NCBI GenBank assembly: GCA_004138175.2
Contig: RYFE02000012.1
Location: 62,001-126,000, forward strand
DNA length: 64,000 bases
From: Chloroflexales bacterium ZM16-3
GTDB lineage: Bacteria; Chloroflexota; Chloroflexia; Chloroflexales; Chloroflexaceae
Direction of reading: 5' to 3'
Part shown: positions 1 through 64,000 of the stretch, one piece after another
Layout: the number at the start of each line of letters is the position of its first letter
How positions within the stretch are numbered: position 1 is the stretch's first letter
Position numbers and translations under genes: made by a program
Notes under the pieces: generated by a model
The model's input: the letters and a program-made list of their open reading frames with translations, nothing else
The model's database searches: none
What the model was told of the DNA's origin: nothing

Positions 1-46
1 CGCGCAGGTCGCTGAGAGTCTTTGACTCTAATTCTGCGACGTTCAC
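1..46 (-). CDS. rho: Transcription termination factor Rho, N-terminal start only (partial)
   Basis: The window edge cuts this gene after 15 codons. Read on the minus strand from a GTG at 46 it gives MNVAELESKTLSDLR, which resembles the opening of the Rho N-terminal helical domain (pattern M-N-x-x-E-L-x-x-x-x-x-x-x-L). An AAGGAG ribosome binding site lies at 56-61, nine bases upstream, which supports the GTG start. Rho is the hexameric RNA helicase that ends transcription. With so few residues the identification rests on the N-terminal pattern plus the long leader upstream, and another protein with a similar N-terminal helix cannot be excluded. Confidence 0.6.
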   Translation of the reverse strand, partial: MNVAELESKTLSDLR

Positions 47-421
47 GACGTGTTTCTCCTTGCGGTCACATTTTGAGGGTGTATGGGATTTGGTGCGGGT
101 GCGCTACAGCGCTTAGGGGGCGTGCGAGAGGAAACAACCCACCGCACCTGCCTCAGCTCGCTGCCTTGAGCTGAAGAGGCAAGCAGGTAGGACACGCCGT
201 GTTACTAGCGCTGAACTGGGACGTACGTGCCTACGGACATGTGGAGTGGAATACGTATATGTGAAAGCCTGTGATTGGCTCTCACATACGCCAGGCAGAG
301 GGCTGCATAGCGTTGACGTGACAGGTGTTATGGAAAACGGAAGTTTGGGGAGTGACGGTCGATGTACTTGATACTACATCAACGCGGCTCGAAGAGGTTT
401 GCAGAGATTCACCCTGCTCCT
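47..421 (-). promoter_or_regulatory. Long structured 5' leader upstream of rho
   Basis: About 375 bases without a convincing ORF lie between the promoter at 428-456 and the rho GTG. On the transcribed strand several stems can be drawn: CAGCTC/GAGCTG (155-172) inside a longer GCCTC/GAGGC stem, TATGTGA/TCACATA (257-287), GATGTA/TACATC (361-380) and GCGC/GCGC near 102-113. A 12-codon GTG mini-ORF (412 to 374) follows an AAGGAG and could be a leader peptide, but it is very short. E. coli rho is autoregulated in its leader; similar control here is inference. Confidence 0.45.
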
Positions 422-427
422 TGCGGA

Positions 428-456
428 AGTATAGCATAGGTGTCAAGAACATGCAA
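428..456 (-). promoter_or_regulatory. Sigma70-type promoter for the rho leader
   Basis: On the minus strand TTGCAT (456-451) is followed after exactly 17 bases by TATACT (433-428). Transcription would begin near 421. It lies between the HAD gene stop (474) and the leader, so rho has its own promoter. Confidence 0.55.
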
Positions 457-473
457 ATCGGATCGACTGCGAT

Positions 474-1133
474 CTACAGCAGCAGATCGCGCAGAGCCGC
501 GATATCATCCACGACCGCGACGGCCCCGGCTGCTGTCAGCTCGGCGCGGCTGCCGTAGCCGTGGGTTACGCCGATGGCGGGCAGCTGGTGCTCCCGCGCC
601 CCCAACACGTCGTGCTCGCGATCTCCCACCATCACCGCGCTGGCCCGGTCGGCGGCAGGAAGCTCGCCGAGCACGTAGGCGATCACATCGGCTTTACTCT
701 CGCGGCTCGTGTCGAGGCTGGCCCCGCCGATGACGGTGAAGTACTGCACAATATCAAAGTGCTCCAGGATGTGCTGGGCGAAGATCTGCGGCTTCGAGGT
801 CGCCAGACAGACCTTGCACCCGGCGGCGGCCAGGTCGGCCAGGAGCTTGGGGATGCCCTCATACACCCGGTTCTCGTAGATGCCGATCGGCGCATAGCGC
901 TCGCGGTAGAGGGTCATGCCCTGCTCGACGAGAGCCTGATCGCCATCGAGGACGCTGGCGAGCGAGTTTCGCAGCGAGGGGCCGATCCAGCCGCGCAGCA
1001 CCTCGTCGCTCAGCGGCGGGCGCCCCAGCCGCTCTAGGGCGTAGCGTATACAGCGGGCGATCCCCTCCAGCGGGTCGGTCAGGGTGCCGTCGAGGTCGAA
1101 CAAAACGGTTGTGTAACGTGGTGTGCTGCTCAT
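474..1133 (-). CDS. HAD-family hydrolase, phosphoglycolate phosphatase-like
   Basis: This 219-residue protein has the haloacid dehalogenase motifs in order: motif I FDLDGTLTDP close to the N-terminus with nucleophile and acid/base Asp, the Lys-containing motif III near ATSKPQ, and motif IV MVGDREHD. The cap between motifs I and II is all-helical in appearance (C1 type), as in Gph/PgmB-like phosphatases. The ATG at 1133 is chosen over a longer upstream reading because motif I follows it at the usual distance and a -10 box lies 6 bases before it. The physiological substrate cannot be told; 2-phosphoglycolate or another small phosphate ester is likely. Confidence 0.88.
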   Translation of the reverse strand: MSSTPRYTTVLFDLDGTLTDPLEGIARCIRYALERLGRPPLSDEVLRGWIGPSLRNSLASVLDGDQALVEQGMTLYRERYAPIGIYENRVYEGIPKLLADLAAAGCKVCLATSKPQIFAQHILEHFDIVQYFTVIGGASLDTSRESKADVIAYVLGELPAADRASAVMVGDREHDVLGAREHQLPAIGVTHGYGSRAELTAAGAVAVVDDIAALRDLLL

Positions 1134-1139
1134 AGGGCT

Positions 1140-1145
1140 AGTATA
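1140..1145 (-). promoter_or_regulatory. -10 box immediately upstream of the HAD gene (leaderless start)
   Basis: TATACT on the minus strand, with exactly 6 bases between it and the ATG at 1133, puts the transcription start at or next to the A of the start codon. No Shine-Dalgarno is present in that gap, so the mRNA is probably leaderless. Confidence 0.45.
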
Positions 1146-1172
1146 GCATTCTCGGCACACCGCGAGACAGCG

Positions 1173-1181
1173 TGCTATAAT
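1173..1181 (+). promoter_or_regulatory. Extended -10 promoter for the MoxR operon
   Basis: TGCTATAAT is an extended -10 element (TGn-TATAAT). It is divergent from the HAD -10 box only 28 bases away, and would give a leader of about 97 bases before the ATG at 1285. Confidence 0.5.
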
Positions 1182-1284
1182 TACGTACATCCCCTCACGA
1201 AGTATCCTACCCAGGTGCCCCTTGGCGCACCCGTCTCGCAGCGCGAACCTGTTTGTCGTATGCACAGAAAGGTACTGCCTCCCA

Positions 1285-2253
1285 ATGCTTAGCTCAATCA
1301 GCGATGTGCGTGAGATGTTGAGTACCCAGCAATATATCGCCTCCGATGAGATCTGTACCTCGATGTTTCTGGCCGACCGGCTGGGCAAGCCGTTGCTCAC
1401 CGAGGGTCCCGCCGGCGTCGGCAAGACGGAGCTGGCCAAGGCTTGGGCCAAGGCTAATGGCCGCGAGCTCATCCGCCTCCAGTGCTACGAGGGCCTCGAT
1501 GAGACCAAGGCGCTCTATGAGTGGGAGTACGCCAAGCAGCTGCTTTACACCCAGCTCCTGCGCGATAAGCTCGGCCAGGTGCTCGGCGACGCGACGAGCC
1601 TGCGCGAGGCCGCCGACCGACTCGCCGGCGAGGAGGAGGTCTTCTTCTCCGAGCGCTTCCTGCTGCCCCGCCCGCTGCTGAAGGCGCTCACCAGCGAGAA
1701 GCCGGTGGTGCTGCTGATCGATGAGATCGACCGCGCCGATGCCGAGTTCGAGGCGTTCCTGCTCGAAATCCTGAGCGACTTCCAGGTGAGCGTGCCCGAG
1801 CTGGGCACGATCAAGGCGAAGCACATCCCCACGGTGCTGCTCACCTCGAATAACACCCGCGAGCTGAGCGAGGCGCTCAAGCGTCGCTGCCTCTATATCT
1901 ACATTGGCTACCCCGACCTGGAGGCCGAGCTGCGCGTTGTCCAGCTGAAGGTGCCTGGCCTGAGCGCCAAGCTGGCCCGCCAGGCCGTGGAGATGGTGCA
2001 GCGCCTGCGCGGCCTGGATTTGAAGAAGCACCCCAGCGTCAGCGAGACGCTCGACTGGGCGAAGGCGCTGGTGGAGCTGAACGCCAAGCAGCTCGATAAG
2101 TCCACCCTCGACAACACGCTCAGCGTCCTGCTCAAATACGAGAGCGACCTGCAGCGGGCCAAGCGCGCCCTCCAGGGCGGCGACAAGCCCGAGCGCGGGG
2201 ATAAGGGCGACCGCCCGCGCGGCGGCTACAAGGGCGGGGAGTGGAATAATTAG
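1285..2253 (+). CDS. MoxR-family AAA+ ATPase
   Basis: The 322-residue protein shows a Walker A (GPAGVGKTE, about residues 41-49), a Walker B (VVLLIDEIDRAD), sensor 1 (LLTSNNTRELSEALKRRC) with an arginine-finger-like RRC, and a C-terminal lid. MoxR ATPases act as chaperones that insert cofactors or remodel VWA-protein partners, and the next gene, 10 bases on, encodes such a VWA protein, so the two very likely form one functional unit. The ATG at 1285 follows AGAAAGG; a longer reading from 1222 lacks a site. The C-terminus is charged and Gly/Arg/Lys-rich (after residue ~300), which is unusual and may bind the partner or nucleic acid. Confidence 0.93.
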   Translation: MLSSISDVREMLSTQQYIASDEICTSMFLADRLGKPLLTEGPAGVGKTELAKAWAKANGRELIRLQCYEGLDETKALYEWEYAKQLLYTQLLRDKLGQVLGDATSLREAADRLAGEEEVFFSERFLLPRPLLKALTSEKPVVLLIDEIDRADAEFEAFLLEILSDFQVSVPELGTIKAKHIPTVLLTSNNTRELSEALKRRCLYIYIGYPDLEAELRVVQLKVPGLSAKLARQAVEMVQRLRGLDLKKHPSVSETLDWAKALVELNAKQLDKSTLDNTLSVLLKYESDLQRAKRALQGGDKPERGDKGDRPRGGYKGGEWNN

Positions 2254-2263
2254 AGGGGTTTCC

Positions 2264-3691
2264 ATGGAGCGCCGAATCACCGAGTTTATCGCTGGCCTGC
2301 GCGCCGCCGGGGTGCGCGTTAGCCTCGCCGAGAGCGCCGATGCCATGCGCGCGATTGAGCTGTCTGGCATCGCCAATAGAGACTTCTTTCGCCTGGCGCT
2401 GCAGGCCACCCTGATCAAAGACCAGGGCGACGCCGGGACCTTCCAGGAGCTCTTCCCGCTCTACTTTGGCAGCGACGCCCCGCCGTCTATGCAGCAGGCC
2501 GGCGGCGGCCAGCTCTCCGAGGAGGAGCAGCGCCAGCTTGAGCAGATGCTTGAGGAGATGCTTCAGAACATGACGCCCGAGCAGCTGGCCGAGCTCTTCC
2601 GCTCGATGATGACCGGCCAGCAGCTCTCGAACCAGCAGATCCGCGAGATGCTCGGCCAGGTCAGCCCGCCGCACATGACCGACCAGCGCTACCAGCAGTG
2701 GATGGCCCGCCAGGCCATGCGCGAGCTGCAGTTCAGCAAGCTCAACCAGCTGCTGCGCGAGCTGCTGGTTGAGCTGCGCGAGGCAGGTATGAGCGACGAG
2801 GCGATCGCCGCGATCATGCAGGCCGCCCGCGAGAACCAGCAGGCCCTCGCCGACCAGATCGGCCAGCAGGTTTCTCGGCAGATGGCCGATATGGCCCAGG
2901 GTCAGGGCCAGCAGCCGCCCCGCCGGCGCGGTGAGTCGGAGCTGCTCGACCAGCCTCTGGAGAACCTCGACGACCGCGATGCCCACGAGATGCGCGCGGT
3001 GGTGAACCGCCTGGCCGCCCGCCTGCGCTCGCGCATGGCCCTGCGCCAGCGCCGAGGCAAGACCGGCACGCTCGACGCGAAGGCCACCATCCGCACCAAC
3101 CAGCGCTTTGGCGGCGTGCCGGTGTATGTGCGCCACCGCACCCGGCATCTCAAGCCCAAGCTGCTCATCCTCTGCGACCGCAGCGTCTCCACTCAGCACG
3201 TGATGACCTTTATGCTGCTGATGATCTACTCGCTGCACGACCAGGTGAGCCGCACGCGATCCTTCGCCTTCATCGATCATCTGCACGACATGAGCATCTA
3301 CTTCGCCGAGTCGCGCCCCGAGCAGGCGATCGCCCAGGTGCTCCAGAATATCCGCTCGACCCGCAGCTACAGCACCGATCTGGGCTGCTGCCTGGGCGAG
3401 TTCACCCGTGATCACCTGGGGCTGGTGGACAGCCGCACCACGGTGATTGTGCTGGGCGACGGTCGCAACAACGAGAACGACCCGAACCTGGCCGCCTTCG
3501 AGGAGATCCGCCGCCGCGCCCGTAAGGTGATCTGGTTCGCCACTGAGGAGCGCTACAAGTGGGGCGTCTACGACCCAGGATCGCTCAGCAGCGACATCTA
3601 CAAGTACGCCCCGATGTGCGACGCGATGCACGAGGTGACGACGCTGCGCCAGCTGGCCGAGGCGATCGACCGGCTGTTCGCGCGGATGTAG
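2264..3691 (+). CDS. VWA-domain protein, CoxE-like
   Basis: A 475-residue protein with a Gln/Met-rich helical middle (about residues 85-230) and a C-terminal von Willebrand A domain. The MIDAS motif is complete: DRSVS starting at D305, a Thr in STDLG, and Asp in LGDGRNN. This is the arrangement of CoxE-like proteins that work with MoxR/CoxD ATPases in cofactor insertion or complex assembly. The upstream MoxR gene is 10 bases away, so co-translation is expected. No cox structural genes occur in the window, so the client is unknown. The stop codon TAG lies inside a GTAG...CTAC palindrome (3688-3715). Confidence 0.9.
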   Translation: MERRITEFIAGLRAAGVRVSLAESADAMRAIELSGIANRDFFRLALQATLIKDQGDAGTFQELFPLYFGSDAPPSMQQAGGGQLSEEEQRQLEQMLEEMLQNMTPEQLAELFRSMMTGQQLSNQQIREMLGQVSPPHMTDQRYQQWMARQAMRELQFSKLNQLLRELLVELREAGMSDEAIAAIMQAARENQQALADQIGQQVSRQMADMAQGQGQQPPRRRGESELLDQPLENLDDRDAHEMRAVVNRLAARLRSRMALRQRRGKTGTLDAKATIRTNQRFGGVPVYVRHRTRHLKPKLLILCDRSVSTQHVMTFMLLMIYSLHDQVSRTRSFAFIDHLHDMSIYFAESRPEQAIAQVLQNIRSTRSYSTDLGCCLGEFTRDHLGLVDSRTTVIVLGDGRNNENDPNLAAFEEIRRRARKVIWFATEERYKWGVYDPGSLSSDIYKYAPMCDAMHEVTTLRQLAEAIDRLFARM

Positions 3692-3715
3692 TGGTGCGAC
3701 GCGACGCGCCCCTAC
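3688..3715. repeat. GTAG...CTAC palindrome (family C, imperfect) over the stop of the VWA gene
   Basis: Imperfect inverted repeat of the same kind as 30140-30167, 56786-56848 and 51624-51651. Its left GTAG end contains the TAG stop codon of the preceding gene. Confidence 0.6.
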
Positions 3716-3729
3716 GGGAGGTATGGCTG

Positions 3730-4128
3730 ATGCGGCTGCTCGTCAGCGAGGTGCATAACTTCGGTGGCTTTTTCGGCGGCGACACAGTGACGCTGAGCGG
3801 CGCAGACTGGCGCTCGCCGGGGGCTGAGGAGCAGACCCTGACGATTGATGAGTCGGCGTTGGCCAACGTGATCTCGCGCCATCAGGTGGCTGCCGGCATG
3901 CTGCTGGAGCTAACCATGGCCGGCGAGCGTGTGGATCGCGCGGTGCTGCTGGGTGCCGCCGACCCCGAGGCGCTGCGTCTGGCCCTCGGCGACCCGCCGC
4001 TCGCCGGGCTGCTGTCCGGCCCCCAGGTGCTCAGCCACCGCTGCGCCAGCTGCGCGCTCTGGGTGCCAACCGCCCCTGACCCTGACCGCTGCCCGATCTG
4101 CGGGGAGATTCTCGCCGTGATAGGGTGA
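3730..4128 (+). CDS. Small Zn-ribbon protein of unknown function
   Basis: 132 residues. The C-terminal part carries CASC and CPIC, spaced 15 residues, a rubredoxin-type zinc ribbon; the N-terminal 90 residues are beta-rich and unrecognised. The ATG at 3730 was chosen because the longer reading frame overlaps the VWA gene in another frame. The gene is 38 bases after the VWA gene on the same strand and may belong to the MoxR-VWA unit. Function not assignable from sequence. Confidence 0.75.
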   Translation: MRLLVSEVHNFGGFFGGDTVTLSGADWRSPGAEEQTLTIDESALANVISRHQVAAGMLLELTMAGERVDRAVLLGAADPEALRLALGDPPLAGLLSGPQVLSHRCASCALWVPTAPDPDRCPICGEILAVIG

Positions 4129-4143
4129 CACGACGGCACCGTG

Positions 4144-4172
4144 TTGACGCATTTCCTGGCAGATGATAGGAT
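4144..4172 (+). promoter_or_regulatory. Sigma70-type promoter for the Rrf2 gene
   Basis: TTGACG (4144-4149), 17-base spacer, TAGGAT (4167-4172). Transcription would start about 40 bases before the ATG at 4219. Confidence 0.55.
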
Positions 4173-4218
4173 AGGGGCCATTGTTAAGTAATTTTCTCTA
4201 GTTCACCCAGGAGCAGCG

Positions 4219-4659
4219 ATGCGGATCTCGAGCAAGGGCGACTACGGCCTGCGGGCACTGTTTGATCTCGCCCAACGCTACGGAGAGGGGCCGGTGCAAA
4301 GCGAAGAGATCGCAAACCGCCAGGGCATCCCGGTGAACTACCTGAATCAGCTGCTGATCACCATGCGCCGGGCGGGGCTGATCGAGAGCCTGCGCGGCCC
4401 GCAGGGCGGCCATATGCTCGCTCGCCACCCCGAGACGATCACCTTGTTTGATGCGATCACGGTGCTGGAAGGCCCCCTGCTCCCTGCCGAGTCTGCCCGC
4501 GATGACCTGACGCCCTTGCAGCCCGACGACTACGCCCTGGTGAATGGGTTATGGGACGAGCTGCGCGGCCAGATTGAGCAGATCCTCGCCAAAACTACGC
4601 TCGACGACCTGTGTCAGCGCAAGCGGCGGCAGAGCGGCGATGTGATGTACTACATTTAG
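4219..4659 (+). CDS. Rrf2-family transcriptional regulator without the usual cluster cysteines
   Basis: 146 residues opening MRISSKGDYGLRAL, the classic Rrf2 start, followed by the winged helix (SEEIANRQGIPVNYLNQLL as recognition region) and the beta wing RGPQGGHMLAR. Rrf2 proteins such as IscR and NsrR usually sense redox or NO through a [2Fe-2S] or [4Fe-4S] cluster held by three Cys near residues 90-105. Here that stretch has no Cys; the only one is in DDLCQRK near the end. So it either senses something else or uses another ligand. Its position directly before bchJ-bchE-hemN suggests, but does not prove, control of anaerobic tetrapyrrole synthesis. Confidence 0.9.
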   Translation: MRISSKGDYGLRALFDLAQRYGEGPVQSEEIANRQGIPVNYLNQLLITMRRAGLIESLRGPQGGHMLARHPETITLFDAITVLEGPLLPAESARDDLTPLQPDDYALVNGLWDELRGQIEQILAKTTLDDLCQRKRRQSGDVMYYI

Positions 4660-4700
4660 GGGTTGGGGGTTGGGGGTTGGGGGTTGGGGGTTGGGGGTTG
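4659..4700. repeat. Heptamer tandem array (GGGGTTG)x6
   Basis: Six perfect copies of GGGGTTG. The first G is the last base of the Rrf2 stop codon TAG. With runs of five G it could form a G-quadruplex on the plus strand. The same unit recurs at 47121-47170 and 62704-62738. Confidence 0.9.
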
Positions 4701-4813
4701 GCTGGGCGGTGCGGCTTTGGTTAAGGCACTATAACCCCTGGTTGGTTCTCGCTTTCCCACGACGGCAATATGCGGTACTATAGTGTGCGTAGTCAGCAAT
4801 CTGAACTACATAT

Positions 4814-5458
4814 ATGTCAAGATCCGCTAAGCGGACGCGCCGTCTGCTGCTGGAGGACGCCGTGGTAGCGACCACCATGAACGTGGCCAGGATCGGTCCG
4901 AACTCGATCATTCAGACGATCACGTCTCTGCGTGAGACGTGCTCGCCCGACGAGCTGCGCGCGCTGCTCGCCGGTGAGGCCGAGGGCTACCTGAGCCACC
5001 TGCCTCACGAGATGATCCCGGAGGGTGAGTTTCACGACCTTGTGAGGCTGCTTGTCGCGCGGATGGGGATCGAGCGGGCGGGCGAGGTGCTCTACCGCTC
5101 GGGCGAGCTCACCGCCGACTATGTGCGGGCCAATCGCATTCCGGCACCTATCCGCACATTGCTCGGCCTGTTCCCTGCGCAGATCAGCCTGCGCCTGCTG
5201 CTGCCGGCGATCAGCAAGCACGCGTGGACATTTGCCGGGAGCGGGAAGTTCAGCTTCAGCCTTAGCCTCACGCCCTCGGTGAGCATCGGCAAGCCAGAGG
5301 GTCAGGACACCTCTGGCATCGCCGCCGCCCTCTGCTGCTACTACTGCGGTGCCTTCACCCAGATGCTGCGCCGACTGGTGAGCCGGCGCATCGAACTGCG
5401 CGAGACTTCCTGCCAGGCCCATGGCGGCCCGGCCTGTGTCTATCAGATTGTGATGTAG
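4814..5458 (+). CDS. bchJ: BchJ, 4-vinyl-reductase-domain (V4R) protein of bacteriochlorophyll synthesis
   Basis: 214 residues ending in a V4R domain with the characteristic Cys-rich finish (CCYYCGAF near 175 and SCQAHGGPACVYQI at the end). BchJ was first called divinyl protochlorophyllide 8-vinyl reductase; later genetic work on green sulfur bacteria points rather to a substrate-delivery role with the Mg-chelatase or methyltransferase step, so the enzymatic name is uncertain. It lies 29 bases before bchE on the same strand, which fits a bch operon. The ATG at 4814 precedes a basic N-terminus; no strong Shine-Dalgarno is seen. TACTAT at 4776-4781 is a possible -10. Confidence 0.85.
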   Translation: MSRSAKRTRRLLLEDAVVATTMNVARIGPNSIIQTITSLRETCSPDELRALLAGEAEGYLSHLPHEMIPEGEFHDLVRLLVARMGIERAGEVLYRSGELTADYVRANRIPAPIRTLLGLFPAQISLRLLLPAISKHAWTFAGSGKFSFSLSLTPSVSIGKPEGQDTSGIAAALCCYYCGAFTQMLRRLVSRRIELRETSCQAHGGPACVYQIVM

Positions 5459-5487
5459 GGTCTTTCCCCACTGTAAGGAGCAGAGCT

Positions 5488-7161
5488 ATGCGGATCATGA
5501 TGATCCAGCCGAACTACCACGCGGGCGGTGCCGAGATTGCAGGGAACTGGCCGCCGAGCTGGGTTCCCTATATCGGCGGCGCGCTGAAGAACGCCGGTTA
5601 TGAGAACGTGCGTTTTATCGACGCGATGACCTTCCATATCGACGACGATAAGCTGCGCGAGATCATCCGCATCAACAAGCCCGACGTGATTATGGCCACG
5701 GCGATCACCCCCATGATCATCCAGGCCCAGGTGACCCTGAAGATCGCTCGCGAGGAGCGCCCCAACGCGAAGCTCATCCTCGGCGGCATCCACCCGACCT
5801 TCATGTACACCCAGGTCTTCAGCGAGGCTCCTTGGATCGACTACATCGTCCGCGGCGAGGCCGAGGAGATTATTATCGATCTGATGAAGCATATCGAGGC
5901 TGGCTCCGACGTGAAGGATCGCGCGACGATCAAGGGTATCGCCTACATGGAGGACGGCAAGGTGGTGGCCACCCCGGCCGCCGACCCGATCGCCGACCTC
6001 GATGTCCTCACCCCGGACTGGAGCCTGCTGGAGTGGGATAAGTACATCTACGTGCCGATGAACGTGCGCGTGGCTGTGCCGAACTTTGCCCGTGGCTGCC
6101 CGTTCACCTGCCGCTTCTGCTCGCAGTGGAAGTTCTGGCGGCGCTACCGCGCGCGCAACCCGATCAAGTTTGTCGACGAGATCGAGACCCTGGTGCGCGA
6201 CTACAAGGTGGGCTTCTTCATCCTCGCCGACGAGGAGCCGACCCTCAACCGCAAGAAGTTCACCGCGCTCTGCGAGGAGCTGGCTAAGCGTAAGCTGCCG
6301 GTGCTCTGGGGCATCAACACCCGCGTCACCGATATTATGCGCGACAAGGCGCTGCTACCCCTCTGGCGCAGCGCCGGCCTGATGCACATCTCGCTGGGCA
6401 CCGAGGCCGCCGCCCAGATGAACCTTGAGGTCTTCCGCAAGCAGACCACGATCGAGCAGAATAAAGAGGCGATCAATCTCATCCAGGACGCCGGCATGGT
6501 GGCTGAGGCCCAGTTCATCATGGGCATGGAGAATGAGACGCCGGAGCTGATCGAGGAGACCTACCGCTACGCCCTCGATTGGAAGGTGGACATGGCCAAC
6601 TGGAACATGTACACCCCCTGGCCCTTCGCTGAGCTGTTCGAGGATCTGGGCGACCGGGTCGAGGTGCGTGACTACTCGAAGTATAATTTCGTCACCCCGA
6701 TCATGAAGCCCGACCTGATGGAGCGCGAGGATGTGCTCAAGGGCGTGCTGCGCAACTATGCCCGCTTCTATATGCGCAAGGCCTTCCTGGAGTACCCCTT
6801 CATCAAGGACAAGGAGAAGCGCAAGTATATGATGGGCTGTCTGCGCGCCTTCGCCAAGACGACCTTCGAGAAGCGCTTCTACGACATCGGTCGCGTGCAT
6901 ATGAAGGGCGGCTCGATGGAGGTTGACCTGGCCTTCGATGAGTCCCGCGTGTTCACCCTCGATGAGATCGCCAGGATGAAGGAGGATCACCCCGAGCAGG
7001 TGGCCGACACCACCTTCGGCGGCGCCATCCCCGCGCGCTACGACCCCGAGCTGATCAAGCACCAGGCCGAGAACGACCTGAACCTGCCGCTTGAGCCGGT
7101 TGCCGATGTTGTCGAGGCGGAGTTTGGCACCCGAGACACCAACAAGCAGGTGGGCTGCTAG
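5488..7161 (+). CDS. bchE: BchE, anaerobic Mg-protoporphyrin IX monomethyl ester oxidative cyclase
   Basis: 557 residues, normal for the family. The N-terminal 160 residues form a B12-binding fold and begin MRIMMIQPNYHAGGAEIAG, a BchE signature; the radical SAM motif is C204-x3-C208-x2-C211 (GCPFTCRFCSQW). The enzyme closes the isocyclic E ring of Mg-protoporphyrin monomethyl ester using water-derived oxygen, S-adenosylmethionine, a 4Fe-4S cluster and cobalamin, so it works without O2. AAGGAG sits 8 bases before the ATG. Neighbours bchJ and hemN make an oxygen-independent tetrapyrrole block. Other B12-radical SAM families are less likely given the N-terminal signature. Confidence 0.95.
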   Translation: MRIMMIQPNYHAGGAEIAGNWPPSWVPYIGGALKNAGYENVRFIDAMTFHIDDDKLREIIRINKPDVIMATAITPMIIQAQVTLKIAREERPNAKLILGGIHPTFMYTQVFSEAPWIDYIVRGEAEEIIIDLMKHIEAGSDVKDRATIKGIAYMEDGKVVATPAADPIADLDVLTPDWSLLEWDKYIYVPMNVRVAVPNFARGCPFTCRFCSQWKFWRRYRARNPIKFVDEIETLVRDYKVGFFILADEEPTLNRKKFTALCEELAKRKLPVLWGINTRVTDIMRDKALLPLWRSAGLMHISLGTEAAAQMNLEVFRKQTTIEQNKEAINLIQDAGMVAEAQFIMGMENETPELIEETYRYALDWKVDMANWNMYTPWPFAELFEDLGDRVEVRDYSKYNFVTPIMKPDLMEREDVLKGVLRNYARFYMRKAFLEYPFIKDKEKRKYMMGCLRAFAKTTFEKRFYDIGRVHMKGGSMEVDLAFDESRVFTLDEIARMKEDHPEQVADTTFGGAIPARYDPELIKHQAENDLNLPLEPVADVVEAEFGTRDTNKQVGC

Positions 7162-7165
7162 GGCG

Positions 7166-7200
7166 ATTGGTGATTGCAAATTGCAGATTGCAGATTGAGC
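7166..7200. repeat. Heptamer array (ATTGCAG) 5 units, with inverted copy downstream
   Basis: Five imperfect 7-base units (ATTGGTG, ATTGCAA, ATTGCAG, ATTGCAG, ATTGAGC) begin 4 bases after the bchE stop. An inverted copy CTCTGCAATCTGC at 7220-7232 can pair with it to form a hairpin between bchE and hemN. Related arrays are at 10969, 47177 and 50139. Confidence 0.8.
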
Positions 7201-7245
7201 GTAGTCCTGATGTTGCCTCACTCTGCAATCTGCACGTACCCATAG

Positions 7246-8637
7246 ATGGGAACCATCATGTCTGATGTGATTATTTCTCCGGAGATGCTGGCGCGCTATA
7301 ACAAGCCCGGTCCGCGCTATACCAGCTATCCGACCGTACCGGCCTGGACGGGAACCTTTGGTGAGGAGGAGTATCGCGAGGCGCTGGCCGATGTGTCGGC
7401 CCGTCCCGATGAGGCTCTCTCGGTCTATGTCCATCTGCCCTTCTGCGCCGAGCGCTGCACCTACTGCGGCTGTAACGCGACGGTGACCCGCCGATCTGAG
7501 GTGGTGGATGTCTACCTGGATCGCGTCGAGCGCGAGCTGGATATGGTGACCTCGCTGCTGGACGGGAAGCGGCAAGTGGTGCAGCTCCACTGGGGCGGCG
7601 GCACGCCGAACTTCCTCACCGAGCCCCAGATGAGCCGTCTGGTGGGCTTGCTCAAGCAGTACTTCACGATTGAGGACTCGGGCGAGATCTCGCTTGAGGT
7701 TGACCCGCGCATCGGCACGGTGGAGCAGCTGGCGCAGATCCGCGCGCTGGGCTTCAACCGGATTAGCCTGGGCGTCCAGGACATTAACCCGGATGTGCAG
7801 GAGGCTATTGGGCGCATCCAGCCCTTCGCGCAGACCGAGGAGCTCTACCGGGCCTGCCGCGACCTGGGCTTCGCCAGCGTGAACCTGGATATGGTCTACG
7901 GCCTGCCGCTTCAGACGGCTGAGACCTTCCAAGACACGCTGACGGCGATCAGCGATCTGCGCCCGGATCGGATCGCCTGCTTCAGCTACGCCCACGTGCC
8001 GTGGGTCAAGCCGAACCAGAAGCTGATCGATGTCGAGAAGCTGCCTGACACCTTCACCAAGTTCAGCCTGTTCCGCATGGCGATCGACAACCTGGGCGCA
8101 TCCGGCTACGACTGGGTGGGCATGGATCACTTCGCCCTGCGCGACGATGAGCTGGCGGTGGCGGCCCGCGAGCGGCGGCTGCACCGCAACTTTATGGGCT
8201 ACACCACCCGGCCGGCCCTGCATATGTTGGCCTTCGGCATGAGCAGCATCGGCGAGCTGGCCGGGCGCTTCGTCCAGAACGAGTCGCACCTGGGGCGCTA
8301 CCAGAAGATGGTGGACGCCGGGCAGCTGCCGGTGGTGCGCGGCTATAAGCTGAGCGATGATGACCTGCTGCGGCGCTCGGTTATCCTGCACCTGATGTGT
8401 AACCTGGAGCTGCCCTACGACCTGACCACCAAGTTGTTCGGGGTGGATCTGCGCGAGGCTCTGGGCGATGACTTGGATCGCATGGAGGCATATGTCGAGG
8501 ATGGCTTCCTAGAGCTGCTGCCCGACCGGGCGCAGGTGACGCCGCTGGGCCGCTTCTTCGTGCGCCTGCTGGCTATGGAGCTCGACGCCCACCTTGCGCG
8601 TACCTCGCAGAAGATCGCCTTCTCGAAGACGGTGTAG
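7246..8637 (+). CDS. hemN: Oxygen-independent coproporphyrinogen III oxidase (HemN)
   Basis: 463 residues with the hallmarks of true HemN: GPRYTSYPT near residue 22, radical SAM motif C67-x3-C71-x2-C74 followed by GC, and GGGTPNFL. It converts coproporphyrinogen III to protoporphyrinogen IX by two SAM-dependent decarboxylations and so feeds the BchE branch upstream in the same operon. The start may be the ATG at 7246 or MSDV at 7258; no clear Shine-Dalgarno decides. HemW-like chaperones lack the GPRYTSYPT start and are shorter, so HemN is preferred. Confidence 0.94.
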   Translation: MGTIMSDVIISPEMLARYNKPGPRYTSYPTVPAWTGTFGEEEYREALADVSARPDEALSVYVHLPFCAERCTYCGCNATVTRRSEVVDVYLDRVERELDMVTSLLDGKRQVVQLHWGGGTPNFLTEPQMSRLVGLLKQYFTIEDSGEISLEVDPRIGTVEQLAQIRALGFNRISLGVQDINPDVQEAIGRIQPFAQTEELYRACRDLGFASVNLDMVYGLPLQTAETFQDTLTAISDLRPDRIACFSYAHVPWVKPNQKLIDVEKLPDTFTKFSLFRMAIDNLGASGYDWVGMDHFALRDDELAVAARERRLHRNFMGYTTRPALHMLAFGMSSIGELAGRFVQNESHLGRYQKMVDAGQLPVVRGYKLSDDDLLRRSVILHLMCNLELPYDLTTKLFGVDLREALGDDLDRMEAYVEDGFLELLPDRAQVTPLGRFFVRLLAMELDAHLARTSQKIAFSKTV

Positions 8638-8641
8638 GGCA

Positions 8642-8669
8642 GGAGTCGGGCGTCGGGAGTCGGGCGTCA
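8642..8669. repeat. Heptamer array (GGAGTCG/GGCGTCG) 4 units
   Basis: Units GGAGTCG, GGCGTCG, GGAGTCG, GGCGTCA begin 5 bases after the hemN stop codon. Same unit family as 27154-27202. Confidence 0.8.
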
Positions 8670-8686
8670 GTGTCCGCTCATCCCGT

Positions 8687-8733
8687 ACAAAAAGGGTGTG
8701 GCGCGAAATTCATTCGTGCCACACCCTTTTTGT
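8687..8733. terminator. Bidirectional intrinsic terminator between hemN and the DUF2085 gene
   Basis: Perfect 16-bp stem ACAAAAAGGGTGTGGC / GCCACACCCTTTTTGT with A5 and T5 tracts on either side, so it can stop transcription from both converging genes. Confidence 0.85.
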
Positions 8734-8777
8734 GTGTCTGTCATGCTGTATGGATGGAAGCATCCTATCAGCTTCCC

Positions 8778-8812
8778 CAACCCCCGACTCCCAACCCCTG
8801 ACTCCCGACTCC
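8778..8812. repeat. Mixed heptamer array CAACCCC / CGACTCC, 5 units
   Basis: Units CAACCCC, CGACTCC, CAACCCC, TGACTCC, CGACTCC. It joins the two heptamer families seen separately at 4659 and 27154 in one array, and its last base is part of the DUF2085 stop codon (CTA on this strand). Confidence 0.8.
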
Positions 8813-9699
8813 TATATGATCAGCCCCAGGCTCTCCAGCCAGAAGCGCAGGTAGGACATCGCGCCGAGGATGATCAGGGTGGGGATGATCGCCACCGTGG
8901 CGGGGCGGGCGAGCTGGCGGATGCTGGTGATCTTGCCCTCGTAGCCCATCACCAGGCTGGTGAGCAGCAGCGAGACCATGTAGAGCACGCCTGTGATGCC
9001 GAAGAATGCGGTGAAGGCTAGCGGCCAGAACATAAAGCTCATGTTGGCGTAGATTGCCGCCAGCGAGAGCAGGTCAATGGCCATGATCCCCAGCAGTTCC
9101 CACCAGCTGCGCAGCACCGGCACGCTGTCCTCCACATTCTTGCGCAGGGTCATGTTCAGCACAATGTGCAGCATCACCGCGATCGAGATGCCCATGCCCA
9201 TGCCGGTGAGCGTGCGCAGGAAGTTGTCGGGCTGGTAGAGGTGGGGCTGGCCGATATCGACGAACAGCGAGTTGAAGCCGTCCACGCCCATGGCCACGAC
9301 GAAGAGGATGAGGACTACGCTGATCGGCCAGGGAGGCACGCGCCCGGCGCGGCCGCGCCCGATGGCGTAGAGGTAGCCCAGGGTGAGCAGGAAGCTCATG
9401 TAGATCCCGCTGTTGCGGGCGCAGAGTGGGAACTGTAGGCCGCCGAGGAAGATATTGTGCTGCTGGGCGCAGACCCCGTGGACGATCGCGTACATCTTCC
9501 ACTGGAGCGGCACGCCGGGGCTGAAGATCAGGGCTAGCAGCATGAGCGCGCCGACTCCGGCGAAGATCCAGCGCCAGGGGATGTCCCGGCGTAGGTGGAT
9601 CTCAACCTGACGATCATACTCGCGGGCCTCGCGCTCCTGCCGCTCGGCGATCTGCTGCTGGGCCAGGCGGATGACCTCCTCGGCGCTGTTCTCGCTCAT
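8812..9699 (-). CDS. DUF2085-family polytopic membrane protein
   Basis: 295 residues: a charged, coiled-coil-like N-terminus (about 1-40), then about seven hydrophobic segments. The segment VHGVCAQQHNIFLGGLQFPLCARNSG carries the Cys and CAR-N-G signature seen in DUF2085 proteins, whose function is unknown. The ATG at 9699 overlaps the stop of the upstream TlpA-like gene (ATGA), so the two are translationally coupled, suggesting a membrane protein working with an extracytoplasmic thiol-redox partner. The longer frame reading upstream is the antisense-shifted TlpA region and was discarded. Confidence 0.85.
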   Translation of the reverse strand: MSENSAEEVIRLAQQQIAERQEREAREYDRQVEIHLRRDIPWRWIFAGVGALMLLALIFSPGVPLQWKMYAIVHGVCAQQHNIFLGGLQFPLCARNSGIYMSFLLTLGYLYAIGRGRAGRVPPWPISVVLILFVVAMGVDGFNSLFVDIGQPHLYQPDNFLRTLTGMGMGISIAVMLHIVLNMTLRKNVEDSVPVLRSWWELLGIMAIDLLSLAAIYANMSFMFWPLAFTAFFGITGVLYMVSLLLTSLVMGYEGKITSIRQLARPATVAIIPTLIILGAMSYLRFWLESLGLII

Positions 9700-10253
9700 T
9701 GCAGCGCATCCAGGTGCTTGGCTAGGAGCGCGGGCGATAGCCCGCCGAGCTGCCTGCTGCTGATCGTGCCGTCGCTGTTGATGAAGTAGGTCATCGGCAG
9801 GCTGGTGGCACCGTAGCGGTCGCCGATGTCGCCAGCGATATTGGCGATCAGCGGGAAGGTGACGCCGACCTCGTTGCCGAACTTGGCGATGGCGTCCGGT
9901 GCCTCGTTGCGGTTCACCCCGAGGATGACCAGGTTCTCGCTGTTGTCGGTGGCCGTCTGCTGAAGCTCGGGCATCTCCTCGCGGCAGGGCATGCACCAGG
10001 TGGCCCAGAAGTTCACCAGCACGCGCTTGCCGCGCAGCTCGCTGAGCGTGTGGACGCTGCCGTCGGCCATGGTGTAGCTGAAGTCGGGGGCGGCCTCGCC
10101 GTCGGTGGGTCGCCCGCCGCTGGCGTCGATGATGGCGCTCTGGGTTGCCAGGGCGACGTTCCCGACCTCAACCGTGGGGATCGCGGCGGGCTGGCTGGTG
10201 CCGCACGCGGCCAGGGCTAGGGCGAAGATGATTAGGGCGATAGATCTTCTCAT
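9696..10253 (-). CDS. TlpA/ResA-like thioredoxin lipoprotein
   Basis: 185 residues. The N-terminus is a lipoprotein signal (hydrophobic stretch then LALAACGTS, lipobox Cys near 17). A thioredoxin fold follows with FWATWCMPCREEMPEL, where WCMPC is the redox pair, and the cis-Pro motif SLPMTYF. Such proteins reduce apocytochromes or other extracytoplasmic thiols. It shares ATGA with the DUF2085 gene downstream. A -10 box 6 bases before the ATG points to a leaderless mRNA. Confidence 0.92.
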   Translation of the reverse strand: MRRSIALIIFALALAACGTSQPAAIPTVEVGNVALATQSAIIDASGGRPTDGEAAPDFSYTMADGSVHTLSELRGKRVLVNFWATWCMPCREEMPELQQTATDNSENLVILGVNRNEAPDAIAKFGNEVGVTFPLIANIAGDIGDRYGATSLPMTYFINSDGTISSRQLGGLSPALLAKHLDALQ

Positions 10254-10259
10254 ATGGTC

Positions 10260-10265
10260 ATTATA
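10260..10265 (-). promoter_or_regulatory. -10 box directly before the TlpA-like gene (leaderless start)
   Basis: TATAAT on the minus strand with 6 bases to the ATG at 10253, the same spacing as for the genes at 1133 and 46412. Confidence 0.5.
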
Positions 10266-10299
10266 TCGCAGCGGAACCGGTGAGGAAATAACAAAATTG

Positions 10300-10356
10300 T
10301 AGGGGCGAAGCAATGCACCCGCGCTCGAAGAGCGCGGGTGCATTGCTTCGCCCCTA
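10300..10356. repeat. Perfect long palindrome TAGGGGCGAAGC...GCTTCGCCCCTA (family C)
   Basis: Arms of 27 bases pair perfectly around a 3-base loop. It may act as a terminator for the DUF5666 remnant and belongs to the GTAGGG palindrome group. Confidence 0.8.
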
Positions 10357-10373
10357 TGGCGATGACGTGTGGG

Positions 10374-10749
10374 TTACGGGCGGGCGGGCGGCGGGCCGCC
10401 GGGGCCGGGGCGGCCCTGGGGCTGGGTGGTGCTGGCGTGGACGGCGGTGGCGGTGAAGGCACCGGCGGTATCGGTCGCGCCATCGGCGTGGATGAACTGG
10501 CCGGATGTCCTGGCTGGTGCCATCGCGGCCGGTGACGGTGATGGTGGAGCCGCTGAGGCTGGCGACCTGGCCGCCGGCGTGGGTGCCGTCATCTTGGCGA
10601 GGGCCGCCGGGGCCGCAGTCGCCGGGGCCGTTCTGCTGTGTCTGGGCCGTGTTCGTCGCTGCCGACACGCTCGTGGTTCCCCGCATCAGGGAAACCGCCA
10701 CCAGGGCCGCCAGGGCGACCGCCGCAATAACCATTAGGAAACGCTTCAT
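10374..10749 (-). pseudogene. Frameshifted secreted DUF5666-like protein
   Basis: Translation from 10749 gives a good signal peptide (MKRFLMVIAAVALAALVAVS) and a beta segment VASLSGSTITVTGRDGTSQDI, after an AAGGAG site. Near 10500 the frame must shift by one base to continue sensibly as SGQFIHADGATDTAGAFTATAV and a Pro/Gly-rich tail ending at 10374. The pieces together resemble the intact DUF5666-like gene at 56892-57377 (GTVETIDGSTVSLKL...). Either a real inactivating indel or a sequencing error; both reading frames are otherwise open. Confidence 0.6.
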
Positions 10750-10884
10750 CGGGTTGCTCCTTCGTGTGCTTAAGCCTTACCACCTTCATTGGGTGACGAT
10801 GTTAATTTCGTCGGTGGTGTATGCAGTGTAGAGGCGTCGTGTTTAGAACTTCTTCAGAACTCTTTGGCATTTGGCCAAGATGAA

Positions 10885-10906
10885 GGGCGACCCCGCAGGG
10901 TCGCCC
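10885..10906. repeat. Short hairpin GGGCGACCC-GCAG-GGGTCGCCC type
   Basis: Inverted repeat GGGCGACCC/GGGTCGCCC in the 240-base gap between the DUF5666 remnant and the histidine kinase gene; no T tract, so a terminator role is doubtful. The rest of that gap holds nothing else recognisable. Confidence 0.55.
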
Positions 10907-10968
10907 GTAGATTGATTAACCATTTGGGAGTGCGCGGGGTCAGAGATCGCTTCTGAGTACGCTGTGCT

Positions 10969-10989
10969 CAATCTGCAATCTGCAATCGC
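10969..10989. repeat. Heptamer array (CAATCTG) 3 units next to a stop codon
   Basis: CAATCTG, CAATCTG, CAATCGC, the complement of the ATTGCAG unit at 7166; it ends 1 base before the histidine kinase stop (10991). Confidence 0.75.
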
Positions 10990-10990
10990 T

Positions 10991-12370
10991 TTAGAGCGGC
11001 AGGCTGACGGTGAAGGTGGTACCCTTGCCGATGGTGCTTTCGACGCGCACAGCGCCGCCGTGGGCCTCGATAATCGAGCGGACGATCGCCAGGCCCAGGC
11101 CCGAGCCGCCGGTCTCCTGCTGGCGCGCGGCGTCGGCGCGGTAGAAGCGCTCGAAGATATTCGGCAGGTGCTCGGCTGCAATGCCGCTGCCGGTGTCGGC
11201 GACGCTGAGCAGGAGGTTTCCGTCGCGCTCATCTGCGCTCAGGCAGATCTGGCCGCCGGCGGGCGTGTAGCGCAGGGCGTTGCTCACCAGGTTGCCCAAG
11301 GAGCGGCTTATGCGCTCGTAGTCTACATTCGCCTCGGGCAGCGGCCCGCTCTCCCGCATCACCAGGCTGACCCCGGCCTGCTCAGCGGCGTGGCCGTAGG
11401 TCTCGGTGACATGGGCGAGGATCTGGCTCGGCTCGGTGGGGCGGCGCTGGATCGGCAGCTCGCCGGCGTCGGCCAGCGAGAGCGTGTGCAGGTCGTCCAC
11501 AAGGCGCTGGAGGATCTGGGTCTCATCGTAGAGGACGCTGAATCGCTCAGGCGTGGGCTTGAGCACCTGGTCGCGCAGCGACTCAAGGTAGCCCGAGATC
11601 ACCGTCAGCGGGGTGCGCAGATCGTGGGCGATGTCGGCGGTCATCTGGCGGCGCAGCTGGTTGGCGTGGGCGAGGTCAGCGCTCATATGGTTGAACTGGG
11701 TCGCCAGGTCGCCCAGCTCGTCGCGGGAGCGCACCACAACCTGATGGCCCAGGTCGCCGCTGGCGATCTGGCGGGCGGCGGCGGTGAGCTCGTGCAGGGG
11801 CCGGGTGATCAGGCGGGCCACCAACACCCCGAGCGCGAGGGCAATCCCTGCGGTGGCGGCGGCGGCGATGGCGAGGGCCGCGTCGGTGCTGGCCAGGTAG
11901 CGCTCCTGGGCCGGGTCACGAATAGCCGCGGCGGCGGGGGTGAGCGCCACGCCAATGATCTGGCCTCCGCTGCTGCTGATCGGCGTGCCTGCGGCGAGCG
12001 CCGCCGGGGGCAGCGTGTCGCCGGCTTTATAGCCAGCGGTGGGGATGATCACCCTTCCCGCCGGGTCGGCCAGCCCGAAGGAGATCGTCAGCGGGTCATC
12101 GCGGGGGGGGATTCCGTTCGTGTGCTGATCATCCGGCGGGCGGTGCGCGGTGCGGTCGCGCATCCAGCTATTGATCTCCTTGAGGCTGCCGTTCGCGGCG
12201 TAGTAGTCGATCACCCGGCCGATGAAGAAGTCACGCTGCTGGGTGACGACGAAGGCGTCGAACTGGGCGTTCACAAACTGGCGCACGAAGATCGCCGCCA
12301 GGACGGCGCCGGCCAGGCTGGTGAGCAGGAAGGCCAGCACGAGTTTTGTGCTGAGTGATCGCATAGCCAT
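10991..12370 (-). CDS. Sensor histidine kinase (HAMP-HisKA-HATPase)
   Basis: 459 residues: TM helix at about 10-30, extracytoplasmic sensor region to about 160, second TM (AIAAAATAGIALALGVLVA), HAMP, HisKA with DIAHDLRTPL (phosphoacceptor H249), then HATPase with N box (LGNLVSNALRYTP), DTGSGI and GSGLGLAI boxes. It lies downstream of an OmpR-type regulator in the same direction, its obvious partner. The start is MAMRS at 12370 or MRS at 12364. The 69-base gap to the regulator holds a large inverted repeat (12373-12440). The signal sensed is not evident. Confidence 0.94.
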   Translation of the reverse strand: MAMRSLSTKLVLAFLLTSLAGAVLAAIFVRQFVNAQFDAFVVTQQRDFFIGRVIDYYAANGSLKEINSWMRDRTAHRPPDDQHTNGIPPRDDPLTISFGLADPAGRVIIPTAGYKAGDTLPPAALAAGTPISSSGGQIIGVALTPAAAAIRDPAQERYLASTDAALAIAAAATAGIALALGVLVARLITRPLHELTAAARQIASGDLGHQVVVRSRDELGDLATQFNHMSADLAHANQLRRQMTADIAHDLRTPLTVISGYLESLRDQVLKPTPERFSVLYDETQILQRLVDDLHTLSLADAGELPIQRRPTEPSQILAHVTETYGHAAEQAGVSLVMRESGPLPEANVDYERISRSLGNLVSNALRYTPAGGQICLSADERDGNLLLSVADTGSGIAAEHLPNIFERFYRADAARQQETGGSGLGLAIVRSIIEAHGGAVRVESTIGKGTTFTVSLPL

Positions 12371-12372
12371 AC

Positions 12373-12440
12373 AACCTGTCAGCTGCGGTCGGAGATGCCT
12401 CCGCAGCATAGAGATGATTTGGGGCCGCAGCTGACAGGTT
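12373..12440. repeat. Inverted repeat between response regulator and kinase genes
   Basis: Arms AACCTGTCAGCTGCGG (12373-12388) and CCGCAGCTGACAGGTT (12425-12440) enclose a loop with a small CGGAG/CTCCG hairpin. The outer arm ends at the regulator stop codon. The arm core ACCTGTCAGCTG also forms the terminator at 58487-58521. It may attenuate read-through and lower kinase expression relative to the regulator. Confidence 0.75.
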
Positions 12441-13129
12441 TACTGATCGACCCGGCAGCGGTAGCCGACGCCGAAGACCGTCTCGACATAACGGGGCTGG
12501 GCCGGGTCTGGCTCCAGCTTCTTGCGGATGTTGCGGATATGGACATCGATAGTGCGCTCGACGCCCTCGTAGTCGTTGCCCTGGAGCCGCTCAAGGAGCT
12601 GCTCGCGGGTGAAGACCCGCCCCGGCGACTCCATCAGTGCGGCCAGCAGCTCAAACTCCGAGGGGGTCAGGGAGACGGGCCGGTCGGCCACGGCCACGCC
12701 GCGAGTGGCCCTGTCGAGGCTCAGGTCGCCTACGCGCAGCAGCTCATCGGGTGCGGATGCCTCGGGCGAAGTGCGCCGCAGCACGGCGCGGATGCGGGCC
12801 AGCAGCTCGTGCATGCCGAAGGGCTTGGTCACATAGTCGTCGGCACCGAGCTCCAGGCCGACCACCTTGTCGGACTCGGCGACGCGCGCGGTGAGCATGA
12901 TGATCGGGATGCTGTGGCGCTTGCGGAAGACTTTCATAAACTCGAAGCCGTCGAGGTTGGGCATCATCACATCGAGCAGGATGATGTCGGGCAGCTCGCG
13001 GCCGGCCACCATCAGGGCCTCGGCCCCGTCGCTGGCGGTGATCACGCGGAACCCGTTCTCGCTCAGGTAGTCCTTGAGCAGCGCTCGCACGTTGGCGTGG
13101 TCGTCCACCGCCAGGATTGTCTTGGCCAT
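12440..13129 (-). CDS. OmpR/PhoB-type response regulator
   Basis: 229 residues: receiver with acidic pair near 9-10, phosphoacceptor D53 (LLDVMMP), Thr in IIMLTA and Lys in YVTKPFG; then an OmpR winged helix ending RTIDVHIRNIRKKLEPD...VFGVGYRC. AAGGAGG stands before the ATG, and TATACT at 13157-13162 is a likely -10. First gene of the two-component operon with the kinase at 10991. Confidence 0.95.
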   Translation of the reverse strand: MAKTILAVDDHANVRALLKDYLSENGFRVITASDGAEALMVAGRELPDIILLDVMMPNLDGFEFMKVFRKRHSIPIIMLTARVAESDKVVGLELGADDYVTKPFGMHELLARIRAVLRRTSPEASAPDELLRVGDLSLDRATRGVAVADRPVSLTPSEFELLAALMESPGRVFTREQLLERLQGNDYEGVERTIDVHIRNIRKKLEPDPAQPRYVETVFGVGYRCRVDQ

Positions 13130-13205
13130 CGGATCTTTTCCTCCTTCGCTGGCCCAAGTATAGCAGCGCCGTGTTCAGATTCGGTATAGGGGGCGCATAC
13201 ATGAT

Positions 13206-13244
13206 GTAGGGACGCAGCACGCTGCGTCCCTGCTGCGTCCCTAC
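13206..13244. repeat. GTAGGGACGCAGC palindrome (family C) over the stop of the next gene
   Basis: GTAGGGACGCAG ... CTGCGTCCCTAC with an internal extra half-unit. The right CTAC end contains the stop codon (13241-13243) of the Zn-ribbon gene on the minus strand. Confidence 0.75.
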
Positions 13245-14401
13245 CCGCCCACCACGTGGACGATCTGGGAGCGGCGGAAGACGATCACGGCGCGGCTGGC
13301 CTGGTAGCGGCTCTGGGTCTTGGTGAGGATCAGCCCGTCGTATCCGTTGCGGTCAAGCCACCACTCGGCGGCCGGCTCGGCCTCCATGGCCATGCCGAGG
13401 TCGCGGGCCTCGGCGCGGATCTGCCTGATCTGCCGCTTCCACGCGGCCAGATCGCAGGTGTAGGGGCGCTCCAGGCGCACGCGGAAGCGCTCGCCGGAGC
13501 CGAAGTTGATGATGCCCTGCGGGATCAGGCCGCGCAGCTGGTTCTCGAAGCGGCCGACCGGGGTGAGCACGACCCCGCGCCCGGCGGGGGTATGCTCCTG
13601 AGTCGGCGGGTAGGCTCCGAAGAGCTGATGGAGGCCGGTGGTCTGCCCGCCTCTGGCCCACAGCTCGGCCTCGGCCTCGGGCATGTCGGCCACCCGCTCG
13701 TCATAGTCGGAGAAGCGGGGCACGCGGGGCGGGGCCATGATCTGCACCTGGGGCAGGGGCATATCGGGGCGAACCTCGCCGTCGGGGCCGACCCACACGG
13801 CCTCCAGCAGGCTCATGGGCGCGTCGTGGTGGGCCAGGTAGCGGAACCCGCGCCGCTCGCGGCCCTCCTTCGCGCGCGACTCGGCGCCGATGCGGGCGCG
13901 CAGGCGCAGGCCCTCGCCGCAGCCGGGGGCGGGGAACCACTCGATGGCTGCGCTGAAGCGGAAGATCGCCCGCCCGTCGGGCTGATCCTGGCTGCCGTCG
14001 GACTGCCAGCCCTTGCCGACCAGGCCGCTCCATCCACCAACCACGGCCCGCAGGGGCGCGTAGATGGCCATCACGGCGTCGGGGCCGGGCGGCTCGTCGA
14101 GCACCCAGAGGCCGGGCGGGATGGCCCCCGAGGTTGGCAGCTGCACGGTGCCGCCGATCACGCTCTGCTCGACCCCGGCGTTGCCAAGTCGTACGGTGGG
14201 CGCGGGCCTGCCCTTCGGGGTGCGGCCCGCCCGCGCTGCTCGGCTCGGTGGCGGGGGCGGCTCGGCTGCGGGGACGGCAGGTGCGGGCGCGTCGTGGGGG
14301 GCGACATCACCGCCGCACTCGATGCAGAAGCGTGGCTCGCCGGGCGGCAGGGCTGCGCCGCAGTAGCGGCAGAACTTCGGCCAAGGGTGGGAAGTAGTCA
14401 T
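13241..14401 (-). CDS. Zn-ribbon protein with large unrecognised beta-rich body
   Basis: 386 residues. An N-terminal double zinc ribbon (CRYCGAALPPGEPRFCIECG) is followed by a Pro/Ala-rich linker (about 40-70) and roughly 310 residues without a domain I recognise; a region near WKRQIRQIRAEARDLGM looks helical and the end is beta-rich. Many Chloroflexota proteins use such zinc ribbons as N-terminal adaptors. No signal peptide or membrane segment. It shares no operon neighbour: the regulator operon starts 112 bases further downstream in the same direction, separated by a palindrome. Function not assigned. Confidence 0.8.
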   Translation of the reverse strand: MTTSHPWPKFCRYCGAALPPGEPRFCIECGGDVAPHDAPAPAVPAAEPPPPPSRAARAGRTPKGRPAPTVRLGNAGVEQSVIGGTVQLPTSGAIPPGLWVLDEPPGPDAVMAIYAPLRAVVGGWSGLVGKGWQSDGSQDQPDGRAIFRFSAAIEWFPAPGCGEGLRLRARIGAESRAKEGRERRGFRYLAHHDAPMSLLEAVWVGPDGEVRPDMPLPQVQIMAPPRVPRFSDYDERVADMPEAEAELWARGGQTTGLHQLFGAYPPTQEHTPAGRGVVLTPVGRFENQLRGLIPQGIINFGSGERFRVRLERPYTCDLAAWKRQIRQIRAEARDLGMAMEAEPAAEWWLDRNGYDGLILTKTQSRYQASRAVIVFRRSQIVHVVGG

Positions 14402-14617
14402 CGGAGCTCTACTTTCTCTCGGGTGGGGATGTCTCGGCTGGCGCTTGCCCTGGCTATAGCTCGGGGTTCGGGGTTCCCCGCGACCCCGCAGGCCGAACAG
14501 GCTGCGGATGCGGCCCAGGAGGTCCGCTGGCTCATATCAAGCCCGTCGGCCACAGGCAGGCATAGAACTTGCTGCGATAATGACACAGGCAACAGAGCAT
14601 AAAGGAAAGGAGACATC

Positions 14618-15169
14618 ATGCAAAAGATCAATGATCTTTTTGGCAAGCTTGTGATCAGCCAGATCACCGGAGACCAGGTGGCCTCGGTGAGCGATATTGT
14701 ACTCGACCAGGAGGTGCGCAGGATTGTGGCACTGATCATCAGCGGCCGCGCGAGCGGCGAGCAGGTGGTGCGTTGGCCGCAGATCCTCGGGGTGGGCGAG
14801 TTCGTGGTGGTGGACGGTGCCCAGGCATTCCTCGCCGCCAGCGATGACTCTGAGATCGCCGAGCTGCGCGCGGGGGCCGAGCGGATCACCGGCAAGCATA
14901 TTATCAGCGCCTCCGGCGAGCAGGTCGGCACAGTCAGCGATATGTACTTCAGCCGCGATGGCGAGCTGGTCGGCTTCGAGCTGCGGCGCGGGTTGTTCGG
15001 CGGGCTCGACCCCCAGGCCATCCGCGCCGAGGATATCCAAGCTGTCGGACGGGATGCGGTGATCGTCTCGGCGAATGAGTCGATCTCCATGAGCGCGCTC
15101 GACTCAGACACATCGACGGCGTCGGATCCGGGCGAGCCGGAGCTCTCTGCGCCCAGCATTTCGGGCTGA
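14618..15169 (+). CDS. PRC-barrel domain protein (two barrels)
   Basis: 183 residues after a strong AAAGGAG site. Two PRC-barrel-like units: LFGKLVISQITGDQVASVSD (from residue 7) and ITGKHIISASGEQVGTVSD (from about 90), each followed by the barrel strands. PRC barrels occur in photosynthetic reaction centre H subunits, RimM and stress proteins; here the soluble two-barrel form is typical of proteins of unknown role. The acidic Ser/Pro-rich tail is about 25 residues. GATAAT at 14576-14581 may be the -10. Confidence 0.85.
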   Translation: MQKINDLFGKLVISQITGDQVASVSDIVLDQEVRRIVALIISGRASGEQVVRWPQILGVGEFVVVDGAQAFLAASDDSEIAELRAGAERITGKHIISASGEQVGTVSDMYFSRDGELVGFELRRGLFGGLDPQAIRAEDIQAVGRDAVIVSANESISMSALDSDTSTASDPGEPELSAPSISG

Positions 15170-15217
15170 TGGGTGGGGAGAGATCCTCAAGACGCTGGCG
15201 TAGGGGCGATACGCTGA

Positions 15218-15244
15218 TTGCCTCTCAGGAGGGTGTGGTATGAT
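15218..15244 (+). promoter_or_regulatory. Probable promoter of the glycoside hydrolase gene
   Basis: TTGCCT (15218-15223), 15-base spacer, TATGAT (15239-15244); spacing is short, so moderate confidence. Confidence 0.35.
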
Positions 15245-15276
15245 GCGCAAATACCCTGCTGCTGAAGGCATCCGCT

Positions 15277-16761
15277 ATGATCCGCTGCACTCTCGTACGC
15301 CGCGCATTGCTGATCCTGTTCCTCCTCGTTGTCGCCCTCGGCGCGCAGCCGGTCGCCTCACGTCCCCCCGCCGCTGTCAGCGTCCGGGTTGACTTGGCGC
15401 GCATGCTTACCCTGAACGGCAGTTTCGTTGGCCTGGGCGTCGAGGACGATAGTAACCTGCTCTGGAGCGGGCCGAACCAGGCGGCCGGCGCCCGCCCCGC
15501 CGCTGATATCGACACCTATGTGAGCCCGCGCCTGCGCGCCCTCTCCCTGCCCTTCGCGCGCAAGTTCATTGATGTGAGCTGGTTCGCCCCCACCCCCGAT
15601 GGCTATACCTGGGACAGCCCGGCCATGCGGGCGCTCTACGCGAACCTGGCCGTCCATCGCGCATCAAACACCCAGATCATGCTCACGATCTGGTCGCTCC
15701 CTCCCTGGCTCTCGTCCGGCTCGGCTAGCGCTAAGGATACCGAGCTGCGCCCGGCGGTTGCCTTCCCCGACCAGGTCCACGAGGAGCGCTGGGCCGAGCT
15801 GACGGTCGATCTGCTGCGCCACCTGCGCGGCCTCGACGGCTCGGGCCTCAGCTTTACCAATGTGGCCTTTGTGGGCGGGCCGAATGAGCTGGCTGGAATC
15901 GACGCCGGGCACTTGCTGCGGCCCTTCACGCTGCTACGGGCGCGGCTAGACGAGGTCGGCTTGGCTCAGGTGGCCATCTTCGGCCCGGACAGCTTCGTCG
16001 AGGAGTTGCTGATCGCCCACGACACGCCTGGCCTCGACCCGCTGCTTAACTTGTACGACTTCCACTACTACGCCGCCGCGCCCTTCGAGGCGGGCTTTCT
16101 CGCTGCCGCCGACCGGCTGGCCGCCGCCGTCGCGCCGACTGGGAAGCAGATCTGGCTCACCGAGTTCGGCGAGCTGACCGCCAAAAACAACGACTGGCGC
16201 TCCCTGCCGATCTTCGCCATCGGCGGGATGAACCACGGCCTGGCCGCCCTGGCGGTCTGGAATGTGCAGGACCAGATCTACAACACCACGAATATGCCAG
16301 AGTGGGGACTTTGGGGCGTCTACGACAGCGGCTACGCCCTGAAGCCAGCTTACTACGCCTGGCAGATGATGTCTGCCCACCTGCCAACTGGGGCCACCGT
16401 CTATGGCCACAGCTGCGACCGCGAGCAGTGTCCAACGCTGCGACTAGCTATCCTCGGAGGCATCGGCGGTGCCTTAGCGGTGATCGCCTACAACCTGGCC
16501 GACACGCCCCTTCAGCTCAGCCTCGACCTGGGCGACCTGCCCGTCCGCCGGAGCCTGGGCCGCTACACGCTCGACCCAGCCGCGCCCCTGCCCTCCGGCC
16601 TGTCAGTCCCCCGCGAAGACGGCCCCGCCCTAGCCGACGGCGTTCTGCGCGACAGCCTGCCTCCTGGCGCGCTGGTGGTCTATGCCATAGATCGGCCAGT
16701 CTACTGCGCCTCAGAGCGCGCCTCGTCCGTACGCTACCCCTGTGGATTCGCCGCTCCATGA
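15277..16761 (+). CDS. Secreted clan GH-A-type glycoside hydrolase
   Basis: 494 residues with a signal peptide (about 1-28). The body fits a TIM-barrel glycosidase: acid/base in GGPNEL (N203-E204) and probable nucleophile in WLTEFGE (E296), 92 residues apart, the clan A pattern of families such as GH39/GH30/GH5. A C-terminal beta domain (from about 400) follows, as in GH39/GH30 enzymes. Substrate unknown. AAGG precedes the ATG at 9 bases. The next gene downstream encodes a large polytopic membrane protein that may build surface glycans. Confidence 0.75.
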   Translation: MIRCTLVRRALLILFLLVVALGAQPVASRPPAAVSVRVDLARMLTLNGSFVGLGVEDDSNLLWSGPNQAAGARPAADIDTYVSPRLRALSLPFARKFIDVSWFAPTPDGYTWDSPAMRALYANLAVHRASNTQIMLTIWSLPPWLSSGSASAKDTELRPAVAFPDQVHEERWAELTVDLLRHLRGLDGSGLSFTNVAFVGGPNELAGIDAGHLLRPFTLLRARLDEVGLAQVAIFGPDSFVEELLIAHDTPGLDPLLNLYDFHYYAAAPFEAGFLAAADRLAAAVAPTGKQIWLTEFGELTAKNNDWRSLPIFAIGGMNHGLAALAVWNVQDQIYNTTNMPEWGLWGVYDSGYALKPAYYAWQMMSAHLPTGATVYGHSCDREQCPTLRLAILGGIGGALAVIAYNLADTPLQLSLDLGDLPVRRSLGRYTLDPAAPLPSGLSVPREDGPALADGVLRDSLPPGALVVYAIDRPVYCASERASSVRYPCGFAAP

Positions 16762-16928
16762 GGACTGCGATCCTGATGTGGATCCGGTGGTCTCTGCGCA
16801 ACTCTCGGATCGCCCCGACAGTGGTATACTCGCGCCTGAAGTTCGACTGAATATCAGGCTACCGACAGTGGTGCCCCACAGCTGCAATCGCAGCTTACAC
16901 CCGTCGTCCGAATCGCATCAAGGGAGTT

Positions 16929-19121
16929 ATGTTCACACGATCATATAAAAAAGAGGCTCCACGCCTCACGCGCTCCAAGGCCCGCCTGAACCTCTCCTCT
17001 ATCGGGGCAGTGCTGCGGCGCCATAGCCTGGTAGTTCTGTGTTACAGCCTCCTGGCAATCGCCTTCACCTGGCCGACGGTCGCCAACCTCCAGAGCGCGA
17101 TCACCGGCATTATCGATGACCGCGAGTATCTCTGGAACATTTGGTGGGTTGGGACATCGGTGAGTCGTGGCGCGCCGATGTTCTATACAACCTACATCTT
17201 CTACCCGGTCGGCCTATCGCTCTACTTTCATACGCTCGATCCGCTCAACGGCGTGCTTGCGATCCCGTTCCAGATGCTGTTTGGCCTTACGGCGGCCTAC
17301 AACATCATGAATATTCTCTGGTTTATCCTCGCGGCAGTCGGTGCCTACGCGCTGGCCCAATACGTCACCGCGAACCGTGCGGCTTCATTTATTGCCGGTC
17401 TGATCTACGGGTTTAGCCCGTATATGGCCTTTCATCTCTGGGCTGGGCAGATCGCATCGCTGAGCGCGGGCCTGATGCCGCTCTACCTGCTGGCGCTGCT
17501 GCTTGGCCTGCGTGGGCGCTGGCCCTTCCTGCTGCTGGCGTCCGTGCTGCTGACGATGATCGGACACTCCGACTGGCACTACCTCGCCTTCTCGGTCACG
17601 ATCACTGGCTTGGTGGCGGTCTACGAGTCGTTTCGGCTGCGCCGTCCGCAGGTGATCCTGGCGGTCTTCGCTAAGTGCGCGGGGGTGGGCGCGCTGTTCC
17701 TGGCGCTGTTCTCGCCCGTGCTCATACCCATGATCGCTGAGTACACCAACAACCCCTCGGCCGAGCGCCCCATCGAGCATAGCGTAGCCCATTCTGCTGA
17801 CCTGCTGGCCTTCTGGCTGCCGAGCATCTTCCACCCCCTGTGGGGCGACTGGGCGCAGTCGATCTTTAATCAGCTCGTGCCGGACACTATCGTAGGCGGG
17901 ATCGCGACCCTTGGGTATGTAGCGCTTATCCTCGGCCTGATCGGGGTGCTGCGCGAGTGGCGGCGCAGCGGCCTGTTCCTCTTGATCTTTGTCGCCGGCT
18001 TTTTACTGGCGCTCGGGCCGTACCTGCAAGTTGACGGGGTAAACAGCTTCGATACCGATCTCCCCATCCCCATGCCCTTCCTGTTCTTCCGCATGCTGCC
18101 CTTCATGGAGATCAACCGCTTCCCCAGCCGCTTCGTCGTCGTCGCGATGCTGGCGCTCGCCACGCTGGCCGCCATCGGCTTTGACTGGATCTCCCGCCAG
18201 CCGCGTGTGATCCGGCTTCCGTCCGGGGGGCGGGCGGCGCTGCCCGCACTGATGGCGGCCCTGGTGCTGTTCGAGTTCTGGCCCCGCCCCTTCCCGATGG
18301 ATCCGACGGTCAACGCCCCCGATGTCTCGCCCTTCTATCGGCAGATGGCCGCCGACCAGGAGGACTATGCGATCCTGGAGGTTCCGAACCTCAAGCAGGA
18401 CGCGATGTTCTACCAGACGATCCATGGGAAGCGGATCTTCGGCGGTCGCATCTCTCGCGAGAAGGGACATATTTGGCGACACGACCGCTTGATTGGTGCG
18501 CTGATCGATAGCTCACCGCCCTGGAAGGATATCGGGGTAGATGAGAGCCCGAGCGCGGCTCGTGCGGCCCTGGCCTGTCAGGGTGTGCGCTATGTGTTGT
18601 TCTACAAGCATGGGGCTGACTCGCGGGAGAGCGCGGGCAGTGCGGCTCTCCAGAGTACGTTATTTGCCGATGTTGCGCCGGTTTACGATGATGATCTGCT
18701 GCGCGCCTATGAGGTGACCGCGACGACCACAGGTGAGGCGTTCTGGACGCCGGCTCGTGATTGGCACGAGCCTGAGGTCAGTCCATCGGGCACGGTCTTT
18801 CGCTGGATTGATAGCGACACCGGTACGCTGCGGGTCTACCCCTGTGGCGCGACAGATGTGATGCTCCGCTTTAACGTCACTCCGTTTTTTCAGGCGCGTA
18901 CGCTTCAGGTAAGCCTCAACGGCACCGACTTGGGCAGTTTCGCGCTGCCCAAAGATATGCTCACCAGCCTGGAGATCGCGCTAACCCTCCAGCCCGGCGA
19001 GAACCAGGTCGTCTTTCACAGCTCCGAGCCGCCCATCTCGCCCGAGGATGCCCTCGGCAGTGTTGGTGATAAGCGCCCGCTTAGCTTTCAGTTCTCCTAC
19101 CTCTCGATCATGCCACGTTAG
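16929..19121 (+). CDS. Polytopic membrane protein, GT-C glycosyltransferase-like
   Basis: 730 residues after AGGGAG. About 12 transmembrane helices fill residues 35-450, with a long extracytoplasmic C-terminal part. The first loop carries the acidic D-D-R-E (IIDDREYLWNIWW) expected of GT-C lipid-phosphosugar transferases, where the acidic motif sits in the first external loop. Similar to YfhO-like and other uncharacterised GT-C proteins; donor and acceptor are unknown. Adjacent to a secreted glycosidase. TATACT at 16825-16830 may be its -10. Confidence 0.75.
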   Translation: MFTRSYKKEAPRLTRSKARLNLSSIGAVLRRHSLVVLCYSLLAIAFTWPTVANLQSAITGIIDDREYLWNIWWVGTSVSRGAPMFYTTYIFYPVGLSLYFHTLDPLNGVLAIPFQMLFGLTAAYNIMNILWFILAAVGAYALAQYVTANRAASFIAGLIYGFSPYMAFHLWAGQIASLSAGLMPLYLLALLLGLRGRWPFLLLASVLLTMIGHSDWHYLAFSVTITGLVAVYESFRLRRPQVILAVFAKCAGVGALFLALFSPVLIPMIAEYTNNPSAERPIEHSVAHSADLLAFWLPSIFHPLWGDWAQSIFNQLVPDTIVGGIATLGYVALILGLIGVLREWRRSGLFLLIFVAGFLLALGPYLQVDGVNSFDTDLPIPMPFLFFRMLPFMEINRFPSRFVVVAMLALATLAAIGFDWISRQPRVIRLPSGGRAALPALMAALVLFEFWPRPFPMDPTVNAPDVSPFYRQMAADQEDYAILEVPNLKQDAMFYQTIHGKRIFGGRISREKGHIWRHDRLIGALIDSSPPWKDIGVDESPSAARAALACQGVRYVLFYKHGADSRESAGSAALQSTLFADVAPVYDDDLLRAYEVTATTTGEAFWTPARDWHEPEVSPSGTVFRWIDSDTGTLRVYPCGATDVMLRFNVTPFFQARTLQVSLNGTDLGSFALPKDMLTSLEIALTLQPGENQVVFHSSEPPISPEDALGSVGDKRPLSFQFSYLSIMPR

Positions 19122-19207
19122 GATGGGCGGCTCGCGATCCGCCTATCCGTCCTTTCTTTCTCGTGGTTATCTGGCTCTGTTATTTGGCAGCGCAAAGGAG
19201 TGGAACG

Positions 19208-19696
19208 ATGATCACCCCGAAGCAGATGGCCGACGCCTACGGGCGCAATGTGGCGATCCTGAAGATGCAGACCAAGGACATGACCCAGGCCGAGAGCCTC
19301 ATCCAGCTGCCCTTCCGGGCCAACTGCATGAACTGGATTGTGGGCCACATCGTCACCCACCGCAACATGATCATGGACATGCTCGGCGAGTCACCGGCTC
19401 TGGATAAGGCCCTGGCCGCACGCTACGACCGCGACTCCGAGCCGCTCGGCACGGAGGACTCGGGCGCGCTGCCCCTGGAGACTCTGCTGGAGGCGCTGGA
19501 GGAGTCTCAGCCTCGCCTGGCCGCCGCTCTGGCTACCCTGAGCGACGCCGACCTAGCCCGCGAGGTGGTTGGCCCCGGCGGGCGCACGACGCGCCTGGGC
19601 AGCGCGCTGTTCTTCTACTTCTTTCACGACACTTACCACACCGGGCAGACCGAGATCATGCGCCAGGCCAGTGGCAAGGACGATAAGGTTATCTGA
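19208..19696 (+). CDS. DinB-family four-helix protein
   Basis: 162 residues, strong AAAGGAG site. DinB-like bundles hold a metal with three His; here H in VGHIVTHRNM and HDTYHTGQ fit the family pattern. Members act as thiol-dependent transferases or have unknown roles. TGA overlaps the ATG of the following TrmB-like gene (TGATG). Confidence 0.85.
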   Translation: MITPKQMADAYGRNVAILKMQTKDMTQAESLIQLPFRANCMNWIVGHIVTHRNMIMDMLGESPALDKALAARYDRDSEPLGTEDSGALPLETLLEALEESQPRLAAALATLSDADLAREVVGPGGRTTRLGSALFFYFFHDTYHTGQTEIMRQASGKDDKVI

Positions 19697-20370
19697 TGGG
19701 CCGTGGACGCTACCCTGCCCGGCTCCAGGTTTCGCTGCCGCCGCCCGATGTGGCCGCGCGCTACCTGCTGATCTGGCCCGGCCGCGAGGTCTACGCCAGC
19801 CCCGAGTCTTTCCCGCCGATCAGCTCGCCCGGCCTCTTCGGCGACGATAAGCCCCTGGAGATCGATATCGGCTGCGCCACCGGCGAGCTTGCCTGCGCCC
19901 TGGCCGAGGCCCGGCCCGAGGCCAACTACCTGGGCGTGGACATCGCCCTGAAGCCGCTCTACCGGGCGGTGGAGGTGGCGTCAGGCCGCGATCTGCCCAA
20001 CGTGCGCTTCCTCCAGAGCGATATGCTCCTGGCCTATGGGCGCATCCCGGTCGAGGCGCTGCGCGCCGCCTATGTCCACTTCCCGGCACCGCTGCTGCGC
20101 AACCGCCAGCGCAAGACGCGGCTGGTTGCCCCGGCCCTGCTTGCGCAGATGAGCCGCGCTCTGATGCCCGGCGGCACCCTGAGCTTTATAACCGACCAGC
20201 CCGACCTCTACGCCGAGCTGCTGCGCTTGCTCCCCGCCACCCCCGGCCTGCGCCTGCGCGACTCCGCCGAGCACGAGCTGGCCCTGTCCGACCTGCTCAA
20301 GTCGCACTACCACCGTCGCTGGGAGGCCAAGGGGAGGCAGATTATCCGGGTGGAGCTGGAGAAACGTTGA
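19696..20370 (+). CDS. TrmB-like tRNA (guanine-N7)-methyltransferase, atypical active-site motif
   Basis: 224 residues with the SAM-binding motif EIDIGCATGELACALA and the TrmB order of motifs (YLGVDI, NVRFLQSDM). TrmB enzymes carry an FPDPWPKxRHxKRR motif that binds and positions the tRNA guanine; here it reads VHFPAPLLRNRQRKTRLV, with Asp replaced by Ala and Trp by Leu. So it may be a diverged paralogue with altered activity. Translationally coupled to the DinB gene. The stop TGA is inside the first TTGAATG repeat. Confidence 0.8.
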   Translation: MGRGRYPARLQVSLPPPDVAARYLLIWPGREVYASPESFPPISSPGLFGDDKPLEIDIGCATGELACALAEARPEANYLGVDIALKPLYRAVEVASGRDLPNVRFLQSDMLLAYGRIPVEALRAAYVHFPAPLLRNRQRKTRLVAPALLAQMSRALMPGGTLSFITDQPDLYAELLRLLPATPGLRLRDSAEHELALSDLLKSHYHRRWEAKGRQIIRVELEKR

Positions 20371-20407
20371 ATGTTGAATGCCTCAATTCAACATTCAGCA
20401 TTCAACA
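20367..20407. repeat. Heptamer array TTGAATG with inverted copies
   Basis: TTGAATG x2 then, after 6 bases, TTCAACA, TTCAGCA, TTCAACA (7-base units of the complementary sense), able to form a hairpin. It spans from the trmB-like stop codon to just before the next ATG, so the 40-base intergenic region is essentially all repeat. Confidence 0.8.
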
Positions 20408-20409
20408 TT

Positions 20410-20697
20410 ATGGACTGTCGCACCGGCTGCGGGGCATGCTGCATCGCCCCATCGATCTCCTCGCCGATCCCGGGCATGCCTGCGGGCAAGCCTGCGGGGG
20501 TGCGCTGCGCCCAGCTCAGCGCGGACAACCGCTGTCTGATCTTCGGCCTGCCCGAGCGCCCCGCCGTGTGCGTCAGCCTGCGACCCACGCCCGAGATGTG
20601 TCGCTCCAGCGCCGCCGAGGCCATGATTGTGCTGACGCACCTGGAGCAGCAGACTGCCCCAGGCGGCGGGGGGTTGGGGGCCTGCGGCCCCCGATAA
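20410..20697 (+). CDS. YkgJ-type Cys-cluster protein
   Basis: 95 residues opening MDCRTGCGACC, followed by further Cys (CAQ, CLIF, CVS, CRS), the pattern of the YkgJ/UPF0153 family believed to bind Zn or Fe-S. Start set at 20410 because the Cys motif begins there. Last gene of the DinB-TrmB-YkgJ cluster. Confidence 0.85.
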   Translation: MDCRTGCGACCIAPSISSPIPGMPAGKPAGVRCAQLSADNRCLIFGLPERPAVCVSLRPTPEMCRSSAAEAMIVLTHLEQQTAPGGGGLGACGPR

Positions 20698-20699
20698 TA

Positions 20700-20758
20700 C
20701 GTATCTATACCCGCAAAAAACGCCAGCGAAGCTGGCGTTTTTTGCGGGTATAGATACG
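20700..20758. terminator. Long perfect bidirectional terminator hairpin
   Basis: Arms of 28 bases (20700-20727 and 20731-20758) pair perfectly around loop GAA, with A6/T6 tracts inside the stem. The tip GCCAGC-GAA-GCTGGC is shared with other terminators in this window. A second hairpin follows at 20780-20816 over the end of the next gene. Confidence 0.88.
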
Positions 20759-20797
20759 AGGGTTTGGGGCGAAGCCCCGGCGCTGATCACGGGCGCG

Positions 20798-21775
20798 CTA
20801 CGCGCCCGTGATCAGCGGGGCGACCTCCTCGGCGAAGGTGTGCAGCGGGGCGTGGTCGTAGGCGACGCGCGGAAAGTAGGTGATTACATAGGTTACCCCA
20901 GCGTCCACCTTGGCCTGGATGGCCTCGGCCACCTGCTGGGGCGTGCCGACGATCGCCTGCTGGTGCAGCTGCTCGACGCTCCATCCGTAGGTGGCCCGCA
21001 CCTTCTCGGTGGCGGCGGCGATATCGTCATCGGCCTTCACGAAGACGATGTTGACATTGGTGGAGCGGATGATCTCGTCGTAGCTGCGGCCGAGCTTCTC
21101 GCAGTGGCCGCGCAGCACTGCAAACTTATGCCGCAGCTCGTCCGGGCTGCCGCCGACATTGCAGGCGTTGCCGTACTGCGCCACGAGCTTCAGCGTCACC
21201 TGCTCGCCGCCGCCGCCGATCCAGAGCGAGGGGTAGGGCTTCTGCACGCCCTTGGGCTCGTTGATCGCCCCCCGGATGTGGAAGTACTCGCCCTCGAAGG
21301 TCGGCTCGTCCTCCGTCCACATCTTCACCATGATCTGGGTGGCCTCGCGGAAGGCCCGCATGCGGTCGCGCGTCTCGGGGAAGCCGTAGCCATATGCCTT
21401 CCACTCGTGCTCGTACCAGCCCGCGCCGATTCCGTAGTAGAGCCGCCCGTGGCTGAGCACATCCACCGTCGATGCGATCTTCGCCGACAGGGCCGGGTTG
21501 CGGTAGCCCAGGCAGGTCACCATCTGGCCCACCTTGACCCGCTTGGTGTCGCGGGCCAGCGCTGCGGTGATCGTCCATGCCTCGAACACGGCCTCGTGCT
21601 CGATGCGCGGCACCGTGTGGAAGTGGTCGTAAACCCAGATCGAGTCGTAGGCGGGGATGGCGTCGGCGGCCTTCGCCACGGCGGTCATCGCCTCATATTT
21701 CTCCACCGGGTCGGCGATCTCGATCAGGTCGAGCCTCCAGCCCTGCGGCGCGAACGTGCCAAACTGGACAGTCAT
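20798..21775 (-). CDS. Luciferase-like (LLM) F420-dependent oxidoreductase
   Basis: 325 residues of TIM-barrel LLM class, with YDSIWVYDHFH near 43 and GRLYYGIGAGWYEHEW near 110, both typical of F420-dependent members. The C-terminal VGTPQQVAEAIQ is the family's closing motif. Substrate unknown. A second probable F420-type gene lies at 52007. TATAAT on the minus strand at 21884-21879 could drive it with a ~95-base leader. Confidence 0.9.
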   Translation of the reverse strand: MTVQFGTFAPQGWRLDLIEIADPVEKYEAMTAVAKAADAIPAYDSIWVYDHFHTVPRIEHEAVFEAWTITAALARDTKRVKVGQMVTCLGYRNPALSAKIASTVDVLSHGRLYYGIGAGWYEHEWKAYGYGFPETRDRMRAFREATQIMVKMWTEDEPTFEGEYFHIRGAINEPKGVQKPYPSLWIGGGGEQVTLKLVAQYGNACNVGGSPDELRHKFAVLRGHCEKLGRSYDEIIRSTNVNIVFVKADDDIAAATEKVRATYGWSVEQLHQQAIVGTPQQVAEAIQAKVDAGVTYVITYFPRVAYDHAPLHTFAEEVAPLITGA

Positions 21776-22154
21776 AGGTTTCTCCCCTGGCGATATGGCA
21801 AAGCTACCGCTCGGCTTAGGCTGAGCGACAGAACCCTAACACACCGCACGATTGAACCAAAACGCCTGTTTCGTGCGTATTATAGTACAGGACGGTGTGA
21901 GGCGGTAGGCGCGCCGCCCTCGGCGTGACAGAAGTGTCAGGCTCCAAACAGGTGCTTGTAACAAAACTGAGGTATGATATAGGTGCGGGTAGGATGCTCA
22001 GCCTTGATGTACACCGCAGTGCAGGCCGGGCCTCCCCCACGTTCTCCGCTCTGGATTGGTTGTCGGCGCGGAACAAGCCATCATCATCACTCTCTCCATC
22101 TTCACACAGCGCCCCGGCGTATGGCTGACCGACATCCACAGAAAGGATCCCGCT
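21776..22154. other. Intergenic region, divergent promoters, no gene seen
   Basis: 379 bases between divergent genes. A TATAAT for the LLM gene is at 21879-21884 (minus strand); TATGAT at 21973-21978 may serve the plus-strand gene, giving it a ~175-base leader. No repeat array or convincing small ORF was found. Confidence 0.5.
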
Positions 22155-22562
22155 GTGACCCAGATCGATATCGAGGGCATGAGTGTCTCGGAGCTCGAAC
22201 GTTTGCGCGATGCGGTGAACCAGCGCCTGCTGGAGATGCGCTACAGCAATCGGCACACCCTCCCCGAGCTGCTGCGGATGCTCGACGACCTGAAGGGCGC
22301 CCTGGACGACCAGGGGAAAGAGTGGCGCTCCCTGGAGCGCTGGCAGTGGATGGATGGCCAGATTCGCTTCTGGCTTAACCCGACCGACCAGGTGCGCTAC
22401 CAGTCCGGCTGGTATACGATCGATGAGCTGATGCTCTGGGCTCGCAACCGCGGCCCGGTCCTTGTCCCTGAGGAGGAGGAGGATATCGAGGAGGAGCCTT
22501 GGACGGAGGTAGATGGCGTGCGTATTCGCTGGCTCCCCGATGGGACGATGGAGCAGATGTGA
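22155..22562 (+). CDS. Hypothetical acidic protein
   Basis: 135 residues from a GTG after GAAAGGA. The first 70 residues look like two amphipathic helices (SELERLRDAVNQRLLEMR...), the middle has several Trp, and the end is acidic (EEEEDIEEEP). No domain recognised. Alternative start ATG at 22179. Confidence 0.7.
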   Translation: MTQIDIEGMSVSELERLRDAVNQRLLEMRYSNRHTLPELLRMLDDLKGALDDQGKEWRSLERWQWMDGQIRFWLNPTDQVRYQSGWYTIDELMLWARNRGPVLVPEEEEDIEEEPWTEVDGVRIRWLPDGTMEQM

Positions 22563-22566
22563 TATC

Positions 22567-22650
22567 AGAGGGGCGGGCGCTGTGCGCCCGCCCCTCTGTG
22601 TGACAGTGAGAGGGTATGCAGGTGGGCACCGCTCATCTGCATACCCTCTT
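22567..22650. terminator. Two tandem hairpins between convergent genes
   Basis: GAGGGGCGGGCG/CGCCCGCCCCTC (22567-22597), then AGAGGGTATGCAG/CTGCATACCCTCT (22609-22649) followed by a T run. The second is a good intrinsic terminator for the plus-strand gene. Confidence 0.8.
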
Positions 22651-22651
22651 T

Positions 22652-23374
22652 TTATAGCCCGAGGACGCGCAGCATCACTGGCACGAGCATGGCCGTCATT
22701 GCTCCATTCAGGCCCATGGCCAGCCCGGCGAAGGCACCCGCCTCCGGGTCGAGCTGGAGCGCTCGCGCCGTGCCTAGCCCGTGCGAGGCCAGCCCCATAG
22801 CGAACCCGCGCACGCTCTGGTCGCGCACGCGGGCCATGTCCAGCACCTCGCCGGCCAGCGCCGCGCCCACCATGCCGGTGAGGATGACCAGCACGGCGGT
22901 GAGCGAGGGCAGCCCGCCGATCGCCTCGGCGATGCCCATGGCGATGGGGGTGGTGATCGATTTGGGGGCCAGCGAGCGCAGGGCCAGGTCGGAGAGCCCC
23001 ACGGCCTTGCCGATCAGCACGGCTGAGGCGATGCCGGTGGCAGAGCCGACCACCAGGGCCGCCAGCCCTGGCAGGAGCACCTGGCGCAGCTTGCGCTCGG
23101 CCTGGTAGAGCGGTACCGCCAGCGCCACCGTTGCCGGCCCCAGCAGGAAGTGGACGAACTGCGCTCCGGCGAAGTAGGTCGCGTAGGGCGTGCGGGTGAC
23201 GCTCAGGATCATCACTAGGGCGATGATCGACAGCAGCACGGGGTTCAGCAGCGGCGGCGCGCCGAGCCGCCGGGCCATGGCCGTAGCCACCTGGTAGGTC
23301 GCGATCGTCGCCGTCAGCCAGAGCAGCGGGGTCTGGGCCAGGTAGACCCAGATCGAGACGATCTGATCGCTCAT
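22652..23374 (-). CDS. lrgB: LrgB/CidB-family membrane protein
   Basis: 240 residues, six to seven transmembrane helices, with the LrgB signatures KSITTPIAMGIAEAIGG and GLASHGLGTARALQLDPEAGAFAGLAMGLNG. LrgAB systems modulate murein hydrolase export, or transport pyruvate or glycolate in various bacteria and plastids. The ATG overlaps the lrgA stop (ATGA). Confidence 0.93.
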   Translation of the reverse strand: MSDQIVSIWVYLAQTPLLWLTATIATYQVATAMARRLGAPPLLNPVLLSIIALVMILSVTRTPYATYFAGAQFVHFLLGPATVALAVPLYQAERKLRQVLLPGLAALVVGSATGIASAVLIGKAVGLSDLALRSLAPKSITTPIAMGIAEAIGGLPSLTAVLVILTGMVGAALAGEVLDMARVRDQSVRGFAMGLASHGLGTARALQLDPEAGAFAGLAMGLNGAMTAMLVPVMLRVLGL

Positions 23375-23721
23375 TGCGGCCTCCTGCGCATCTGGATCAT
23401 CCCCTGCATCACCAGGGCGGTGACGAGCAGGGTGACGAGGGTGCTGGCGACGATGGCGATCAGCAGGCGCCACCAGTCGGCGGCGAGCAGCTGGAGGTGG
23501 ACGATGACACCGACCCCGGCGGGCACGAACAGGAGCGAGAGGTTGCCCAGCAGACCCTGTGAGGCCCGCTGGAGCGGCTCGGGCACGCGCCCGCGTATGC
23601 GGATCGCCAGAAAGAGCAGCAGCATCCCGACCACCGGGCCGGGCACGGGCGCGCCCACGGCCCGCACCAGCACCTCTCCCGCCAGCTGGAATGCCAGCAG
23701 GGCTAAGAGCGCATTTACCAT
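23371..23721 (-). CDS. lrgA: LrgA/CidA-family membrane protein
   Basis: 116 residues with four hydrophobic segments and the family motif PVPGPVVGMLLLFLAI near residue 25, and FVPAGVGVI. Upstream partner of lrgB, coupled by a 4-base overlap. Chosen start MVNALL at 23721; the longer reading is antisense to nothing known and lacks the family start. Confidence 0.92.
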   Translation of the reverse strand: MVNALLALLAFQLAGEVLVRAVGAPVPGPVVGMLLLFLAIRIRGRVPEPLQRASQGLLGNLSLLFVPAGVGVIVHLQLLAADWWRLLIAIVASTLVTLLVTALVMQGMIQMRRRPQ

Positions 23722-23738
23722 ATAATCCTCGCATAGAT

Positions 23739-23763
23739 GTACGGACGCAGCGTGCTGCGTCCC
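23739..23763. repeat. GTACGGACGCAGC...GCTGCGTCCC palindrome (family C, imperfect)
   Basis: Diverged member of the GTAGGGACGCAGC palindromes, in the 70-base divergent region between lrgA and the next gene. Confidence 0.6.
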
Positions 23764-23791
23764 ATGCTGCCTCCTAAGAGGACACCCGACG

Positions 23792-24532
23792 ATGTTCTCC
23801 CAATACTTCGGGCTCGCCCCGCTCGGCCCGCCCTTTGTACTCTTCTCGGCCCAGCACCTGCTCGGCGCGGCTGCCGTAGTCATCGCTACGCTTGCGGTGG
23901 CCCTTGCGGGCGCTCGGCTGCCCCCGCGCCTCCGCGCGGCCCTGCGCTGGGGGCTGGCGGCCTTCTGCGTGGCCAACTGGCTGGGCTGGGACGCCTGGCA
24001 GCTCGCCAACGGCGTCTGGTCGCCGACCTACTCGCTGCCGCTACAGCTCTGCACGCTCTCGGTGCCGGTCTCGGCCCTCATGCTGGCCACGCGCAGCGAG
24101 CGGATCTACGAGGTGCTGTACTTCTGGTGCTTCGCTGGGGCCACCCAGGCGCTGATCACACCCGACCTACAGGCGGCCGGCTATAGCTTCCCGCACATTC
24201 GTTACTGGATCTTCTTCACCTCGCACGGCAGCATCTACCTGGCCGTGGCCTTCGCCTCGGCGGCGTGGGGCTTCCGCCCCACATGGCGCTCATTGCCGCG
24301 GGCCTTCATTGCCACGAACCTGCTGTTGGCCTTCGTCGGCCTGGTGAATTGGATCACCGGGGGGAACTATATGTTCATCGCCCGCAGACCCGACTACCCG
24401 ACCCTGATCGACGCGCTCGGCCCGTGGCCATGGTACATTATTCCGCTGGAGCTGATCGCGGCGGCGGCATTTGTGCTTGTCTATCTGCCGTATGCGGTGG
24501 GGGATCGGCTGAGCATAGCCGATGGCCGATAG
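23792..24532 (+). CDS. TIGR02206/YwaF-type integral membrane protein
   Basis: 246 residues with seven hydrophobic helices. The features LPLQLCTLSVPVSALML, the FF-SHG (FFTSHGSIY) and TGGNYMF motifs match this uncharacterised family. AGGA precedes the ATG. The gene ends 16 bases before a GGCTATC repeat array. Confidence 0.85.
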   Translation: MFSQYFGLAPLGPPFVLFSAQHLLGAAAVVIATLAVALAGARLPPRLRAALRWGLAAFCVANWLGWDAWQLANGVWSPTYSLPLQLCTLSVPVSALMLATRSERIYEVLYFWCFAGATQALITPDLQAAGYSFPHIRYWIFFTSHGSIYLAVAFASAAWGFRPTWRSLPRAFIATNLLLAFVGLVNWITGGNYMFIARRPDYPTLIDALGPWPWYIIPLELIAAAAFVLVYLPYAVGDRLSIADGR

Positions 24533-24547
24533 CCCGGCCTCAAATTC

Positions 24548-24575
24548 GGCTATCGGCTATCGGCTATTGGCTATT
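24548..24575. repeat. Heptamer array (GGCTATC/GGCTATT) 4 units, carrying a stop codon
   Basis: GGCTATC x2 and GGCTATT x2. The last unit supplies the TAG stop (24571-24573, minus strand) of the CBS response regulator gene. Confidence 0.82.
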
Positions 24576-26154
24576 GCGGGTCGCCGACGTCGGGCCATGT
24601 GGCGCGCTGCATGTGGGCGCGGGCGTAGGCGATCGCCTCGGCGCGATCCTTCAGCTTGAGCTGGCGGATGGCCTCGCCGGTGTGGTACTTGATCGCCCGC
24701 TCGCTGTAGCCGAGGAGGCGGCCGATCTCTTTATAGGTGTTGCCCTGGGCCAACAGGGTGAGGATGCGGATCTGGTGGTGGGTGAGGATGCTGGAGGGAT
24801 CGGGCTGGAGGGCGCTGTCCTGGCGCATCTGGTTGGCCAGGGCGCTGAGCACCCGCTGGGCTAGGATGGGCGAGAGGGCCGCCTCGCCGCGCATCAGGCC
24901 GCGGATATACTGGCTGAGCTGGTCAATATCCACGTCTTTGAGCAGGTAGCCGGCCGCGCCGCGCCGCACCGCATCGAAGAGGGTGTCGTCATCCTCTGCC
25001 ACGGTGAGGATGACGATCCGCGCGTCGGGCCGCTCATCCATGATCGCGCTCGTCGCCTCAAGGCCACCCATCTCGGGCATCTCCACGTCCATCAGGATGA
25101 TGTCGGGCAGCAGCGCTCGCGCCTGCGCGATGGCCTCGCGTCCGCTGCTCGCCACCCCGGCGACGGTGAAGCCCCGGCTCACCAGCAGCCGGTGGAGCAC
25201 CTGGAGGAAAAGCCCGTTGTCGTCGACGAGGAGCAGGCTGACGCTGCTGTGGGTCTGCGGGGGGCCGATAGGCTCCCCCGAGGCGAGCGGCTTTGCTGTG
25301 CGCATGCTGACGCTGCGCTGGAGCAGTTCAAAGGTGTGCTGGAGCTCCTGCGGTGATGCGGCGTCGAGCAGGGTGCTCTGGGTGATCAGCCCGACGAGGT
25401 ATCCCGCAGCGTTCACCACCATGAGTCGGCGGATGTGGGCGCGATTCATGGCCTGGTGGGCCTCCCAGAGCGTGGCGTCGGGCGTGATGGTGATCGGCTG
25501 GGATGCGATATGCGCGTGGGCCGAGGTGGTGTCGAGATCGATTCGGGCCGCGTGGGCGCGGGTAATGTCGCGATCTGTGATCATACCGAGCGGCCTAGCC
25601 CCGCCCGCCTCGCTGCTGACGATCACGACGCTGCTGACATGGTGCTCGTCCATGCGGCGGGCGATGCTGAGCAGCGATTCTCCGGCCTCTGCGGTGATAA
25701 TAGCCGCGACCATGGTCTCGGCCACGGTGCGTATACGGATGAGCATAGCCGGGGTGACCGCCGCGCAGATGCTCTCCTGCGAGATCATGCCGGCTAGGGT
25801 GCCGTCGGCGTTGTGGGCGAGTAGGTGGCCAGTCTGGTGCTCTGTGAGCAGCCTCAGCGCCTCCAGGACGCCCTCGGGGTTATCGCGGGCGATGCCGATC
25901 AGCGGGCGGCCAACCTCGGCGCTCAGGGTTAGGCTGTCGGGCGCAGGGCTGTCCGCTATCAGGCGCACCACATCGCGGATCGTGACGCTGCTGACGATCT
26001 GGCCCGCCGCACGGATGAGCGTGCAGGTGGCGCCTTGCCGGTTCAGTAGATCCACGACGTCGCGGATCGGAGATCCCTCGTCGATGATCTGAAGATCCGT
26101 GATGGTGACGTCATCAAGGCTGGGCAGGAAGAGATTTGGGTTGGCTGTGTTCAT
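24571..26154 (-). CDS. Response regulator with four CBS domains and LuxR-type HTH
   Basis: 527 residues in the order CBS1-CBS2 (about 18-130), CBS3-CBS4 (about 142-265), receiver (305-420) and NarL/LuxR helix-turn-helix (457-520). The receiver has acidic pair D311-D312, phosphoacceptor D356 (LMDVEMPEMGG), T384 and K406, so it should be phosphorylatable. CBS pairs usually bind adenine nucleotides or SAM, so this regulator could integrate energy state with phosphorelay input. Fusion of two Bateman modules to a complete NarL-type regulator is unusual. No kinase is adjacent. The ATG at 26154 is chosen; the longer reading runs into the repeat element upstream. Confidence 0.9.
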   Translation of the reverse strand: MNTANPNLFLPSLDDVTITDLQIIDEGSPIRDVVDLLNRQGATCTLIRAAGQIVSSVTIRDVVRLIADSPAPDSLTLSAEVGRPLIGIARDNPEGVLEALRLLTEHQTGHLLAHNADGTLAGMISQESICAAVTPAMLIRIRTVAETMVAAIITAEAGESLLSIARRMDEHHVSSVVIVSSEAGGARPLGMITDRDITRAHAARIDLDTTSAHAHIASQPITITPDATLWEAHQAMNRAHIRRLMVVNAAGYLVGLITQSTLLDAASPQELQHTFELLQRSVSMRTAKPLASGEPIGPPQTHSSVSLLLVDDNGLFLQVLHRLLVSRGFTVAGVASSGREAIAQARALLPDIILMDVEMPEMGGLEATSAIMDERPDARIVILTVAEDDDTLFDAVRRGAAGYLLKDVDIDQLSQYIRGLMRGEAALSPILAQRVLSALANQMRQDSALQPDPSSILTHHQIRILTLLAQGNTYKEIGRLLGYSERAIKYHTGEAIRQLKLKDRAEAIAYARAHMQRATWPDVGDPQ

Positions 26155-26188
26155 GCTACTCACAGACAGCTTCAGAGGCAAGAAAAAC

Positions 26189-26292
26189 GGTAGTGAATCA
26201 ATCTCGAATGTCACCCTGAGCGAAGCGAAGGGTCCCGAACGGGATTCCTCGCTTCGCTCAGGGTGACCACCATTCCCTATTGGGCCACTACC
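26189..26292. mobile_element. Family B miniature inverted-repeat element, copy B1
   Basis: 104 bp, ends GGTAGTG...CACTACC, flanked by the 8-bp duplication AGAAAAAC (26181-26188 and 26293-26300). The interior is the palindrome CCTGAGCGAAGCG...CGCTTCGCTCAGG. It lies in inverse orientation to the copies at 42663 and 57538. No ORF. The rest of the 384-base gap holds an octamer array and a possible promoter of the next gene. Confidence 0.9.
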
Positions 26293-26500
26293 AGAAAAAC
26301 GCCCTCTGCGGCCTCTTAAGATTGTAGGCTGCGGAGGAGCGCCGAAGGATTCGCAGGATCGGACAGAGGCGACTCAGATCTATTGTACATATGAACGACA
26401 TTTCCGATAGTGCTTGTGGGTGAAGTGATGATAACGTGCTGTGGTATTATGGCACGTTGCCCGATTTTTGCCCCCTCAATAGCGCGTACAATAGAACCTT

Positions 26501-26528
26501 GAGCCGCTGAGCTGCTGAGCTGCTGAGG
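26501..26528. repeat. Octamer array GAGCYGCT x3.5 giving the ribosome binding site
   Basis: GAGCCGCT, GAGCTGCT, GAGCTGCT, GAGG; its end runs into the GAGGAGG Shine-Dalgarno of the phosphoribosyltransferase gene, so change in copy number could alter translation. Confidence 0.75.
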
Positions 26529-26538
26529 AGGTATATCT

Positions 26539-27147
26539 GTGAGTGAATCCGAGGAAACCCTGTGCATGATCGTCGCGCCCTTCGCGCCGCTGGTCGCGCG
26601 CATTGTCGCCGAGGCGACGGTGGTAGACGACCGTATCTTGAAGATTGACCACTTTCTGAATCATCGAATCGAGCCCGATCTGATGGCTGCGATGGGCGCA
26701 GAGCTGGCCGGGAGGCTGATGCGCTTCAAGCCCGACTTGCTGCTGACTGCCGAGGCCAGCGGGATCGCGCCAGCTCTGGCGGTGGCTCTTGTCACCGGGC
26801 TGCCGATGGTGTATGCCAAGAAATACTCGCCCGAGGTGGAGGCTCCGGCGCTTTCGCGGGTTGTCCCCTCGCCGACCAAGGGCGGCGCGGCCCGGCTCGT
26901 GATCGCGCAGCGCTACCTGCCGGCTGGGTCGCGGGTGGCCCTGGTGGACGACTTCCTGGCGAACGGGCGCACCGCCCTGGCCCTGGCCGAGATCGTGGCC
27001 GACGCAGGCGCGGAGATGGTTGTGGCGGGCTTCCTGGTCGAGAAGCTGTTCCAGGGCGGGCGCGCGGGCCTGGAGGCGCTCGGCATCCCGGTGGCGGCGC
27101 TGGCCCAGGTGGAGCGCCTCTCTGGCGGCAAGGTTATTATGCGGTGA
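26539..27147 (+). CDS. Purine phosphoribosyltransferase, Xpt-like
   Basis: 202 residues from a GTG after GAGGAGGTA. The PRPP-binding motif [17 protein letters not shown] and the hood region [21 protein letters not shown] fit xanthine phosphoribosyltransferase, which salvages xanthine to XMP. Adenine phosphoribosyltransferase is an alternative, but FLNHRIEP is Xpt-like. The stop is followed by a long heptamer array. Confidence 0.88.
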
Positions 27148-27153
27148 GGATCT

Positions 27154-27202
27154 GGGAGTCGGGAGTCGGGAGTCGGGAGTCGGGAGTCGGGAGTCGGGAG
27201 TC
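27154..27202. repeat. Heptamer tandem array (GGGAGTC)x7
   Basis: Seven perfect copies, starting 6 bases after the phosphoribosyltransferase stop. It is followed by an A-family element, so the 335-base gap is mostly repeat. Confidence 0.92.
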
Positions 27203-27225
27203 GGTGCTGCAAAATATCCTGAATC

Positions 27226-27348
27226 GCAATACCGCAGAAGTAACCCTGTCACCCATGTCACGCTGAGCGCAGCGAAGCGTCCCGGCCGGGATTCTTCGCT
27301 GCGCTCAGAATGACAGAACACTTCACAGGGTTACTTCTGCGGTATTGC
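27226..27348. mobile_element. Family A miniature inverted-repeat element, copy A1
   Basis: 123 bp with perfect 24-bp terminal inverted repeats beginning GCAATACCGCAGAAGTAAC and an inner GCTGAGCGCAGCG palindrome. Flanked by the 8-bp direct duplication CCTGAATC (27218-27225 and 27349-27356). No ORF. Confidence 0.93.
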
Positions 27349-27482
27349 CCTGAATCCTTGTCTCATCGCGAAGCCGCCGAATGTCTCGACTCAGATCGGC
27401 TAGATGTCTCTGGAAGCGTGCGGGCCGGGCGGCTACGATACACAGTACGCTGTGCCAGATCAGTGTATAGGAGAGACAGCGC

Positions 27483-28391
27483 GTGGCAACAGTAGGGCAG
27501 GCCGTGTCGGCGGGTGGAACGCGTGCGGGGATGGGTATGATCGCCGGGGCGGCGCTGATCTGGGGCACGATCGGGGTGGCGGTGAGCCTGCTCTACCGGC
27601 TGGCCCCGGCCGACCCGCTGGGGGTGGGGTTTTTGCGCCTGCTGATCTCGGCACCGACCCTGCTGATCATGGGCTGGGTGATCGTCGGGTCGGGCTTCCT
27701 ACGGGTGCGTCGGGGCGACCTGGGGACGATGGCGCTGATGGGGGTGGCCTTCGCAACCTACCAGGTCTGCTACTTCGCGGCCATCCCCCGGCTGGGGGTG
27801 GCGGCGGCGGTGATGATCAATATCTGTAGCGTGCCGATCCTCACCGCGCTGCTGTCCCGAGTCTTCCTGGGCGAGCGGCTGAGCCGAATCGCCCTGCTGG
27901 CCATGGGCGGCGCGGTGCTGGGCACGGCCATGCTGGTGGGCGGCGCGCCGGAGTCGAGGGACCTGGCGAACACGCTGACCGGCGCGACCCTGGCTCTGGG
28001 CGCGGGCCTCTCCTATAGCATCGTGACTATGACCTCGCGGGCGGTGGCGCCGTACTACCATCCGCTCCAGCCGATCGCCTTCGCCTTCAGCCTGGGCGCG
28101 CTCCTGCTGGCCCCTATGGCCTTAACGAGCGGCCTTCATCTGGCCTACCCGGCGGCGGGATGGGGTCTGCTGCTCTATCTGGGACTGGTGCCTACCGCCG
28201 CCGCCTATGTGCTCTACCTGCGTGGCATGAGCAGCACCCCGGCAACCGTCGCCGCGACGCTGACTCTGCTGGAGCCGCTTGGCTCAACCCTGCTGGCCGT
28301 GCTCTTCCTGGGTGAGCACCTGGCCCCACTTGCTCTGCTAGGTGCTGGCTTGCTTCTAGCTAGCATGGGTATGCTCTACCGAGGGCGCTAG
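27483..28391 (+). CDS. EamA-family (DMT) transporter
   Basis: 302 residues from a GTG after AGGAGA, ten hydrophobic helices in two homologous EamA halves (AALIWGTIGVAVSLLY... and ATLALGAGLSYSIVTM...). Drug/metabolite transporters export amino acids, sugars or other small molecules; substrate unknown. A second EamA gene lies at 30177. Confidence 0.9.
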   Translation: MATVGQAVSAGGTRAGMGMIAGAALIWGTIGVAVSLLYRLAPADPLGVGFLRLLISAPTLLIMGWVIVGSGFLRVRRGDLGTMALMGVAFATYQVCYFAAIPRLGVAAAVMINICSVPILTALLSRVFLGERLSRIALLAMGGAVLGTAMLVGGAPESRDLANTLTGATLALGAGLSYSIVTMTSRAVAPYYHPLQPIAFAFSLGALLLAPMALTSGLHLAYPAAGWGLLLYLGLVPTAAAYVLYLRGMSSTPATVAATLTLLEPLGSTLLAVLFLGEHLAPLALLGAGLLLASMGMLYRGR

Positions 28392-28406
28392 CCTCCACGA
28401 TTTCTT

Positions 28407-28457
28407 ATGGGTGTGGCGCAATCAGCCAGCTAAGCTGGCCGATTGCGTCACATCCAT
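28407..28457. terminator. Terminator hairpin with AGCTAAGCTGG tip
   Basis: ATGGGTGTGGCGCAATC...GATTGCGTCACATCCAT with G-T wobble in place of two pairs, tip GCCAGC-TAA-GCTGGC, T5 after it. Stands between convergent EamA and larE genes. Confidence 0.8.
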
Positions 28458-28461
28458 ATTT

Positions 28462-29313
28462 TTAGGCGCGCTCCACCGCGAGCAGGGGGATCGCCTCAGC
28501 GCGGCCCTCGTTCATGCTGCCGCGCCGGTAGCCGGCGAGGTCGAGGGTGACGTGGCGGAATCCGGCCTCGGCGCGCAGGCGGGCGACAACCTCGGCGGCG
28601 TGGGCGAGCAGCTTCGGCATATCCTCGGCGGCCACCTCGATGCGGGCCAGGTCGTCGTGGTAGCGCACGCGGTACTGGCGGAAGCCCAGCTGCCAGAGCG
28701 CCTCCTCGGCGGCCTCGACCTGGGCCAGCTTTGCGGGCGTGATTGTGGTGCCATAGGGGAAGCGCGAGCCGAGGCATGCGAAGGCTGGCTTGTCCCAGAT
28801 GGGCAGGCCAAGGCGCTGGGCTAGGGCGCGGATGGCCGCCTTGCCAAGCTCGGCCTCCTTGAGCGGGGCGCGGACCTTATGCTCTCCGGCGGCCACGGCA
28901 CCGGGCCGGTGGTCGCCCAGGTCGTCCAGGTTCTCGCCGTAGGCCACCCAGGGGATGCCGCGCTCGGCGGCGAGCGTGTCGAGGCGGGCGAAGAGGGTCG
29001 TCTTGCAGAAGTAGCAGCGGTCGGTCGGGTTGGCGGCGTAGCGCGGGTCGGCCACCTCTGCGGTGGGCACGACCAGGTGGCGGATGCCGGCCAGGCGGGC
29101 CAGATCCTCGGCCTCGTGCAGCTCGCGTCGAGGCAGCGAGGGCGAGTCGGCGGTGACGGCGAGGGCGCGCTCGCCGAGAACCTCGTGGGCGACCTTCGCG
29201 AGCAGCACGCTGTCCACCCCGCCAGACATGCCGATCACCACGCCGCCCATCTCGGCCAGGATCGCCCGCAGGCGGGCGTATGCTTGATCTAGCTCGGTAT
29301 CACTCAAGGCCAT
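28462..29313 (-). CDS. larE: LarE, ATP-dependent sacrificial sulfur transferase
   Basis: 283 residues: PP-loop GMSGGVDSVLLAKVA near 28, CYFCK, and KPAFACLGSRFPYG, whose Cys corresponds to the residue that gives up its sulfur in LarE. LarE thiolates the two carboxyl groups on the LarB product during synthesis of the nickel-pincer nucleotide cofactor of lactate racemase. It follows larB by 39 bases on the same strand. larC and larA are not in the window. Confidence 0.93.
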   Translation of the reverse strand: MALSDTELDQAYARLRAILAEMGGVVIGMSGGVDSVLLAKVAHEVLGERALAVTADSPSLPRRELHEAEDLARLAGIRHLVVPTAEVADPRYAANPTDRCYFCKTTLFARLDTLAAERGIPWVAYGENLDDLGDHRPGAVAAGEHKVRAPLKEAELGKAAIRALAQRLGLPIWDKPAFACLGSRFPYGTTITPAKLAQVEAAEEALWQLGFRQYRVRYHDDLARIEVAAEDMPKLLAHAAEVVARLRAEAGFRHVTLDLAGYRRGSMNEGRAEAIPLLAVERA

Positions 29314-29352
29314 AGGAACCTCCCGGTGGAGTACGGTTTTTAAGGGCGGCAC

Positions 29353-30117
29353 CTAAACGTGATGCGCCTCCTGGCGCGTATTGATCAGGCTGGCTGCAAA
29401 GCCCGCGCCGAAGCCGTTATCGATGTTTACCACGGTGACCCCGGCGGCGCAACTGTTGAGCATGCCGAGCAGGGCGGCCAGCCCGCCGAAGCTGGCCCCG
29501 TAGCCGACGCTGGTGGGCACGGCGATCACCGGGCGGCGCACGAGGCCGCCCACCACGCTTGGCAGGGCGCCCTCCATGCCCGCCACCACGATCAGCACGT
29601 CGGCCGACATCACCTGCTCCATGTGGCCGAGCAGGCGGTGCAGCCCGGCCACGCCCACGTCGTAGAGGCGCTCCACCGTGTTGCCCATCACCTCGGCGGT
29701 GACGGCGGCCTCCTCGGCGACGGGCAGGTCGGCGGTGCCGGCCGAGATGACCAGGATGCGGCCGGGGCGGCGGGGCAGCGGCGTCGGCTCGTAGACGATG
29801 GCGCGCGCCAGGTCGTGGTAGCGCGCCGCTGGCAGGGCCGCGCGCACCGCATCGAAGACCTCGGGGGCCGCGCGGGTGGCCAGCACCGGCCCCGGCCCCT
29901 CGGCCAGGCGCGCCATGATCGCCACCACATGCTCGGTGCGCTTACCGGCGCAGAGCACCACCTCGGGGAAGCCCGCGCGCAGGGCGCGGTGCGAGTCCAG
30001 GTGGGCGAAGCCCATGTCGTCGAAGGGCAGGCGGCGCAGCTGATCGAGCGCGCCCTCGGTGCTCGTCTGCCCCTGGCGGACAGCGTCGAGCAGGGCGCGC
30101 AGGGACTCTTCGTTCAT
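29353..30117 (-). CDS. larB: LarB, NaAD carboxylase/hydrolase
   Basis: 254 residues. The C-terminal half is PurE-like (VISAGTADLPVAEEAAVTAEVMG, ...VVAGMEGALPSVVGGLV, GYGASFGGLAALLGMLNSCAAGVTVVNIDNGFGA), diagnostic of LarB. It carboxylates nicotinic acid adenine dinucleotide and hydrolyses it to P2CMN, the substrate of LarE. GGAGG stands before two adjacent ATGs (30120 and 30117); the second has better spacing. Confidence 0.93.
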   Translation of the reverse strand: MNEESLRALLDAVRQGQTSTEGALDQLRRLPFDDMGFAHLDSHRALRAGFPEVVLCAGKRTEHVVAIMARLAEGPGPVLATRAAPEVFDAVRAALPAARYHDLARAIVYEPTPLPRRPGRILVISAGTADLPVAEEAAVTAEVMGNTVERLYDVGVAGLHRLLGHMEQVMSADVLIVVAGMEGALPSVVGGLVRRPVIAVPTSVGYGASFGGLAALLGMLNSCAAGVTVVNIDNGFGAGFAASLINTRQEAHHV

Positions 30118-30139
30118 CATTATTCCTCCAGGATGTGTT

Positions 30140-30167
30140 GTAGGGGCGCGTCGCGACGCGCCCCTAC
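30140..30167. repeat. Perfect 28-bp palindrome GTAGGGGCGCGTCG... (family C)
   Basis: Self-complementary over all 28 bases, placed in the 60-base gap between an EamA gene and larB. Confidence 0.85.
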
Positions 30168-30176
30168 GGCATCCTA

Positions 30177-31085
30177 TTACGACGTCGGCGCCACCACCAG
30201 GGCCACGCCGAGGGAGGCCAGGGCCAGCCCGCCGATGGCCATCGGGCCGAAGCGCTCGCCGAAGACGAGGAATGCCTCCAGGGCGGTGGCGGGCGGCACC
30301 AGGTAGAACAGGCTGGTGACGCGGGCGGCCGAGCTGATCCTGATCAGCGTCATCAGCAGCAGAATGGCCCCGAGCGAGAGCACAAACACCAGCCAGCCCA
30401 GGGCGAAGAAGAGCTGCGGTGCCCATGTGATCGCGCGCTGCTCGAAGAAGAAGGAGCCCGCCAGCATCACGAGGGCGGCGGCCAGGTACTGCACGCAGGT
30501 GCCGGTGGTGAGCGGCATCGAGCCGCCGTGGCGCTTCTGGTAGAGCGTGCCGGCGGTGGTGCTGAGCAGGGCGATCAGGGCGGCGGCCAGGGTCGCCCCG
30601 GTGATGGCGACGCCGCCGGAGCCGGGGGCGAGCAGCTTTTCGGCGAGCACCATTCCGGCCCCGGCGAAGCCGAGGAGCAGGCCGAGCCACTGGCGGCCGG
30701 CCACCGGCTCGCGCAGGGCCAGCTGGGCGATCACGGCGGTGAGGATCGGCTGCAGACTCACAATGAGCGAGGAGACCCCCGCCGACATGCCGTTGTCGAT
30801 TGCGAAGAAGACCCCGCCCAGGTAGCCGGCGTGGAGTAGCAGGCCGACCACGGCGATGTGCCCGAGCTGGCGGGGCCTCGGCCAGGGTGCTCGGATGGCC
30901 AAAGAGATGGCGGCCAGCAGGCCCGCCGCGATCAGGAAGCGGATGAGCAGGAAGGTGAACGGCTCGATGTAGGGTAGCCCGAAGCGCGCGCCGATGAAGC
31001 CGGTGCTCCAGAGCAGCACGAAGATCCAGGGTGCGGCGGCGGCAAAGACGGGGCGGGCGGTGACGCGGACACGACGCTGCTGCAT
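30177..31085 (-). CDS. EamA-family (DMT) transporter
   Basis: 302 residues, ten helices, two EamA repeats (WIFVLLWSTGFIGARF near the start; ALIALLSTTAGTLYQKRH mid-way). It is the first gene of a minus-strand run EamA-larB-larE and may move lactate, a nicotinate derivative or an unrelated solute. Substrate unknown. Confidence 0.9.
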   Translation of the reverse strand: MQQRRVRVTARPVFAAAAPWIFVLLWSTGFIGARFGLPYIEPFTFLLIRFLIAAGLLAAISLAIRAPWPRPRQLGHIAVVGLLLHAGYLGGVFFAIDNGMSAGVSSLIVSLQPILTAVIAQLALREPVAGRQWLGLLLGFAGAGMVLAEKLLAPGSGGVAITGATLAAALIALLSTTAGTLYQKRHGGSMPLTTGTCVQYLAAALVMLAGSFFFEQRAITWAPQLFFALGWLVFVLSLGAILLLMTLIRISSAARVTSLFYLVPPATALEAFLVFGERFGPMAIGGLALASLGVALVVAPTS

Positions 31086-31107
31086 ATTCCTCCATGTGCT
31101 ATCGCAC

Positions 31108-31135
31108 AGGGTACAGGGTATGGGGTACAGGGTAC
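31108..31135. repeat. Heptamer array (AGGGTAC) 4 units
   Basis: AGGGTAC, AGGGTAT, GGGGTAC, AGGGTAC, beginning 22 bases upstream of the EamA start. Confidence 0.78.
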
Positions 31136-31276
31136 AGCACGCACCATTTTAAGACAAGCTTGCTGGCTTGCCGCCTCCTTGGCCCTGGGGATTCGTCCCA
31201 GATCTGATATTTGTTGGGTTTTGGCGGCGAATCTGTCCCCACATCTCCATCGGCGAGTAGCTCCCTAAATCAGGCA

Positions 31277-31304
31277 TTGCATGTTCCTTAAAGTGTGCTA
31301 TGAT
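31277..31304 (+). promoter_or_regulatory. Promoter of the RRM protein gene with ~227-base leader
   Basis: TTGCAT (31277-31282), 16-base spacer, TATGAT (31299-31304). The start near 31311 leaves an unusually long leader, as in cold-inducible RNA-binding or Csp genes. The ribosome site is AGAGGAGA at 31522-31529. Confidence 0.55.
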
Positions 31305-31537
31305 AATCACGTTTGCTCAACGTAACACTGCGAGACCTGCATCAGAGACTCCCGTTAGTCCCCTGGTCGCTCGACAGAACCTCTTCGCTCGAAGGATGTA
31401 CGTTGTGGATCGCCGGAGCGAGACATCCAGGTCCTCCCCTGGTTGCCGGCTGAACGGGATGGTGACTTTCGCAGGATGGCGGCACATGTGCGCCGCTAAC
31501 CACAATCGTCTGCGCAGCGCGCAGAGGAGAACTGTAG

Positions 31538-31885
31538 ATGCTGGTTAAGCTGTTTGTTGGTAATCTCCCCTGGAGCGTCGGTGACGCCGAGCTCGAGCGG
31601 ATCTTCGCCCCCCACGGGGACGTGCAGAGCGCCCGCGTGATCAACGACCGCGACACGGGCCGCTCGCGCGGCTTCGGCTTCGTCGAGATCGACGTTGACG
31701 ATGTGTCCGTTGTGATCCGCGCCACCGACGGCCAGGAGGTTGATGGCCGTCCCCTGCGCGTGAATGAGGCCGAGGACAAGGGCCGCGGCGGTCGCGGTGG
31801 CTTCGGCGGCGGCGGCGGTGGCCGCGGCGGCTTCGGCGGCGACCGTGGCGGCAACCGTGGCGGCGGCGGTCGCGACCGCTACTAA
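31538..31885 (+). CDS. Glycine-rich RRM RNA-binding protein
   Basis: 115 residues: one RRM (about 1-80) with RNP2 KLFVGNL and RNP1 RGFGFVEI, then a Gly/Arg tail (RGGRGGFGGGGGGRGGFGG). It looks like the cold-induced Rbp proteins of cyanobacteria and some other bacteria, which bind RNA, and in cyanobacteria help localise photosystem mRNAs. The long leader and the DEAD-box helicase 195 bases downstream fit a cold-response pair. The 195-base gap carries a GC-rich hairpin around CGCGGGGG...CCCCCGCG (31919-31963). Confidence 0.92.
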   Translation: MLVKLFVGNLPWSVGDAELERIFAPHGDVQSARVINDRDTGRSRGFGFVEIDVDDVSVVIRATDGQEVDGRPLRVNEAEDKGRGGRGGFGGGGGGRGGFGGDRGGNRGGGGRDRY

Positions 31886-32080
31886 ACCTACGGCGTAACA
31901 CTCCGCAGAGGCGCGGGGGCGCGGGGGAATGGCTCAATGCCAACTCTCGTATCCCCCGCGCCTCGCGGCGTGTCTTCGCCTCCTGTATTCTTTATACCCG
32001 CGCCGACGACCCCTGCCGGCGCACCAAGCCGGCCGCTATAGACCCCCACGTCTCCCCCGGCCGCCCCACAAGGAGCCCCG

Positions 32081-33412
32081 TTGAATTTCTCGGATTTTGA
32101 GCTTCACCCGACCCTGATGGCGAATGTGCTTACCCAGGGCTTTACTCAGCCGACGCCTATTCAGGCGCAGGCTATCCCCCTCGCCCTCTCCGGCGGCAAC
32201 CTGATCGGCCTCGCCCAGACGGGCACTGGTAAGACGGCCGCCTTTGTCCTTCCGATCTTGCATCGTCTGCTCCAGACGCCTAAGGGCGGCACGCGTGCGC
32301 TGATTATCACGCCCACCCGCGAGCTGGCCGAGCAGATTAATGAGACGATCATTGCGTTCGGCAAGGGCACCGGCCTGCGCAGCGCCACGATCTATGGCGG
32401 CGTTGGCATGATCCCTCAGGAGCGCGCCCTGCGCGCTGGTGTCGATATTGTCGTCGCATGCCCCGGTCGTCTGCTTGACCATATGGGCCGTGGTGCCACT
32501 CGTCTGGACGGCGTGCAGACCCTCGTCCTTGATGAGGCTGACCGCATGCTCGACATGGGCTTCTTGCCGGCCATCAAGCGCATCCTGGAGGCGCTGCCCA
32601 CCCGGCGCCAGACGATGCTCTTCTCGGCCACGCTGCCCGATGAGCTGAAGAGCCTGGCCGCATCCACGGCCCCCGATGCGAAGCTTGTGCAGATTGGCAT
32701 CGTCCGCCCGGCCCACACGATCACGCACGCGATCTACCCGGTGGCCCCCCACCGCAAGACGGCCCTGCTGCTTGACCTGCTGCATAAGGCCGACACCGGC
32801 TCGGTGCTGGTCTTCACCCGCACGAAGCATCGGGCCAACCGGCTGCTCCAGCAGATCGCCCGCGAGGGCCACAGCGCCGCCGTTCTGCATAGCAATAAGT
32901 CGCAGAACCAGCGCCAGCTTGCTCTTGACGGCTTCCGTGACGGGCGCTTCCGCATCCTGGTGGCCACTGATATCGCTGCCCGCGGCCTCGATGTCGAGCG
33001 GATCTCCCATGTGATCAACTACGATATCCCTGACACGGCGGATGCCTATATCCACCGGATTGGCCGCACTGGACGAGCCACGCGCACTGGCGACGCCTTC
33101 ACCCTGGTGACGCCTGAGGATGGCTCAGAGGTGCGGATGATCGAGCGTGCCCTCGGCTCACCTCTGGAGCGCCGCCAGCTGGAGGGCTTCGATTACAATG
33201 CCCAGGTGGCGGCCGTGAACCTTGATGAGCGCCCACCTCGCCCGCCTCGGCGCGATGACCGGCCGTCCCCTCGGCGCGATGACCGGCCCTCCCCTCGGCG
33301 CGATGACCGACCGTCTGCTCGTTCTGGCGCCCCGCGTGCGGGCGGCGCGCCCAGCCGACGCGATGAGCAGCCGCCTCGGCGCGACATCCGCCCGACCCGC
33401 CGTTCGGCGTAA
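32081..33412 (+). CDS. DEAD-box RNA helicase
   Basis: 443 residues from a TTG after AAGGAG (32070-32075). Motifs in order: Q motif (GFTQPTPIQAQ), I (AQTGTGKT), Ia (PTRELAEQ), II (DEAD), III (SAT), V (ATDIAARGLD), VI (HRIGRTGR). The C-terminal 50 residues are basic and made of repeats PRRDDRPS, from a 24-bp DNA repeat at about 33246-33313 in three copies. Such helicases unwind structured RNA in ribosome assembly and cold growth. Confidence 0.95.
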   Translation: MNFSDFELHPTLMANVLTQGFTQPTPIQAQAIPLALSGGNLIGLAQTGTGKTAAFVLPILHRLLQTPKGGTRALIITPTRELAEQINETIIAFGKGTGLRSATIYGGVGMIPQERALRAGVDIVVACPGRLLDHMGRGATRLDGVQTLVLDEADRMLDMGFLPAIKRILEALPTRRQTMLFSATLPDELKSLAASTAPDAKLVQIGIVRPAHTITHAIYPVAPHRKTALLLDLLHKADTGSVLVFTRTKHRANRLLQQIAREGHSAAVLHSNKSQNQRQLALDGFRDGRFRILVATDIAARGLDVERISHVINYDIPDTADAYIHRIGRTGRATRTGDAFTLVTPEDGSEVRMIERALGSPLERRQLEGFDYNAQVAAVNLDERPPRPPRRDDRPSPRRDDRPSPRRDDRPSARSGAPRAGGAPSRRDEQPPRRDIRPTRRSA

Positions 33413-33416
33413 TATA

Positions 33417-33448
33417 GCGGGCGCGGGGCATATCGGCCCCGCGCCCGC
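33417..33448 (+). terminator. GC-rich hairpin after the helicase gene
   Basis: GCGGGCGCGGGG/CCCCGCGCCCGC followed by TTCTTTA, starting 5 bases after the helicase stop. Confidence 0.8.
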
Positions 33449-33486
33449 TTCTTTAGGGTTGACGCCCTGAAAACCTGTATCGTTCT

Positions 33487-33521
33487 ACAAAAATGTGCCA
33501 GCTTAGCTGGCACATTTTTGT
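33487..33521. terminator. Second terminator with GCCAGC-TTA-GCTGGC tip
   Basis: Perfect 16-bp stem ACAAAAATGTGCCAGC/GCTGGCACATTTTTGT, bidirectional A/T tracts. The 331-base gap to the next gene otherwise holds the A2 element. Confidence 0.85.
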
Positions 33522-33581
33522 GAAATAATAAGGCAATAGTGTCGCATCTTTCGGTGCAGGGTACCATAGGATAGTTACATC

Positions 33582-33695
33582 GCAATACCGCAGAAGTAAC
33601 GCTGTCACCCTGAGCGAAGCGAAGGGTCCCGGCCGGGATTCTTCGCTTCGCTCAGAATGACAGGACGCCTCACAGCGTTACTTCTGCGGTATTGC
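33582..33695. mobile_element. Family A miniature inverted-repeat element, copy A2
   Basis: 114 bp with perfect 24-bp terminal repeats (GCAATACCGCAGAAGTAACG...) and core GAGCGAAGCGAAGGG...CTTCGCTTCGCTC. Flanked by the 8-bp duplication GTTACATC (33574-33581 and 33696-33703). Confidence 0.93.
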
Positions 33696-33743
33696 GTTAC
33701 ATCATTTGCTTTCGGCTATCTGCAAACGATAAGAGGTGTGGGG

Positions 33744-34814
33744 ATGAGTCCTAACAAGGATATGTACGATGTTGCGATCATTGGCGCGGGGCCGATCGGG
33801 CTGGAGCTGGCGGTGTGCCTGCGGCGCGAGGGGGTGCGCTATATCCACTTCGACGCCCGCCAGATCGGCTATACGATGACCTGGTGGCCGCGCAACACCA
33901 GTTTCTTCAGCACCACTGAGCGCATCGCCATCGCCGGGGTGCCCATCCCGAACAACCACCAGCAGCGTATTACTGGCGAGGAGTACCTGGCCTATCTGCG
34001 CGCCGTGGTCGAGCTGTTCGACCTGCCCCTGCATACCTATGAGCCAGTGGCGGGCATCGCTCGTGAGGGAGAGGGCTTTGCACTAACGACGCGGCCCCTG
34101 TCCGGCGAGCGGCACTACCTGGCTCGCCGGGTGGTGCTGGCGATCGGTGACATGGAGTACCCGCATCGTCTGGGCATCCCCGGCGAGGATCTTCCCCACG
34201 TCTCGCACTATTTCCGCGACCCGCACGACTACTTCCGGCGTCGGCTGCTGATTGTGGGCGGGAAGAACTCGGCGGCTGAGGCGGCTCTGCGCTGCTGGCG
34301 GGCCGGTGCCGAGGTGACGATCAGCTACCGCAGGCCGCAGTTTGACTCGGGCCGGGTGAAGCACTGGATCTTGCCCGACCTGGAGGCGCAGATTGCGGCT
34401 GGCGTGATCCGCTTCCTGCCCTCTACCGTGCCGGTCGAGATCGTGCCTGGCTCGGTGACGCTGGCTCGCACCGATGGCGATGGCCCGCTCATTTGCCACG
34501 AGACTGATTTCGTGCTGCTGAATACCGGATTCCGGGGCGACCAGAGTCTGATGGAGATGGCCGGGGTGGATCTTCACGGCGACAACCGGGTGCCCACCTT
34601 TGACCCGGCGACGATGGAGACGAATGTGCCTGGCCTGTTTGTGGCCGGCACGGCGGCGGCAGGCGTGCAGCAGCGCTACAGGCTGTTTATTGAGAACTGC
34701 CACGAGCACGCGGGTAAGATCGCCCAGGCGATCACGGGGCGCTGGCCCTCGGCCCTCGGCAACGCGGCGGGGCGGAACTACCAGCTGCCCTTCGAGCACA
34801 TCCAGGCGAACTAG
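33744..34814 (+). CDS. YpdA-family NAD(P)-disulfide-type oxidoreductase
   Basis: 356 residues with FAD-binding [11 protein letters not shown] at 14, NAD(P)-binding [15 protein letters not shown] near 170 and VPGLFVAGT near the C-terminus. The order and the lack of a redox CxxC fit YpdA/Bdr, a bacillithiol-disulfide reductase. Whether this organism makes bacillithiol cannot be seen from the window. The ATG at 33744 was chosen because the FAD motif follows directly. Confidence 0.85.
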
Positions 34815-34968
34815 AACACGAAGGACGCGCAGGGGCGCGGAAGATGCGAGATTCATCCGTCAGTTGCGCCGATTGGTGCCGCCGTGTACCATGGCGCCGC
34901 CCGTTGTATTGGGAGTAAAGCGTAACCGCTGGATATTCTTGAGAATCGCGATCAGTGGGAGTCCATCT

Positions 34969-36591
34969 ATGAGTATACCCCTCACGGCCCGGCCCGAGTG
35001 GCGGGCGCTGGCTGCGCATTATGAGACGGTCGGCAAATTGCATATGCGCGAGCTGTTTGCCGCTGACCCCGGCCGGGGCGATCGGCTGACTGCCGAGGCC
35101 GCCGGCCTTTTCCTCGATTATTCGAAGCATCGTGTCACTGATGAGACGCTCGACCTGCTGGTGCAGCTGGCCGAGGCATGCGATCTGCGGGGGCGCATCG
35201 CGGCTATGTTTAGCGGCGAGAAGATAAACATCACCGAGGGCCGTGCGGTGCTCCATACCGCTCTGCGCGCCCCCCGCGATGCGCGCATCCTGGTGGACGG
35301 CCACAATGTGGTGCCCGATGTTCACGCGGTGCTCGACAGCATGGCCGACTTCAGTGCGAGCGTGCGCTCCGGCGCATGGACGGGCCACACCGGCAGGCGG
35401 ATCAGCGCTGTGGTGAACATCGGCATCGGCGGCTCGGATCTTGGCCCGGTGATGGCCTACCAGGCTCTGCGCTACTATAGCCAGCGCGACATCAGCTTCC
35501 GCTTTGTCTCTAATGTGGACGGCACTGACTTTGCCGAGTCCGTGCGCGACCTCGACCCGGCCAGCACGCTCTTCATTGTCGCCTCGAAGACCTTCACGAC
35601 GCTGGAGACGATGACTAACGCCCGCAGCGCGCGCGCCTGGCTGGTGGGCGCCCTCGGCGATGATGCCGCTGTGGCAAAACACTTCGTGGCCGTCTCGACA
35701 AATGCCGAAGCGGTGTCCGCCTTCGGCATCGACACCGCCAACATGTTTGGCTTCTGGGACTGGGTGGGCGGGCGCTACTCGATGGACTCGGCGATCGGCC
35801 TCTCGACGATGATCGCCATCGGCCCGGAGGGCTTTCGCGAGCTGCTGGCCGGCTTCCACGCCATGGACGAGCACTTTCGTACCGCCCCGCTGGCCCAGAA
35901 CCTGCCGGTGCTGATGGGCCTGCTTAACGTCTGGTATGGCAATTTCTTTGACGCCGACACGGTGGCCGTGCTGCCCTACGATCAGTATCTCTGTCGCTTC
36001 CCGGCTTACCTCCAGCAGCTCACCATGGAGAGCAATGGCAAGCGGGTGACGCTTGATGGTGTTGATGTCGACTACCAGACCGGGGCGATCTTCTGGGGCG
36101 AGCCGGGCACGAACGGCCAGCACTCGTTCTACCAGCTCATCCACCAGGGCACGAAGCTCTTCCCCTGCGACTTCATCGGCTTCTGCAAGAGCCTGAACCC
36201 CGTGGGCGATCACCATGATCTGCTGATGGCCAACCTCTTCGCGCAGAGCGAGGCCATGGCATTTGGCAAGATGGCCGCCGAGGTGACGACTGAGGGCACC
36301 CCGGACTGGCTGGTGCCACACCGCACCTTCCCCGGCAACCATCCGAGCAGCACCATCCTGGCTGACAGGCTCACCCCGGCGGTGCTCGGCTCCCTGGTGG
36401 CGCTCTACGAGCACAGCGTCTTCACGCAGGGCGTGATCTGGGGCATCGACTCCTTCGACCAGTGGGGCGTGGAGCTGGGCAAGGTGCTGGCTGGCCGGAT
36501 CGTGCCCCAGCTGCGCGCCGATGGCGAGATCGAGCTGAGCCACGATAGCTCGACCAACGCGCTGATCCGGCGCTACCGGGACAGGAAGTAG
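34969..36591 (+). CDS. pgi: Glucose-6-phosphate isomerase
   Basis: 540 residues, the length of the large bacterial Pgi class. Signatures [18 protein letters not shown] and [14 protein letters not shown] are both present, with catalytic Glu in [14 protein letters not shown]. It interconverts glucose-6-P and fructose-6-P in the cytoplasm. Start at 34969 gives [11 protein letters not shown]; the longer frame overlaps the YpdA gene. A short hairpin terminator follows. Confidence 0.97.
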
Positions 36592-36625
36592 ATCGGTGGC
36601 TGGGGGCTTGGTTGGGCTCGTATGT

Positions 36626-36662
36626 TGCTGAAATGCGCTAGCTAAGCTGGCGCATTTCAGCA
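36626..36662. terminator. Terminator hairpin after pgi (AGCTAAGCTGG tip)
   Basis: TGCTGAAATGCGC/GCGCATTTCAGCA with tip GCTAGC-TAA-GCTGGC (one wobble). Confidence 0.8.
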
Positions 36663-36753
36663 TAATGTGGGCCTAGCGCCAATACTGTTCAAATAGTGAA
36701 TAGAACCAATGCTATACTGGATCGTGCTATAGCCCCAGCGGTGCTCAGTAACT

Positions 36754-38352
36754 ATGTGGAACTTCAGTGAGGCATCTGCCATGTGTGATTCCACAAAATT
36801 TATGGCTGCTCCGGCTCACCCTTACGATCTCGCCGATGCCTTTACGCAGCTGCCTGTAGGTGTTGCGATCTTCGATACGAGCGATGGGTTCTGCTGCCTG
36901 CACCATAACCCGCTCTTCCTGGCGATGATCGGCGCGATCTGGCGCGAGCGCGGATTGCCTGCCGGCGTGCCGCTGCGCGATCTGCTCTCTTCGGAATCGT
37001 ATGCGCAGATCCGTGTGATCTTCGAGCGGGCACGCGCCGAGGGCGCGCCCTTCTCTAGCGACGACTATGTTGTCGTGATGGCGCAGGAGACGGAGCCTCG
37101 CTCTTACCAGTGGAGCCTGACCCCGCTGCGTGGGCCTGACGGCGGCGTCAGAGCACTGCTGGCCTCGGGGGTTGAGATCACTGCGCGCAAGGCGTATGAG
37201 GTCGAGGCGCAGGCGGCGGCCCGGCGGGCCAATGAGGAGCGTGCGCTGCTCGATACACTGATCAACACGGCCCCGATCGGGGTGGCCTTCCTCGACCGTG
37301 AGATGCGCTTCGTGCGGATCAATGATCGCCTTGCCCAGCTCAACGGTATGCCCGTCTCCGCCCATCTTAACCGGCGCGTCCACGAGATTCTCCCCGCTCT
37401 CGCCGCCGCTATCGAGCCGGTGATCCAGCAGGTGATCGCCACTGGTCGTCCGGTGATGGATATCGAGGCGGTGTTGCCGTCCTATATGCAGCGGGGTGGC
37501 GCCTGGCTGAAGAGCTTCTACCCGGTGCTCGACGCCACTGGCGAGATCCTTGGTGTTGGTGTGCTTGTCACCGACATCAGCGATGAGCGACGGATGCAGG
37601 AGGAGCTGCGCGCGATCACGGAGCGCGAGCGTGAGCGGTTGGCCGAGGTGGAGCAGGCTCTGAGCATCCGTGACACCTTCTTCTCTATTGCGGCCCACGA
37701 GCTGAAGACGCCGCTCACCACACTTCTCGGACAGGTGCAGCTGATTGAGCGGCGCGCGGCGAAGAGTGACACTCTGAGCGAGCGGGATCGGCGGGCGGTA
37801 CATGTGGTTGTTAGCCATGCCGTCCGGCTGAACAAGCTGATCGATGCGATGCTTGACATCACCCGGATCGAGCGCGGCTACCTCAGCCTTGAGTGCTCGC
37901 CGGTCGATCTAGCGGCGAGCACTCGGCAGGTGATCGATGAGATCCAGCCCATCCACCCCATGCACGACTTCCGCTGGCAGCTTTCTGACACCCCCCTGAT
38001 GATCTCGGGAGACGCGGTTCGCCTTGAGCAGGTGCTCTATAACCTGATCGAGAACGCGGTGAAGTACAGCCCGCAGGGCGGCGAGGTGGAGATATGCGTC
38101 GAGCGCCAGGGCGATCTGGCCCAGCTCGCTGTGCGTGACCAGGGGATCGGCATCTCTGCTACAGCCATCCCCCATCTGTTTGAGTGCTTCTACCGGGCGG
38201 AGGGTGCGAGCCGCCAGTATATTGCTGGTATGGGCATCGGGCTGTATGTTGTCTACGAGATTGTGAGGCTACACGGGGGAGAGGTTCGCGTGGCGAGTGT
38301 CGAGGGTGAGGGCAGCTGCTTTACGGTGACGTTGCCCCTTCTGGCTGGATAA
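36754..38352 (+). CDS. Cytoplasmic PAS-PAS histidine kinase
   Basis: 532 residues, no membrane segment. PAS1 about 28-145 (QLPVGVAIFDTSD), PAS2 about 165-280 (NTAPIGVAFLDREMRFVRIN), HisKA with FFSIAAHELKTPL (H315) and HATPase with NLIENAVKYSPQGG, DQGIGI and GIGLYV. No cofactor-binding residue is obvious in the PAS domains. No regulator adjoins it, so it is an orphan. Start could be 36754 or 36781; TGAGG before the latter is the better site. TATACT at 36713-36718 may be the -10. Confidence 0.92.
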   Translation: MWNFSEASAMCDSTKFMAAPAHPYDLADAFTQLPVGVAIFDTSDGFCCLHHNPLFLAMIGAIWRERGLPAGVPLRDLLSSESYAQIRVIFERARAEGAPFSSDDYVVVMAQETEPRSYQWSLTPLRGPDGGVRALLASGVEITARKAYEVEAQAAARRANEERALLDTLINTAPIGVAFLDREMRFVRINDRLAQLNGMPVSAHLNRRVHEILPALAAAIEPVIQQVIATGRPVMDIEAVLPSYMQRGGAWLKSFYPVLDATGEILGVGVLVTDISDERRMQEELRAITERERERLAEVEQALSIRDTFFSIAAHELKTPLTTLLGQVQLIERRAAKSDTLSERDRRAVHVVVSHAVRLNKLIDAMLDITRIERGYLSLECSPVDLAASTRQVIDEIQPIHPMHDFRWQLSDTPLMISGDAVRLEQVLYNLIENAVKYSPQGGEVEICVERQGDLAQLAVRDQGIGISATAIPHLFECFYRAEGASRQYIAGMGIGLYVVYEIVRLHGGEVRVASVEGEGSCFTVTLPLLAG

Positions 38353-38390
38353 ACAACGCGGGCACCAGCTAAGCTGGCGCCTGCGTTGTT
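38352..38390. terminator. Terminator between convergent genes (AGCTAAGCTGG tip)
   Basis: AACAACGCGGGC/GCCTGCGTTGTT with tip CACCAGC-TAA-GCTGGCG and T5, starting at the kinase stop. Confidence 0.8.
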
Positions 38391-38400
38391 TTTGCTGAGA

Positions 38401-39171
38401 CTAGGCGGCTTGGCGTCGGGCCGACTTCTGGGTGACCTGGATGCGGTAGTAGGTGAGGGCCACCAAGCTGATGCCGCTGGCCGCGTAGACCAACTGGGCC
38501 CAGGTTGCGCCGGTGTCGGTGCCGCTCCAGATGCCGTGGGCTAGGGCTAGGCCGAAGAGCCCGAAGCTCAGGTAGTGGATTGTCCGCCAGGCTCGCCCGC
38601 CGATCCAGCGGCGCACGTAGAAGGTGAAGATGACCGGGAGCATCAGGTAGAAGGCGATCTGGCCCAGGCCGACCTCGAAGGGCCGGTATGCCGTGCTGGT
38701 GAAGGGCAACAGGATCTCCATCAGGCCATAGCCGATGTAGTGGTCGCCCAGCAGGCTCAGGGCGTGGATGGCCGCGAAGAACAGCCCCAGCAGGCTGGCG
38801 TACTCGTGCAGGTCAGACACGGTGGGGCCGCCGGGCCATGCCCGGGCCATGCGGTTGGTGATCGCTAGGCCAAGGGCCATCGACCACCAGATCAGGCCGT
38901 AGGAGACGAAGGCGCTGGCCCGCGTGAGGTACCAGAAGGTCTTCTCGCCGAGCAGGGCCGCGGTCATGATCGCTCCCACATTGGGGAAGGCGGCAGCCAA
39001 CACCAGGGCCACGCCCAGCATCAGCAACAGCGCCAGCAGCGACACCAGCACGGGCAGGGCCACGCTTATGGCCGATGCGATCTCATCGTCGGCAGCCTGC
39101 TGCGGCGTAATGGCTGAGGGGCGTGTTTTTGCTGCCAGGCGCTCAATATCGCGTGGGGAGCGTGTTGCCAT
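38401..39171 (-). CDS. Ferric-reductase-like transmembrane protein
   Basis: 256 residues with about six helices; His at HEYASLLGLFFAAIHALSLLGDH and IHYLSFGLFGLALAH fit the heme-binding pattern of the ferric reductase-like (YedZ/MsrQ) fold. No FAD/NAD domain is attached, so it would pass electrons to a separate partner. A small anchored protein gene lies upstream in the same direction. Confidence 0.8.
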   Translation of the reverse strand: MATRSPRDIERLAAKTRPSAITPQQAADDEIASAISVALPVLVSLLALLLMLGVALVLAAAFPNVGAIMTAALLGEKTFWYLTRASAFVSYGLIWWSMALGLAITNRMARAWPGGPTVSDLHEYASLLGLFFAAIHALSLLGDHYIGYGLMEILLPFTSTAYRPFEVGLGQIAFYLMLPVIFTFYVRRWIGGRAWRTIHYLSFGLFGLALAHGIWSGTDTGATWAQLVYAASGISLVALTYYRIQVTQKSARRQAA

Positions 39172-39191
39172 TGTTCGCTTTCCTGCTCCTA

Positions 39192-39229
39192 GAGCACTGA
39201 GCAGAATGATTGAGACACTGAGGCACTGA
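39192..39229. repeat. Octamer-type repeat (CACTGAGG family)
   Basis: GAGCACTGAGCAGAATGATTGAGACACTGAG... closely matches 48170-48206 (37 bases, few changes) and the complement of the octamer arrays at 50608 and 52573. Confidence 0.65.
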
Positions 39230-39348
39230 AGTTGCTGGCTCGCTACGCTCGCGTCTTGATCCGCCTGACTCAATCATTCTGTCCGCCGCTATAGTGTCTT
39301 GGATAGTATCTATATGCACCGCCTGCAATCGGCAATCACTAACCTGGC

Positions 39349-39687
39349 CTAGCGCGACGAGCGCGAGCGGGTGATCGGCTGGCGAGACTGGCCGGAGCTG
39401 CCTGAGCCAAAGCTGAAGAAGTCGAAGACGTCGTGCTTTACGCGGTGGCGGCGCGTGGGCGGGGGCGTCTGTTGCTCGGGCACTGCCTGCTGCTGTGCTG
39501 GCGCAGGAACTGCCTGCTGCGCGGGCGCGGCCTGCGCGCTGATTGACGCGGCCTGGGCTGCGGCAGTGCTGGTGTCGGCCATGCCGAAGGCAGCCCAGCC
39601 GGCGGCCGTGGCCGTGACGGCGGCCGTGGCCAGGGCGGTGTTGAAGGTGGTGACCAGGATACGTCGTTTCGGGTTGGGACGGGCCAT
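39349..39687 (-). CDS. Small exported or membrane-anchored Ala/Gln-rich protein
   Basis: 112 residues: basic start (MARPNPKRRIL), one hydrophobic segment (about 14-36), low-complexity Ala/Gln/Pro stretch (45-80), and a basic Ser-rich end (FSFGSGSSGQSRQP). No domain recognised. Likely co-expressed with the ferric-reductase-like gene, 177 bases downstream. Confidence 0.65.
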   Translation of the reverse strand: MARPNPKRRILVTTFNTALATAAVTATAAGWAAFGMADTSTAAAQAASISAQAAPAQQAVPAPAQQQAVPEQQTPPPTRRHRVKHDVFDFFSFGSGSSGQSRQPITRSRSSR

Positions 39688-39850
39688 ATGTGTAACTCCT
39701 CGTAACACTCAGGATTGATATGTGTTGTGGCGCCGAGTAGCGGCGCGATGGACATATCATACTTGACGGTTCTTAAGAAACTCTATAGAAGGTCTAAGGA
39801 CTGGATGAGGGCACCCCTGCTTAGGTTGACAATCAATACATCTACCAAAA

Positions 39851-39885
39851 AACGACCAGAGCCAGCTTTGCTGGCTCTGGTCGTT
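39851..39885. terminator. Perfect hairpin terminator (GCCAGC-TTT-GCTGGC tip)
   Basis: AACGACCAGAGCCAGC/GCTGGCTCTGGTCGTT, preceded by A6; ends transcription of the PHP gene on the minus strand. Confidence 0.85.
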
Positions 39886-39927
39886 CTCAGACACCCCAAT
39901 GAGGATGCGCGTTCGTATCTTTCGCGA

Positions 39928-42273
39928 TCACACCTCGTCGTAGAGCTCCAGCATCTCGTGCCACTCGCTGGTCAGCTCCTCGCGGCGGGCGGCGTAGTAG
40001 AAGTGCTGCTCGCCCTGCTCATCGACGAAGATCAGATCAACCTGGGAGCGCATCGGGCGCATGTAGCCGATGTTGCCCCACCAGCGCACCTTCTCCTCAT
40101 CGAGCGGCAGATCCTGCTGGAACATCCGCGCGGCGTACTCGCGCACCGTGCCCGGCTCGATATCCTGGAGGCGCCAGGGCACCCCGCTCACATCGCCAGT
40201 GCGCAGGTTGCGGAAGACATACTGCCACTCACCGTCCTCGCCCTGGGTTGCGCTTACCACCTCGATCCCGGTGCGTGGTCGGTTGACCCGGATCAGGTTC
40301 AGCCATGCCTCGGTCAGCTTCTCCAGGGAGACGCCCGGGTAGTCTTGCTGGCCGGGGCCATCCTTGTCCTTCATCACCAGGTCGAAGCGCGGGGTGCCCT
40401 GCTCGTCGCGGTAGGCGGCGGCCAGGCCGCCGCGCCCACGCCAGCGGATGCGCCGGTCGCCCCAGGTGGATGACTCGGGAGCGGTTGGCTCGGGCTGCTC
40501 CTCGGGGCTCGGCGGCGTCACCTCATCATCGCGATCAAAGTCCTGTGGCTCCTGCTCAACCGGGTCTCCGCTGCGCTCGCCCAGCAGCGACTCCCATGCT
40601 TCGCTGAGCCCCCAGTCGCTCACGCCGAAGAAGATGTGGTTGATCACCCCGTTGGCGTCGCGGTGGACAAGGTCGTACTTGGTGCGGCTGCCCTGGCGGT
40701 AGGCCCGCCACAGCCCCAGGCGGCCCTTCCACTTCACCTGGCTCTGCACGTCCACCCGGCCATCGCGTAGATCCTCGTAGCGGCTGATCGCGTAGGCCCA
40801 CAGACCCTGGGCGCGGTCCCGCGTGACCCCGGCGGTGGTGCGCAGGTCGCGCACCTCATAGAGCCAGACGCCGCCGCGCTTCTGGCCGGTGACGATCTCG
40901 ACCCCGGAGCGGGGCAGGTCGAGATCTTGGCCGTTATCGAGCGGCGACGAGGCGCCCTCGGCGAGGGCGCGACGGCAGAGCTGGATGATCTCGCCACGGT
41001 CGGCGATGACCGTCTCGCCATCGCGGCGGACATAGATCGTGCCATTGTTGCCCACGTAGGGCGGGGGCTCGCTCGACTTGACCTCGACGCGCATCACGTC
41101 CTGGCCCTCGTAGCTCATCAGCTCAAAGGAGAGGTAGGGCTGAGGGGTGATCTGCTCTGCCATGCCCTTGCGCAACACCTCGCTGACCTGGTCGGGGCGG
41201 GCGACGCCGGTGACCCGGCCGCCCGGCTCGCAGCCGATCACCAGCACGCCGCCGCCTGCGTTGGCCAGGGCGGCCACATCGCGCCAGAGATCGACGGCGC
41301 TCTGCGGGTCGTCGTCCATCGGGCGCAGCACCTGGCGCTCCGTAGATCCGCCGAAGCGCACCGCGTCCACCGCCCACTGCTTCTGGTCGCGCTTAGGCAC
41401 CCGCACGCGGTCGAAGTCCTGGCTGGCGAAGAGCGCCCGCAGCGACTCGAAGCTGTTGTCGGGCATGAGTAGCTCGACATAACGGTCGCCAATTCCGTGG
41501 CGATGGAGCACCTGCCCATCGGCGGCGGGGAGTCGGCGCAGGCGATGGGCGTCGCTGCCCTGGATGCAGAACATGCGTCGCTCGTAGTGCTCGACCTTAC
41601 CGTTATAGAAGCCGGGCGAGGTGAACTTCTCGTGGTCGGTGTAGAAGTTAATAAACTCTAGCGCGTGGAGGTGGGCGCTCTGGGTAGCGGCGATGCGGGA
41701 CTGGCCGCTGGTGCCCATGCGCAGGGTCTCGGTGATCACACCATTGGGGCCGTTCACATGGGGTGCGATCACGAGGCCGCCGGCGCGGGCGATCATCTCG
41801 TATGCCTCAGTGACGTGGCGAGTGTTGGTGACGCCGCAGATCCCGTCCTTCAGCTGGTCGGCGGAGACGCCAAGCTGGAGCAGGGTGGCCTCGATCAGGC
41901 TGAGCGGGCGGTTTGGCGCGAAGACACCTAGGATGTGGGCACCAAAGTGCGAGGTGAACTCAAAGCCGGGCAGGATGTTGATCTTCGTGAGGAGCCGACG
42001 GTATTCATCAAGCCGCACCTGCTCCTCGTCGGTGAGCCGGCCGCCCATCTCAAGGGTTTTAAGGAACTCGATCTCGCGCTGAAATCGATCATAGCCGTGG
42101 ACGGTGTTGTGATCGGTGAAAGCGATTATCTCTAGCTCGCGGCGCTCGGCCTCCTGAAGAATATCGAGGTAACTAACATTTGGCTCGGCGTAATCCTCAG
42201 ATGCGGGGGTGTGTAGGTGCAGGTCGGCCCGAATCCAACGCATGCCTGTGCGCGTCTCGGCGGGTGTGCTCAT
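39928..42273 (-). CDS. PHP + AlbA_2-like protein with duplicated C-terminal modules
   Basis: 781 residues. Residues 12-260 are a PHP phosphoesterase domain with its metal ligands: DLHLHT (H19, H21), TDHNT (D54, H55), PHVNG (H172) and GSDAH (D241, H243). Residues ~325-440 resemble a Schlafen AlbA_2 domain (ALANAGGGVLVIGCE, then NGTIYVRRDGE), though its leading acidic nuclease-like motif is not evident. Beyond 455 there are two copies of one module (456-503, 668-716, GVEIV...YEVRDLRT / GIEVV...YVFRNLRT) and three of another (511-564, 607-661, 728-775, W-x-G-x-x-G ... DLV..D..G ... L(S/T)(E)xW). I do not know the modules. PHP domains hydrolyse phosphoesters, so a nucleic acid or nucleotide substrate is likely. 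It faces a recombinase gene across 654 bases of repeats. Confidence 0.85.
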   Translation of the reverse strand: MSTPAETRTGMRWIRADLHLHTPASEDYAEPNVSYLDILQEAERRELEIIAFTDHNTVHGYDRFQREIEFLKTLEMGGRLTDEEQVRLDEYRRLLTKINILPGFEFTSHFGAHILGVFAPNRPLSLIEATLLQLGVSADQLKDGICGVTNTRHVTEAYEMIARAGGLVIAPHVNGPNGVITETLRMGTSGQSRIAATQSAHLHALEFINFYTDHEKFTSPGFYNGKVEHYERRMFCIQGSDAHRLRRLPAADGQVLHRHGIGDRYVELLMPDNSFESLRALFASQDFDRVRVPKRDQKQWAVDAVRFGGSTERQVLRPMDDDPQSAVDLWRDVAALANAGGGVLVIGCEPGGRVTGVARPDQVSEVLRKGMAEQITPQPYLSFELMSYEGQDVMRVEVKSSEPPPYVGNNGTIYVRRDGETVIADRGEIIQLCRRALAEGASSPLDNGQDLDLPRSGVEIVTGQKRGGVWLYEVRDLRTTAGVTRDRAQGLWAYAISRYEDLRDGRVDVQSQVKWKGRLGLWRAYRQGSRTKYDLVHRDANGVINHIFFGVSDWGLSEAWESLLGERSGDPVEQEPQDFDRDDEVTPPSPEEQPEPTAPESSTWGDRRIRWRGRGGLAAAYRDEQGTPRFDLVMKDKDGPGQQDYPGVSLEKLTEAWLNLIRVNRPRTGIEVVSATQGEDGEWQYVFRNLRTGDVSGVPWRLQDIEPGTVREYAARMFQQDLPLDEEKVRWWGNIGYMRPMRSQVDLIFVDEQGEQHFYYAARREELTSEWHEMLELYDEV

Positions 42274-42543
42274 GTTTTTTTAACTCCACAATCATGACAG
42301 TGTTTGCTCTCTACGCTCTCTCGCTTTTTTCTTCGCTGTCTCTGGCGGCATGTGGGGAGGGTGCCGCGCCGCCGACCATACTCCTTTCTGCTTGTGCGGG
42401 TACCAGAGGGCCTAATCCAAGAACTTCCTGTTTCCGGGCAGGCGCGTGTGATTGCAGCACAAACGCACCGCTTCTATCATACCCGATCCGTCCTGAAACG
42501 ACAATAATGCTTTTATGTGCAGCAGGGCATGTGCAACGTCGCT

Positions 42544-42662
42544 GGCGGCTGAAGCCGCGTCGCGGGGGCCTGCGGCCAGCCGCCCGCCTGCGCGGGCGGT
42601 TCCGGCGTCGGCGCAGGCCGACGCCCGGCGCACCGCGCCCCGTCGGCGCGACTTCAGTCGCC
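42544..42662. repeat. Hairpin cluster with GGCTGAAGCC arms
   Basis: Outer arms GGCGGCTGAAGCCGCG and CGCGACTTCAGTCGCC pair with wobbles; inner hairpins CGCCCGCC-TG-CGCGGGCG (about 42581-42598) and CGTCGGC-GCA-GGCCGACG (42606-42623). Similar GGGGGCTTCAGCCCCC occurs in A4. The right arm is the insertion site of B2. Confidence 0.7.
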
Positions 42663-42766
42663 AGTAGTGGCCCAATGTGGAATGGTCGTCATTCCGAGCG
42701 AAGCGAGGAATCCCGGTCGGGACCCTTCGCTTCGCTCAGGGTGACATTCGAGATAGATCCACTACC
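42663..42766. mobile_element. Family B miniature inverted-repeat element, copy B2
   Basis: 104 bp, ends (A)GTAGTGG...CCACTACC, flanked by the 8-bp duplication CAGTCGCC (42655-42662 and 42767-42774). Inserted in the right arm of the hairpin cluster. Confidence 0.92.
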
Positions 42767-42850
42767 CAGTCGCCGGGCGTCGCCCTGAACATGCAGGTAG
42801 CTGAAGCCTCAAATATTTGTATGAGAGAACTAGAATTACCATAAAATTTT

Positions 42851-42859
42851 TGCTATAAT
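42851..42859 (+). promoter_or_regulatory. Extended -10 promoter of the recombinase
   Basis: TGCTATAAT within an AT-rich stretch (42810-42875), no -35 at normal spacing. Leader about 60 bases. Confidence 0.5.
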
Positions 42860-42927
42860 GTAAAAAATCCCACTTCTATGACATATACACGCAGGACAGT
42901 TCCGCAGCGTCTCCTGAGGAGGGTTTT

Positions 42928-43866
42928 ATGGCAACCAACGGCGATCCTGCATCGTCTCGCCTGCACACAATCGCCAGCGAGATGGAGTCATTTCTGAGCG
43001 ATATTCAGCTAGAGCAAGGGCTGAGCAGCAATACGATCACGTCATATCGATGCGACTTACGCATGGTCGCCGGGGCGGTAGATAAGCCGCTTGAGGCGAT
43101 TAGCACGCTAGACATCCAGGAGTTTCTCGACAGCCGCAATGAGCAGCCTGGCACGAAGAACCGCCGTATCGCCAGCCTTGGGCGGTTCTTTCGCTGGGCG
43201 GTGGCCCGCAGCTACTGCCTCTATAACCCGCTCGATCAGATCGGCGGGCGCTACCATTCTGAGCATCGGCCCCGCCCAATTGTTAGCGAGTCGGAGCGCC
43301 GGGCGCTCGATGCGGCGATCATCGCGAGCCCGCAGCCCTACCGCCTGATCTTCACCCTGCTGCGTGAGATCGGCGTGCGCACCGACGAGGTGCTCAACCT
43401 GGATGTCGGCGATGTCCTTCTGGAGCCTGGCCGCGAGGTGCTGCTTGTGCAGGACAGTAAGGGCGGCAGCAAGCGGATGGTCGCGCTCACCTCAGACGCG
43501 ATGCCGCGCAGCCTGCGCGGCCTGCGCAGCTGGATGCGCGACCTTGGCGCGGATGTGTCGCTTGACTCGCCGCTCTTCTGCTCCTCGCGCGGGAACCGCG
43601 CCTCCTACGACACGCTCCACCGACGCTGGGTGCAGGTCTGTAAGGCCGCCCACCTGATCGATATGGTTGATGGCAGGGAGCAGCCGCGCTATACGCTGCA
43701 TCACCTGCGCCACACGGCGGCGGCCGAGCTGATCGCCTGCTACCCTGAGCAGGTTGTTCGTCGCATCCTTGGCCACCGCGACCCGCGCTCTACCCGGCGC
43801 TACGCTGAGATTATGCGTAAGGGTGCCCTCCCTGCGCAGCGCCGTGAGCAGCAGGTTTCGTCTTAA
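42928..43866 (+). CDS. Tyrosine recombinase, XerC/XerD-like
   Basis: 312 residues after GAGGAGGG. N-terminal SAM-like core-binding domain (about 15-105) and catalytic domain with all residues: R151 (GVRTDE), K178 (SKGG), H258 and R261 (HHLRH), H283 (LGHRD), nucleophile Y292 (RRYAE). It could be a chromosomal dimer-resolution XerC/D or an element integrase; no attachment sites, coupled excisionase or dif-like site was found. Followed by a strong terminator. Confidence 0.92.
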   Translation: MATNGDPASSRLHTIASEMESFLSDIQLEQGLSSNTITSYRCDLRMVAGAVDKPLEAISTLDIQEFLDSRNEQPGTKNRRIASLGRFFRWAVARSYCLYNPLDQIGGRYHSEHRPRPIVSESERRALDAAIIASPQPYRLIFTLLREIGVRTDEVLNLDVGDVLLEPGREVLLVQDSKGGSKRMVALTSDAMPRSLRGLRSWMRDLGADVSLDSPLFCSSRGNRASYDTLHRRWVQVCKAAHLIDMVDGREQPRYTLHHLRHTAAAELIACYPEQVVRRILGHRDPRSTRRYAEIMRKGALPAQRREQQVSS

Positions 43867-43869
43867 AGC

Positions 43870-43906
43870 AGCGCGGTAAGAGAGGGGAACCCTCTCTTAC
43901 CGCGCT
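43870..43906. terminator. Terminator between convergent recombinase and hydrolase genes
   Basis: AGCGCGGTAAGAGAGGG/CCCTCTCTTACCGCGCT; its right arm overlaps the 3' coding end of the hydrolase gene. Confidence 0.82.
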
Positions 43907-44721
43907 CGCTTGAGCCAGCCTGTCAGCGCCTCCATCGTTGGCACGTACCCCGGCCCGCGCAGCATGTTGTGGGTTGTCCCTGGGATGATCTGCATTGCGC
44001 CGAGGCCGGGGCGCAGCTTCGCCTTGACCTCGCCCAGCCGATCCGGCGGGATGACGGTGTACTCCAGGTCGGCCACCAGCAGCAGCAGAGGCGCGGACAC
44101 CTCGCCGAGCCGATCTTCTAGGCTCCAGTTGCCGCCTCCGGTGAAGAACCCCTCCACCTGCTCGGCGCGGCACTGTTCCAGGGCCGCGATCTTCCAGAAG
44201 ATATCGCACTCGGCCCAGGTCGGGTTATTGGTTCGTAGGCGCGTCTCGTTGAAGGCGGCGCTCTCCCCTACGCCCTCCAGGTAGTTGGGCATTGCCTCGC
44301 GCCCGTCCTCGGGGTTAATGCTCAGGGCGGGGTCCACCAGCGCCACGCGTGCGATGGCGGCGCGGGCTGGGTGATCGCCGCTGGCCAGCGCCAGGGCGGT
44401 GGCCCCGCCCCAGGAGTGGCCGATCAGCGTCACCCCGCGCAGCTCGCGGGCTATGATCAGCGCGCCGGCGAGATCGGCGATGCTGTCCATATCGTGGGCT
44501 GTGCTCATGTCACTCTCGCCGTGGCCGGGCATGTCTAGGGCGAAGACGTGGTGGCCCAGGGCGGCCAGGGCTGGGGCCACCCGCCATAAGGTGGCCGCGC
44601 TGCTGGTGATCCCGTGCAGCAGCACGACCGGCGTCCCAGCGCCGTCCCACTCCAGGTAGCTCAGCCGTGTCGGCCCGGCCTGGAGGTAGCTTCGCGTCGC
44701 GTGGATCTCACAGGGCGTCAT
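43897..44721 (-). CDS. Alpha/beta hydrolase
   Basis: 274 residues: oxyanion LLHGITSSA, nucleophile elbow GHSWGG near 103, Asp in LVADLEYTV region and His in IIPGTTHNM. Broad esterase/lipase or haloperoxidase-like family. ATGA overlap with the upstream S10 peptidase gene shows an operon. Confidence 0.9.
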   Translation of the reverse strand: MTPCEIHATRSYLQAGPTRLSYLEWDGAGTPVVLLHGITSSAATLWRVAPALAALGHHVFALDMPGHGESDMSTAHDMDSIADLAGALIIARELRGVTLIGHSWGGATALALASGDHPARAAIARVALVDPALSINPEDGREAMPNYLEGVGESAAFNETRLRTNNPTWAECDIFWKIAALEQCRAEQVEGFFTGGGNWSLEDRLGEVSAPLLLLVADLEYTVIPPDRLGEVKAKLRPGLGAMQIIPGTTHNMLRGPGYVPTMEALTGWLKRAR

Positions 44722-46184
44722 AGTGCTCCTCGGATAAAGCGTGCCAGTTCGTCGCGCAGGTGGGCCAGCGACGGCCCGTGGACATACATCATGTGGCCTG
44801 CCTGGTAGTAGCTTAGGCCAATGTTCGGGCGCAGGCTCGGGTCGAGCTGCATGTGGCTGAGGGTGTACGCGGTGGCGAAGTAGGGCGTCGCCAGGTCGTA
44901 GTAGCCGTTGGCGATGTGGATTCTCAGGGCGGGGTTCTCGCTGATCGCCTTGCGGAGGGTCTCGGCCACGTCCACATACTTGTTCTCGTGCTGGGCGTAG
45001 CTCCAGGGGTGGACGCGCCCGGAGATAATCTCGTAGGGCAGGTCGCTGGCGTAGCCGAGCTCGCTGCGCACATAAGCGTTGAGCGCGGCGCTGTACGGCC
45101 CGAGGATCGCGCTGTAGCTCGGGTCGTGATCGGCCCGCTCGCCCACCCGGTCGCGGTCGATCCCGAGGAAGCGGCTATCGAGCCGACCAACCGTGCGGCC
45201 CTGCTCGCGCAGCAGCTCCTTCACAAAGCGGTCATCGCGGATACGCAGGTTGCAGCCCAGCACATAGCCCTGGCTCAGGCCGGTGTAGCGGGCCAGGCGC
45301 GCGGCGACCTCGGCGCGCGCGGTGTCGCCCAGCGTGTCGCCGCGCAGCAGGGCCAGGGCGTAGTCGCCCAGGGCGAATGCCTCGACCTCGGCCAGGGTGG
45401 CCTTGAGATCGGCCTGAAGATCATCAGGAAGCCGCTTATGGTAGAAGGCCGTGGCCGCGTAGCTGGGCAGAAACAGGATGTAGGGCAGGTCGTTGCCAGG
45501 GTCGAACTCCAGGGTCTGGAAGTTCAGCACCGCTGAGACGAGCATGATCCCGTTGAGGAAGAGCCCGTGGCGATCCTGGAGGTAGCCGGCCAGGCCGCCG
45601 GCGCGGGTGGTGCCGTAGCTCTCGCCGATCAGGAACTTGGGCGACATCCAGCGCCCGTAGCGGGTGGCATAGAGCCGGATGAAGTCGCCGACCGTCTCGA
45701 TGTCCTTCTTGAATCCGTGGAAGGGCTTGGCCGCCTCGCCCGGCACCGCCCGGCTGAACCCGGTGCTCACCGGGTCGATGAAGACCAGGTCGCTATGAGC
45801 GAGCAGGGTGTGGTCGTTGTCGGCCAGGCGGTAGGGCGGCGGCGCAAGGGTGCCGACATCGCCCATCTCGACTTTGCGCGGCCCCAGCAGGCCCATGTGT
45901 AGCCAGACCGACGAGGAGCCGGGGCCGCCGTTGAACGAGAAGGTGATCGGTCGGGTATCCGCCCGCTCGCCGTCGCGGGTGTAGGCCACAAAGAAGATCA
46001 TCGCCTTCGGCTTCTCGCCCTCGGAGGTGCCCTCGTCGGCCTTCTCGGCCTCCTCGCGAATCACCAGTGTCCCTGTGGTGACGGTGTAGCTCAGGGCCTC
46101 GCCGCCGATAACGATCTGGTGGTGCGTCTGCACCAGGCGGTCTTCGAGCAGGGACGGAGTTGGCGTGGAGCCTTGCTCGGACAT
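44718..46184 (-). CDS. S10-family serine carboxypeptidase
   Basis: 488 residues with the S10 hallmarks: NGGPGSSS near 86, GESYGT (nucleophile Ser), DLATPY (Asp) and QAGHMMY (His). No signal peptide is visible, so the bacterial S10 may act in the cytoplasm, unlike eukaryotic homologues. First gene of a two-gene operon with the alpha/beta hydrolase. Confidence 0.93.
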   Translation of the reverse strand: MSEQGSTPTPSLLEDRLVQTHHQIVIGGEALSYTVTTGTLVIREEAEKADEGTSEGEKPKAMIFFVAYTRDGERADTRPITFSFNGGPGSSSVWLHMGLLGPRKVEMGDVGTLAPPPYRLADNDHTLLAHSDLVFIDPVSTGFSRAVPGEAAKPFHGFKKDIETVGDFIRLYATRYGRWMSPKFLIGESYGTTRAGGLAGYLQDRHGLFLNGIMLVSAVLNFQTLEFDPGNDLPYILFLPSYAATAFYHKRLPDDLQADLKATLAEVEAFALGDYALALLRGDTLGDTARAEVAARLARYTGLSQGYVLGCNLRIRDDRFVKELLREQGRTVGRLDSRFLGIDRDRVGERADHDPSYSAILGPYSAALNAYVRSELGYASDLPYEIISGRVHPWSYAQHENKYVDVAETLRKAISENPALRIHIANGYYDLATPYFATAYTLSHMQLDPSLRPNIGLSYYQAGHMMYVHGPSLAHLRDELARFIRGAL

Positions 46185-46263
46185 AACGGGTCTCCTTCGA
46201 TGATCGCCGATGGGTTGTGCGGAGATATGCCTTCAGGATAGCATCATACCAAACACTTCCGCC

Positions 46264-46377
46264 ACAATACCGCAGAAGTCACGCTGTCACCCTGAGCGAA
46301 GCGAAGGGTCCCGACCGGGATTCTTCGCTTCGCTCAGAATGACAGGACACCTCACAGCGTGACTTCTGCGGTATTGC
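46264..46377. mobile_element. Family A miniature inverted-repeat element, copy A3
   Basis: 114 bp; perfect 23-bp arms CAATACCGCAGAAGTCACG... with one mismatched outer base. 8-bp duplication CTTCCGCC (46256-46263 and 46378-46385). Core as in A2. Confidence 0.92.
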
Positions 46378-46399
46378 CTTCCGCCCTTTGCGCATGCGG

Positions 46400-46405
46400 T
46401 ACAAT
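46400..46405 (+). promoter_or_regulatory. -10 box directly before the lipase-like gene (leaderless)
   Basis: TACAAT with 6 bases before the ATG at 46412; no Shine-Dalgarno fits in the gap. The right duplication of element A3 ends 15 bases upstream, so the insertion lies at the -35 position. Confidence 0.45.
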
Positions 46406-46411
46406 GCGCCT

Positions 46412-47146
46412 ATGTCTACACAGCCTACAAGCAGGGGCGATGGCCCCATCCTGATCGTCGGCGGGTTCGCCAGCAGCGCCGGGCAGTACGAGCCCCTGCG
46501 CGCGGCGCTGGCGGAAGTGAGCGGTCGCCCGGTGCGGATCGCGCCGATCAGTCGGCTCGACTGGCTCGGTGTGGTGGCCAGCGACAGCTACGGCGCGCTG
46601 CTCGGTATCCTCGACCGTGCCGCGCGCGCGGCGCTGGCCGCGCACCCGGCCCAGCGTGTCACCCTGGTAGGCCACAGCGCCGGCGGGGTGCTGGCCCGGA
46701 TCTACCTGGGCGATCATCCCTACGGCCCGCGACGGCTCTGCTACAACGGGCATCGGCGCGTCGATGCGCTCGTCACCCTCGGCACGCCGCATACGGCGGT
46801 GGGCGAGGGCCGCCAGGGCGGGCTCAACCAGATCGCCTATGTTCAGCGCACCTACCCCGGCGCGTACTGGCCGTCGCTGCGCTATGTCAGCGTGATCGGC
46901 AGGAGCATTCTCGGCGCGGCCGACGGGCCCCCGCCCGAGCGCGGGGCATGGCAGAGCTACCGGCTCCTCGGAGCCGAGGGTGCCCAGTGGGGCGACGGGG
47001 TCGTTCCGCTGGAGAATGGCCTGCTGGAGGGCTCGCACCAGGTGGTGATCTCCGGCGTCTGCCACGATGATCGGCCTGGCCGTGCCTGGTATGGTTCGAG
47101 CCCGGCGATTGTGCGGGCCTGGTGGGGGTTGGGGGTTGGAGGGTAG
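46412..47146 (+). CDS. Lipase-like alpha/beta hydrolase (PGAP1-type)
   Basis: 244 residues with nucleophile GHSAGG near 92, an N-terminal LIVGGFASSAGQY, and a GDGVVP...HQVV region supplying Asp and His. No signal peptide. The last residues WWGLGVGG are encoded by a GGGGTTG heptamer array that runs past the stop. Confidence 0.85.
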   Translation: MSTQPTSRGDGPILIVGGFASSAGQYEPLRAALAEVSGRPVRIAPISRLDWLGVVASDSYGALLGILDRAARAALAAHPAQRVTLVGHSAGGVLARIYLGDHPYGPRRLCYNGHRRVDALVTLGTPHTAVGEGRQGGLNQIAYVQRTYPGAYWPSLRYVSVIGRSILGAADGPPPERGAWQSYRLLGAEGAQWGDGVVPLENGLLEGSHQVVISGVCHDDRPGRAWYGSSPAIVRAWWGLGVGG

Positions 47147-47170
47147 GGGTTGGGGGTTGGGGGTTGGGGT
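47121..47170. repeat. Heptamer array (GGGGTTG) spanning the lipase stop codon
   Basis: About seven units, two of them altered to GGAGGGTA (which contains the TAG stop). The array is partly coding. A CAATCTGCAATCGC remnant follows at 47177. Confidence 0.82.
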
Positions 47171-47204
47171 AGACGGCAATCTGCAATCGCACGGGGAGAT
47201 GGCC

Positions 47205-48170
47205 ATGAACCTTCAGGAACTCTTCCGCCGCTCGTTCGCGATCTGGTGGCGCGTCCGCTCGCTGTGGGTCGCCGGGGCCATCGCCGCGCTCTTTGGCTAT
47301 AGCGAGTACGGCGCGAACTTGAATGTCCAGTGGCGCAGCAGCTCGCCGATGCCCATTCAGCCGGGGGATACCTCGCCGTTCGACCAGTTCCTCGCCGACC
47401 CGCAGCTGGCATGGCTGATCAATAACCTGACCACGATTATCGTCTTTATCGTGGTGATCTCGCTGGCCTGGGCGATCGTCGGCGGGCTGGTGAGCGCCAT
47501 GGCGAACGGGGCGATGATCCGGATCGCCGATGGGGTTGAGCGTGATCAGCCCACTGATCTTGGTTCTGGCCTGAGCGTGGGCGTGGCGCATATGCTGCCG
47601 ATCTTTCTGATCGGGATCATCCTGGCCCTGCCCATTCTGCTGATCGTCGGAGCGGGCTTCGTGATTCTGGGCGGGGCGATCTTGCAGGCGTTCAGCGGCC
47701 GGATGGATGATCCAGCCAGCGCCCTGCCCGCGCTCTTCGGCGCGATCGCCTGCTTCATCCCGCTGGCGCTCCTCGGCGCCGTCCTCGGCATCGTCCTGGG
47801 CCTGATCGGCCGCTTGTCCATCCGGGCCTGTGTGATCGAGGGGCTCGGCACGCTGGCCAGCATCGGGCGGGGCTGGGGCCTGTTTCGCCGCAACCTCGGC
47901 TCCACCCTGCTGCTCTGGCTGCTGATGGCGATCCTCGGCATGGTGCTGAGCGCGCTGCTGGGCGTGCCCTCCCTGGCCCTGCTCCTGCCGATCACCTCCG
48001 GCATGGCAAGCCAGGGTTTCGCCGGAATCCCCGCCCTCGCCGTGATCGGCCTGGTGATCTACGGGCTGGTCGTCAATGTCGGCATCGGCGGGGCGCTAAC
48101 TGGCCTGAGCGCCACGATCTGGACGCTGTTCTACCGCAGCCTGCTGGAGCGCGAGGGGGCGGTCTTATAG
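47205..48170 (+). CDS. Polytopic membrane protein of unknown function
   Basis: 321 residues with six to seven helices in the style of glycerophosphodiester phosphodiesterase membrane domains; residues 20-30 and 80-110 begin the first helices. Start MNLQELF at 47205 has GGGGAG at good spacing; 47199 is an alternative. Function unknown. The stop codon merges with an octamer-type repeat. Confidence 0.75.
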   Translation: MNLQELFRRSFAIWWRVRSLWVAGAIAALFGYSEYGANLNVQWRSSSPMPIQPGDTSPFDQFLADPQLAWLINNLTTIIVFIVVISLAWAIVGGLVSAMANGAMIRIADGVERDQPTDLGSGLSVGVAHMLPIFLIGIILALPILLIVGAGFVILGGAILQAFSGRMDDPASALPALFGAIACFIPLALLGAVLGIVLGLIGRLSIRACVIEGLGTLASIGRGWGLFRRNLGSTLLLWLLMAILGMVLSALLGVPSLALLLPITSGMASQGFAGIPALAVIGLVIYGLVVNVGIGGALTGLSATIWTLFYRSLLEREGAVL

Positions 48171-48206
48171 CGCTGAGCAAAACGATTGAGCCACTGAGGC
48201 ACTGAG
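48170..48206. repeat. Octamer-type repeat, copy of 39192-39229
   Basis: GCGCTGAGCAAAACGATTGAG... shares most positions with the repeat at 39192 and lies between convergent genes. Confidence 0.65.
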
Positions 48207-48213
48207 ATGTGTC

Positions 48214-49338
48214 CTACCCGCTGATCGATATCCCGATCAGCCTGCCGATGCCGAAGGTGATCGCGGCGGCGGCTAGGCCGACGACCACCTGGCGCATGCC
48301 TGAGTACCAGACGCTACGCCCGGTGAGCAGGGTGATCGCCGCGCCGATGCCGAAGAGGCCGAGCGCGCTGACGGCCACGCTTACCAGCACCGCCGTGAGC
48401 CCACCGAGGAAGAGGAAGGGCAGCACCGGCAGCACTGCGCCCACGGCGAAGAGGATGAAGGAGGTGAACGCGGCCTCCCAGGCCGAGCCGCCCAGCTCAT
48501 CGGGGTCAACACCGAGCTCCTCGCGGGCCAGGGTGTCGAGGGCGCTGGCCGGGTCGCTGATCAGGCGGGCGGCCAGCTCGTCGGCCTGCGCGGGCTTCAG
48601 CCCCTTGGCCTGGTAGATCAGCGAGAGCTCCTCCTGCTCCTCGGCGGGGTTTGTCTCCAGCTCCTCGCGCTCGACGCCGATCTGCCGCTCGTACAGCTCG
48701 CGCGAGCTCGTGACTGAGATCCACTCGCCCAGGGCCATCGAGAAGGCACCGGCCAGCAGCCCGGCCAGCCCGGCCACCAGCACCGCCCGGCCCTGGGTGT
48801 CGGCACCGGCCACGCCCATCACCAGGCTGAAGTTTGAGAGCAGCCCGTCGCTGGCCCCCAGCACCGCCGCGCGCAGGGCGTTGCCGCTGGCCGCCCGGTG
48901 CCGCCCCTCTAGCTGGGCCAGGGCGCTGCCCTCCATCCCGCCGGTCGTCCCCGAGGTGATTGTCTGGAGCAGGCGGGCGTGGGACTGCTCCTGGCCAGCC
49001 ATGCCGGTGCCGCGCGCCTCGGCCTGGGCGCTGTACTCCCCGCTGCCCTGGCGCTCCTGGGCGGTGACGGTGGGCAGGATGAGCTGCGGGCCGAAGCGGC
49101 GGGCCAGCCTGATCATGGTGCGGGTGCGCCAGCCGGGGCGGCCCGGCAGCGCGGGCTGCCCGCCCTCCTTCAGCTTCCCTGCCCAGAAGGCGGCGTGGCC
49201 CTGCTCCACGGCTGCCATGCGCCGGTAGACCTCGGCTAGGGCTGGCTGCTGCTCGATCTCGGATAGGGCTGTGTACAGGGCCGCGCTGTCGATCTCGTCC
49301 TGCCAGTTCGCCCGGTAGCGGGCGGTATCCTCGCTCAT
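48214..49338 (-). CDS. MbfA-like iron exporter: ferritin-like domain + VIT1/CCC1
   Basis: 374 residues. The N-terminal 90 residues form a ferritin-like (erythrin-vacuolar) domain with E in QDEIDSAALY and the EQGHAAFW pair. Residues ~155-370 are VIT1-type membrane (AAVLGASDGLLSNFSLVMG, GALSMALGEWISV type motif GAFSMALGEWISVTSSRELYERQ). In Bradyrhizobium and Agrobacterium MbfA exports iron and protects against peroxide. Likely iron or manganese efflux here. Confidence 0.88.
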   Translation of the reverse strand: MSEDTARYRANWQDEIDSAALYTALSEIEQQPALAEVYRRMAAVEQGHAAFWAGKLKEGGQPALPGRPGWRTRTMIRLARRFGPQLILPTVTAQERQGSGEYSAQAEARGTGMAGQEQSHARLLQTITSGTTGGMEGSALAQLEGRHRAASGNALRAAVLGASDGLLSNFSLVMGVAGADTQGRAVLVAGLAGLLAGAFSMALGEWISVTSSRELYERQIGVEREELETNPAEEQEELSLIYQAKGLKPAQADELAARLISDPASALDTLAREELGVDPDELGGSAWEAAFTSFILFAVGAVLPVLPFLFLGGLTAVLVSVAVSALGLFGIGAAITLLTGRSVWYSGMRQVVVGLAAAAITFGIGRLIGISISG

Positions 49339-49348
49339 ATACGCTCCT

Positions 49349-49371
49349 TGGGGGTTGGGCTTGGGGGTTGG
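49349..49371. repeat. Short GGGGTTGGGCTT heptamer remnant
   Basis: TTGGGGGTTGGGCTTGGGGGTTGGG upstream of the iron transporter gene; three units of which the middle one is changed. Confidence 0.6.
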
Positions 49372-49410
49372 GCGACTACTCTATGAGCCTAACGCAGTAT
49401 GGGCACACCC

Positions 49411-50121
49411 TCAGCCCTCCGAATCTCGCCCCCCGCCGCGCACCAGCTCGTTGAGCATGTCTACCTGCACCTCCTGGATGCTGGCCAGGCGCTGCCACTG
49501 CTGGTTCATCAGGTGGTCGAGCTTCTCCTGGATCTGGCGGATCTCCAGCTCGGCCTTCAGGTTCACCTGGTAGTCGTGGCTGGCCCGCAGGCGGTCCTTA
49601 TCCTCCTGGCGGTTCTGGCTCATCATGATGATTGGGGCCTGCATGGCGGCCACGCAGGAGAGCACCAGGTTGAGCAGGATGAACGGGTAGGGGTCGAAGA
49701 AGCGGGAGAGCAGGCTGTTTGCGACGATCCAGACGATGATGATTGCGCCGAAGATGCTGATGAATCGCCAGCTGCCGCCGAAGGCGGCGATCTGGTCGGA
49801 CAGGCGCTCGCCGAAGCTCAGCTGCTGCTCGAAGGTCTCGTTAGTGTCCTCGGCGATCAGGTCGCCCTCGCTGATGCTGGCGACGACCTCCTGCTCCAGA
49901 TCGCCTAGCTCGCCGCCCTCGTCGGTTACCAGCTGCTCGACGTAGCTGGCGCGAGCTAGGGCCAGATCCTCGGCGCAGATGTAGCCGTTCTCGTCCCACT
50001 CCGTACGCCCGTCGCGCATCTGGCGCACCAGGGCCTCGCGCACGACTGCGGCGGGCACCACCTCGGCGAGCCGCTTCTGCTTGCCGCACACCTGGCAGCG
50101 CACGCGATCTTCTTGCTCCAT
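49411..50121 (-). CDS. DUF1003-family membrane protein
   Basis: 236 residues. CQVC near 9 begins a small Cys motif typical of this family; helices at about 125-145 and 150-170 (IFGAIIIVWIVANSLL, ILLNLVLSCVAAMQAPIIMMS); then a coiled coil of about 50 residues. Function unknown. Confidence 0.85.
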   Translation of the reverse strand: MEQEDRVRCQVCGKQKRLAEVVPAAVVREALVRQMRDGRTEWDENGYICAEDLALARASYVEQLVTDEGGELGDLEQEVVASISEGDLIAEDTNETFEQQLSFGERLSDQIAAFGGSWRFISIFGAIIIVWIVANSLLSRFFDPYPFILLNLVLSCVAAMQAPIIMMSQNRQEDKDRLRASHDYQVNLKAELEIRQIQEKLDHLMNQQWQRLASIQEVQVDMLNELVRGGGRDSEG

Positions 50122-50138
50122 CGATCTCCTCCGTCTCG

Positions 50139-50173
50139 ATTGCAGATTGCAGATGGCAGAATGCAGATTGCAT
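50139..50173. repeat. Heptamer array (ATTGCAG) 5 units
   Basis: ATTGCAG x2, ATGGCAG, AATGCAG, ATTGCAT; 17 bases upstream of the DUF1003 gene start and 26 bases from the end of the regulator remnant. Confidence 0.8.
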
Positions 50174-50198
50174 AATCTGTGCCGCAGAATCGAGGCTA

Positions 50199-50592
50199 TT
50201 ACAGCGCGTCGGGGTCCACAAGCCCGTAGCGCACCGCGATCAGGGCGGCCTGGGTGCGGTCGGCGACGCCGAGCTTGGAGAGGATCTCGCGGATGTAGGT
50301 TTTGACCGTGTTCTCGCTGAGCCCGAGGTCGGTGCCGATCTCTTTGTTGCTGCGGTCGGTCGCCACGAGGCGCAGCACCTCGCGCTCGCGCTGCGAGAGC
50401 TGGGTGATCGGGTCGTCGGGCGTGGCCATGCGGTTCATGAGCTTGCGGGCGATCTTGGGGTGCAGCTGGGGCTGGCCATGGGCCGCGCCGCGCACGGCGG
50501 CCACCAGGTCATCGGCGCTCAGCTCCTTGATCAGGTAGCCCGCTCACCCCGGCCCGCAGCGCGGCGTAGACTCGGGCGTCGTCGCACTCATC
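50199..50592 (-). pseudogene. Truncated, frameshifted NarL/LuxR-type response regulator
   Basis: The C-terminal helix-turn-helix is intact (SQREREVLRLVATDRSNKEIG...SENTVKTYI). The receiver survives only from CDDARVYAALRAG, where an extra G near 50540 breaks the frame (AGVSG then YLIKELSADDLVAAVRG). The phosphoacceptor half is missing and an octamer array (50608) sits at the break. Confidence 0.8.
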
Positions 50593-50607
50593 TGGGCGGG
50601 GGAGCGG

Positions 50608-50647
50608 TCTCAGTGCCTCAGCGTCTCAGCGTCTTAACGCCTCAGTG
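50608..50647. repeat. Octamer array (YCTCAGYG) 5 units
   Basis: TCTCAGTG, CCTCAGCG, TCTCAGCG, TCTTAACG, CCTCAGTG, next to the truncated regulator. Confidence 0.8.
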
Positions 50648-50725
50648 TTGCGCCATGGCCCCCGCTCGCATACAATCCGGGTACGGGAGGCGCGCGGCAC
50701 TGCGCGCCACATAGGGGAGCAGCAT

Positions 50726-51616
50726 ATGAGCGAGCGGATCGGATTCATCGGCCTGGGGATTATGGGCCGTGGGATGGTGCATAACCTGCTGCGGGCCGGC
50801 TTCGCGGTGACGGTCTGGAACCGCACGGCGAGCCGTATGGACGAGTTTGTGGCGGCTGGTGCCACGGCGGCGGCGAGCCCCGCCGAGGTCGCTGGGATCT
50901 CCGACATCATTATCACCTGCGTGAGCGACACACCTGATGTGCTCGGGGTGACGCTGGGTGAGGGCGGGGTGATCCACGGGGCGAGCCCCGGCGCCCTGGT
51001 GATCGACATGAGCACAATCAGCCCGCAGGCCGCCCGCGATATGGCCGCCGCCCTGGCCGAGCAGGGCGTGGCCCACCTGGACGCGCCGATCAGCGGGGGT
51101 AGCGAGGGCGCCGCCAAGGGCACGCTCTCGATCATGGTCGGCGGCGAGGCCGCCGATGTCGAGCGGGCCATGCCAGCCTTCCAGGCCATGGGCAAGGCGA
51201 TCACTCATGTCGGCAACCACGGCGCTGGTCAGGCGGTCAAGCTGGTCAACCAGATCCTGGTGGCCGGCACGACGCTGGCGGTGAGCGAGGCGCTGGTCTT
51301 CGCCCAGGCCAGCGGCGTGGATCTGGAGAAGACCCTGGCCGCCGTCACCCCCGGCGCGGCCGGGAGCTGGACGCTGTCCAATCGTGGCCCGCAGATGATT
51401 AAGCGTGACTGGCGGCCCGGCTTCATGATCGACCTGCAGCAGAAGGATCTGCGCCTGGTGCTGGAGGCGGCCGACCAGGTGGGCGTGCCGGTGCAGGCTA
51501 CGGCGATGATCTTCCAGATGTACCGCGCGCTCCAGGCCGCCGGCCTCGGCGCTGAGGGCAACCACGCTCTGGTCAAGGCGATCGAGCGCATGAGTGGCAT
51601 TGAGGTGGGCGGGTAG
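50726..51616 (+). CDS. 3-hydroxyisobutyrate dehydrogenase-like NAD(P)-oxidoreductase
   Basis: 296 residues: Rossmann GFIGLGIMGRGM, substrate loop DAPISGGSEGA, catalytic Lys in GAGQAVKLVNQ. HIBADH/GlxR/glyoxylate reductase family; tartronate semialdehyde or glyoxylate are equally possible substrates. GGGGAG precedes the ATG. Confidence 0.9.
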   Translation: MSERIGFIGLGIMGRGMVHNLLRAGFAVTVWNRTASRMDEFVAAGATAAASPAEVAGISDIIITCVSDTPDVLGVTLGEGGVIHGASPGALVIDMSTISPQAARDMAAALAEQGVAHLDAPISGGSEGAAKGTLSIMVGGEAADVERAMPAFQAMGKAITHVGNHGAGQAVKLVNQILVAGTTLAVSEALVFAQASGVDLEKTLAAVTPGAAGSWTLSNRGPQMIKRDWRPGFMIDLQQKDLRLVLEAADQVGVPVQATAMIFQMYRALQAAGLGAEGNHALVKAIERMSGIEVGG

Positions 51617-51623
51617 GAATGAC

Positions 51624-51651
51624 GTAGGGACGCAGCGCGCTGCGTCCCTAC
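51624..51651. repeat. Perfect 28-bp palindrome GTAGGGACGCAGC... (family C), carries stop
   Basis: Self-complementary over 28 bases; its CTAC end provides the stop codon (51648-51650) of the cupin gene on the minus strand. Confidence 0.88.
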
Positions 51652-51971
51652 TTTGGCTCGGGGGCCATGGCGATCAGCATGGTCAGCCGGCCCGCGCCGA
51701 CGTTCGCCACGCCGTGGGGGCTGTCGGCGGGCGCCCATGCCAGCCCGCCCGGCCCCAGGCGGCGTGTCTCCACGCCGACCGTGAACTCGCCCTCGCCCTC
51801 GACCACGAAGTACATCTTGTCGCGCCCGGCGTGCTGGTGGGTCGGCTGGGCCTGGCCCGGCTCCAGGCAGTCCATGCCGACGAGCATGTTCGGGCTGAGG
51901 AAGATCGTGCTCTTGAACCAGCGCTCGGCGCTCGCGCCGACGTGATCGCGGTAGTCGCTAAATATGCTCAC
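51648..51971 (-). CDS. Small cupin protein
   Basis: 107 residues forming one cupin barrel with metal ligands in THQHAGRDKMYFVVEG (two His, Glu position) and PHGVANVG. Function in metabolism or regulation unknown. Divergent from the F420-type reductase gene. Confidence 0.88.
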   Translation of the reverse strand: MSIFSDYRDHVGASAERWFKSTIFLSPNMLVGMDCLEPGQAQPTHQHAGRDKMYFVVEGEGEFTVGVETRRLGPGGLAWAPADSPHGVANVGAGRLTMLIAMAPEPK

Positions 51972-52006
51972 TTGTTTCTCCTGACGTAGAGCTGAAAGGA
52001 TTACCC

Positions 52007-52492
52007 ATGTCCAAAGGGATCACGCGCGGGCCGCGCCCGCAGGGAGTGCAGCGCGCATTCATGCGCGCCCCGATCTGGATCTACCGCGCCGGCATGGGCT
52101 GGCTGCTCGGCGGCCGCTTCCTGATGATCGTCCACCGTGGGCGCAAGAGCGGTGCTGCGCGATCCACTGTCCTGGAGGTGGTCGATCACGACCCCGACGG
52201 CGATATCTTCTTTGTGGCCTCGGGCTGGGGCGAGAAGGCCGACTGGCTCCAGAATATCATCAAAACCCCCGACGTGATCCTCTACACCGGCTCGCGCCGC
52301 CGCCCGGGCCGCGCCGAGCGCCTCAGCGTCGATCAGGCCACAGATCGTCTGCTCAGCTATGCCAGCCGCCACCCGCACGCCTTTGCCGCGCTGGGCAAGC
52401 TGATGAGCGGCAAGGCTTTGCCTCCCACCGAGGCGGGCTGCCGCGAGCTGGCCGGGATCGTCCCACTCGTCGCCCTGCGCCCGCGCGCCTAG
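52007..52492 (+). CDS. Deazaflavin (F420)-dependent nitroreductase-type protein
   Basis: 161 residues; the family signature MIVHRGRKSGAARSTVLE and WLQNIIKTPDV match the Ddn split-barrel family that uses F420H2 to reduce quinones or nitro compounds. With the LLM protein at 20798 it suggests F420 is present. Confidence 0.85.
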   Translation: MSKGITRGPRPQGVQRAFMRAPIWIYRAGMGWLLGGRFLMIVHRGRKSGAARSTVLEVVDHDPDGDIFFVASGWGEKADWLQNIIKTPDVILYTGSRRRPGRAERLSVDQATDRLLSYASRHPHAFAALGKLMSGKALPPTEAGCRELAGIVPLVALRPRA

Positions 52493-52511
52493 AGCAGTTG
52501 CAGGAATCTGT

Positions 52512-52538
52512 CGCCGGACGGGTGAGGGCCGTCCGGCG
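52512..52538. terminator. Short GC hairpin downstream of the Ddn-like gene
   Basis: CGCCGGACGG/CCGTCCGGCG with no T tract. Confidence 0.6.
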
Positions 52539-52572
52539 GTAAACGGTCAAGCTGCTACGAACCTTGTCTAAA

Positions 52573-52604
52573 CCTCAGTGCCTCAATGCCTCAGCGCCTC
52601 AGTG
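52573..52604. repeat. Octamer array (CCTCARYG) 4 units
   Basis: CCTCAGTG, CCTCAATG, CCTCAGCG, CCTCAGTG, upstream of the efflux operon; same unit family as 50608. Confidence 0.8.
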
Positions 52605-52771
52605 CTCTATGTTTAGCCTGCGCTCAACCTGCCTGAACAATTTCTAAACATCGTTTCGCTATCCTCGCTCACAGGATGGTATGATCTGTGGAGTGCGCGA
52701 AGATCCCCCCAAAGAACATTGCCTCGCAGCTCTACTTTTTCAACAAAGCTGGCATAAGGAGCATTGGAACG

Positions 52772-54628
52772 ATGAGTGTCACGTCAACTGCGCCCGAGCG
52801 CAAGGTGGCTGGTCGTCGGCTCGGTAAGCGCAAGGGCCGCTTCTCGCCCTGGCTGCTGCTTCCCGTAGCCCTGGTGCTGATCGTCGTTGGGCTGCTGCTC
52901 TGGCAGCTGCGCCAGTCCGGGGCTACGGCGACCACCACCTCTACGGCATCTGTCACGAAGGGCACCCTCGCGGTGAGCGTCACCGGCAGCGGCCCGGCCC
53001 AGGCCACGCAGAGCCGCAGCCTGAGCTTCGGCGTGGCCGGCACGGTCGAGTCGGTGCTGGTGAATGTGGGCGATACAGTGACGGCCGGGCAGCCCCTGGC
53101 CCGCATCGATAACCGCACGCTGCGCCTCGCGGTGCAGCAGGCCGAGGCGAACCTGAAGTCGGCCGAGGCGAATCTGGCCTCCGCCCAGGGCAAGGGCGCC
53201 ACCGCCCAGGACATCGCCAGCGCCCAGGCTAGCCTCGCCTCCGCCGAGGCCAGCTACACGAAGACCCGCAATGGTACGGCTACACCGGGCGACATCGCCA
53301 GCGCCCGCGCCCAGCTCGCCAGCGCCCAGGCCAACCTCGCCGAGCTGAAGGCTGGCCCCACGGCGGACACGCTCTCGACCGCGCGCACCCGCGTCCAGCA
53401 GGCCCAGATCACCGTCCAGAGCCAGCGCGATAGCCTCTCGGCGGCCAAGTCGAAGGCCAAGGATGCGCTGACCTCGGCCGCCAACAGCCTGCGCGACGCC
53501 CAGGACAGCTATAGCACGATCTACTGGAGCAACCGCCAGCAGGAGAAACTCCCTGGCCCGCTGCCCCAGGCGAATATCGACCAGGAGGCGTCGGCTCTGC
53601 GTGCGGTGCAGAATGCTGAGGCCAGCTTTCAGCAGGCCCAGACCGCCTACACTCAGGCGGAGCAGGATGAGATTACGGGCATCGCCAACGCTGAGTCGAG
53701 CCTGAAGGACGCCCAGATACAGCTTGATGTGCTGCTGTCTGGCCCAACTGCCTCGAATCTGGCCAGCGCTCAGGCGAGCGTCGCCTCGGCCCAGTCGAGC
53801 CTTGATAAGCTGCTGCACCCGGCAACGGCGGCCGACCTGGTCAGCGCCCAGGCCAGTGTTGATCAGGCCAAGATCAACCTGGAGAAGCTGACCACTCCCG
53901 GATCTGAGGCGACCCTGGCGAGCGCCGATGCCAGCCTGGCCCAGGCCCAGGTTCAGCTGGAGACGGCGAAGCTCGACCTGGAGAACGCGGTGCTCACCGC
54001 GCCGTTTGATGGGATCATCTCTGCGGTGGGGATCGCGGTCGGCGATGCCTCTACGGTCGGTACGATCGACCTGATCGACGCCAGCAAGATGTATATCGAC
54101 ATCAGCCTTGGCGAATCCGATGTGAGCCAGGTGAAGCCGGGGATGCCCGTCGAGCTGACCTTTGACGCCGTGCCGGATGTCACCATCAACGGTATGATCG
54201 ATACGGTTGCCCCGGTGGCCACCGTGACCCAGAATGTCGTCACCTACCCGGTGCGGGTGAGCTTCGACCCTGGCCAGTCGCCGATTAAGGTGGGCATGAC
54301 CGCCTCGGGCACGATTGTCACCCAGCAGATCAGCGACGCCATCCTGGTGCCCAGCCGGGCCATCCAGACGCGCGGCAGCACCCAGACGGTGCAGGTGCAG
54401 CAGGCCCCCGGCCAGCCGCTGGTGTCGGTGCGTGTGCAGACCGGCCTGAGCGTCAACGGGCAGACGGAGATCTTGAGCTGTGTGGACACCGGCAGCCAGT
54501 GCCTCCAGGAGGGTGACACGCTGGTGATCACCGCTGCCACCACAACGACCACCGGCGGCGCGACGCAGCAGCGCGGCGGCACCGGCGGCTTCGGCGGCGG
54601 CGTGCCGCGCGGGGTGCCCTTCCCATGA
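52772..54628 (+). CDS. MacA/HlyD-type efflux adaptor with long coiled coil
   Basis: 618 residues after AAGGAG. A membrane anchor (about 27-50), a biotinyl-lipoyl half ([24 protein letters not shown]), a very long Ala/Ser/Gln-rich coiled coil (about 115-410) made of repeated SAQA-type heptads, then the second lipoyl half, beta-barrel and a Gly-rich end. The coiled coil is roughly twice the usual length. It forms an operon with the ATPase and permease genes. Confidence 0.92.
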
Positions 54629-55425
54629 CTACTATGATCAGCGTGCGTGATCTGGCCCGCACCTACCAGACCGGCGAGATTGAGGTACACGCGCTGCGCG
54701 GCGTCTCCTTCGATATCGCACGCGGCGAGTTTGTGGCGATCATGGGGCCGTCTGGCTCGGGCAAGTCTACCCTGATGAACCTGATCGGCTGCCTCGACAC
54801 GCCGACCTCGGGCAGCTATACCCTGGACGGGCTGCCGGTTGACCAGCTTGAGAAGCCGCTGCTGGCGGCGGTGCGCAACCGCAAGATCGGCTTTGTCTTT
54901 CAGCAGTTTCACCTGCTGGCCCGCAGCACCGCCCTGGAGAATGTAGCGCTGCCCCTGGCCTACCGGGGCGGCATGGCCGCCGACGAGCGTCTGGAGCGGG
55001 CCGCCGAGTCGCTGGAGCGGGTCGGCCTGGGCAATCGTATGGACCACCGGCCCCAGGAGCTCTCCGGCGGCCAGCAGCAGCGCGTGGCGATCGCCCGCTC
55101 CCTGGTGACAAAGCCGGCCCTGCTGCTGGCCGATGAGCCCACCGGCGCGCTGGACACGCGCACCAGCGAGGAGCTGATGGGCCTGCTCACCGACTTAAAT
55201 CACGGCGGGATGACGATCGTGCTGGTGACCCACGAGCCCGATGTGGCCCGCTACGCCCGGCGCCTGCTAGAGATCCGTGACGGCCAGCTGCTGCGCGATG
55301 TGTCGACGGCTGAGGCATGGGCCGCTCAGGATCCGCACGCGCCGCATATGACGCTTGGGCCGGTGGCGCGGGCGCGACGGGTGGGCCGCCTGCCGGTGGC
55401 TAGCCGCTGGAGGAGGAGCGTATGA
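54625..55425 (+). CDS. MacB/LolD-type ABC transporter ATPase
   Basis: 266 residues: Walker [10 protein letters not shown] near 43, Q loop, signature [14 protein letters not shown], Walker [14 protein letters not shown] loop THEP. ATGA overlaps both neighbours, so the three-gene unit is strictly coupled. Works with the permease at 55422 to drive export through the adaptor. Confidence 0.95.
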
Positions 55426-56777
55426 GTACCCAAGAGCAGCCGCTGCGCCGCGCCGAGGTGTCCGCCGCCGCCGCCGAGGCTCCGGCCACGCCCGATATCG
55501 CCGCCGAGGAGGAGGATCTCTGGGAAGGCGGGATCGGCTGGGTCGAGACGCTGGGCATGTCGCTCGCCAGCCTGCGCGGCAACCCGCTGCGCACCATCCT
55601 TACCGCGCTGGGCGTGCTAATCGGCGTGGCCTCGGTGGTGGCCCTGCTGGCGATCGGGCGCGGCTCGCAGGCGGCGATCACAGAGTCGATCACCGCGAAC
55701 GGGGCCAATCTGCTCACCGTGCGCGCGGGTGCCTCCAGCAGCAGCGGCGTGCGCGGCGCGGTGGGCGAGGGCGGCACGCTGACGGTGGCCGACGCTGAGG
55801 TGCTGGCCAACCCGCAAAACGTCCCCGACGCGGCCTTCGTCTCGCCGGAGTATAGCGGCAACGCCCAGCTGGTGGCCAGCTCGCTCAACCTGAACGCCCG
55901 CGTCACCGGCGCGCTGCCGGTTTATCCCAGCCTGCACAACAACACTCTGGCCGAGGGCGCGTTCTTCAGCGACGATGATAACCGCACCTCGGCGAATGTG
56001 GTGGTGCTGGGCGCAAACGTGGCGACGAACCTCTTCCCCGGCGGCGACGCGCTGGGCCAGCAGGTGCGGATGAACGGCCAGAGCTTCCAGGTGGTCGGCG
56101 TGCTGGCCAGCTCGGGAGGCGGCGGATTTGGCTCGATCGACGACGGCGTGATCGTCCCGCTGAACACCGCTCAGCGTAAGCTCTTCGGCGCGCGGGCGGC
56201 GGTGGGCGGCACATGGAGCGTCTCAAACATCGTCGTCCAGGCGGCCAGCTCCAAGCAGATCGACGCTGCCCTGAGCGAGATCGAGATCGCGCTGCGTAAC
56301 AGCAAGAACCTGCCGCTCGACGGCAGCGGCGACACCTTCAGCGTGATCAACCAGGCATCCATCCTGGCGACGGTGACTCAGACGACCCAGATGCTGACGC
56401 TGTTCCTGGCGGCGATCGCGGCGATCTCGCTGCTGGTGGGCGGGATCGGGATCATGAACATTATGCTGGTGTCGGTGCGCGAGCGGACCCGCGAGATCGG
56501 GCTGCGCAAGGCGCTGGGAGCCCGCGAGGGCGACATCATGCTGCAGTTCCTCTTCGAGGCCCTGGCCCTGAGCGGGGTGGGCGGGCTGCTCGGCCTAGCC
56601 CTCGGCGCGGGCATCGCCCTTGCCGTGAGTGCGAGCGGCGTGATGAAGGCCCAGCTCAGCCCGGACGCGGCCCTGCTGGCGCTGGGCTTTGCGCTGGCCG
56701 TCGGCCTCTTCTTCGGGATCGCCCCGGCCCGTAACGCGGCTCGGCTCGATCCGATTGAGGCGCTGCGTTACGAATAA
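55422..56777 (+). CDS. MacB-type ABC transporter permease (FtsX-like)
   Basis: 451 residues: first helix near 50-75 ([23 protein letters not shown]), large periplasmic MacB_PCD domain, then three C-terminal helices with [28 protein letters not shown], the MacB signature. Substrate unknown: peptide, lipid or antibiotic. Confidence 0.94.
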
Positions 56778-56785
56778 ACCGAAAC

Positions 56786-56848
56786 GTAGGGGCATGTCGC
56801 GACGCGCCCTTGTGCGCAACGAAAGGGCGCGTCGCGACGCGCCCCTAC
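56786..56848. repeat. Long GTAGGGGC palindrome pair (family C) after the permease
   Basis: Two GTAGGGGCNNGTCGCGACGCGCCC arms in opposite orientation around GTGCGCAAC; 26-base arms, a possible terminator before the next gene. Confidence 0.8.
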
Positions 56849-56891
56849 AATATACCCAACATCAAAACATCGGTTAAGGAGATATGATCAC

Positions 56892-57377
56892 ATGAACCAG
56901 GAGCGCATCTTATGGGTGGTGGCCGTGCTGCTCGTGGGCGGGGCGGCCTTCTTCGGCGGGCGGCAGATGGGCGTTGTGGCGGGCCAGGATAGCCGCACGG
57001 CGGCGCAGCAGCAGTTCTTTGCCCAGCGCGGCGGCGGGCAGGCTGGCGCAGGGGCGCAGACTCCCGGCGGGCGCGGCCAGGGCGTCTCCGGCACCGTCGA
57101 GACAATCGACGGGAGCACGGTTAGCCTCAAGCTCAACGATGGCTCGACGGTGAAGGTCAGCCTCGCCGCCGACGGCGTGGTGCGCCACCAGGTCGACGGC
57201 ACCATCGCCGACATCAAGGTCGGCGAGCGGGTCGTCGCCATCGGCACGCAGAGCGGCGATACCCTCACGGCCTCGTCCATCCAGGTCGGCGCTGCCTTCG
57301 GCGGCGCACCGGGCGCGCCGGGCGGCCAGGGCGGCCAGGGCGGCCCGCCCGCCCAGGGTGGCCCGCCGAACCCGTAG
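56892..57377 (+). CDS. Secreted DUF5666-like small protein
   Basis: 161 residues: signal-anchor (about 6-26), Gln/Gly-rich linker, one beta barrel GVSGTVETIDGSTVSLKLNDGSTVKVSLA...GERVVAIGTQSGDTLTASSI, and a Gly/Pro-rich tail. Intact relative of the remnant at 10374. Downstream of the efflux operon on the same strand. ACATG start after GGAGATATGATCAC. Confidence 0.78.
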   Translation: MNQERILWVVAVLLVGGAAFFGGRQMGVVAGQDSRTAAQQQFFAQRGGGQAGAGAQTPGGRGQGVSGTVETIDGSTVSLKLNDGSTVKVSLAADGVVRHQVDGTIADIKVGERVVAIGTQSGDTLTASSIQVGAAFGGAPGAPGGQGGQGGPPAQGGPPNP

Positions 57378-57392
57378 GCTTCGCGCATATCA

Positions 57393-57448
57393 CCGAAACG
57401 CCAGCGCGCCCGAGCGATATGTATCGCTCGGGCGCGCTGGCGTTTCGG
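57393..57448. terminator. Perfect 27-bp-arm hairpin after the DUF5666-like gene
   Basis: CCGAAACGCCAGCGCGCCCG...CGGGCGCGCTGGCGTTTCGG with a 2-base loop; no T tract directly after, but strong. Confidence 0.8.
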
Positions 57449-57537
57449 ATACTATCATCTGGCGTCTTCTGCTAGTGACACCCACCTGACGCGCCGCTAT
57501 ACTTGTCTGTGTACAGAGTCAAAGCGCTACGTATCTG

Positions 57538-57641
57538 GGTAGTGACCCAATGTGGAATGGTGGTCATTCCGAGCGCAGCGAGGAATCCCGGTCGGGACCC
57601 TTCGCTTCGCTCAGGGTGACATTCGAGACAGATCCACTACC
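57538..57641. mobile_element. Family B miniature inverted-repeat element, copy B3
   Basis: 104 bp, ends GGTAGTG...CACTACC, flanked by the 8-bp duplication CGTATCTG (57530-57537 and 57642-57649). Same orientation as B2. Lies 22 bases upstream of the SDR start, close to its likely promoter. Confidence 0.93.
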
Positions 57642-57663
57642 CGTATCTGAAGGGATCTACCTC

Positions 57664-58479
57664 ATGAAAACTGTCCTGATCACTGGAGCCTCATCGGGTA
57701 TCGGCAAGGCGACCGCCCAGAAGCTGCTCGCCGAGGGCAAGTACACGATCTACGTGGCCGCGCGGCGGGTCGAGAAGATGCAGGATCTCGCCCAGCAGGG
57801 CGCCATTCCGCTGGCGATGGACGTGACCGACGATGCCCAGATGGTCGCCGCCGTCGAGCAGATCACGAAGGAGAAGGGCGGGGTCGATATCCTGATCAAC
57901 AACGCTGGCTTCGCGACGTATGGCGCTATGGAGGATACGAGCATCGACGACGCGCGCTATCAGTTCGAGGTGAATATCTTCGGGCTGGCCCGGCTGACCC
58001 AGCTGGTGCTGCCATCTATGCGCCAGAAGCGCGCCGGCACGATCATCAACATCTCGTCGGTCGGCGGCAAGATCTACACCCCGCTGGGCGCCTGGTACCA
58101 CGCCACCAAGCACGCCCTGGAGGGCTGGTCGGACTGCCTGCGCCTGGAGCTGGCGCCGTTCAGGATCAACGTGGTCATCGTCGAGCCGGGGCTGATCAAG
58201 ACCGAGTTCGACGATGTGATGATCGGGCCGCTGCTGAAGCGCTCGGGCAGCTCGGCCTACGCCAAAATGGCACAGAAGGTGGCGAAGGCAACGCAGAAGA
58301 ACTACGCCTCGCGCACTGCCTCGCCGCCGAGCGTGATCGCCGACACGATCGCCGATGCGCTGAAAGCGCGCCGTCCGAAGACTCGCTACGTGGCCGGGGC
58401 GATGGCCCGGCCGATCCTCTTTCTGCGCTGGCTGCTGAGCGACCGCCTGTTCGACCGGCTGATCGGCAGCATGGTCTAG
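57664..58479 (+). CDS. Short-chain dehydrogenase/reductase (SDR)
   Basis: 271 residues, classical SDR: GASSGIGKA near 7, NNAGFATYG, and catalytic Ser with YHATK. Substrate unknown. Start MKTVLITGA follows ATCTACCTC, a weak site; the longer frame runs into element B3. Confidence 0.92.
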   Translation: MKTVLITGASSGIGKATAQKLLAEGKYTIYVAARRVEKMQDLAQQGAIPLAMDVTDDAQMVAAVEQITKEKGGVDILINNAGFATYGAMEDTSIDDARYQFEVNIFGLARLTQLVLPSMRQKRAGTIINISSVGGKIYTPLGAWYHATKHALEGWSDCLRLELAPFRINVVIVEPGLIKTEFDDVMIGPLLKRSGSSAYAKMAQKVAKATQKNYASRTASPPSVIADTIADALKARRPKTRYVAGAMARPILFLRWLLSDRLFDRLIGSMV

Positions 58480-58486
58480 CCAGATC

Positions 58487-58521
58487 GAGACCTGTCAGCT
58501 GGCCCCCAGCTGACAGGTCTC
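58487..58521. terminator. Hairpin between convergent SDR and kinase genes
   Basis: GAGACCTGTCAGCTGG/CCAGCTGACAGGTCTC; core equals the arm of the repeat at 12373-12440. Confidence 0.82.
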
Positions 58522-58545
58522 CGCTAAGTGCGAGCGGCGAGCTGA

Positions 58546-60567
58546 TCACCCGCCGAACAGCCGCCCGAGCCGCTGCCACCAGCGCTGGCGCTCGACGGAC
58601 ACGGGGATCACCAGCGGCAGCTCTAGGCCGCCGACGCTCAGTGTCAGGGGCACGGGCTGCTGGCCCTGGAGCGAGTCGGGCGGAGCGAGCTGGAGGGTCG
58701 CCCGTAGCACGCCGAGGGACGACAGCAGGTTGGTGTGGGTGGCAGCCCGAACCCAGGGGCAGTGGCTTGTCAGTGCGGCCACATAGCTGTAGCTGCCCAG
58801 GTTCTCCACCTCGAAGATCAGGTGGGCGAACTGCCCGGCCACCAGCGGGCGCGCTGTGGCCTGATCGATGCCGCGCAGCCGCAGCAGCGGGAAGCGCTCG
58901 GGGGCGACGGTGTGCAGCGCCCGGCCTATCAGCAGGCGGCGGCCCAGCTCATCGGGCTTCTGGGCCATGGCCCGCTCCAGCTCGCTGGCCAGGGGCCGCC
59001 GGCCGGTCGCCCGCAGCCAGCGGGCTAGGCTGCCCTGGCTCAGCAGTGCCTCCAGGGATGGCACCAGGTCGCGCCGCAGCATATCGAGATCCTCCAGTCG
59101 CGCGGCGTACTGTCCGCCCACCGGCAGCCCGGCCCGCGCCGTGGCCCGCCAGGGGATGGCCGCGCTGTGGCCGCCGCTGCGCAGCATGATCACCCCTTGG
59201 CGCGGCCCGGCCACCCCCTGCGCCACCAGCTCAAGGCCGATCTTCGCCCCGCCCGCCAGCACCCCGGCGGCCCGCCGCTGTGGCCGACCGTCGAAGATCA
59301 CGCGCAGCTCGGCGTCCGGCTGCGCCGGGATCTCCAGCTCCCAGCGCAGCGGGCTCAGCGCGCTGTTGTGGATGATCATGGCCACGGGGCGCCCCCAGAC
59401 GCGCCAGCTCTTCAGCGGGATGTCGCCCAGATCCAGCTGCGCCGGGCTCACGCGCAGGAGCGGGCTGCCCTCGGGCGGGGCCATGGCCGTGAGCAGGGTG
59501 TCGAGCGGCCGGGCGCGCGGGGGAGCCTCGCGCCGGGCATCGCGCAGGTCGTAGCGTAGCTTGCCGAGGGTGGCGTCGGGGTGGCGGGCCAGCCACTCCT
59601 CCAGCGCGCCGTCGGCGATGACCGGCTCGATCAGCTGCGGGTGGCGCTGCATAACCGTGTTCAGGCCGCGCATATCGGTCAGGCTCACGCCGAGGCTGAG
59701 GCCCAAGGGCGGCGCGGGCGCGGGCGAGCCGAGGCGCGAGCGCAGGGCGGCGGCGGTGGGGCAGCGCCGCTCCAGATCTAGCTCCAGGGCGCTGCGCAGG
59801 CCGGGGGCCAGCCGGGGCGCCGCCCGGTCGAGCCGTGCCAGATCAAACTGGAGCGGCGCGAGGGCCGGGTCAAGCCCGGTGAGCAGCTCGTAGCAGGTCA
59901 CGGCCAGGCTGAACACATCGCTGCGCTCATCATAGCTGCGGGCGGCCAGCTGCTCGGGGGGCGCGTAGCCGGGCGTGCCGTGGCGCGGGCGGGGCTTGCG
60001 CGGCGGCCGACGGGTGAGGGTTGTCGTCGCGCCCAGGTCGATCAGCGAGACGCCCCCGTCGGGCCGCAGCACTAGGTTGGCCGGCTTGATATCGCCGCAG
60101 ACCACCGGCGTCGGCCGGGTGTGCAGGTAGGTCAGCAGGTCGCAGAGCTGGGCGGCCCATGCCAGCACCTGACGCGGGTCCTGCGGGGACTGGCGGGCCA
60201 GGGCCAGCAGGGGCGTGCCGGGCACCATATCGCGGGCCAGCCATGCGCCCGTCGTCGCATCCGCCGCCCCGTAGAGCCGGGGCAGGGCGGGGTGGCGCAG
60301 CCGGCGGAGCAGCCTGCCCTCCCAGCGCAGCACCTCCTCGGCCTCGGCCCGCTCGCCTGCCGGCAGGTCGCGCCGGGCCACCTTCACCGCCACCGTCGCC
60401 CCGCCCCGGCGCGTGTCGCTCGCCTCGAAGACGACGGCCTGGCCGCCCCAGCCCACAGCCTGGCCCAGGCGGAAGCGCCCGCCGAGCAGCTCGCCAGCCC
60501 CCACGCCGCTGTCGGGCTGGCCCGGCAGCGTGAGCCTGGTGGTGTGTCCCTCGTGTGCGCTGGCCAC
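58546..60567 (-). CDS. Atypical serine/threonine protein kinase (CGD catalytic loop)
   Basis: 673 residues from GTG at 60567 with GAGGAG at 60574-60579. Kinase domain about 25-290: Gly-loop GWGGQAVVF, K62 in AVKVA, catalytic loop VVCGDIKPANLVL (usual HRD is CGD; D159 kept), DLG (D177) for DFG, then TPGYAPPEQ. Loss of Arg before Asp (non-RD) and of His suggests activity not controlled by loop phosphorylation, or weak. Beyond 290: helical repeat-like ALEEWLARHPDATLG / SLARWLRATGRRPLA and two Ig-like beta segments (DLGDIPLKSWRVWGRPVAMIIHN...). No membrane helix. Confidence 0.88.
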   Translation of the reverse strand: MASAHEGHTTRLTLPGQPDSGVGAGELLGGRFRLGQAVGWGGQAVVFEASDTRRGGATVAVKVARRDLPAGERAEAEEVLRWEGRLLRRLRHPALPRLYGAADATTGAWLARDMVPGTPLLALARQSPQDPRQVLAWAAQLCDLLTYLHTRPTPVVCGDIKPANLVLRPDGGVSLIDLGATTTLTRRPPRKPRPRHGTPGYAPPEQLAARSYDERSDVFSLAVTCYELLTGLDPALAPLQFDLARLDRAAPRLAPGLRSALELDLERRCPTAAALRSRLGSPAPAPPLGLSLGVSLTDMRGLNTVMQRHPQLIEPVIADGALEEWLARHPDATLGKLRYDLRDARREAPPRARPLDTLLTAMAPPEGSPLLRVSPAQLDLGDIPLKSWRVWGRPVAMIIHNSALSPLRWELEIPAQPDAELRVIFDGRPQRRAAGVLAGGAKIGLELVAQGVAGPRQGVIMLRSGGHSAAIPWRATARAGLPVGGQYAARLEDLDMLRRDLVPSLEALLSQGSLARWLRATGRRPLASELERAMAQKPDELGRRLLIGRALHTVAPERFPLLRLRGIDQATARPLVAGQFAHLIFEVENLGSYSYVAALTSHCPWVRAATHTNLLSSLGVLRATLQLAPPDSLQGQQPVPLTLSVGGLELPLVIPVSVERQRWWQRLGRLFGG

Positions 60568-60828
60568 GCGACGCTCCTCATCCCAATGCAAAAGGCAACA
60601 TGCAAAACACGCACCTGGACACGAACGATTGTGCCACAGGGTGCCACGGAGCGCAAGCCGGATCGGCCTTCGCTGGAGTCTTGTTCCGCGCCTATATGGA
60701 ATGAGTCCAAGATCAGACTTGCATAAGCACCCCCCATGAGTGCATACTATGAACAGAGGCTTTGCGGCACCTCCAGCGGGTGCCCCGTCTAGCCATCAAG
60801 CCCCCTCGCACAACAAAGGAGATCAGCT

Positions 60829-61083
60829 ATGGCTCTGTTCCTCCAGCTCATGATCACTGGTGTATGGGCGACGACTCTGGTGATGCAGACCCGGCGGCTG
60901 CTCCGCCTTGCCTGCGTCTCCCAGCTTCGCCAGTGGGAAGAGGTGCGCCTGCGCTCCGGGATCAACCGGATCTGGTGGTGGCTTGGGCAGGATGAGTACT
61001 GGCGCGGGGTGCATCCCGACTGCATCAAGGCGATTGAGCTGTCGCTGATGATCTTCCTGATCGGGTGGGAGATGACGTTCTAA
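60829..61083 (+). CDS. Small membrane-associated protein of unknown function
   Basis: 84 residues after AAAGGAG. First 20 residues and last 15 are hydrophobic, with Trp-rich centre (INRIWWWLGQDEYWRG). No similarity recognised. TACTAT at 60745-60750 may be the -10. Confidence 0.65.
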   Translation: MALFLQLMITGVWATTLVMQTRRLLRLACVSQLRQWEEVRLRSGINRIWWWLGQDEYWRGVHPDCIKAIELSLMIFLIGWEMTF

Positions 61084-61111
61084 GACAAGGGTAGAGCGGA
61101 TAGGGTACAGG

Positions 61112-61288
61112 GCAATACCGCAAAACTCGCCCTGTCACCCTGGGTGCCCGCCCGTCAACGGGCGGGCTGATCTACCAAGCCCCTGCGGGGCTGCCGCCAC
61201 CAGCCTGCGCCAGCAGGCTTCGCAGCGTGAGCCGGGGGCTTCAGCCCCCGGCGGGCGTCGTCGCACAGGGCGAGTTTTGCGGTATTGC
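61112..61288. mobile_element. Family A miniature inverted-repeat element, copy A4, with different cargo
   Basis: 177 bp; perfect 24-bp arms GCAATACCGCAAAACTCGCC... Flanks GGTACAGG (61104-61111) and GGTACAGC (61289-61296), an 8-bp duplication with one change. Interior lacks the GAGCGAAGCG core and has four hairpins: CGCCCG-TCAA-CGGGCG, AGCCCC/GGGGCT, GCCTGC/GCAGGC and CCGGGGGC-TTCA-GCCCCCGG. Confidence 0.9.
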
Positions 61289-61336
61289 GGTACAGCGCAC
61301 AGGTGAGGCGCATCAGCTCAGCACATCGCTCTGTGG

Positions 61337-61373
61337 TACTATAGCGCAGACGCCCCGGTCGGGGGCGTCTGCG
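61337..61373 (+). promoter_or_regulatory. -10 box and hairpin at the 5' end of the transcript
   Basis: TACTAT at 61337-61342; the predicted start near 61349 falls in the stem CGCAGACGCCCC/GGGGCGTCTGCG (61345-61373). The mRNA would begin with a 12-bp stem that can protect its 5' end. Confidence 0.4.
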
Positions 61374-61405
61374 TGTTTGTGTCCATGTGACTGGGAGTGC
61401 TACCT

Positions 61406-61783
61406 ATGAACGTCCAGTGGCCGGCGGTTCTCTTTGGTTGGCTGGTAGACTTTGGCCTCAGCCTGCTGCTCCAGCTTCTGATTGTCCTCGTTGGTGCCTC
61501 TAGCTTCTTCGATAGCCCCAGCCTTATCAACCCGATCCACCTTGGCCTGATGCTGCTCTTTGTCCTGGTCGTCGGCGTGGGCGGATTCTCTGGCGCGCGC
61601 ATGGCGGGAACCGCCTTCGCCCTCCACGGCTTTCTGGTTGGCGTCACCGACATCCTCGTCTCCACCCTGCTCAGCGGTGGCGTGTCGACGCCGCACCCCT
61701 TCATCCTGATCGAGATCTTCGGCTGCGCTGCGGGCGCGCTCGGCGGTCTGCTGGCCATGCGCCTGCAGCGGGTCTCGTCATAG
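61406..61783 (+). CDS. Small four-helix membrane protein
   Basis: 125 residues with four hydrophobic segments and a GGFSGARMAGTAFALHGFLVG stretch resembling TIGR04086-type proteins. Start ATG at 61406 has GGGAG at 8 bases; a GTG at 61397 is less likely. Its last codons overlap the 3' end of the convergent rluA gene by 6 bases. Confidence 0.75.
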   Translation: MNVQWPAVLFGWLVDFGLSLLLQLLIVLVGASSFFDSPSLINPIHLGLMLLFVLVVGVGGFSGARMAGTAFALHGFLVGVTDILVSTLLSGGVSTPHPFILIEIFGCAAGALGGLLAMRLQRVSS

Positions 61784-62698
61784 CCCGATCAGCTCCGCAA
61801 ACAGCGGCGGCAGCGGGCTGCGCAGCTCCAGCATCTCGCCGGTGACAGGGTGGCGCAGCCGCAGCTCGGCGGCGTGCAGCAGGTGGCCGGGCAGCTCGCG
61901 CCCGGCGTAAGCGCTCGGCCCGCCGTAGCGCGCATCGCCCAGCAGCGGGTGGCCGATCTGGGCCATATGCAGCCGGATCTGGTGGGTGCGCCCAGTGTGC
62001 GGCGCGCAGCGCACCAGGGCCGCGCCCTCCAGGTAGCGCTCCACCGCGTAGCTGGTGTGGGCCGCCTTCACCCGCCCGCCGCCCGCAGGCAGCGCCCTGC
62101 CAACCTCATCGAGCGGGTAGACCCGCCAGCGCCCGCCCGCCGAGCGCCCGTGCCCGCTGCGGATCTCGCTCTGCTCCGGCGGCGACCCAACAGCCAGGCA
62201 GCGGTAGATCTTCTCGACATGCCCACCGGCGAAGGCCGCCGTCAGCGGCCCATTCGCCTGCGCTGCCTTGCTGATCAGTAGCACCCCCGTCGTATCGCGG
62301 TCGAGCTGATGGGCCAGGTGCAGCGGCGGGGCCGTGCCATCGCGCCGCCCCAGGTAGCGCCCCAGCGCCGCCAGCGCGTTGCCCACCACATCCCAGGGCG
62401 TCGCCCCCACATACCAGCCCATCCCCTTGTGCAGCGCGATCAGCCACGCATCCTCATAGGCGATATCGCCCGCGCCAAGCTCCAGCTCGGCGTAGACCCC
62501 GCCCGGCGGCAGGCGCAGAGTCAGGCTCTGCCCCGCCGCGCCCCGCGCATCGGGCGCTGTCACCCGCCGACCGTCCAGCCATGCCCCGCCGCGATCCACT
62601 GCCCGCGCGCCTGCATTTGGGGATAAAGACACCGCAAGGTCACCTATCGGCACCTGCTCATCACCGGCGGCAAGGATGTGTTCTATCAAGTGCTGCAT
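61778..62698 (-). CDS. RluA-family pseudouridine synthase
   Basis: 306 residues. Catalytic motif HQLDRDTTGVLL (usual HRLDxxTSG; Asp kept), and CAPHTGRTHQIRLHMAQIGHPLLGD closing motif. No S4 domain is obvious at the N-terminus, so specificity (rRNA or tRNA) is uncertain. Six-base convergent overlap with the membrane protein gene. Confidence 0.9.
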   Translation of the reverse strand: MQHLIEHILAAGDEQVPIGDLAVSLSPNAGARAVDRGGAWLDGRRVTAPDARGAAGQSLTLRLPPGGVYAELELGAGDIAYEDAWLIALHKGMGWYVGATPWDVVGNALAALGRYLGRRDGTAPPLHLAHQLDRDTTGVLLISKAAQANGPLTAAFAGGHVEKIYRCLAVGSPPEQSEIRSGHGRSAGGRWRVYPLDEVGRALPAGGGRVKAAHTSYAVERYLEGAALVRCAPHTGRTHQIRLHMAQIGHPLLGDARYGGPSAYAGRELPGHLLHAAELRLRHPVTGEMLELRSPLPPLFAELIGL

Positions 62699-62703
62699 AT
62701 GCT

Positions 62704-62738
62704 AACCCCCAACCCCCAACCCCCAACCCCCAACCCCC
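62704..62738. repeat. Heptamer array (AACCCCC)x5, complement of GGGGGTT
   Basis: Five perfect units that end 2 bases before the pncB stop codon (62741) and start 5 bases upstream of the rluA start, filling the intergenic gap. Confidence 0.9.
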
Positions 62739-62740
62739 AC

Positions 62741-64000
62741 CTACACACTCATCTCGCTCAGCAGCTGCTGCTTCAGATCCCAGAGCTGCTGGCTCAGCGA
62801 GACGTGGTAGATATGCGGGTTCATAATGCGCCGCACGCCCGAGTCGAGCCGCTCCACATCGGCCCGGCGGCGCTCGCGCATGGCCTCAATCGTCGGCCGC
62901 TCGGCGGTCAGCTGGCCGTCGCGCAGCGCCTCCACCAGCAGCGGCTCGATCGACGTGACCTCATCCTGGCGCAGAGCGCGGTGGCGGGTGTGGTCGCCGG
63001 GGTGGCGCAGCGAGATCAGATCCTCCTGGCGCGGGTCCTCACCCTCCAGCGTCACCAGGTCGGCCGTGGCCAGGCCGCGCCGGTCATAGATCCGCCACGC
63101 CTGCTTCAGGCCGGGGTTCGTCATCTTATTCGGCGAGTCGGCGATCTTGATCGCCGGACGCCAATCCTGGCCCTCCTGGAGCGCCACCAGCTTATAGACC
63201 CCGCCCAGCGCGCCCTCGCCGTGCGAGGTGACCAGGCGCGTGCCCACGCCATAGACCAGCCGGCCGATCACCGCATCGGCGTCGGCACCGTGGCGGCGGG
63301 CCTCGTCGGCGATCTGCGACTGGATCTGCCAGATCGCCAGCTCGTCCAGGTCGTTGGAGAGCACAATCGATGCGCCGGGGAACCCGGCGGCGTCGAGCAT
63401 GCGCGCCGACTGGACGGCCAAATACGCCAGGTCGCCCGAGTCCAGCCGGATGCCCATGGGCGTGTGTCCGGCGGCCCGCAGCTCCTCAAAGACCCGGATC
63501 GCATTAGGCACGCCGCTCTCCAACGTGTCAATCGTATCCACCAGCAGCAGACAGTCGTCGGGGTAGCTCTCGGCATAGGCCCGGAACGCCTCAAGCTCGC
63601 TGTGGCCCAGGGCCAGAAAGACCTGGACGAGCGCGTGGGCGTGGGTGCCCTTCGGCGGGTAGCCCAGCACATGCGAGAGGCCGACATTCGAGGTGAAGTC
63701 GGCCCCGCCGATCAGGGCGGCGCGCGTGCCCGCGTTGGCCCCGCGCTCCTGTCCACGGCGCAGGCCAAACTCCAGCACCATCGCCGCCCGGCTCACCTCG
63801 CGGATGCGCGCGGCCTTCGTGGCTATTAGGGTCTGGTAGTTCAGCTGGTTGAGCAGCGGCGTCTCAAGGATCTGAGCCATAGCCAGCGGGCCGCGCACCA
63901 CCGTCAGCGGCACATGCGGGTGAACCACCCGGCCCTCGGGGATAGCGCTCAGGCTGATCCGCGAGAAGTCGCCCTCCTCACGCAGGTAGTCCAGAAAGTC
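62741..64000 (-). CDS. pncB: Nicotinate phosphoribosyltransferase (C-terminal part; N-terminus beyond window)
   Basis: The frame is open from the window edge ([23 protein letters not shown] then RVVHPHVP) to the stop at 62741, about 419 residues. Signatures: [11 protein letters not shown] near 95 residues in, [12 protein letters not shown] (phosphate-binding and catalytic region), PSLEQ-like and C-terminal [17 protein letters not shown]. It makes nicotinate mononucleotide in NAD salvage, and so sits in the same cofactor sphere as larB, whose substrate is NaAD. Confidence 0.94.

Follow-up and report, generated by a model that had tools for sequence, protein, structure and literature searches.

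An undescribed PHP-AlbA_2 protein with repeated C-terminal modules is a core protein of the Chloroflexales

Results

Organization of the locus and of the encoded protein

The window analyzed here is a stretch of 64,000 nucleotides from Chloroflexales bacterium ZM16-3 (contig RYFE02000012.1). Its minus strand carries a complete gene (39928-42273; ATG start, 781 codons, stop codon at 39928-39930) encoding a protein of 781 amino acids, with which the orthologues align over the full length. These are exactly the coordinates that an earlier note had given from the nucleotide sequence. The same note described the gene as isolated by terminators and repeats and considered the adjoining tyrosine recombinase to be in keeping with an accessory system. 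The isolation was confirmed: the gene stands by itself in the window and in its relatives, surrounded by ordinary genes (a recombinase, a hydrolase, PDH subunits, ArgS, UbiE, and others), a perfect, terminator-like 16-bp inverted repeat lies just 3' of it (39851-39885), and an interspersed repeat is located upstream. The part concerning the recombinase did not hold. The recombinase gene (Phage_integrase family; 42928-43866, plus strand), which is divergently oriented at a distance of 655 bp and lies outside the function proposed below, has syntenic counterparts, 71-85% identical, in Oscillochloris and Chloroflexus. It is therefore a vertically conserved resident of the region and gives no sign of a mobile element.

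Domain boundaries were derived from AlphaFold models and from an alignment in which 51 sequences, namely those of the window protein and of relatives with the full architecture, were combined with 12 distant homologues. The protein starts with a PHP phosphoesterase domain (residues 12-296; 41386-42240), followed by a SLFN_AlbA_2 domain (residues 297-441; 40951-41385). The C-terminal part consists of five modules of two types, X and Y, recognized both by hidden Markov models (HMMs) and in the structural models: X1 (residues 455-511; 40741-40911) and Y1 (residues 512-566; 40576-40740) are separated by an acidic linker modeled with low confidence (residues 567-604; 40462-40575) from Y2 (residues 605-661; 40291-40461), X2 (residues 666-726; 40096-40278) and Y3 (residues 727-777; 39943-40095), all encoded on the minus strand. 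The earlier note did not recognize this architecture, and we likewise found it neither in the domain libraries nor in the literature searched, where nothing on a PHP-AlbA_2-XY arrangement was retrieved. No PHROG was found for the window protein, and no chain in the PDB matches the whole protein by sequence. The protein is thus real and undescribed; in it, a metal-dependent phosphoesterase domain is combined with a Schlafen-type domain and new small repeated modules. Both N-terminal domains are already known; what is new, with respect to the libraries and papers searched, is their combination and the X-Y modules.

A complete metal site in the PHP domain

The complete PHP metal site predicted in the earlier note was found at all ligand positions. 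The HxH, DH, E, H, H and DxH elements that place the protein in the PHP superfamily correspond to D17-x-H19-x-H21, D54-H55, E105, H113, H172 and D241-A-H243 (within a GSDAH motif), and these residues are kept in all intact homologues. The Pfam PHP profile (PF02811) matches residues 17-106 with an E-value of 1.6e-5, slightly under the Pfam cut-off. By sequence profile, the nearest PHP domains are those of TrlF and Ppl (NF045780 and NF042955; PADLOC Ppl): the NCBIfam TrlF profile matches residues 10-297 (7e-27, 94.5 bits) and the Ppl profile residues 10-247 (5e-19, 67.7 bits). The match is confined to the PHP part, with scores far under the family cut-offs of 350 and 1000, respectively. The AAA-like ATPase half that defines these families was not detected in the Pfam scan, and the window protein carries the AlbA_2 domain and X-Y modules instead. 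By sequence, the PHP domain is distantly related to the TrlF/Ppl PHP-ATPases without the protein belonging to either family.

The predicted PHP fold was superimposed best on endonuclease Q (EndoQ; 5zb8, 7k30), with a Z-score of 19.1 and an rmsd of 3.3 over 226 residues, followed by TM0559 (Z 16.2), RNase AM/YciV (7ug9, 9etk; Z 13.6), the AMP/phosphate-bound amidohydrolase 2yb1 (Z 12.2) and histidinol phosphate phosphatase 2yxo (Z 6.9). The ligands of the three-metal site of RNase AM are His13, Asp20, His45, Glu72, His83, His198, Asp255, and His257 (PMC9410882), and those of EndoQ are D6, H8, H10, E76, H84, H139, D192, and H194 (PMC4357722). Positions equivalent to both sets are present in the PHP domain of the window protein, as mapped by motif and order and not by residue-level superposition. 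RNase AM shares the PHP fold and the equivalent His/Glu/Asp ligands but combines its PHP domain with an insertion domain and has neither an AlbA_2 domain nor the modules.

The likeness to EndoQ raises the question whether the protein is a DNA-repair endonuclease that incises damaged DNA and whose AlbA_2 domain and modules would bind DNA or chromatin. In addition to being the best structural match, EndoQ shares the SDAH motif and the spacing of its E76 and H84 (PMC4357722), which equals the eight residues between E105 and H113 of the window protein (E-x7-H). EndoQ, however, has a C-terminal four-cysteine zinc motif and other partner domains. The window protein lacks the zinc motif, its four cysteines (146, 236, 348, and 433) being scattered without CxxC pairs, which sets it apart from EndoQ, and the operon partners of its distant relatives (see below) are proteostasis genes and not repair genes. 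We give this repair function a small probability.

An AlbA_2 domain without the Schlafen RNase triad

The AlbA_2-like domain proposed in the earlier note is supported by both profile and fold. The SLFN_AlbA_2 profile (PF04326) matches residues 325-422 with an E-value of 6e-16 and 59.4 bits, well above the cut-off of 25.3, and the predicted fold resembles DIP2311 (Z 12.6), a RecG-like N-terminal domain (Z 11.3), SAMD9 (7ksp; Z 10.6), and SLFN13 (5yd0; Z 10.1). The tRNA-cleaving RNases of the Schlafen/SAMD9 group require a conserved E/E/D active-site triad (PMC11221667). The window protein has the same domain by Pfam and fold, but lacks this feature: the E..E of the first strand is replaced and the third position is unconserved, which sets it apart from these RNases. 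The first strand reads GSTERQVLR, compared to a GESEVVEFK-type sequence in L139, another AlbA_2 protein encoded in this genome, which retains the first two triad positions. Since the first-strand glutamates are missing, the AlbA_2 domain of the window protein is, judged by its sequence, probably non-catalytic.

The presence of this domain also bears on the type of substrate. The PHP domain could belong to a small-molecule phosphoesterase that resembles CV1693 or the YcdX/histidinol-phosphatase group, hydrolyzes nucleotides or second messengers and has a C-terminus with a sensory role, and the fold matches to 2yb1 and 2yxo agree with this. The matches to nucleases are stronger than those to the small-molecule members, however, and the fusion to a Schlafen-type domain for nucleic-acid binding suggests a polymeric substrate, which leaves the small-molecule function with a slight chance in our estimation.

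The X and Y modules are candidate new domain families

The HMMs for the modules were trained on the single X-Y unit of distant homologues from outside the Chloroflexales and then run on the window protein. The Y model matched three times (residues 512-565, 1e-19; 608-661, 5e-8; 728-776, 1e-5) and the X model twice (455-501, 1e-13; 667-695, 8e-5), and a profile of the whole XY unit matched X2-Y3 at 4e-10. As the models originate from distant homologues, these matches indicate that the repetition represents real homology, and the five modules in the order X-Y/Y-X-Y described in the earlier note could be assigned as X1-Y1/Y2-X2-Y3. In the model of the C-terminal part, pLDDT values are mostly 75-97, and X is predicted to fold as b-b-b-a and Y as b-b-b-b-a. 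In the window protein, the basic modules are X1 (slightly), Y1 and Y2, and the acidic ones X2 and Y3; X2 is acidic in every enlarged copy examined.

As the earlier note supposed, the modules have no known counterpart in the databases searched: no match was found in Pfam, no credible match by sequence in the PDB, and the fold comparisons were unconvincing. Foldseek searches with the C-terminal modules never gave an E-value better than 0.008; a missing fold match of this kind should not be taken to mean that the fold is new. With the modules compared jointly, the best fold match was to the chromodomains of cpSRP43 (5e4w; Foldseek probability 0.57, Z 3.7), and the Tudor domain of SETDB1 gave a Z-score of 2.3. 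Chromo and Tudor domains are SH3-like barrels with a C-terminal helix and an aromatic cage; the structural likeness of the modeled modules to them (Z 2-3.7) falls far short of convincing and sequence similarity was not found, so that it may serve as a weak lead and not as an assignment. We consider X and Y to be candidates for two new domain families.

The gene is core and vertically inherited in the Chloroflexales

Within the Chloroflexales, an order of filamentous green bacteria, the gene was found in 59 of 61 genomes, with one strong locus in each. The 45 high-quality genomes all carry it, each with one copy of full length. Identity declines with kinship, from 88-94% within a genus to 57-72% between families in the intact lineages. 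The gene is core in the Chloroflexales and vertically inherited. Outside the order its occurrence is sporadic (13 genomes in a sample of 301 and 22 in a sample of 400), and the homologues that were read are shorter, with a PHP-AlbA_2-X-Y organization from which the second module block is absent. In the 301-genome sample of the phylum, the XY profile detected the modules in no other protein, its matches being confined to the 42 genomes that contain the full protein. A scan of the genomes of 84,980 species with exact peptide patterns taken from the window protein returned 54 loci, all apparently from Chloroflexota.

In four genera with an intact PHP domain, dN/dS values were 0.018-0.047 for the PHP domain, 0.06-0.13 for AlbA_2, 0.009-0.037 for X1-Y1, and 0.018-0.086 for Y2-X2-Y3. 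The gene is under strong purifying selection in the Chloroflexales, and X1-Y1 is the most constrained region of the protein in most lineages. An entire bacterial order thus retains a large protein under strong selection to which no function has been assigned and whose modules are missing from Pfam.

These data bear directly on the accessory or anti-phage role suggested in the earlier note. Judged from sequence context, neither the patchy spread nor the mobile or defense-island context of an accessory anti-phage gene was found, and distribution, synteny and selection together led us to reject an accessory or mobile origin. The earlier note had named a conserved housekeeping context of the homologues as evidence against its suggestion, and this is largely what was observed, the gene being core in the Chloroflexales and often part of an Hsp20-Lon operon elsewhere. 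A narrower version, in which the protein is a TrlF/Ppl-related anti-phage effector that has been domesticated in the Chloroflexales, agrees with the nearest profiles of the PHP region and with the occurrence of Schlafen-type domains in antiviral proteins (PMC11221667). Against it stand the absence of both the ATPase half and the Schlafen RNase triad and the core, vertical inheritance of the gene. Among the neighbors in the window there is no clear defense gene, the single PADLOC match falling within a histidine kinase, in its ATPase region. The phage collection contained no match to the window protein, the viral contigs no homologue and no XY module, and no plasmid match covered 80% of the protein; the plasmid matches listed were to TrlF-type genes and extended over their PHP part alone. 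We regard a domesticated effector as very unlikely.

Distant relatives are often linked to Hsp20 and Lon genes

Outside the Chloroflexales, a different gene neighborhood was observed. In 11 of the 21 loci, representing nine families, a Lon gene confirmed by Pfam lies upstream on the same strand, in most of them directly adjacent or with one receiver-domain gene in between. Hsp20 usually precedes Lon in these loci and the gaps are mostly short or overlapping. With Lon directly upstream the gap is often short, measuring about 58-118 nt in L100, L095 and L096, and the genes overlap in L104; with an intervening receiver gene, the PHP gene begins 27-56 nt after it (L094, L098, L105). In one locus with the order Hsp20-Lon-REC-PHP (L144), Lon is split over two frames (L144:5813-8168) by a frameshift or an assembly error, and another ORF intervenes. 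No gene families recur among the neighbors of these loci more often than Lon and Hsp20. In three others of the 21 loci (L101, L150, L152; one genus or its neighbors) DnaK is located nearby, downstream on the same strand in L150 and L152. About half of the non-Chloroflexales loci have no Lon link. The co-directional adjacency seen in the 11 loci does not extend to the Chloroflexales, including the window, where no Lon, Hsp20 or DnaK gene was present in the flanks examined. The window's own genome has Lon genes located elsewhere, with no Hsp20 within 1.5 kb of them. A search of the window and the operons for CIRCE-type heat-shock elements returned none.

Loss of the PHP metal site in a Roseiflexaceae clade

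A clade of Roseiflexaceae MAGs (L086-L090 and L092) has lost most PHP ligands and has highly conserved modules; in L091, the PHP site is partly degraded. The PHP domain of the clade is 28-29% identical to that of the window protein and still constrained (dN/dS 0.07), compared to identities of 64-68% for X1-Y1 and 56-58% for Y2-X2-Y3 and a dN/dS of 0.010 for X1-Y1. A second, intact copy was looked for in the genome behind L038 and L089 (G039) and none was seen. The loss of the metal site with retention of the modules argues for a role of the modules that is independent of PHP catalysis, and the continued selection on the protein indicates that catalysis is not always essential. The clade thus represents a natural separation-of-function experiment.

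These observations make a purely structural adaptor the strongest rival to a catalytic function. In such an adaptor or scaffold, the X-Y modules, together with AlbA_2, would be the working part that reads nucleic acid, the ribosome or a protein partner for quality control by Lon and Hsp20, and the PHP domain would be regulatory or nucleotide-sensing. The adjacency to Lon and the superior conservation of the modules in most lineages, the dead-site clade included, are in line with this role. In nearly all other lineages, however, the PHP ligands are intact and the PHP dN/dS is 0.02-0.05, from which it follows that catalysis is normally selected for. We consider an adaptor unlikely, while taking it seriously.

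The public label of one member of the clade deserves mention: L089 (contig CAMCVW010000007.1) is titled Thermoflexus hugenholtzii JAD2, and because its gene and neighbors group with the Roseiflexaceae, this label looks wrong.

A possible housekeeping role in protein damage

The reading that we favor, tentatively and at somewhat less than an even chance, is that of a stress- or proteostasis-linked housekeeping PHP phosphoesterase of the Chloroflexota which is targeted by its AlbA_2 domain and X/Y modules. The phosphoesterase is probably a nuclease. By analogy with RNase AM and EndoQ, the PHP domain would act on nucleic acid as a metal-dependent phosphoesterase, trimming RNA or DNA ends or making incisions. 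The AlbA_2 domain may provide a non-catalytic platform for nucleic-acid binding or oligomerization, and the X-Y modules, with basic X1, Y1 and Y2 and acidic X2, may direct the enzyme to nucleic acid or to a protein partner. Being presumably expressed with Hsp20 and Lon, the protein may be needed when proteins are damaged, and could clear or process nucleic acid tied to protein damage or stalled translation. In the Chloroflexales, the module set would have grown to X-Y-Y-X-Y and the gene would have left the Hsp20-Lon operon. With respect to the substrate, the fold favors EndoQ, and the biology of Lon and Hsp20 favors RNA or translation. The operon link in the distant relatives offers a concrete hypothesis in which protein quality control is joined to nucleic-acid processing. 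A more far-reaching proposal, which we find rather doubtful, is that X and Y are new families reading a nucleic-acid or ribosomal partner, and that Hsp20, Lon, the receiver protein and PHP/AlbA_2-XY form an undescribed system coupling protein quality control to nucleic-acid processing, which in one lineage has become a catalytically dead adaptor.

Other features of the window

The interspersed repeat of the CATTCTGAGCGAAGCGAAGAATC type occurs in six copies (window positions 26243, 27290, 33637, 42690, 46319, and 57565; 0 expected by chance), and the copy at 42690 forms, with its neighbor, a 28-bp inverted repeat in the gap upstream of the gene. A perfect 17-bp inverted repeat at 43870-43906, where the recombinase gene and an alpha/beta hydrolase gene converge, is probably a bidirectional terminator. 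At 44721-46184, the window contains a gene for a bacterial serine carboxypeptidase (Peptidase_S10) of 488 amino acids.
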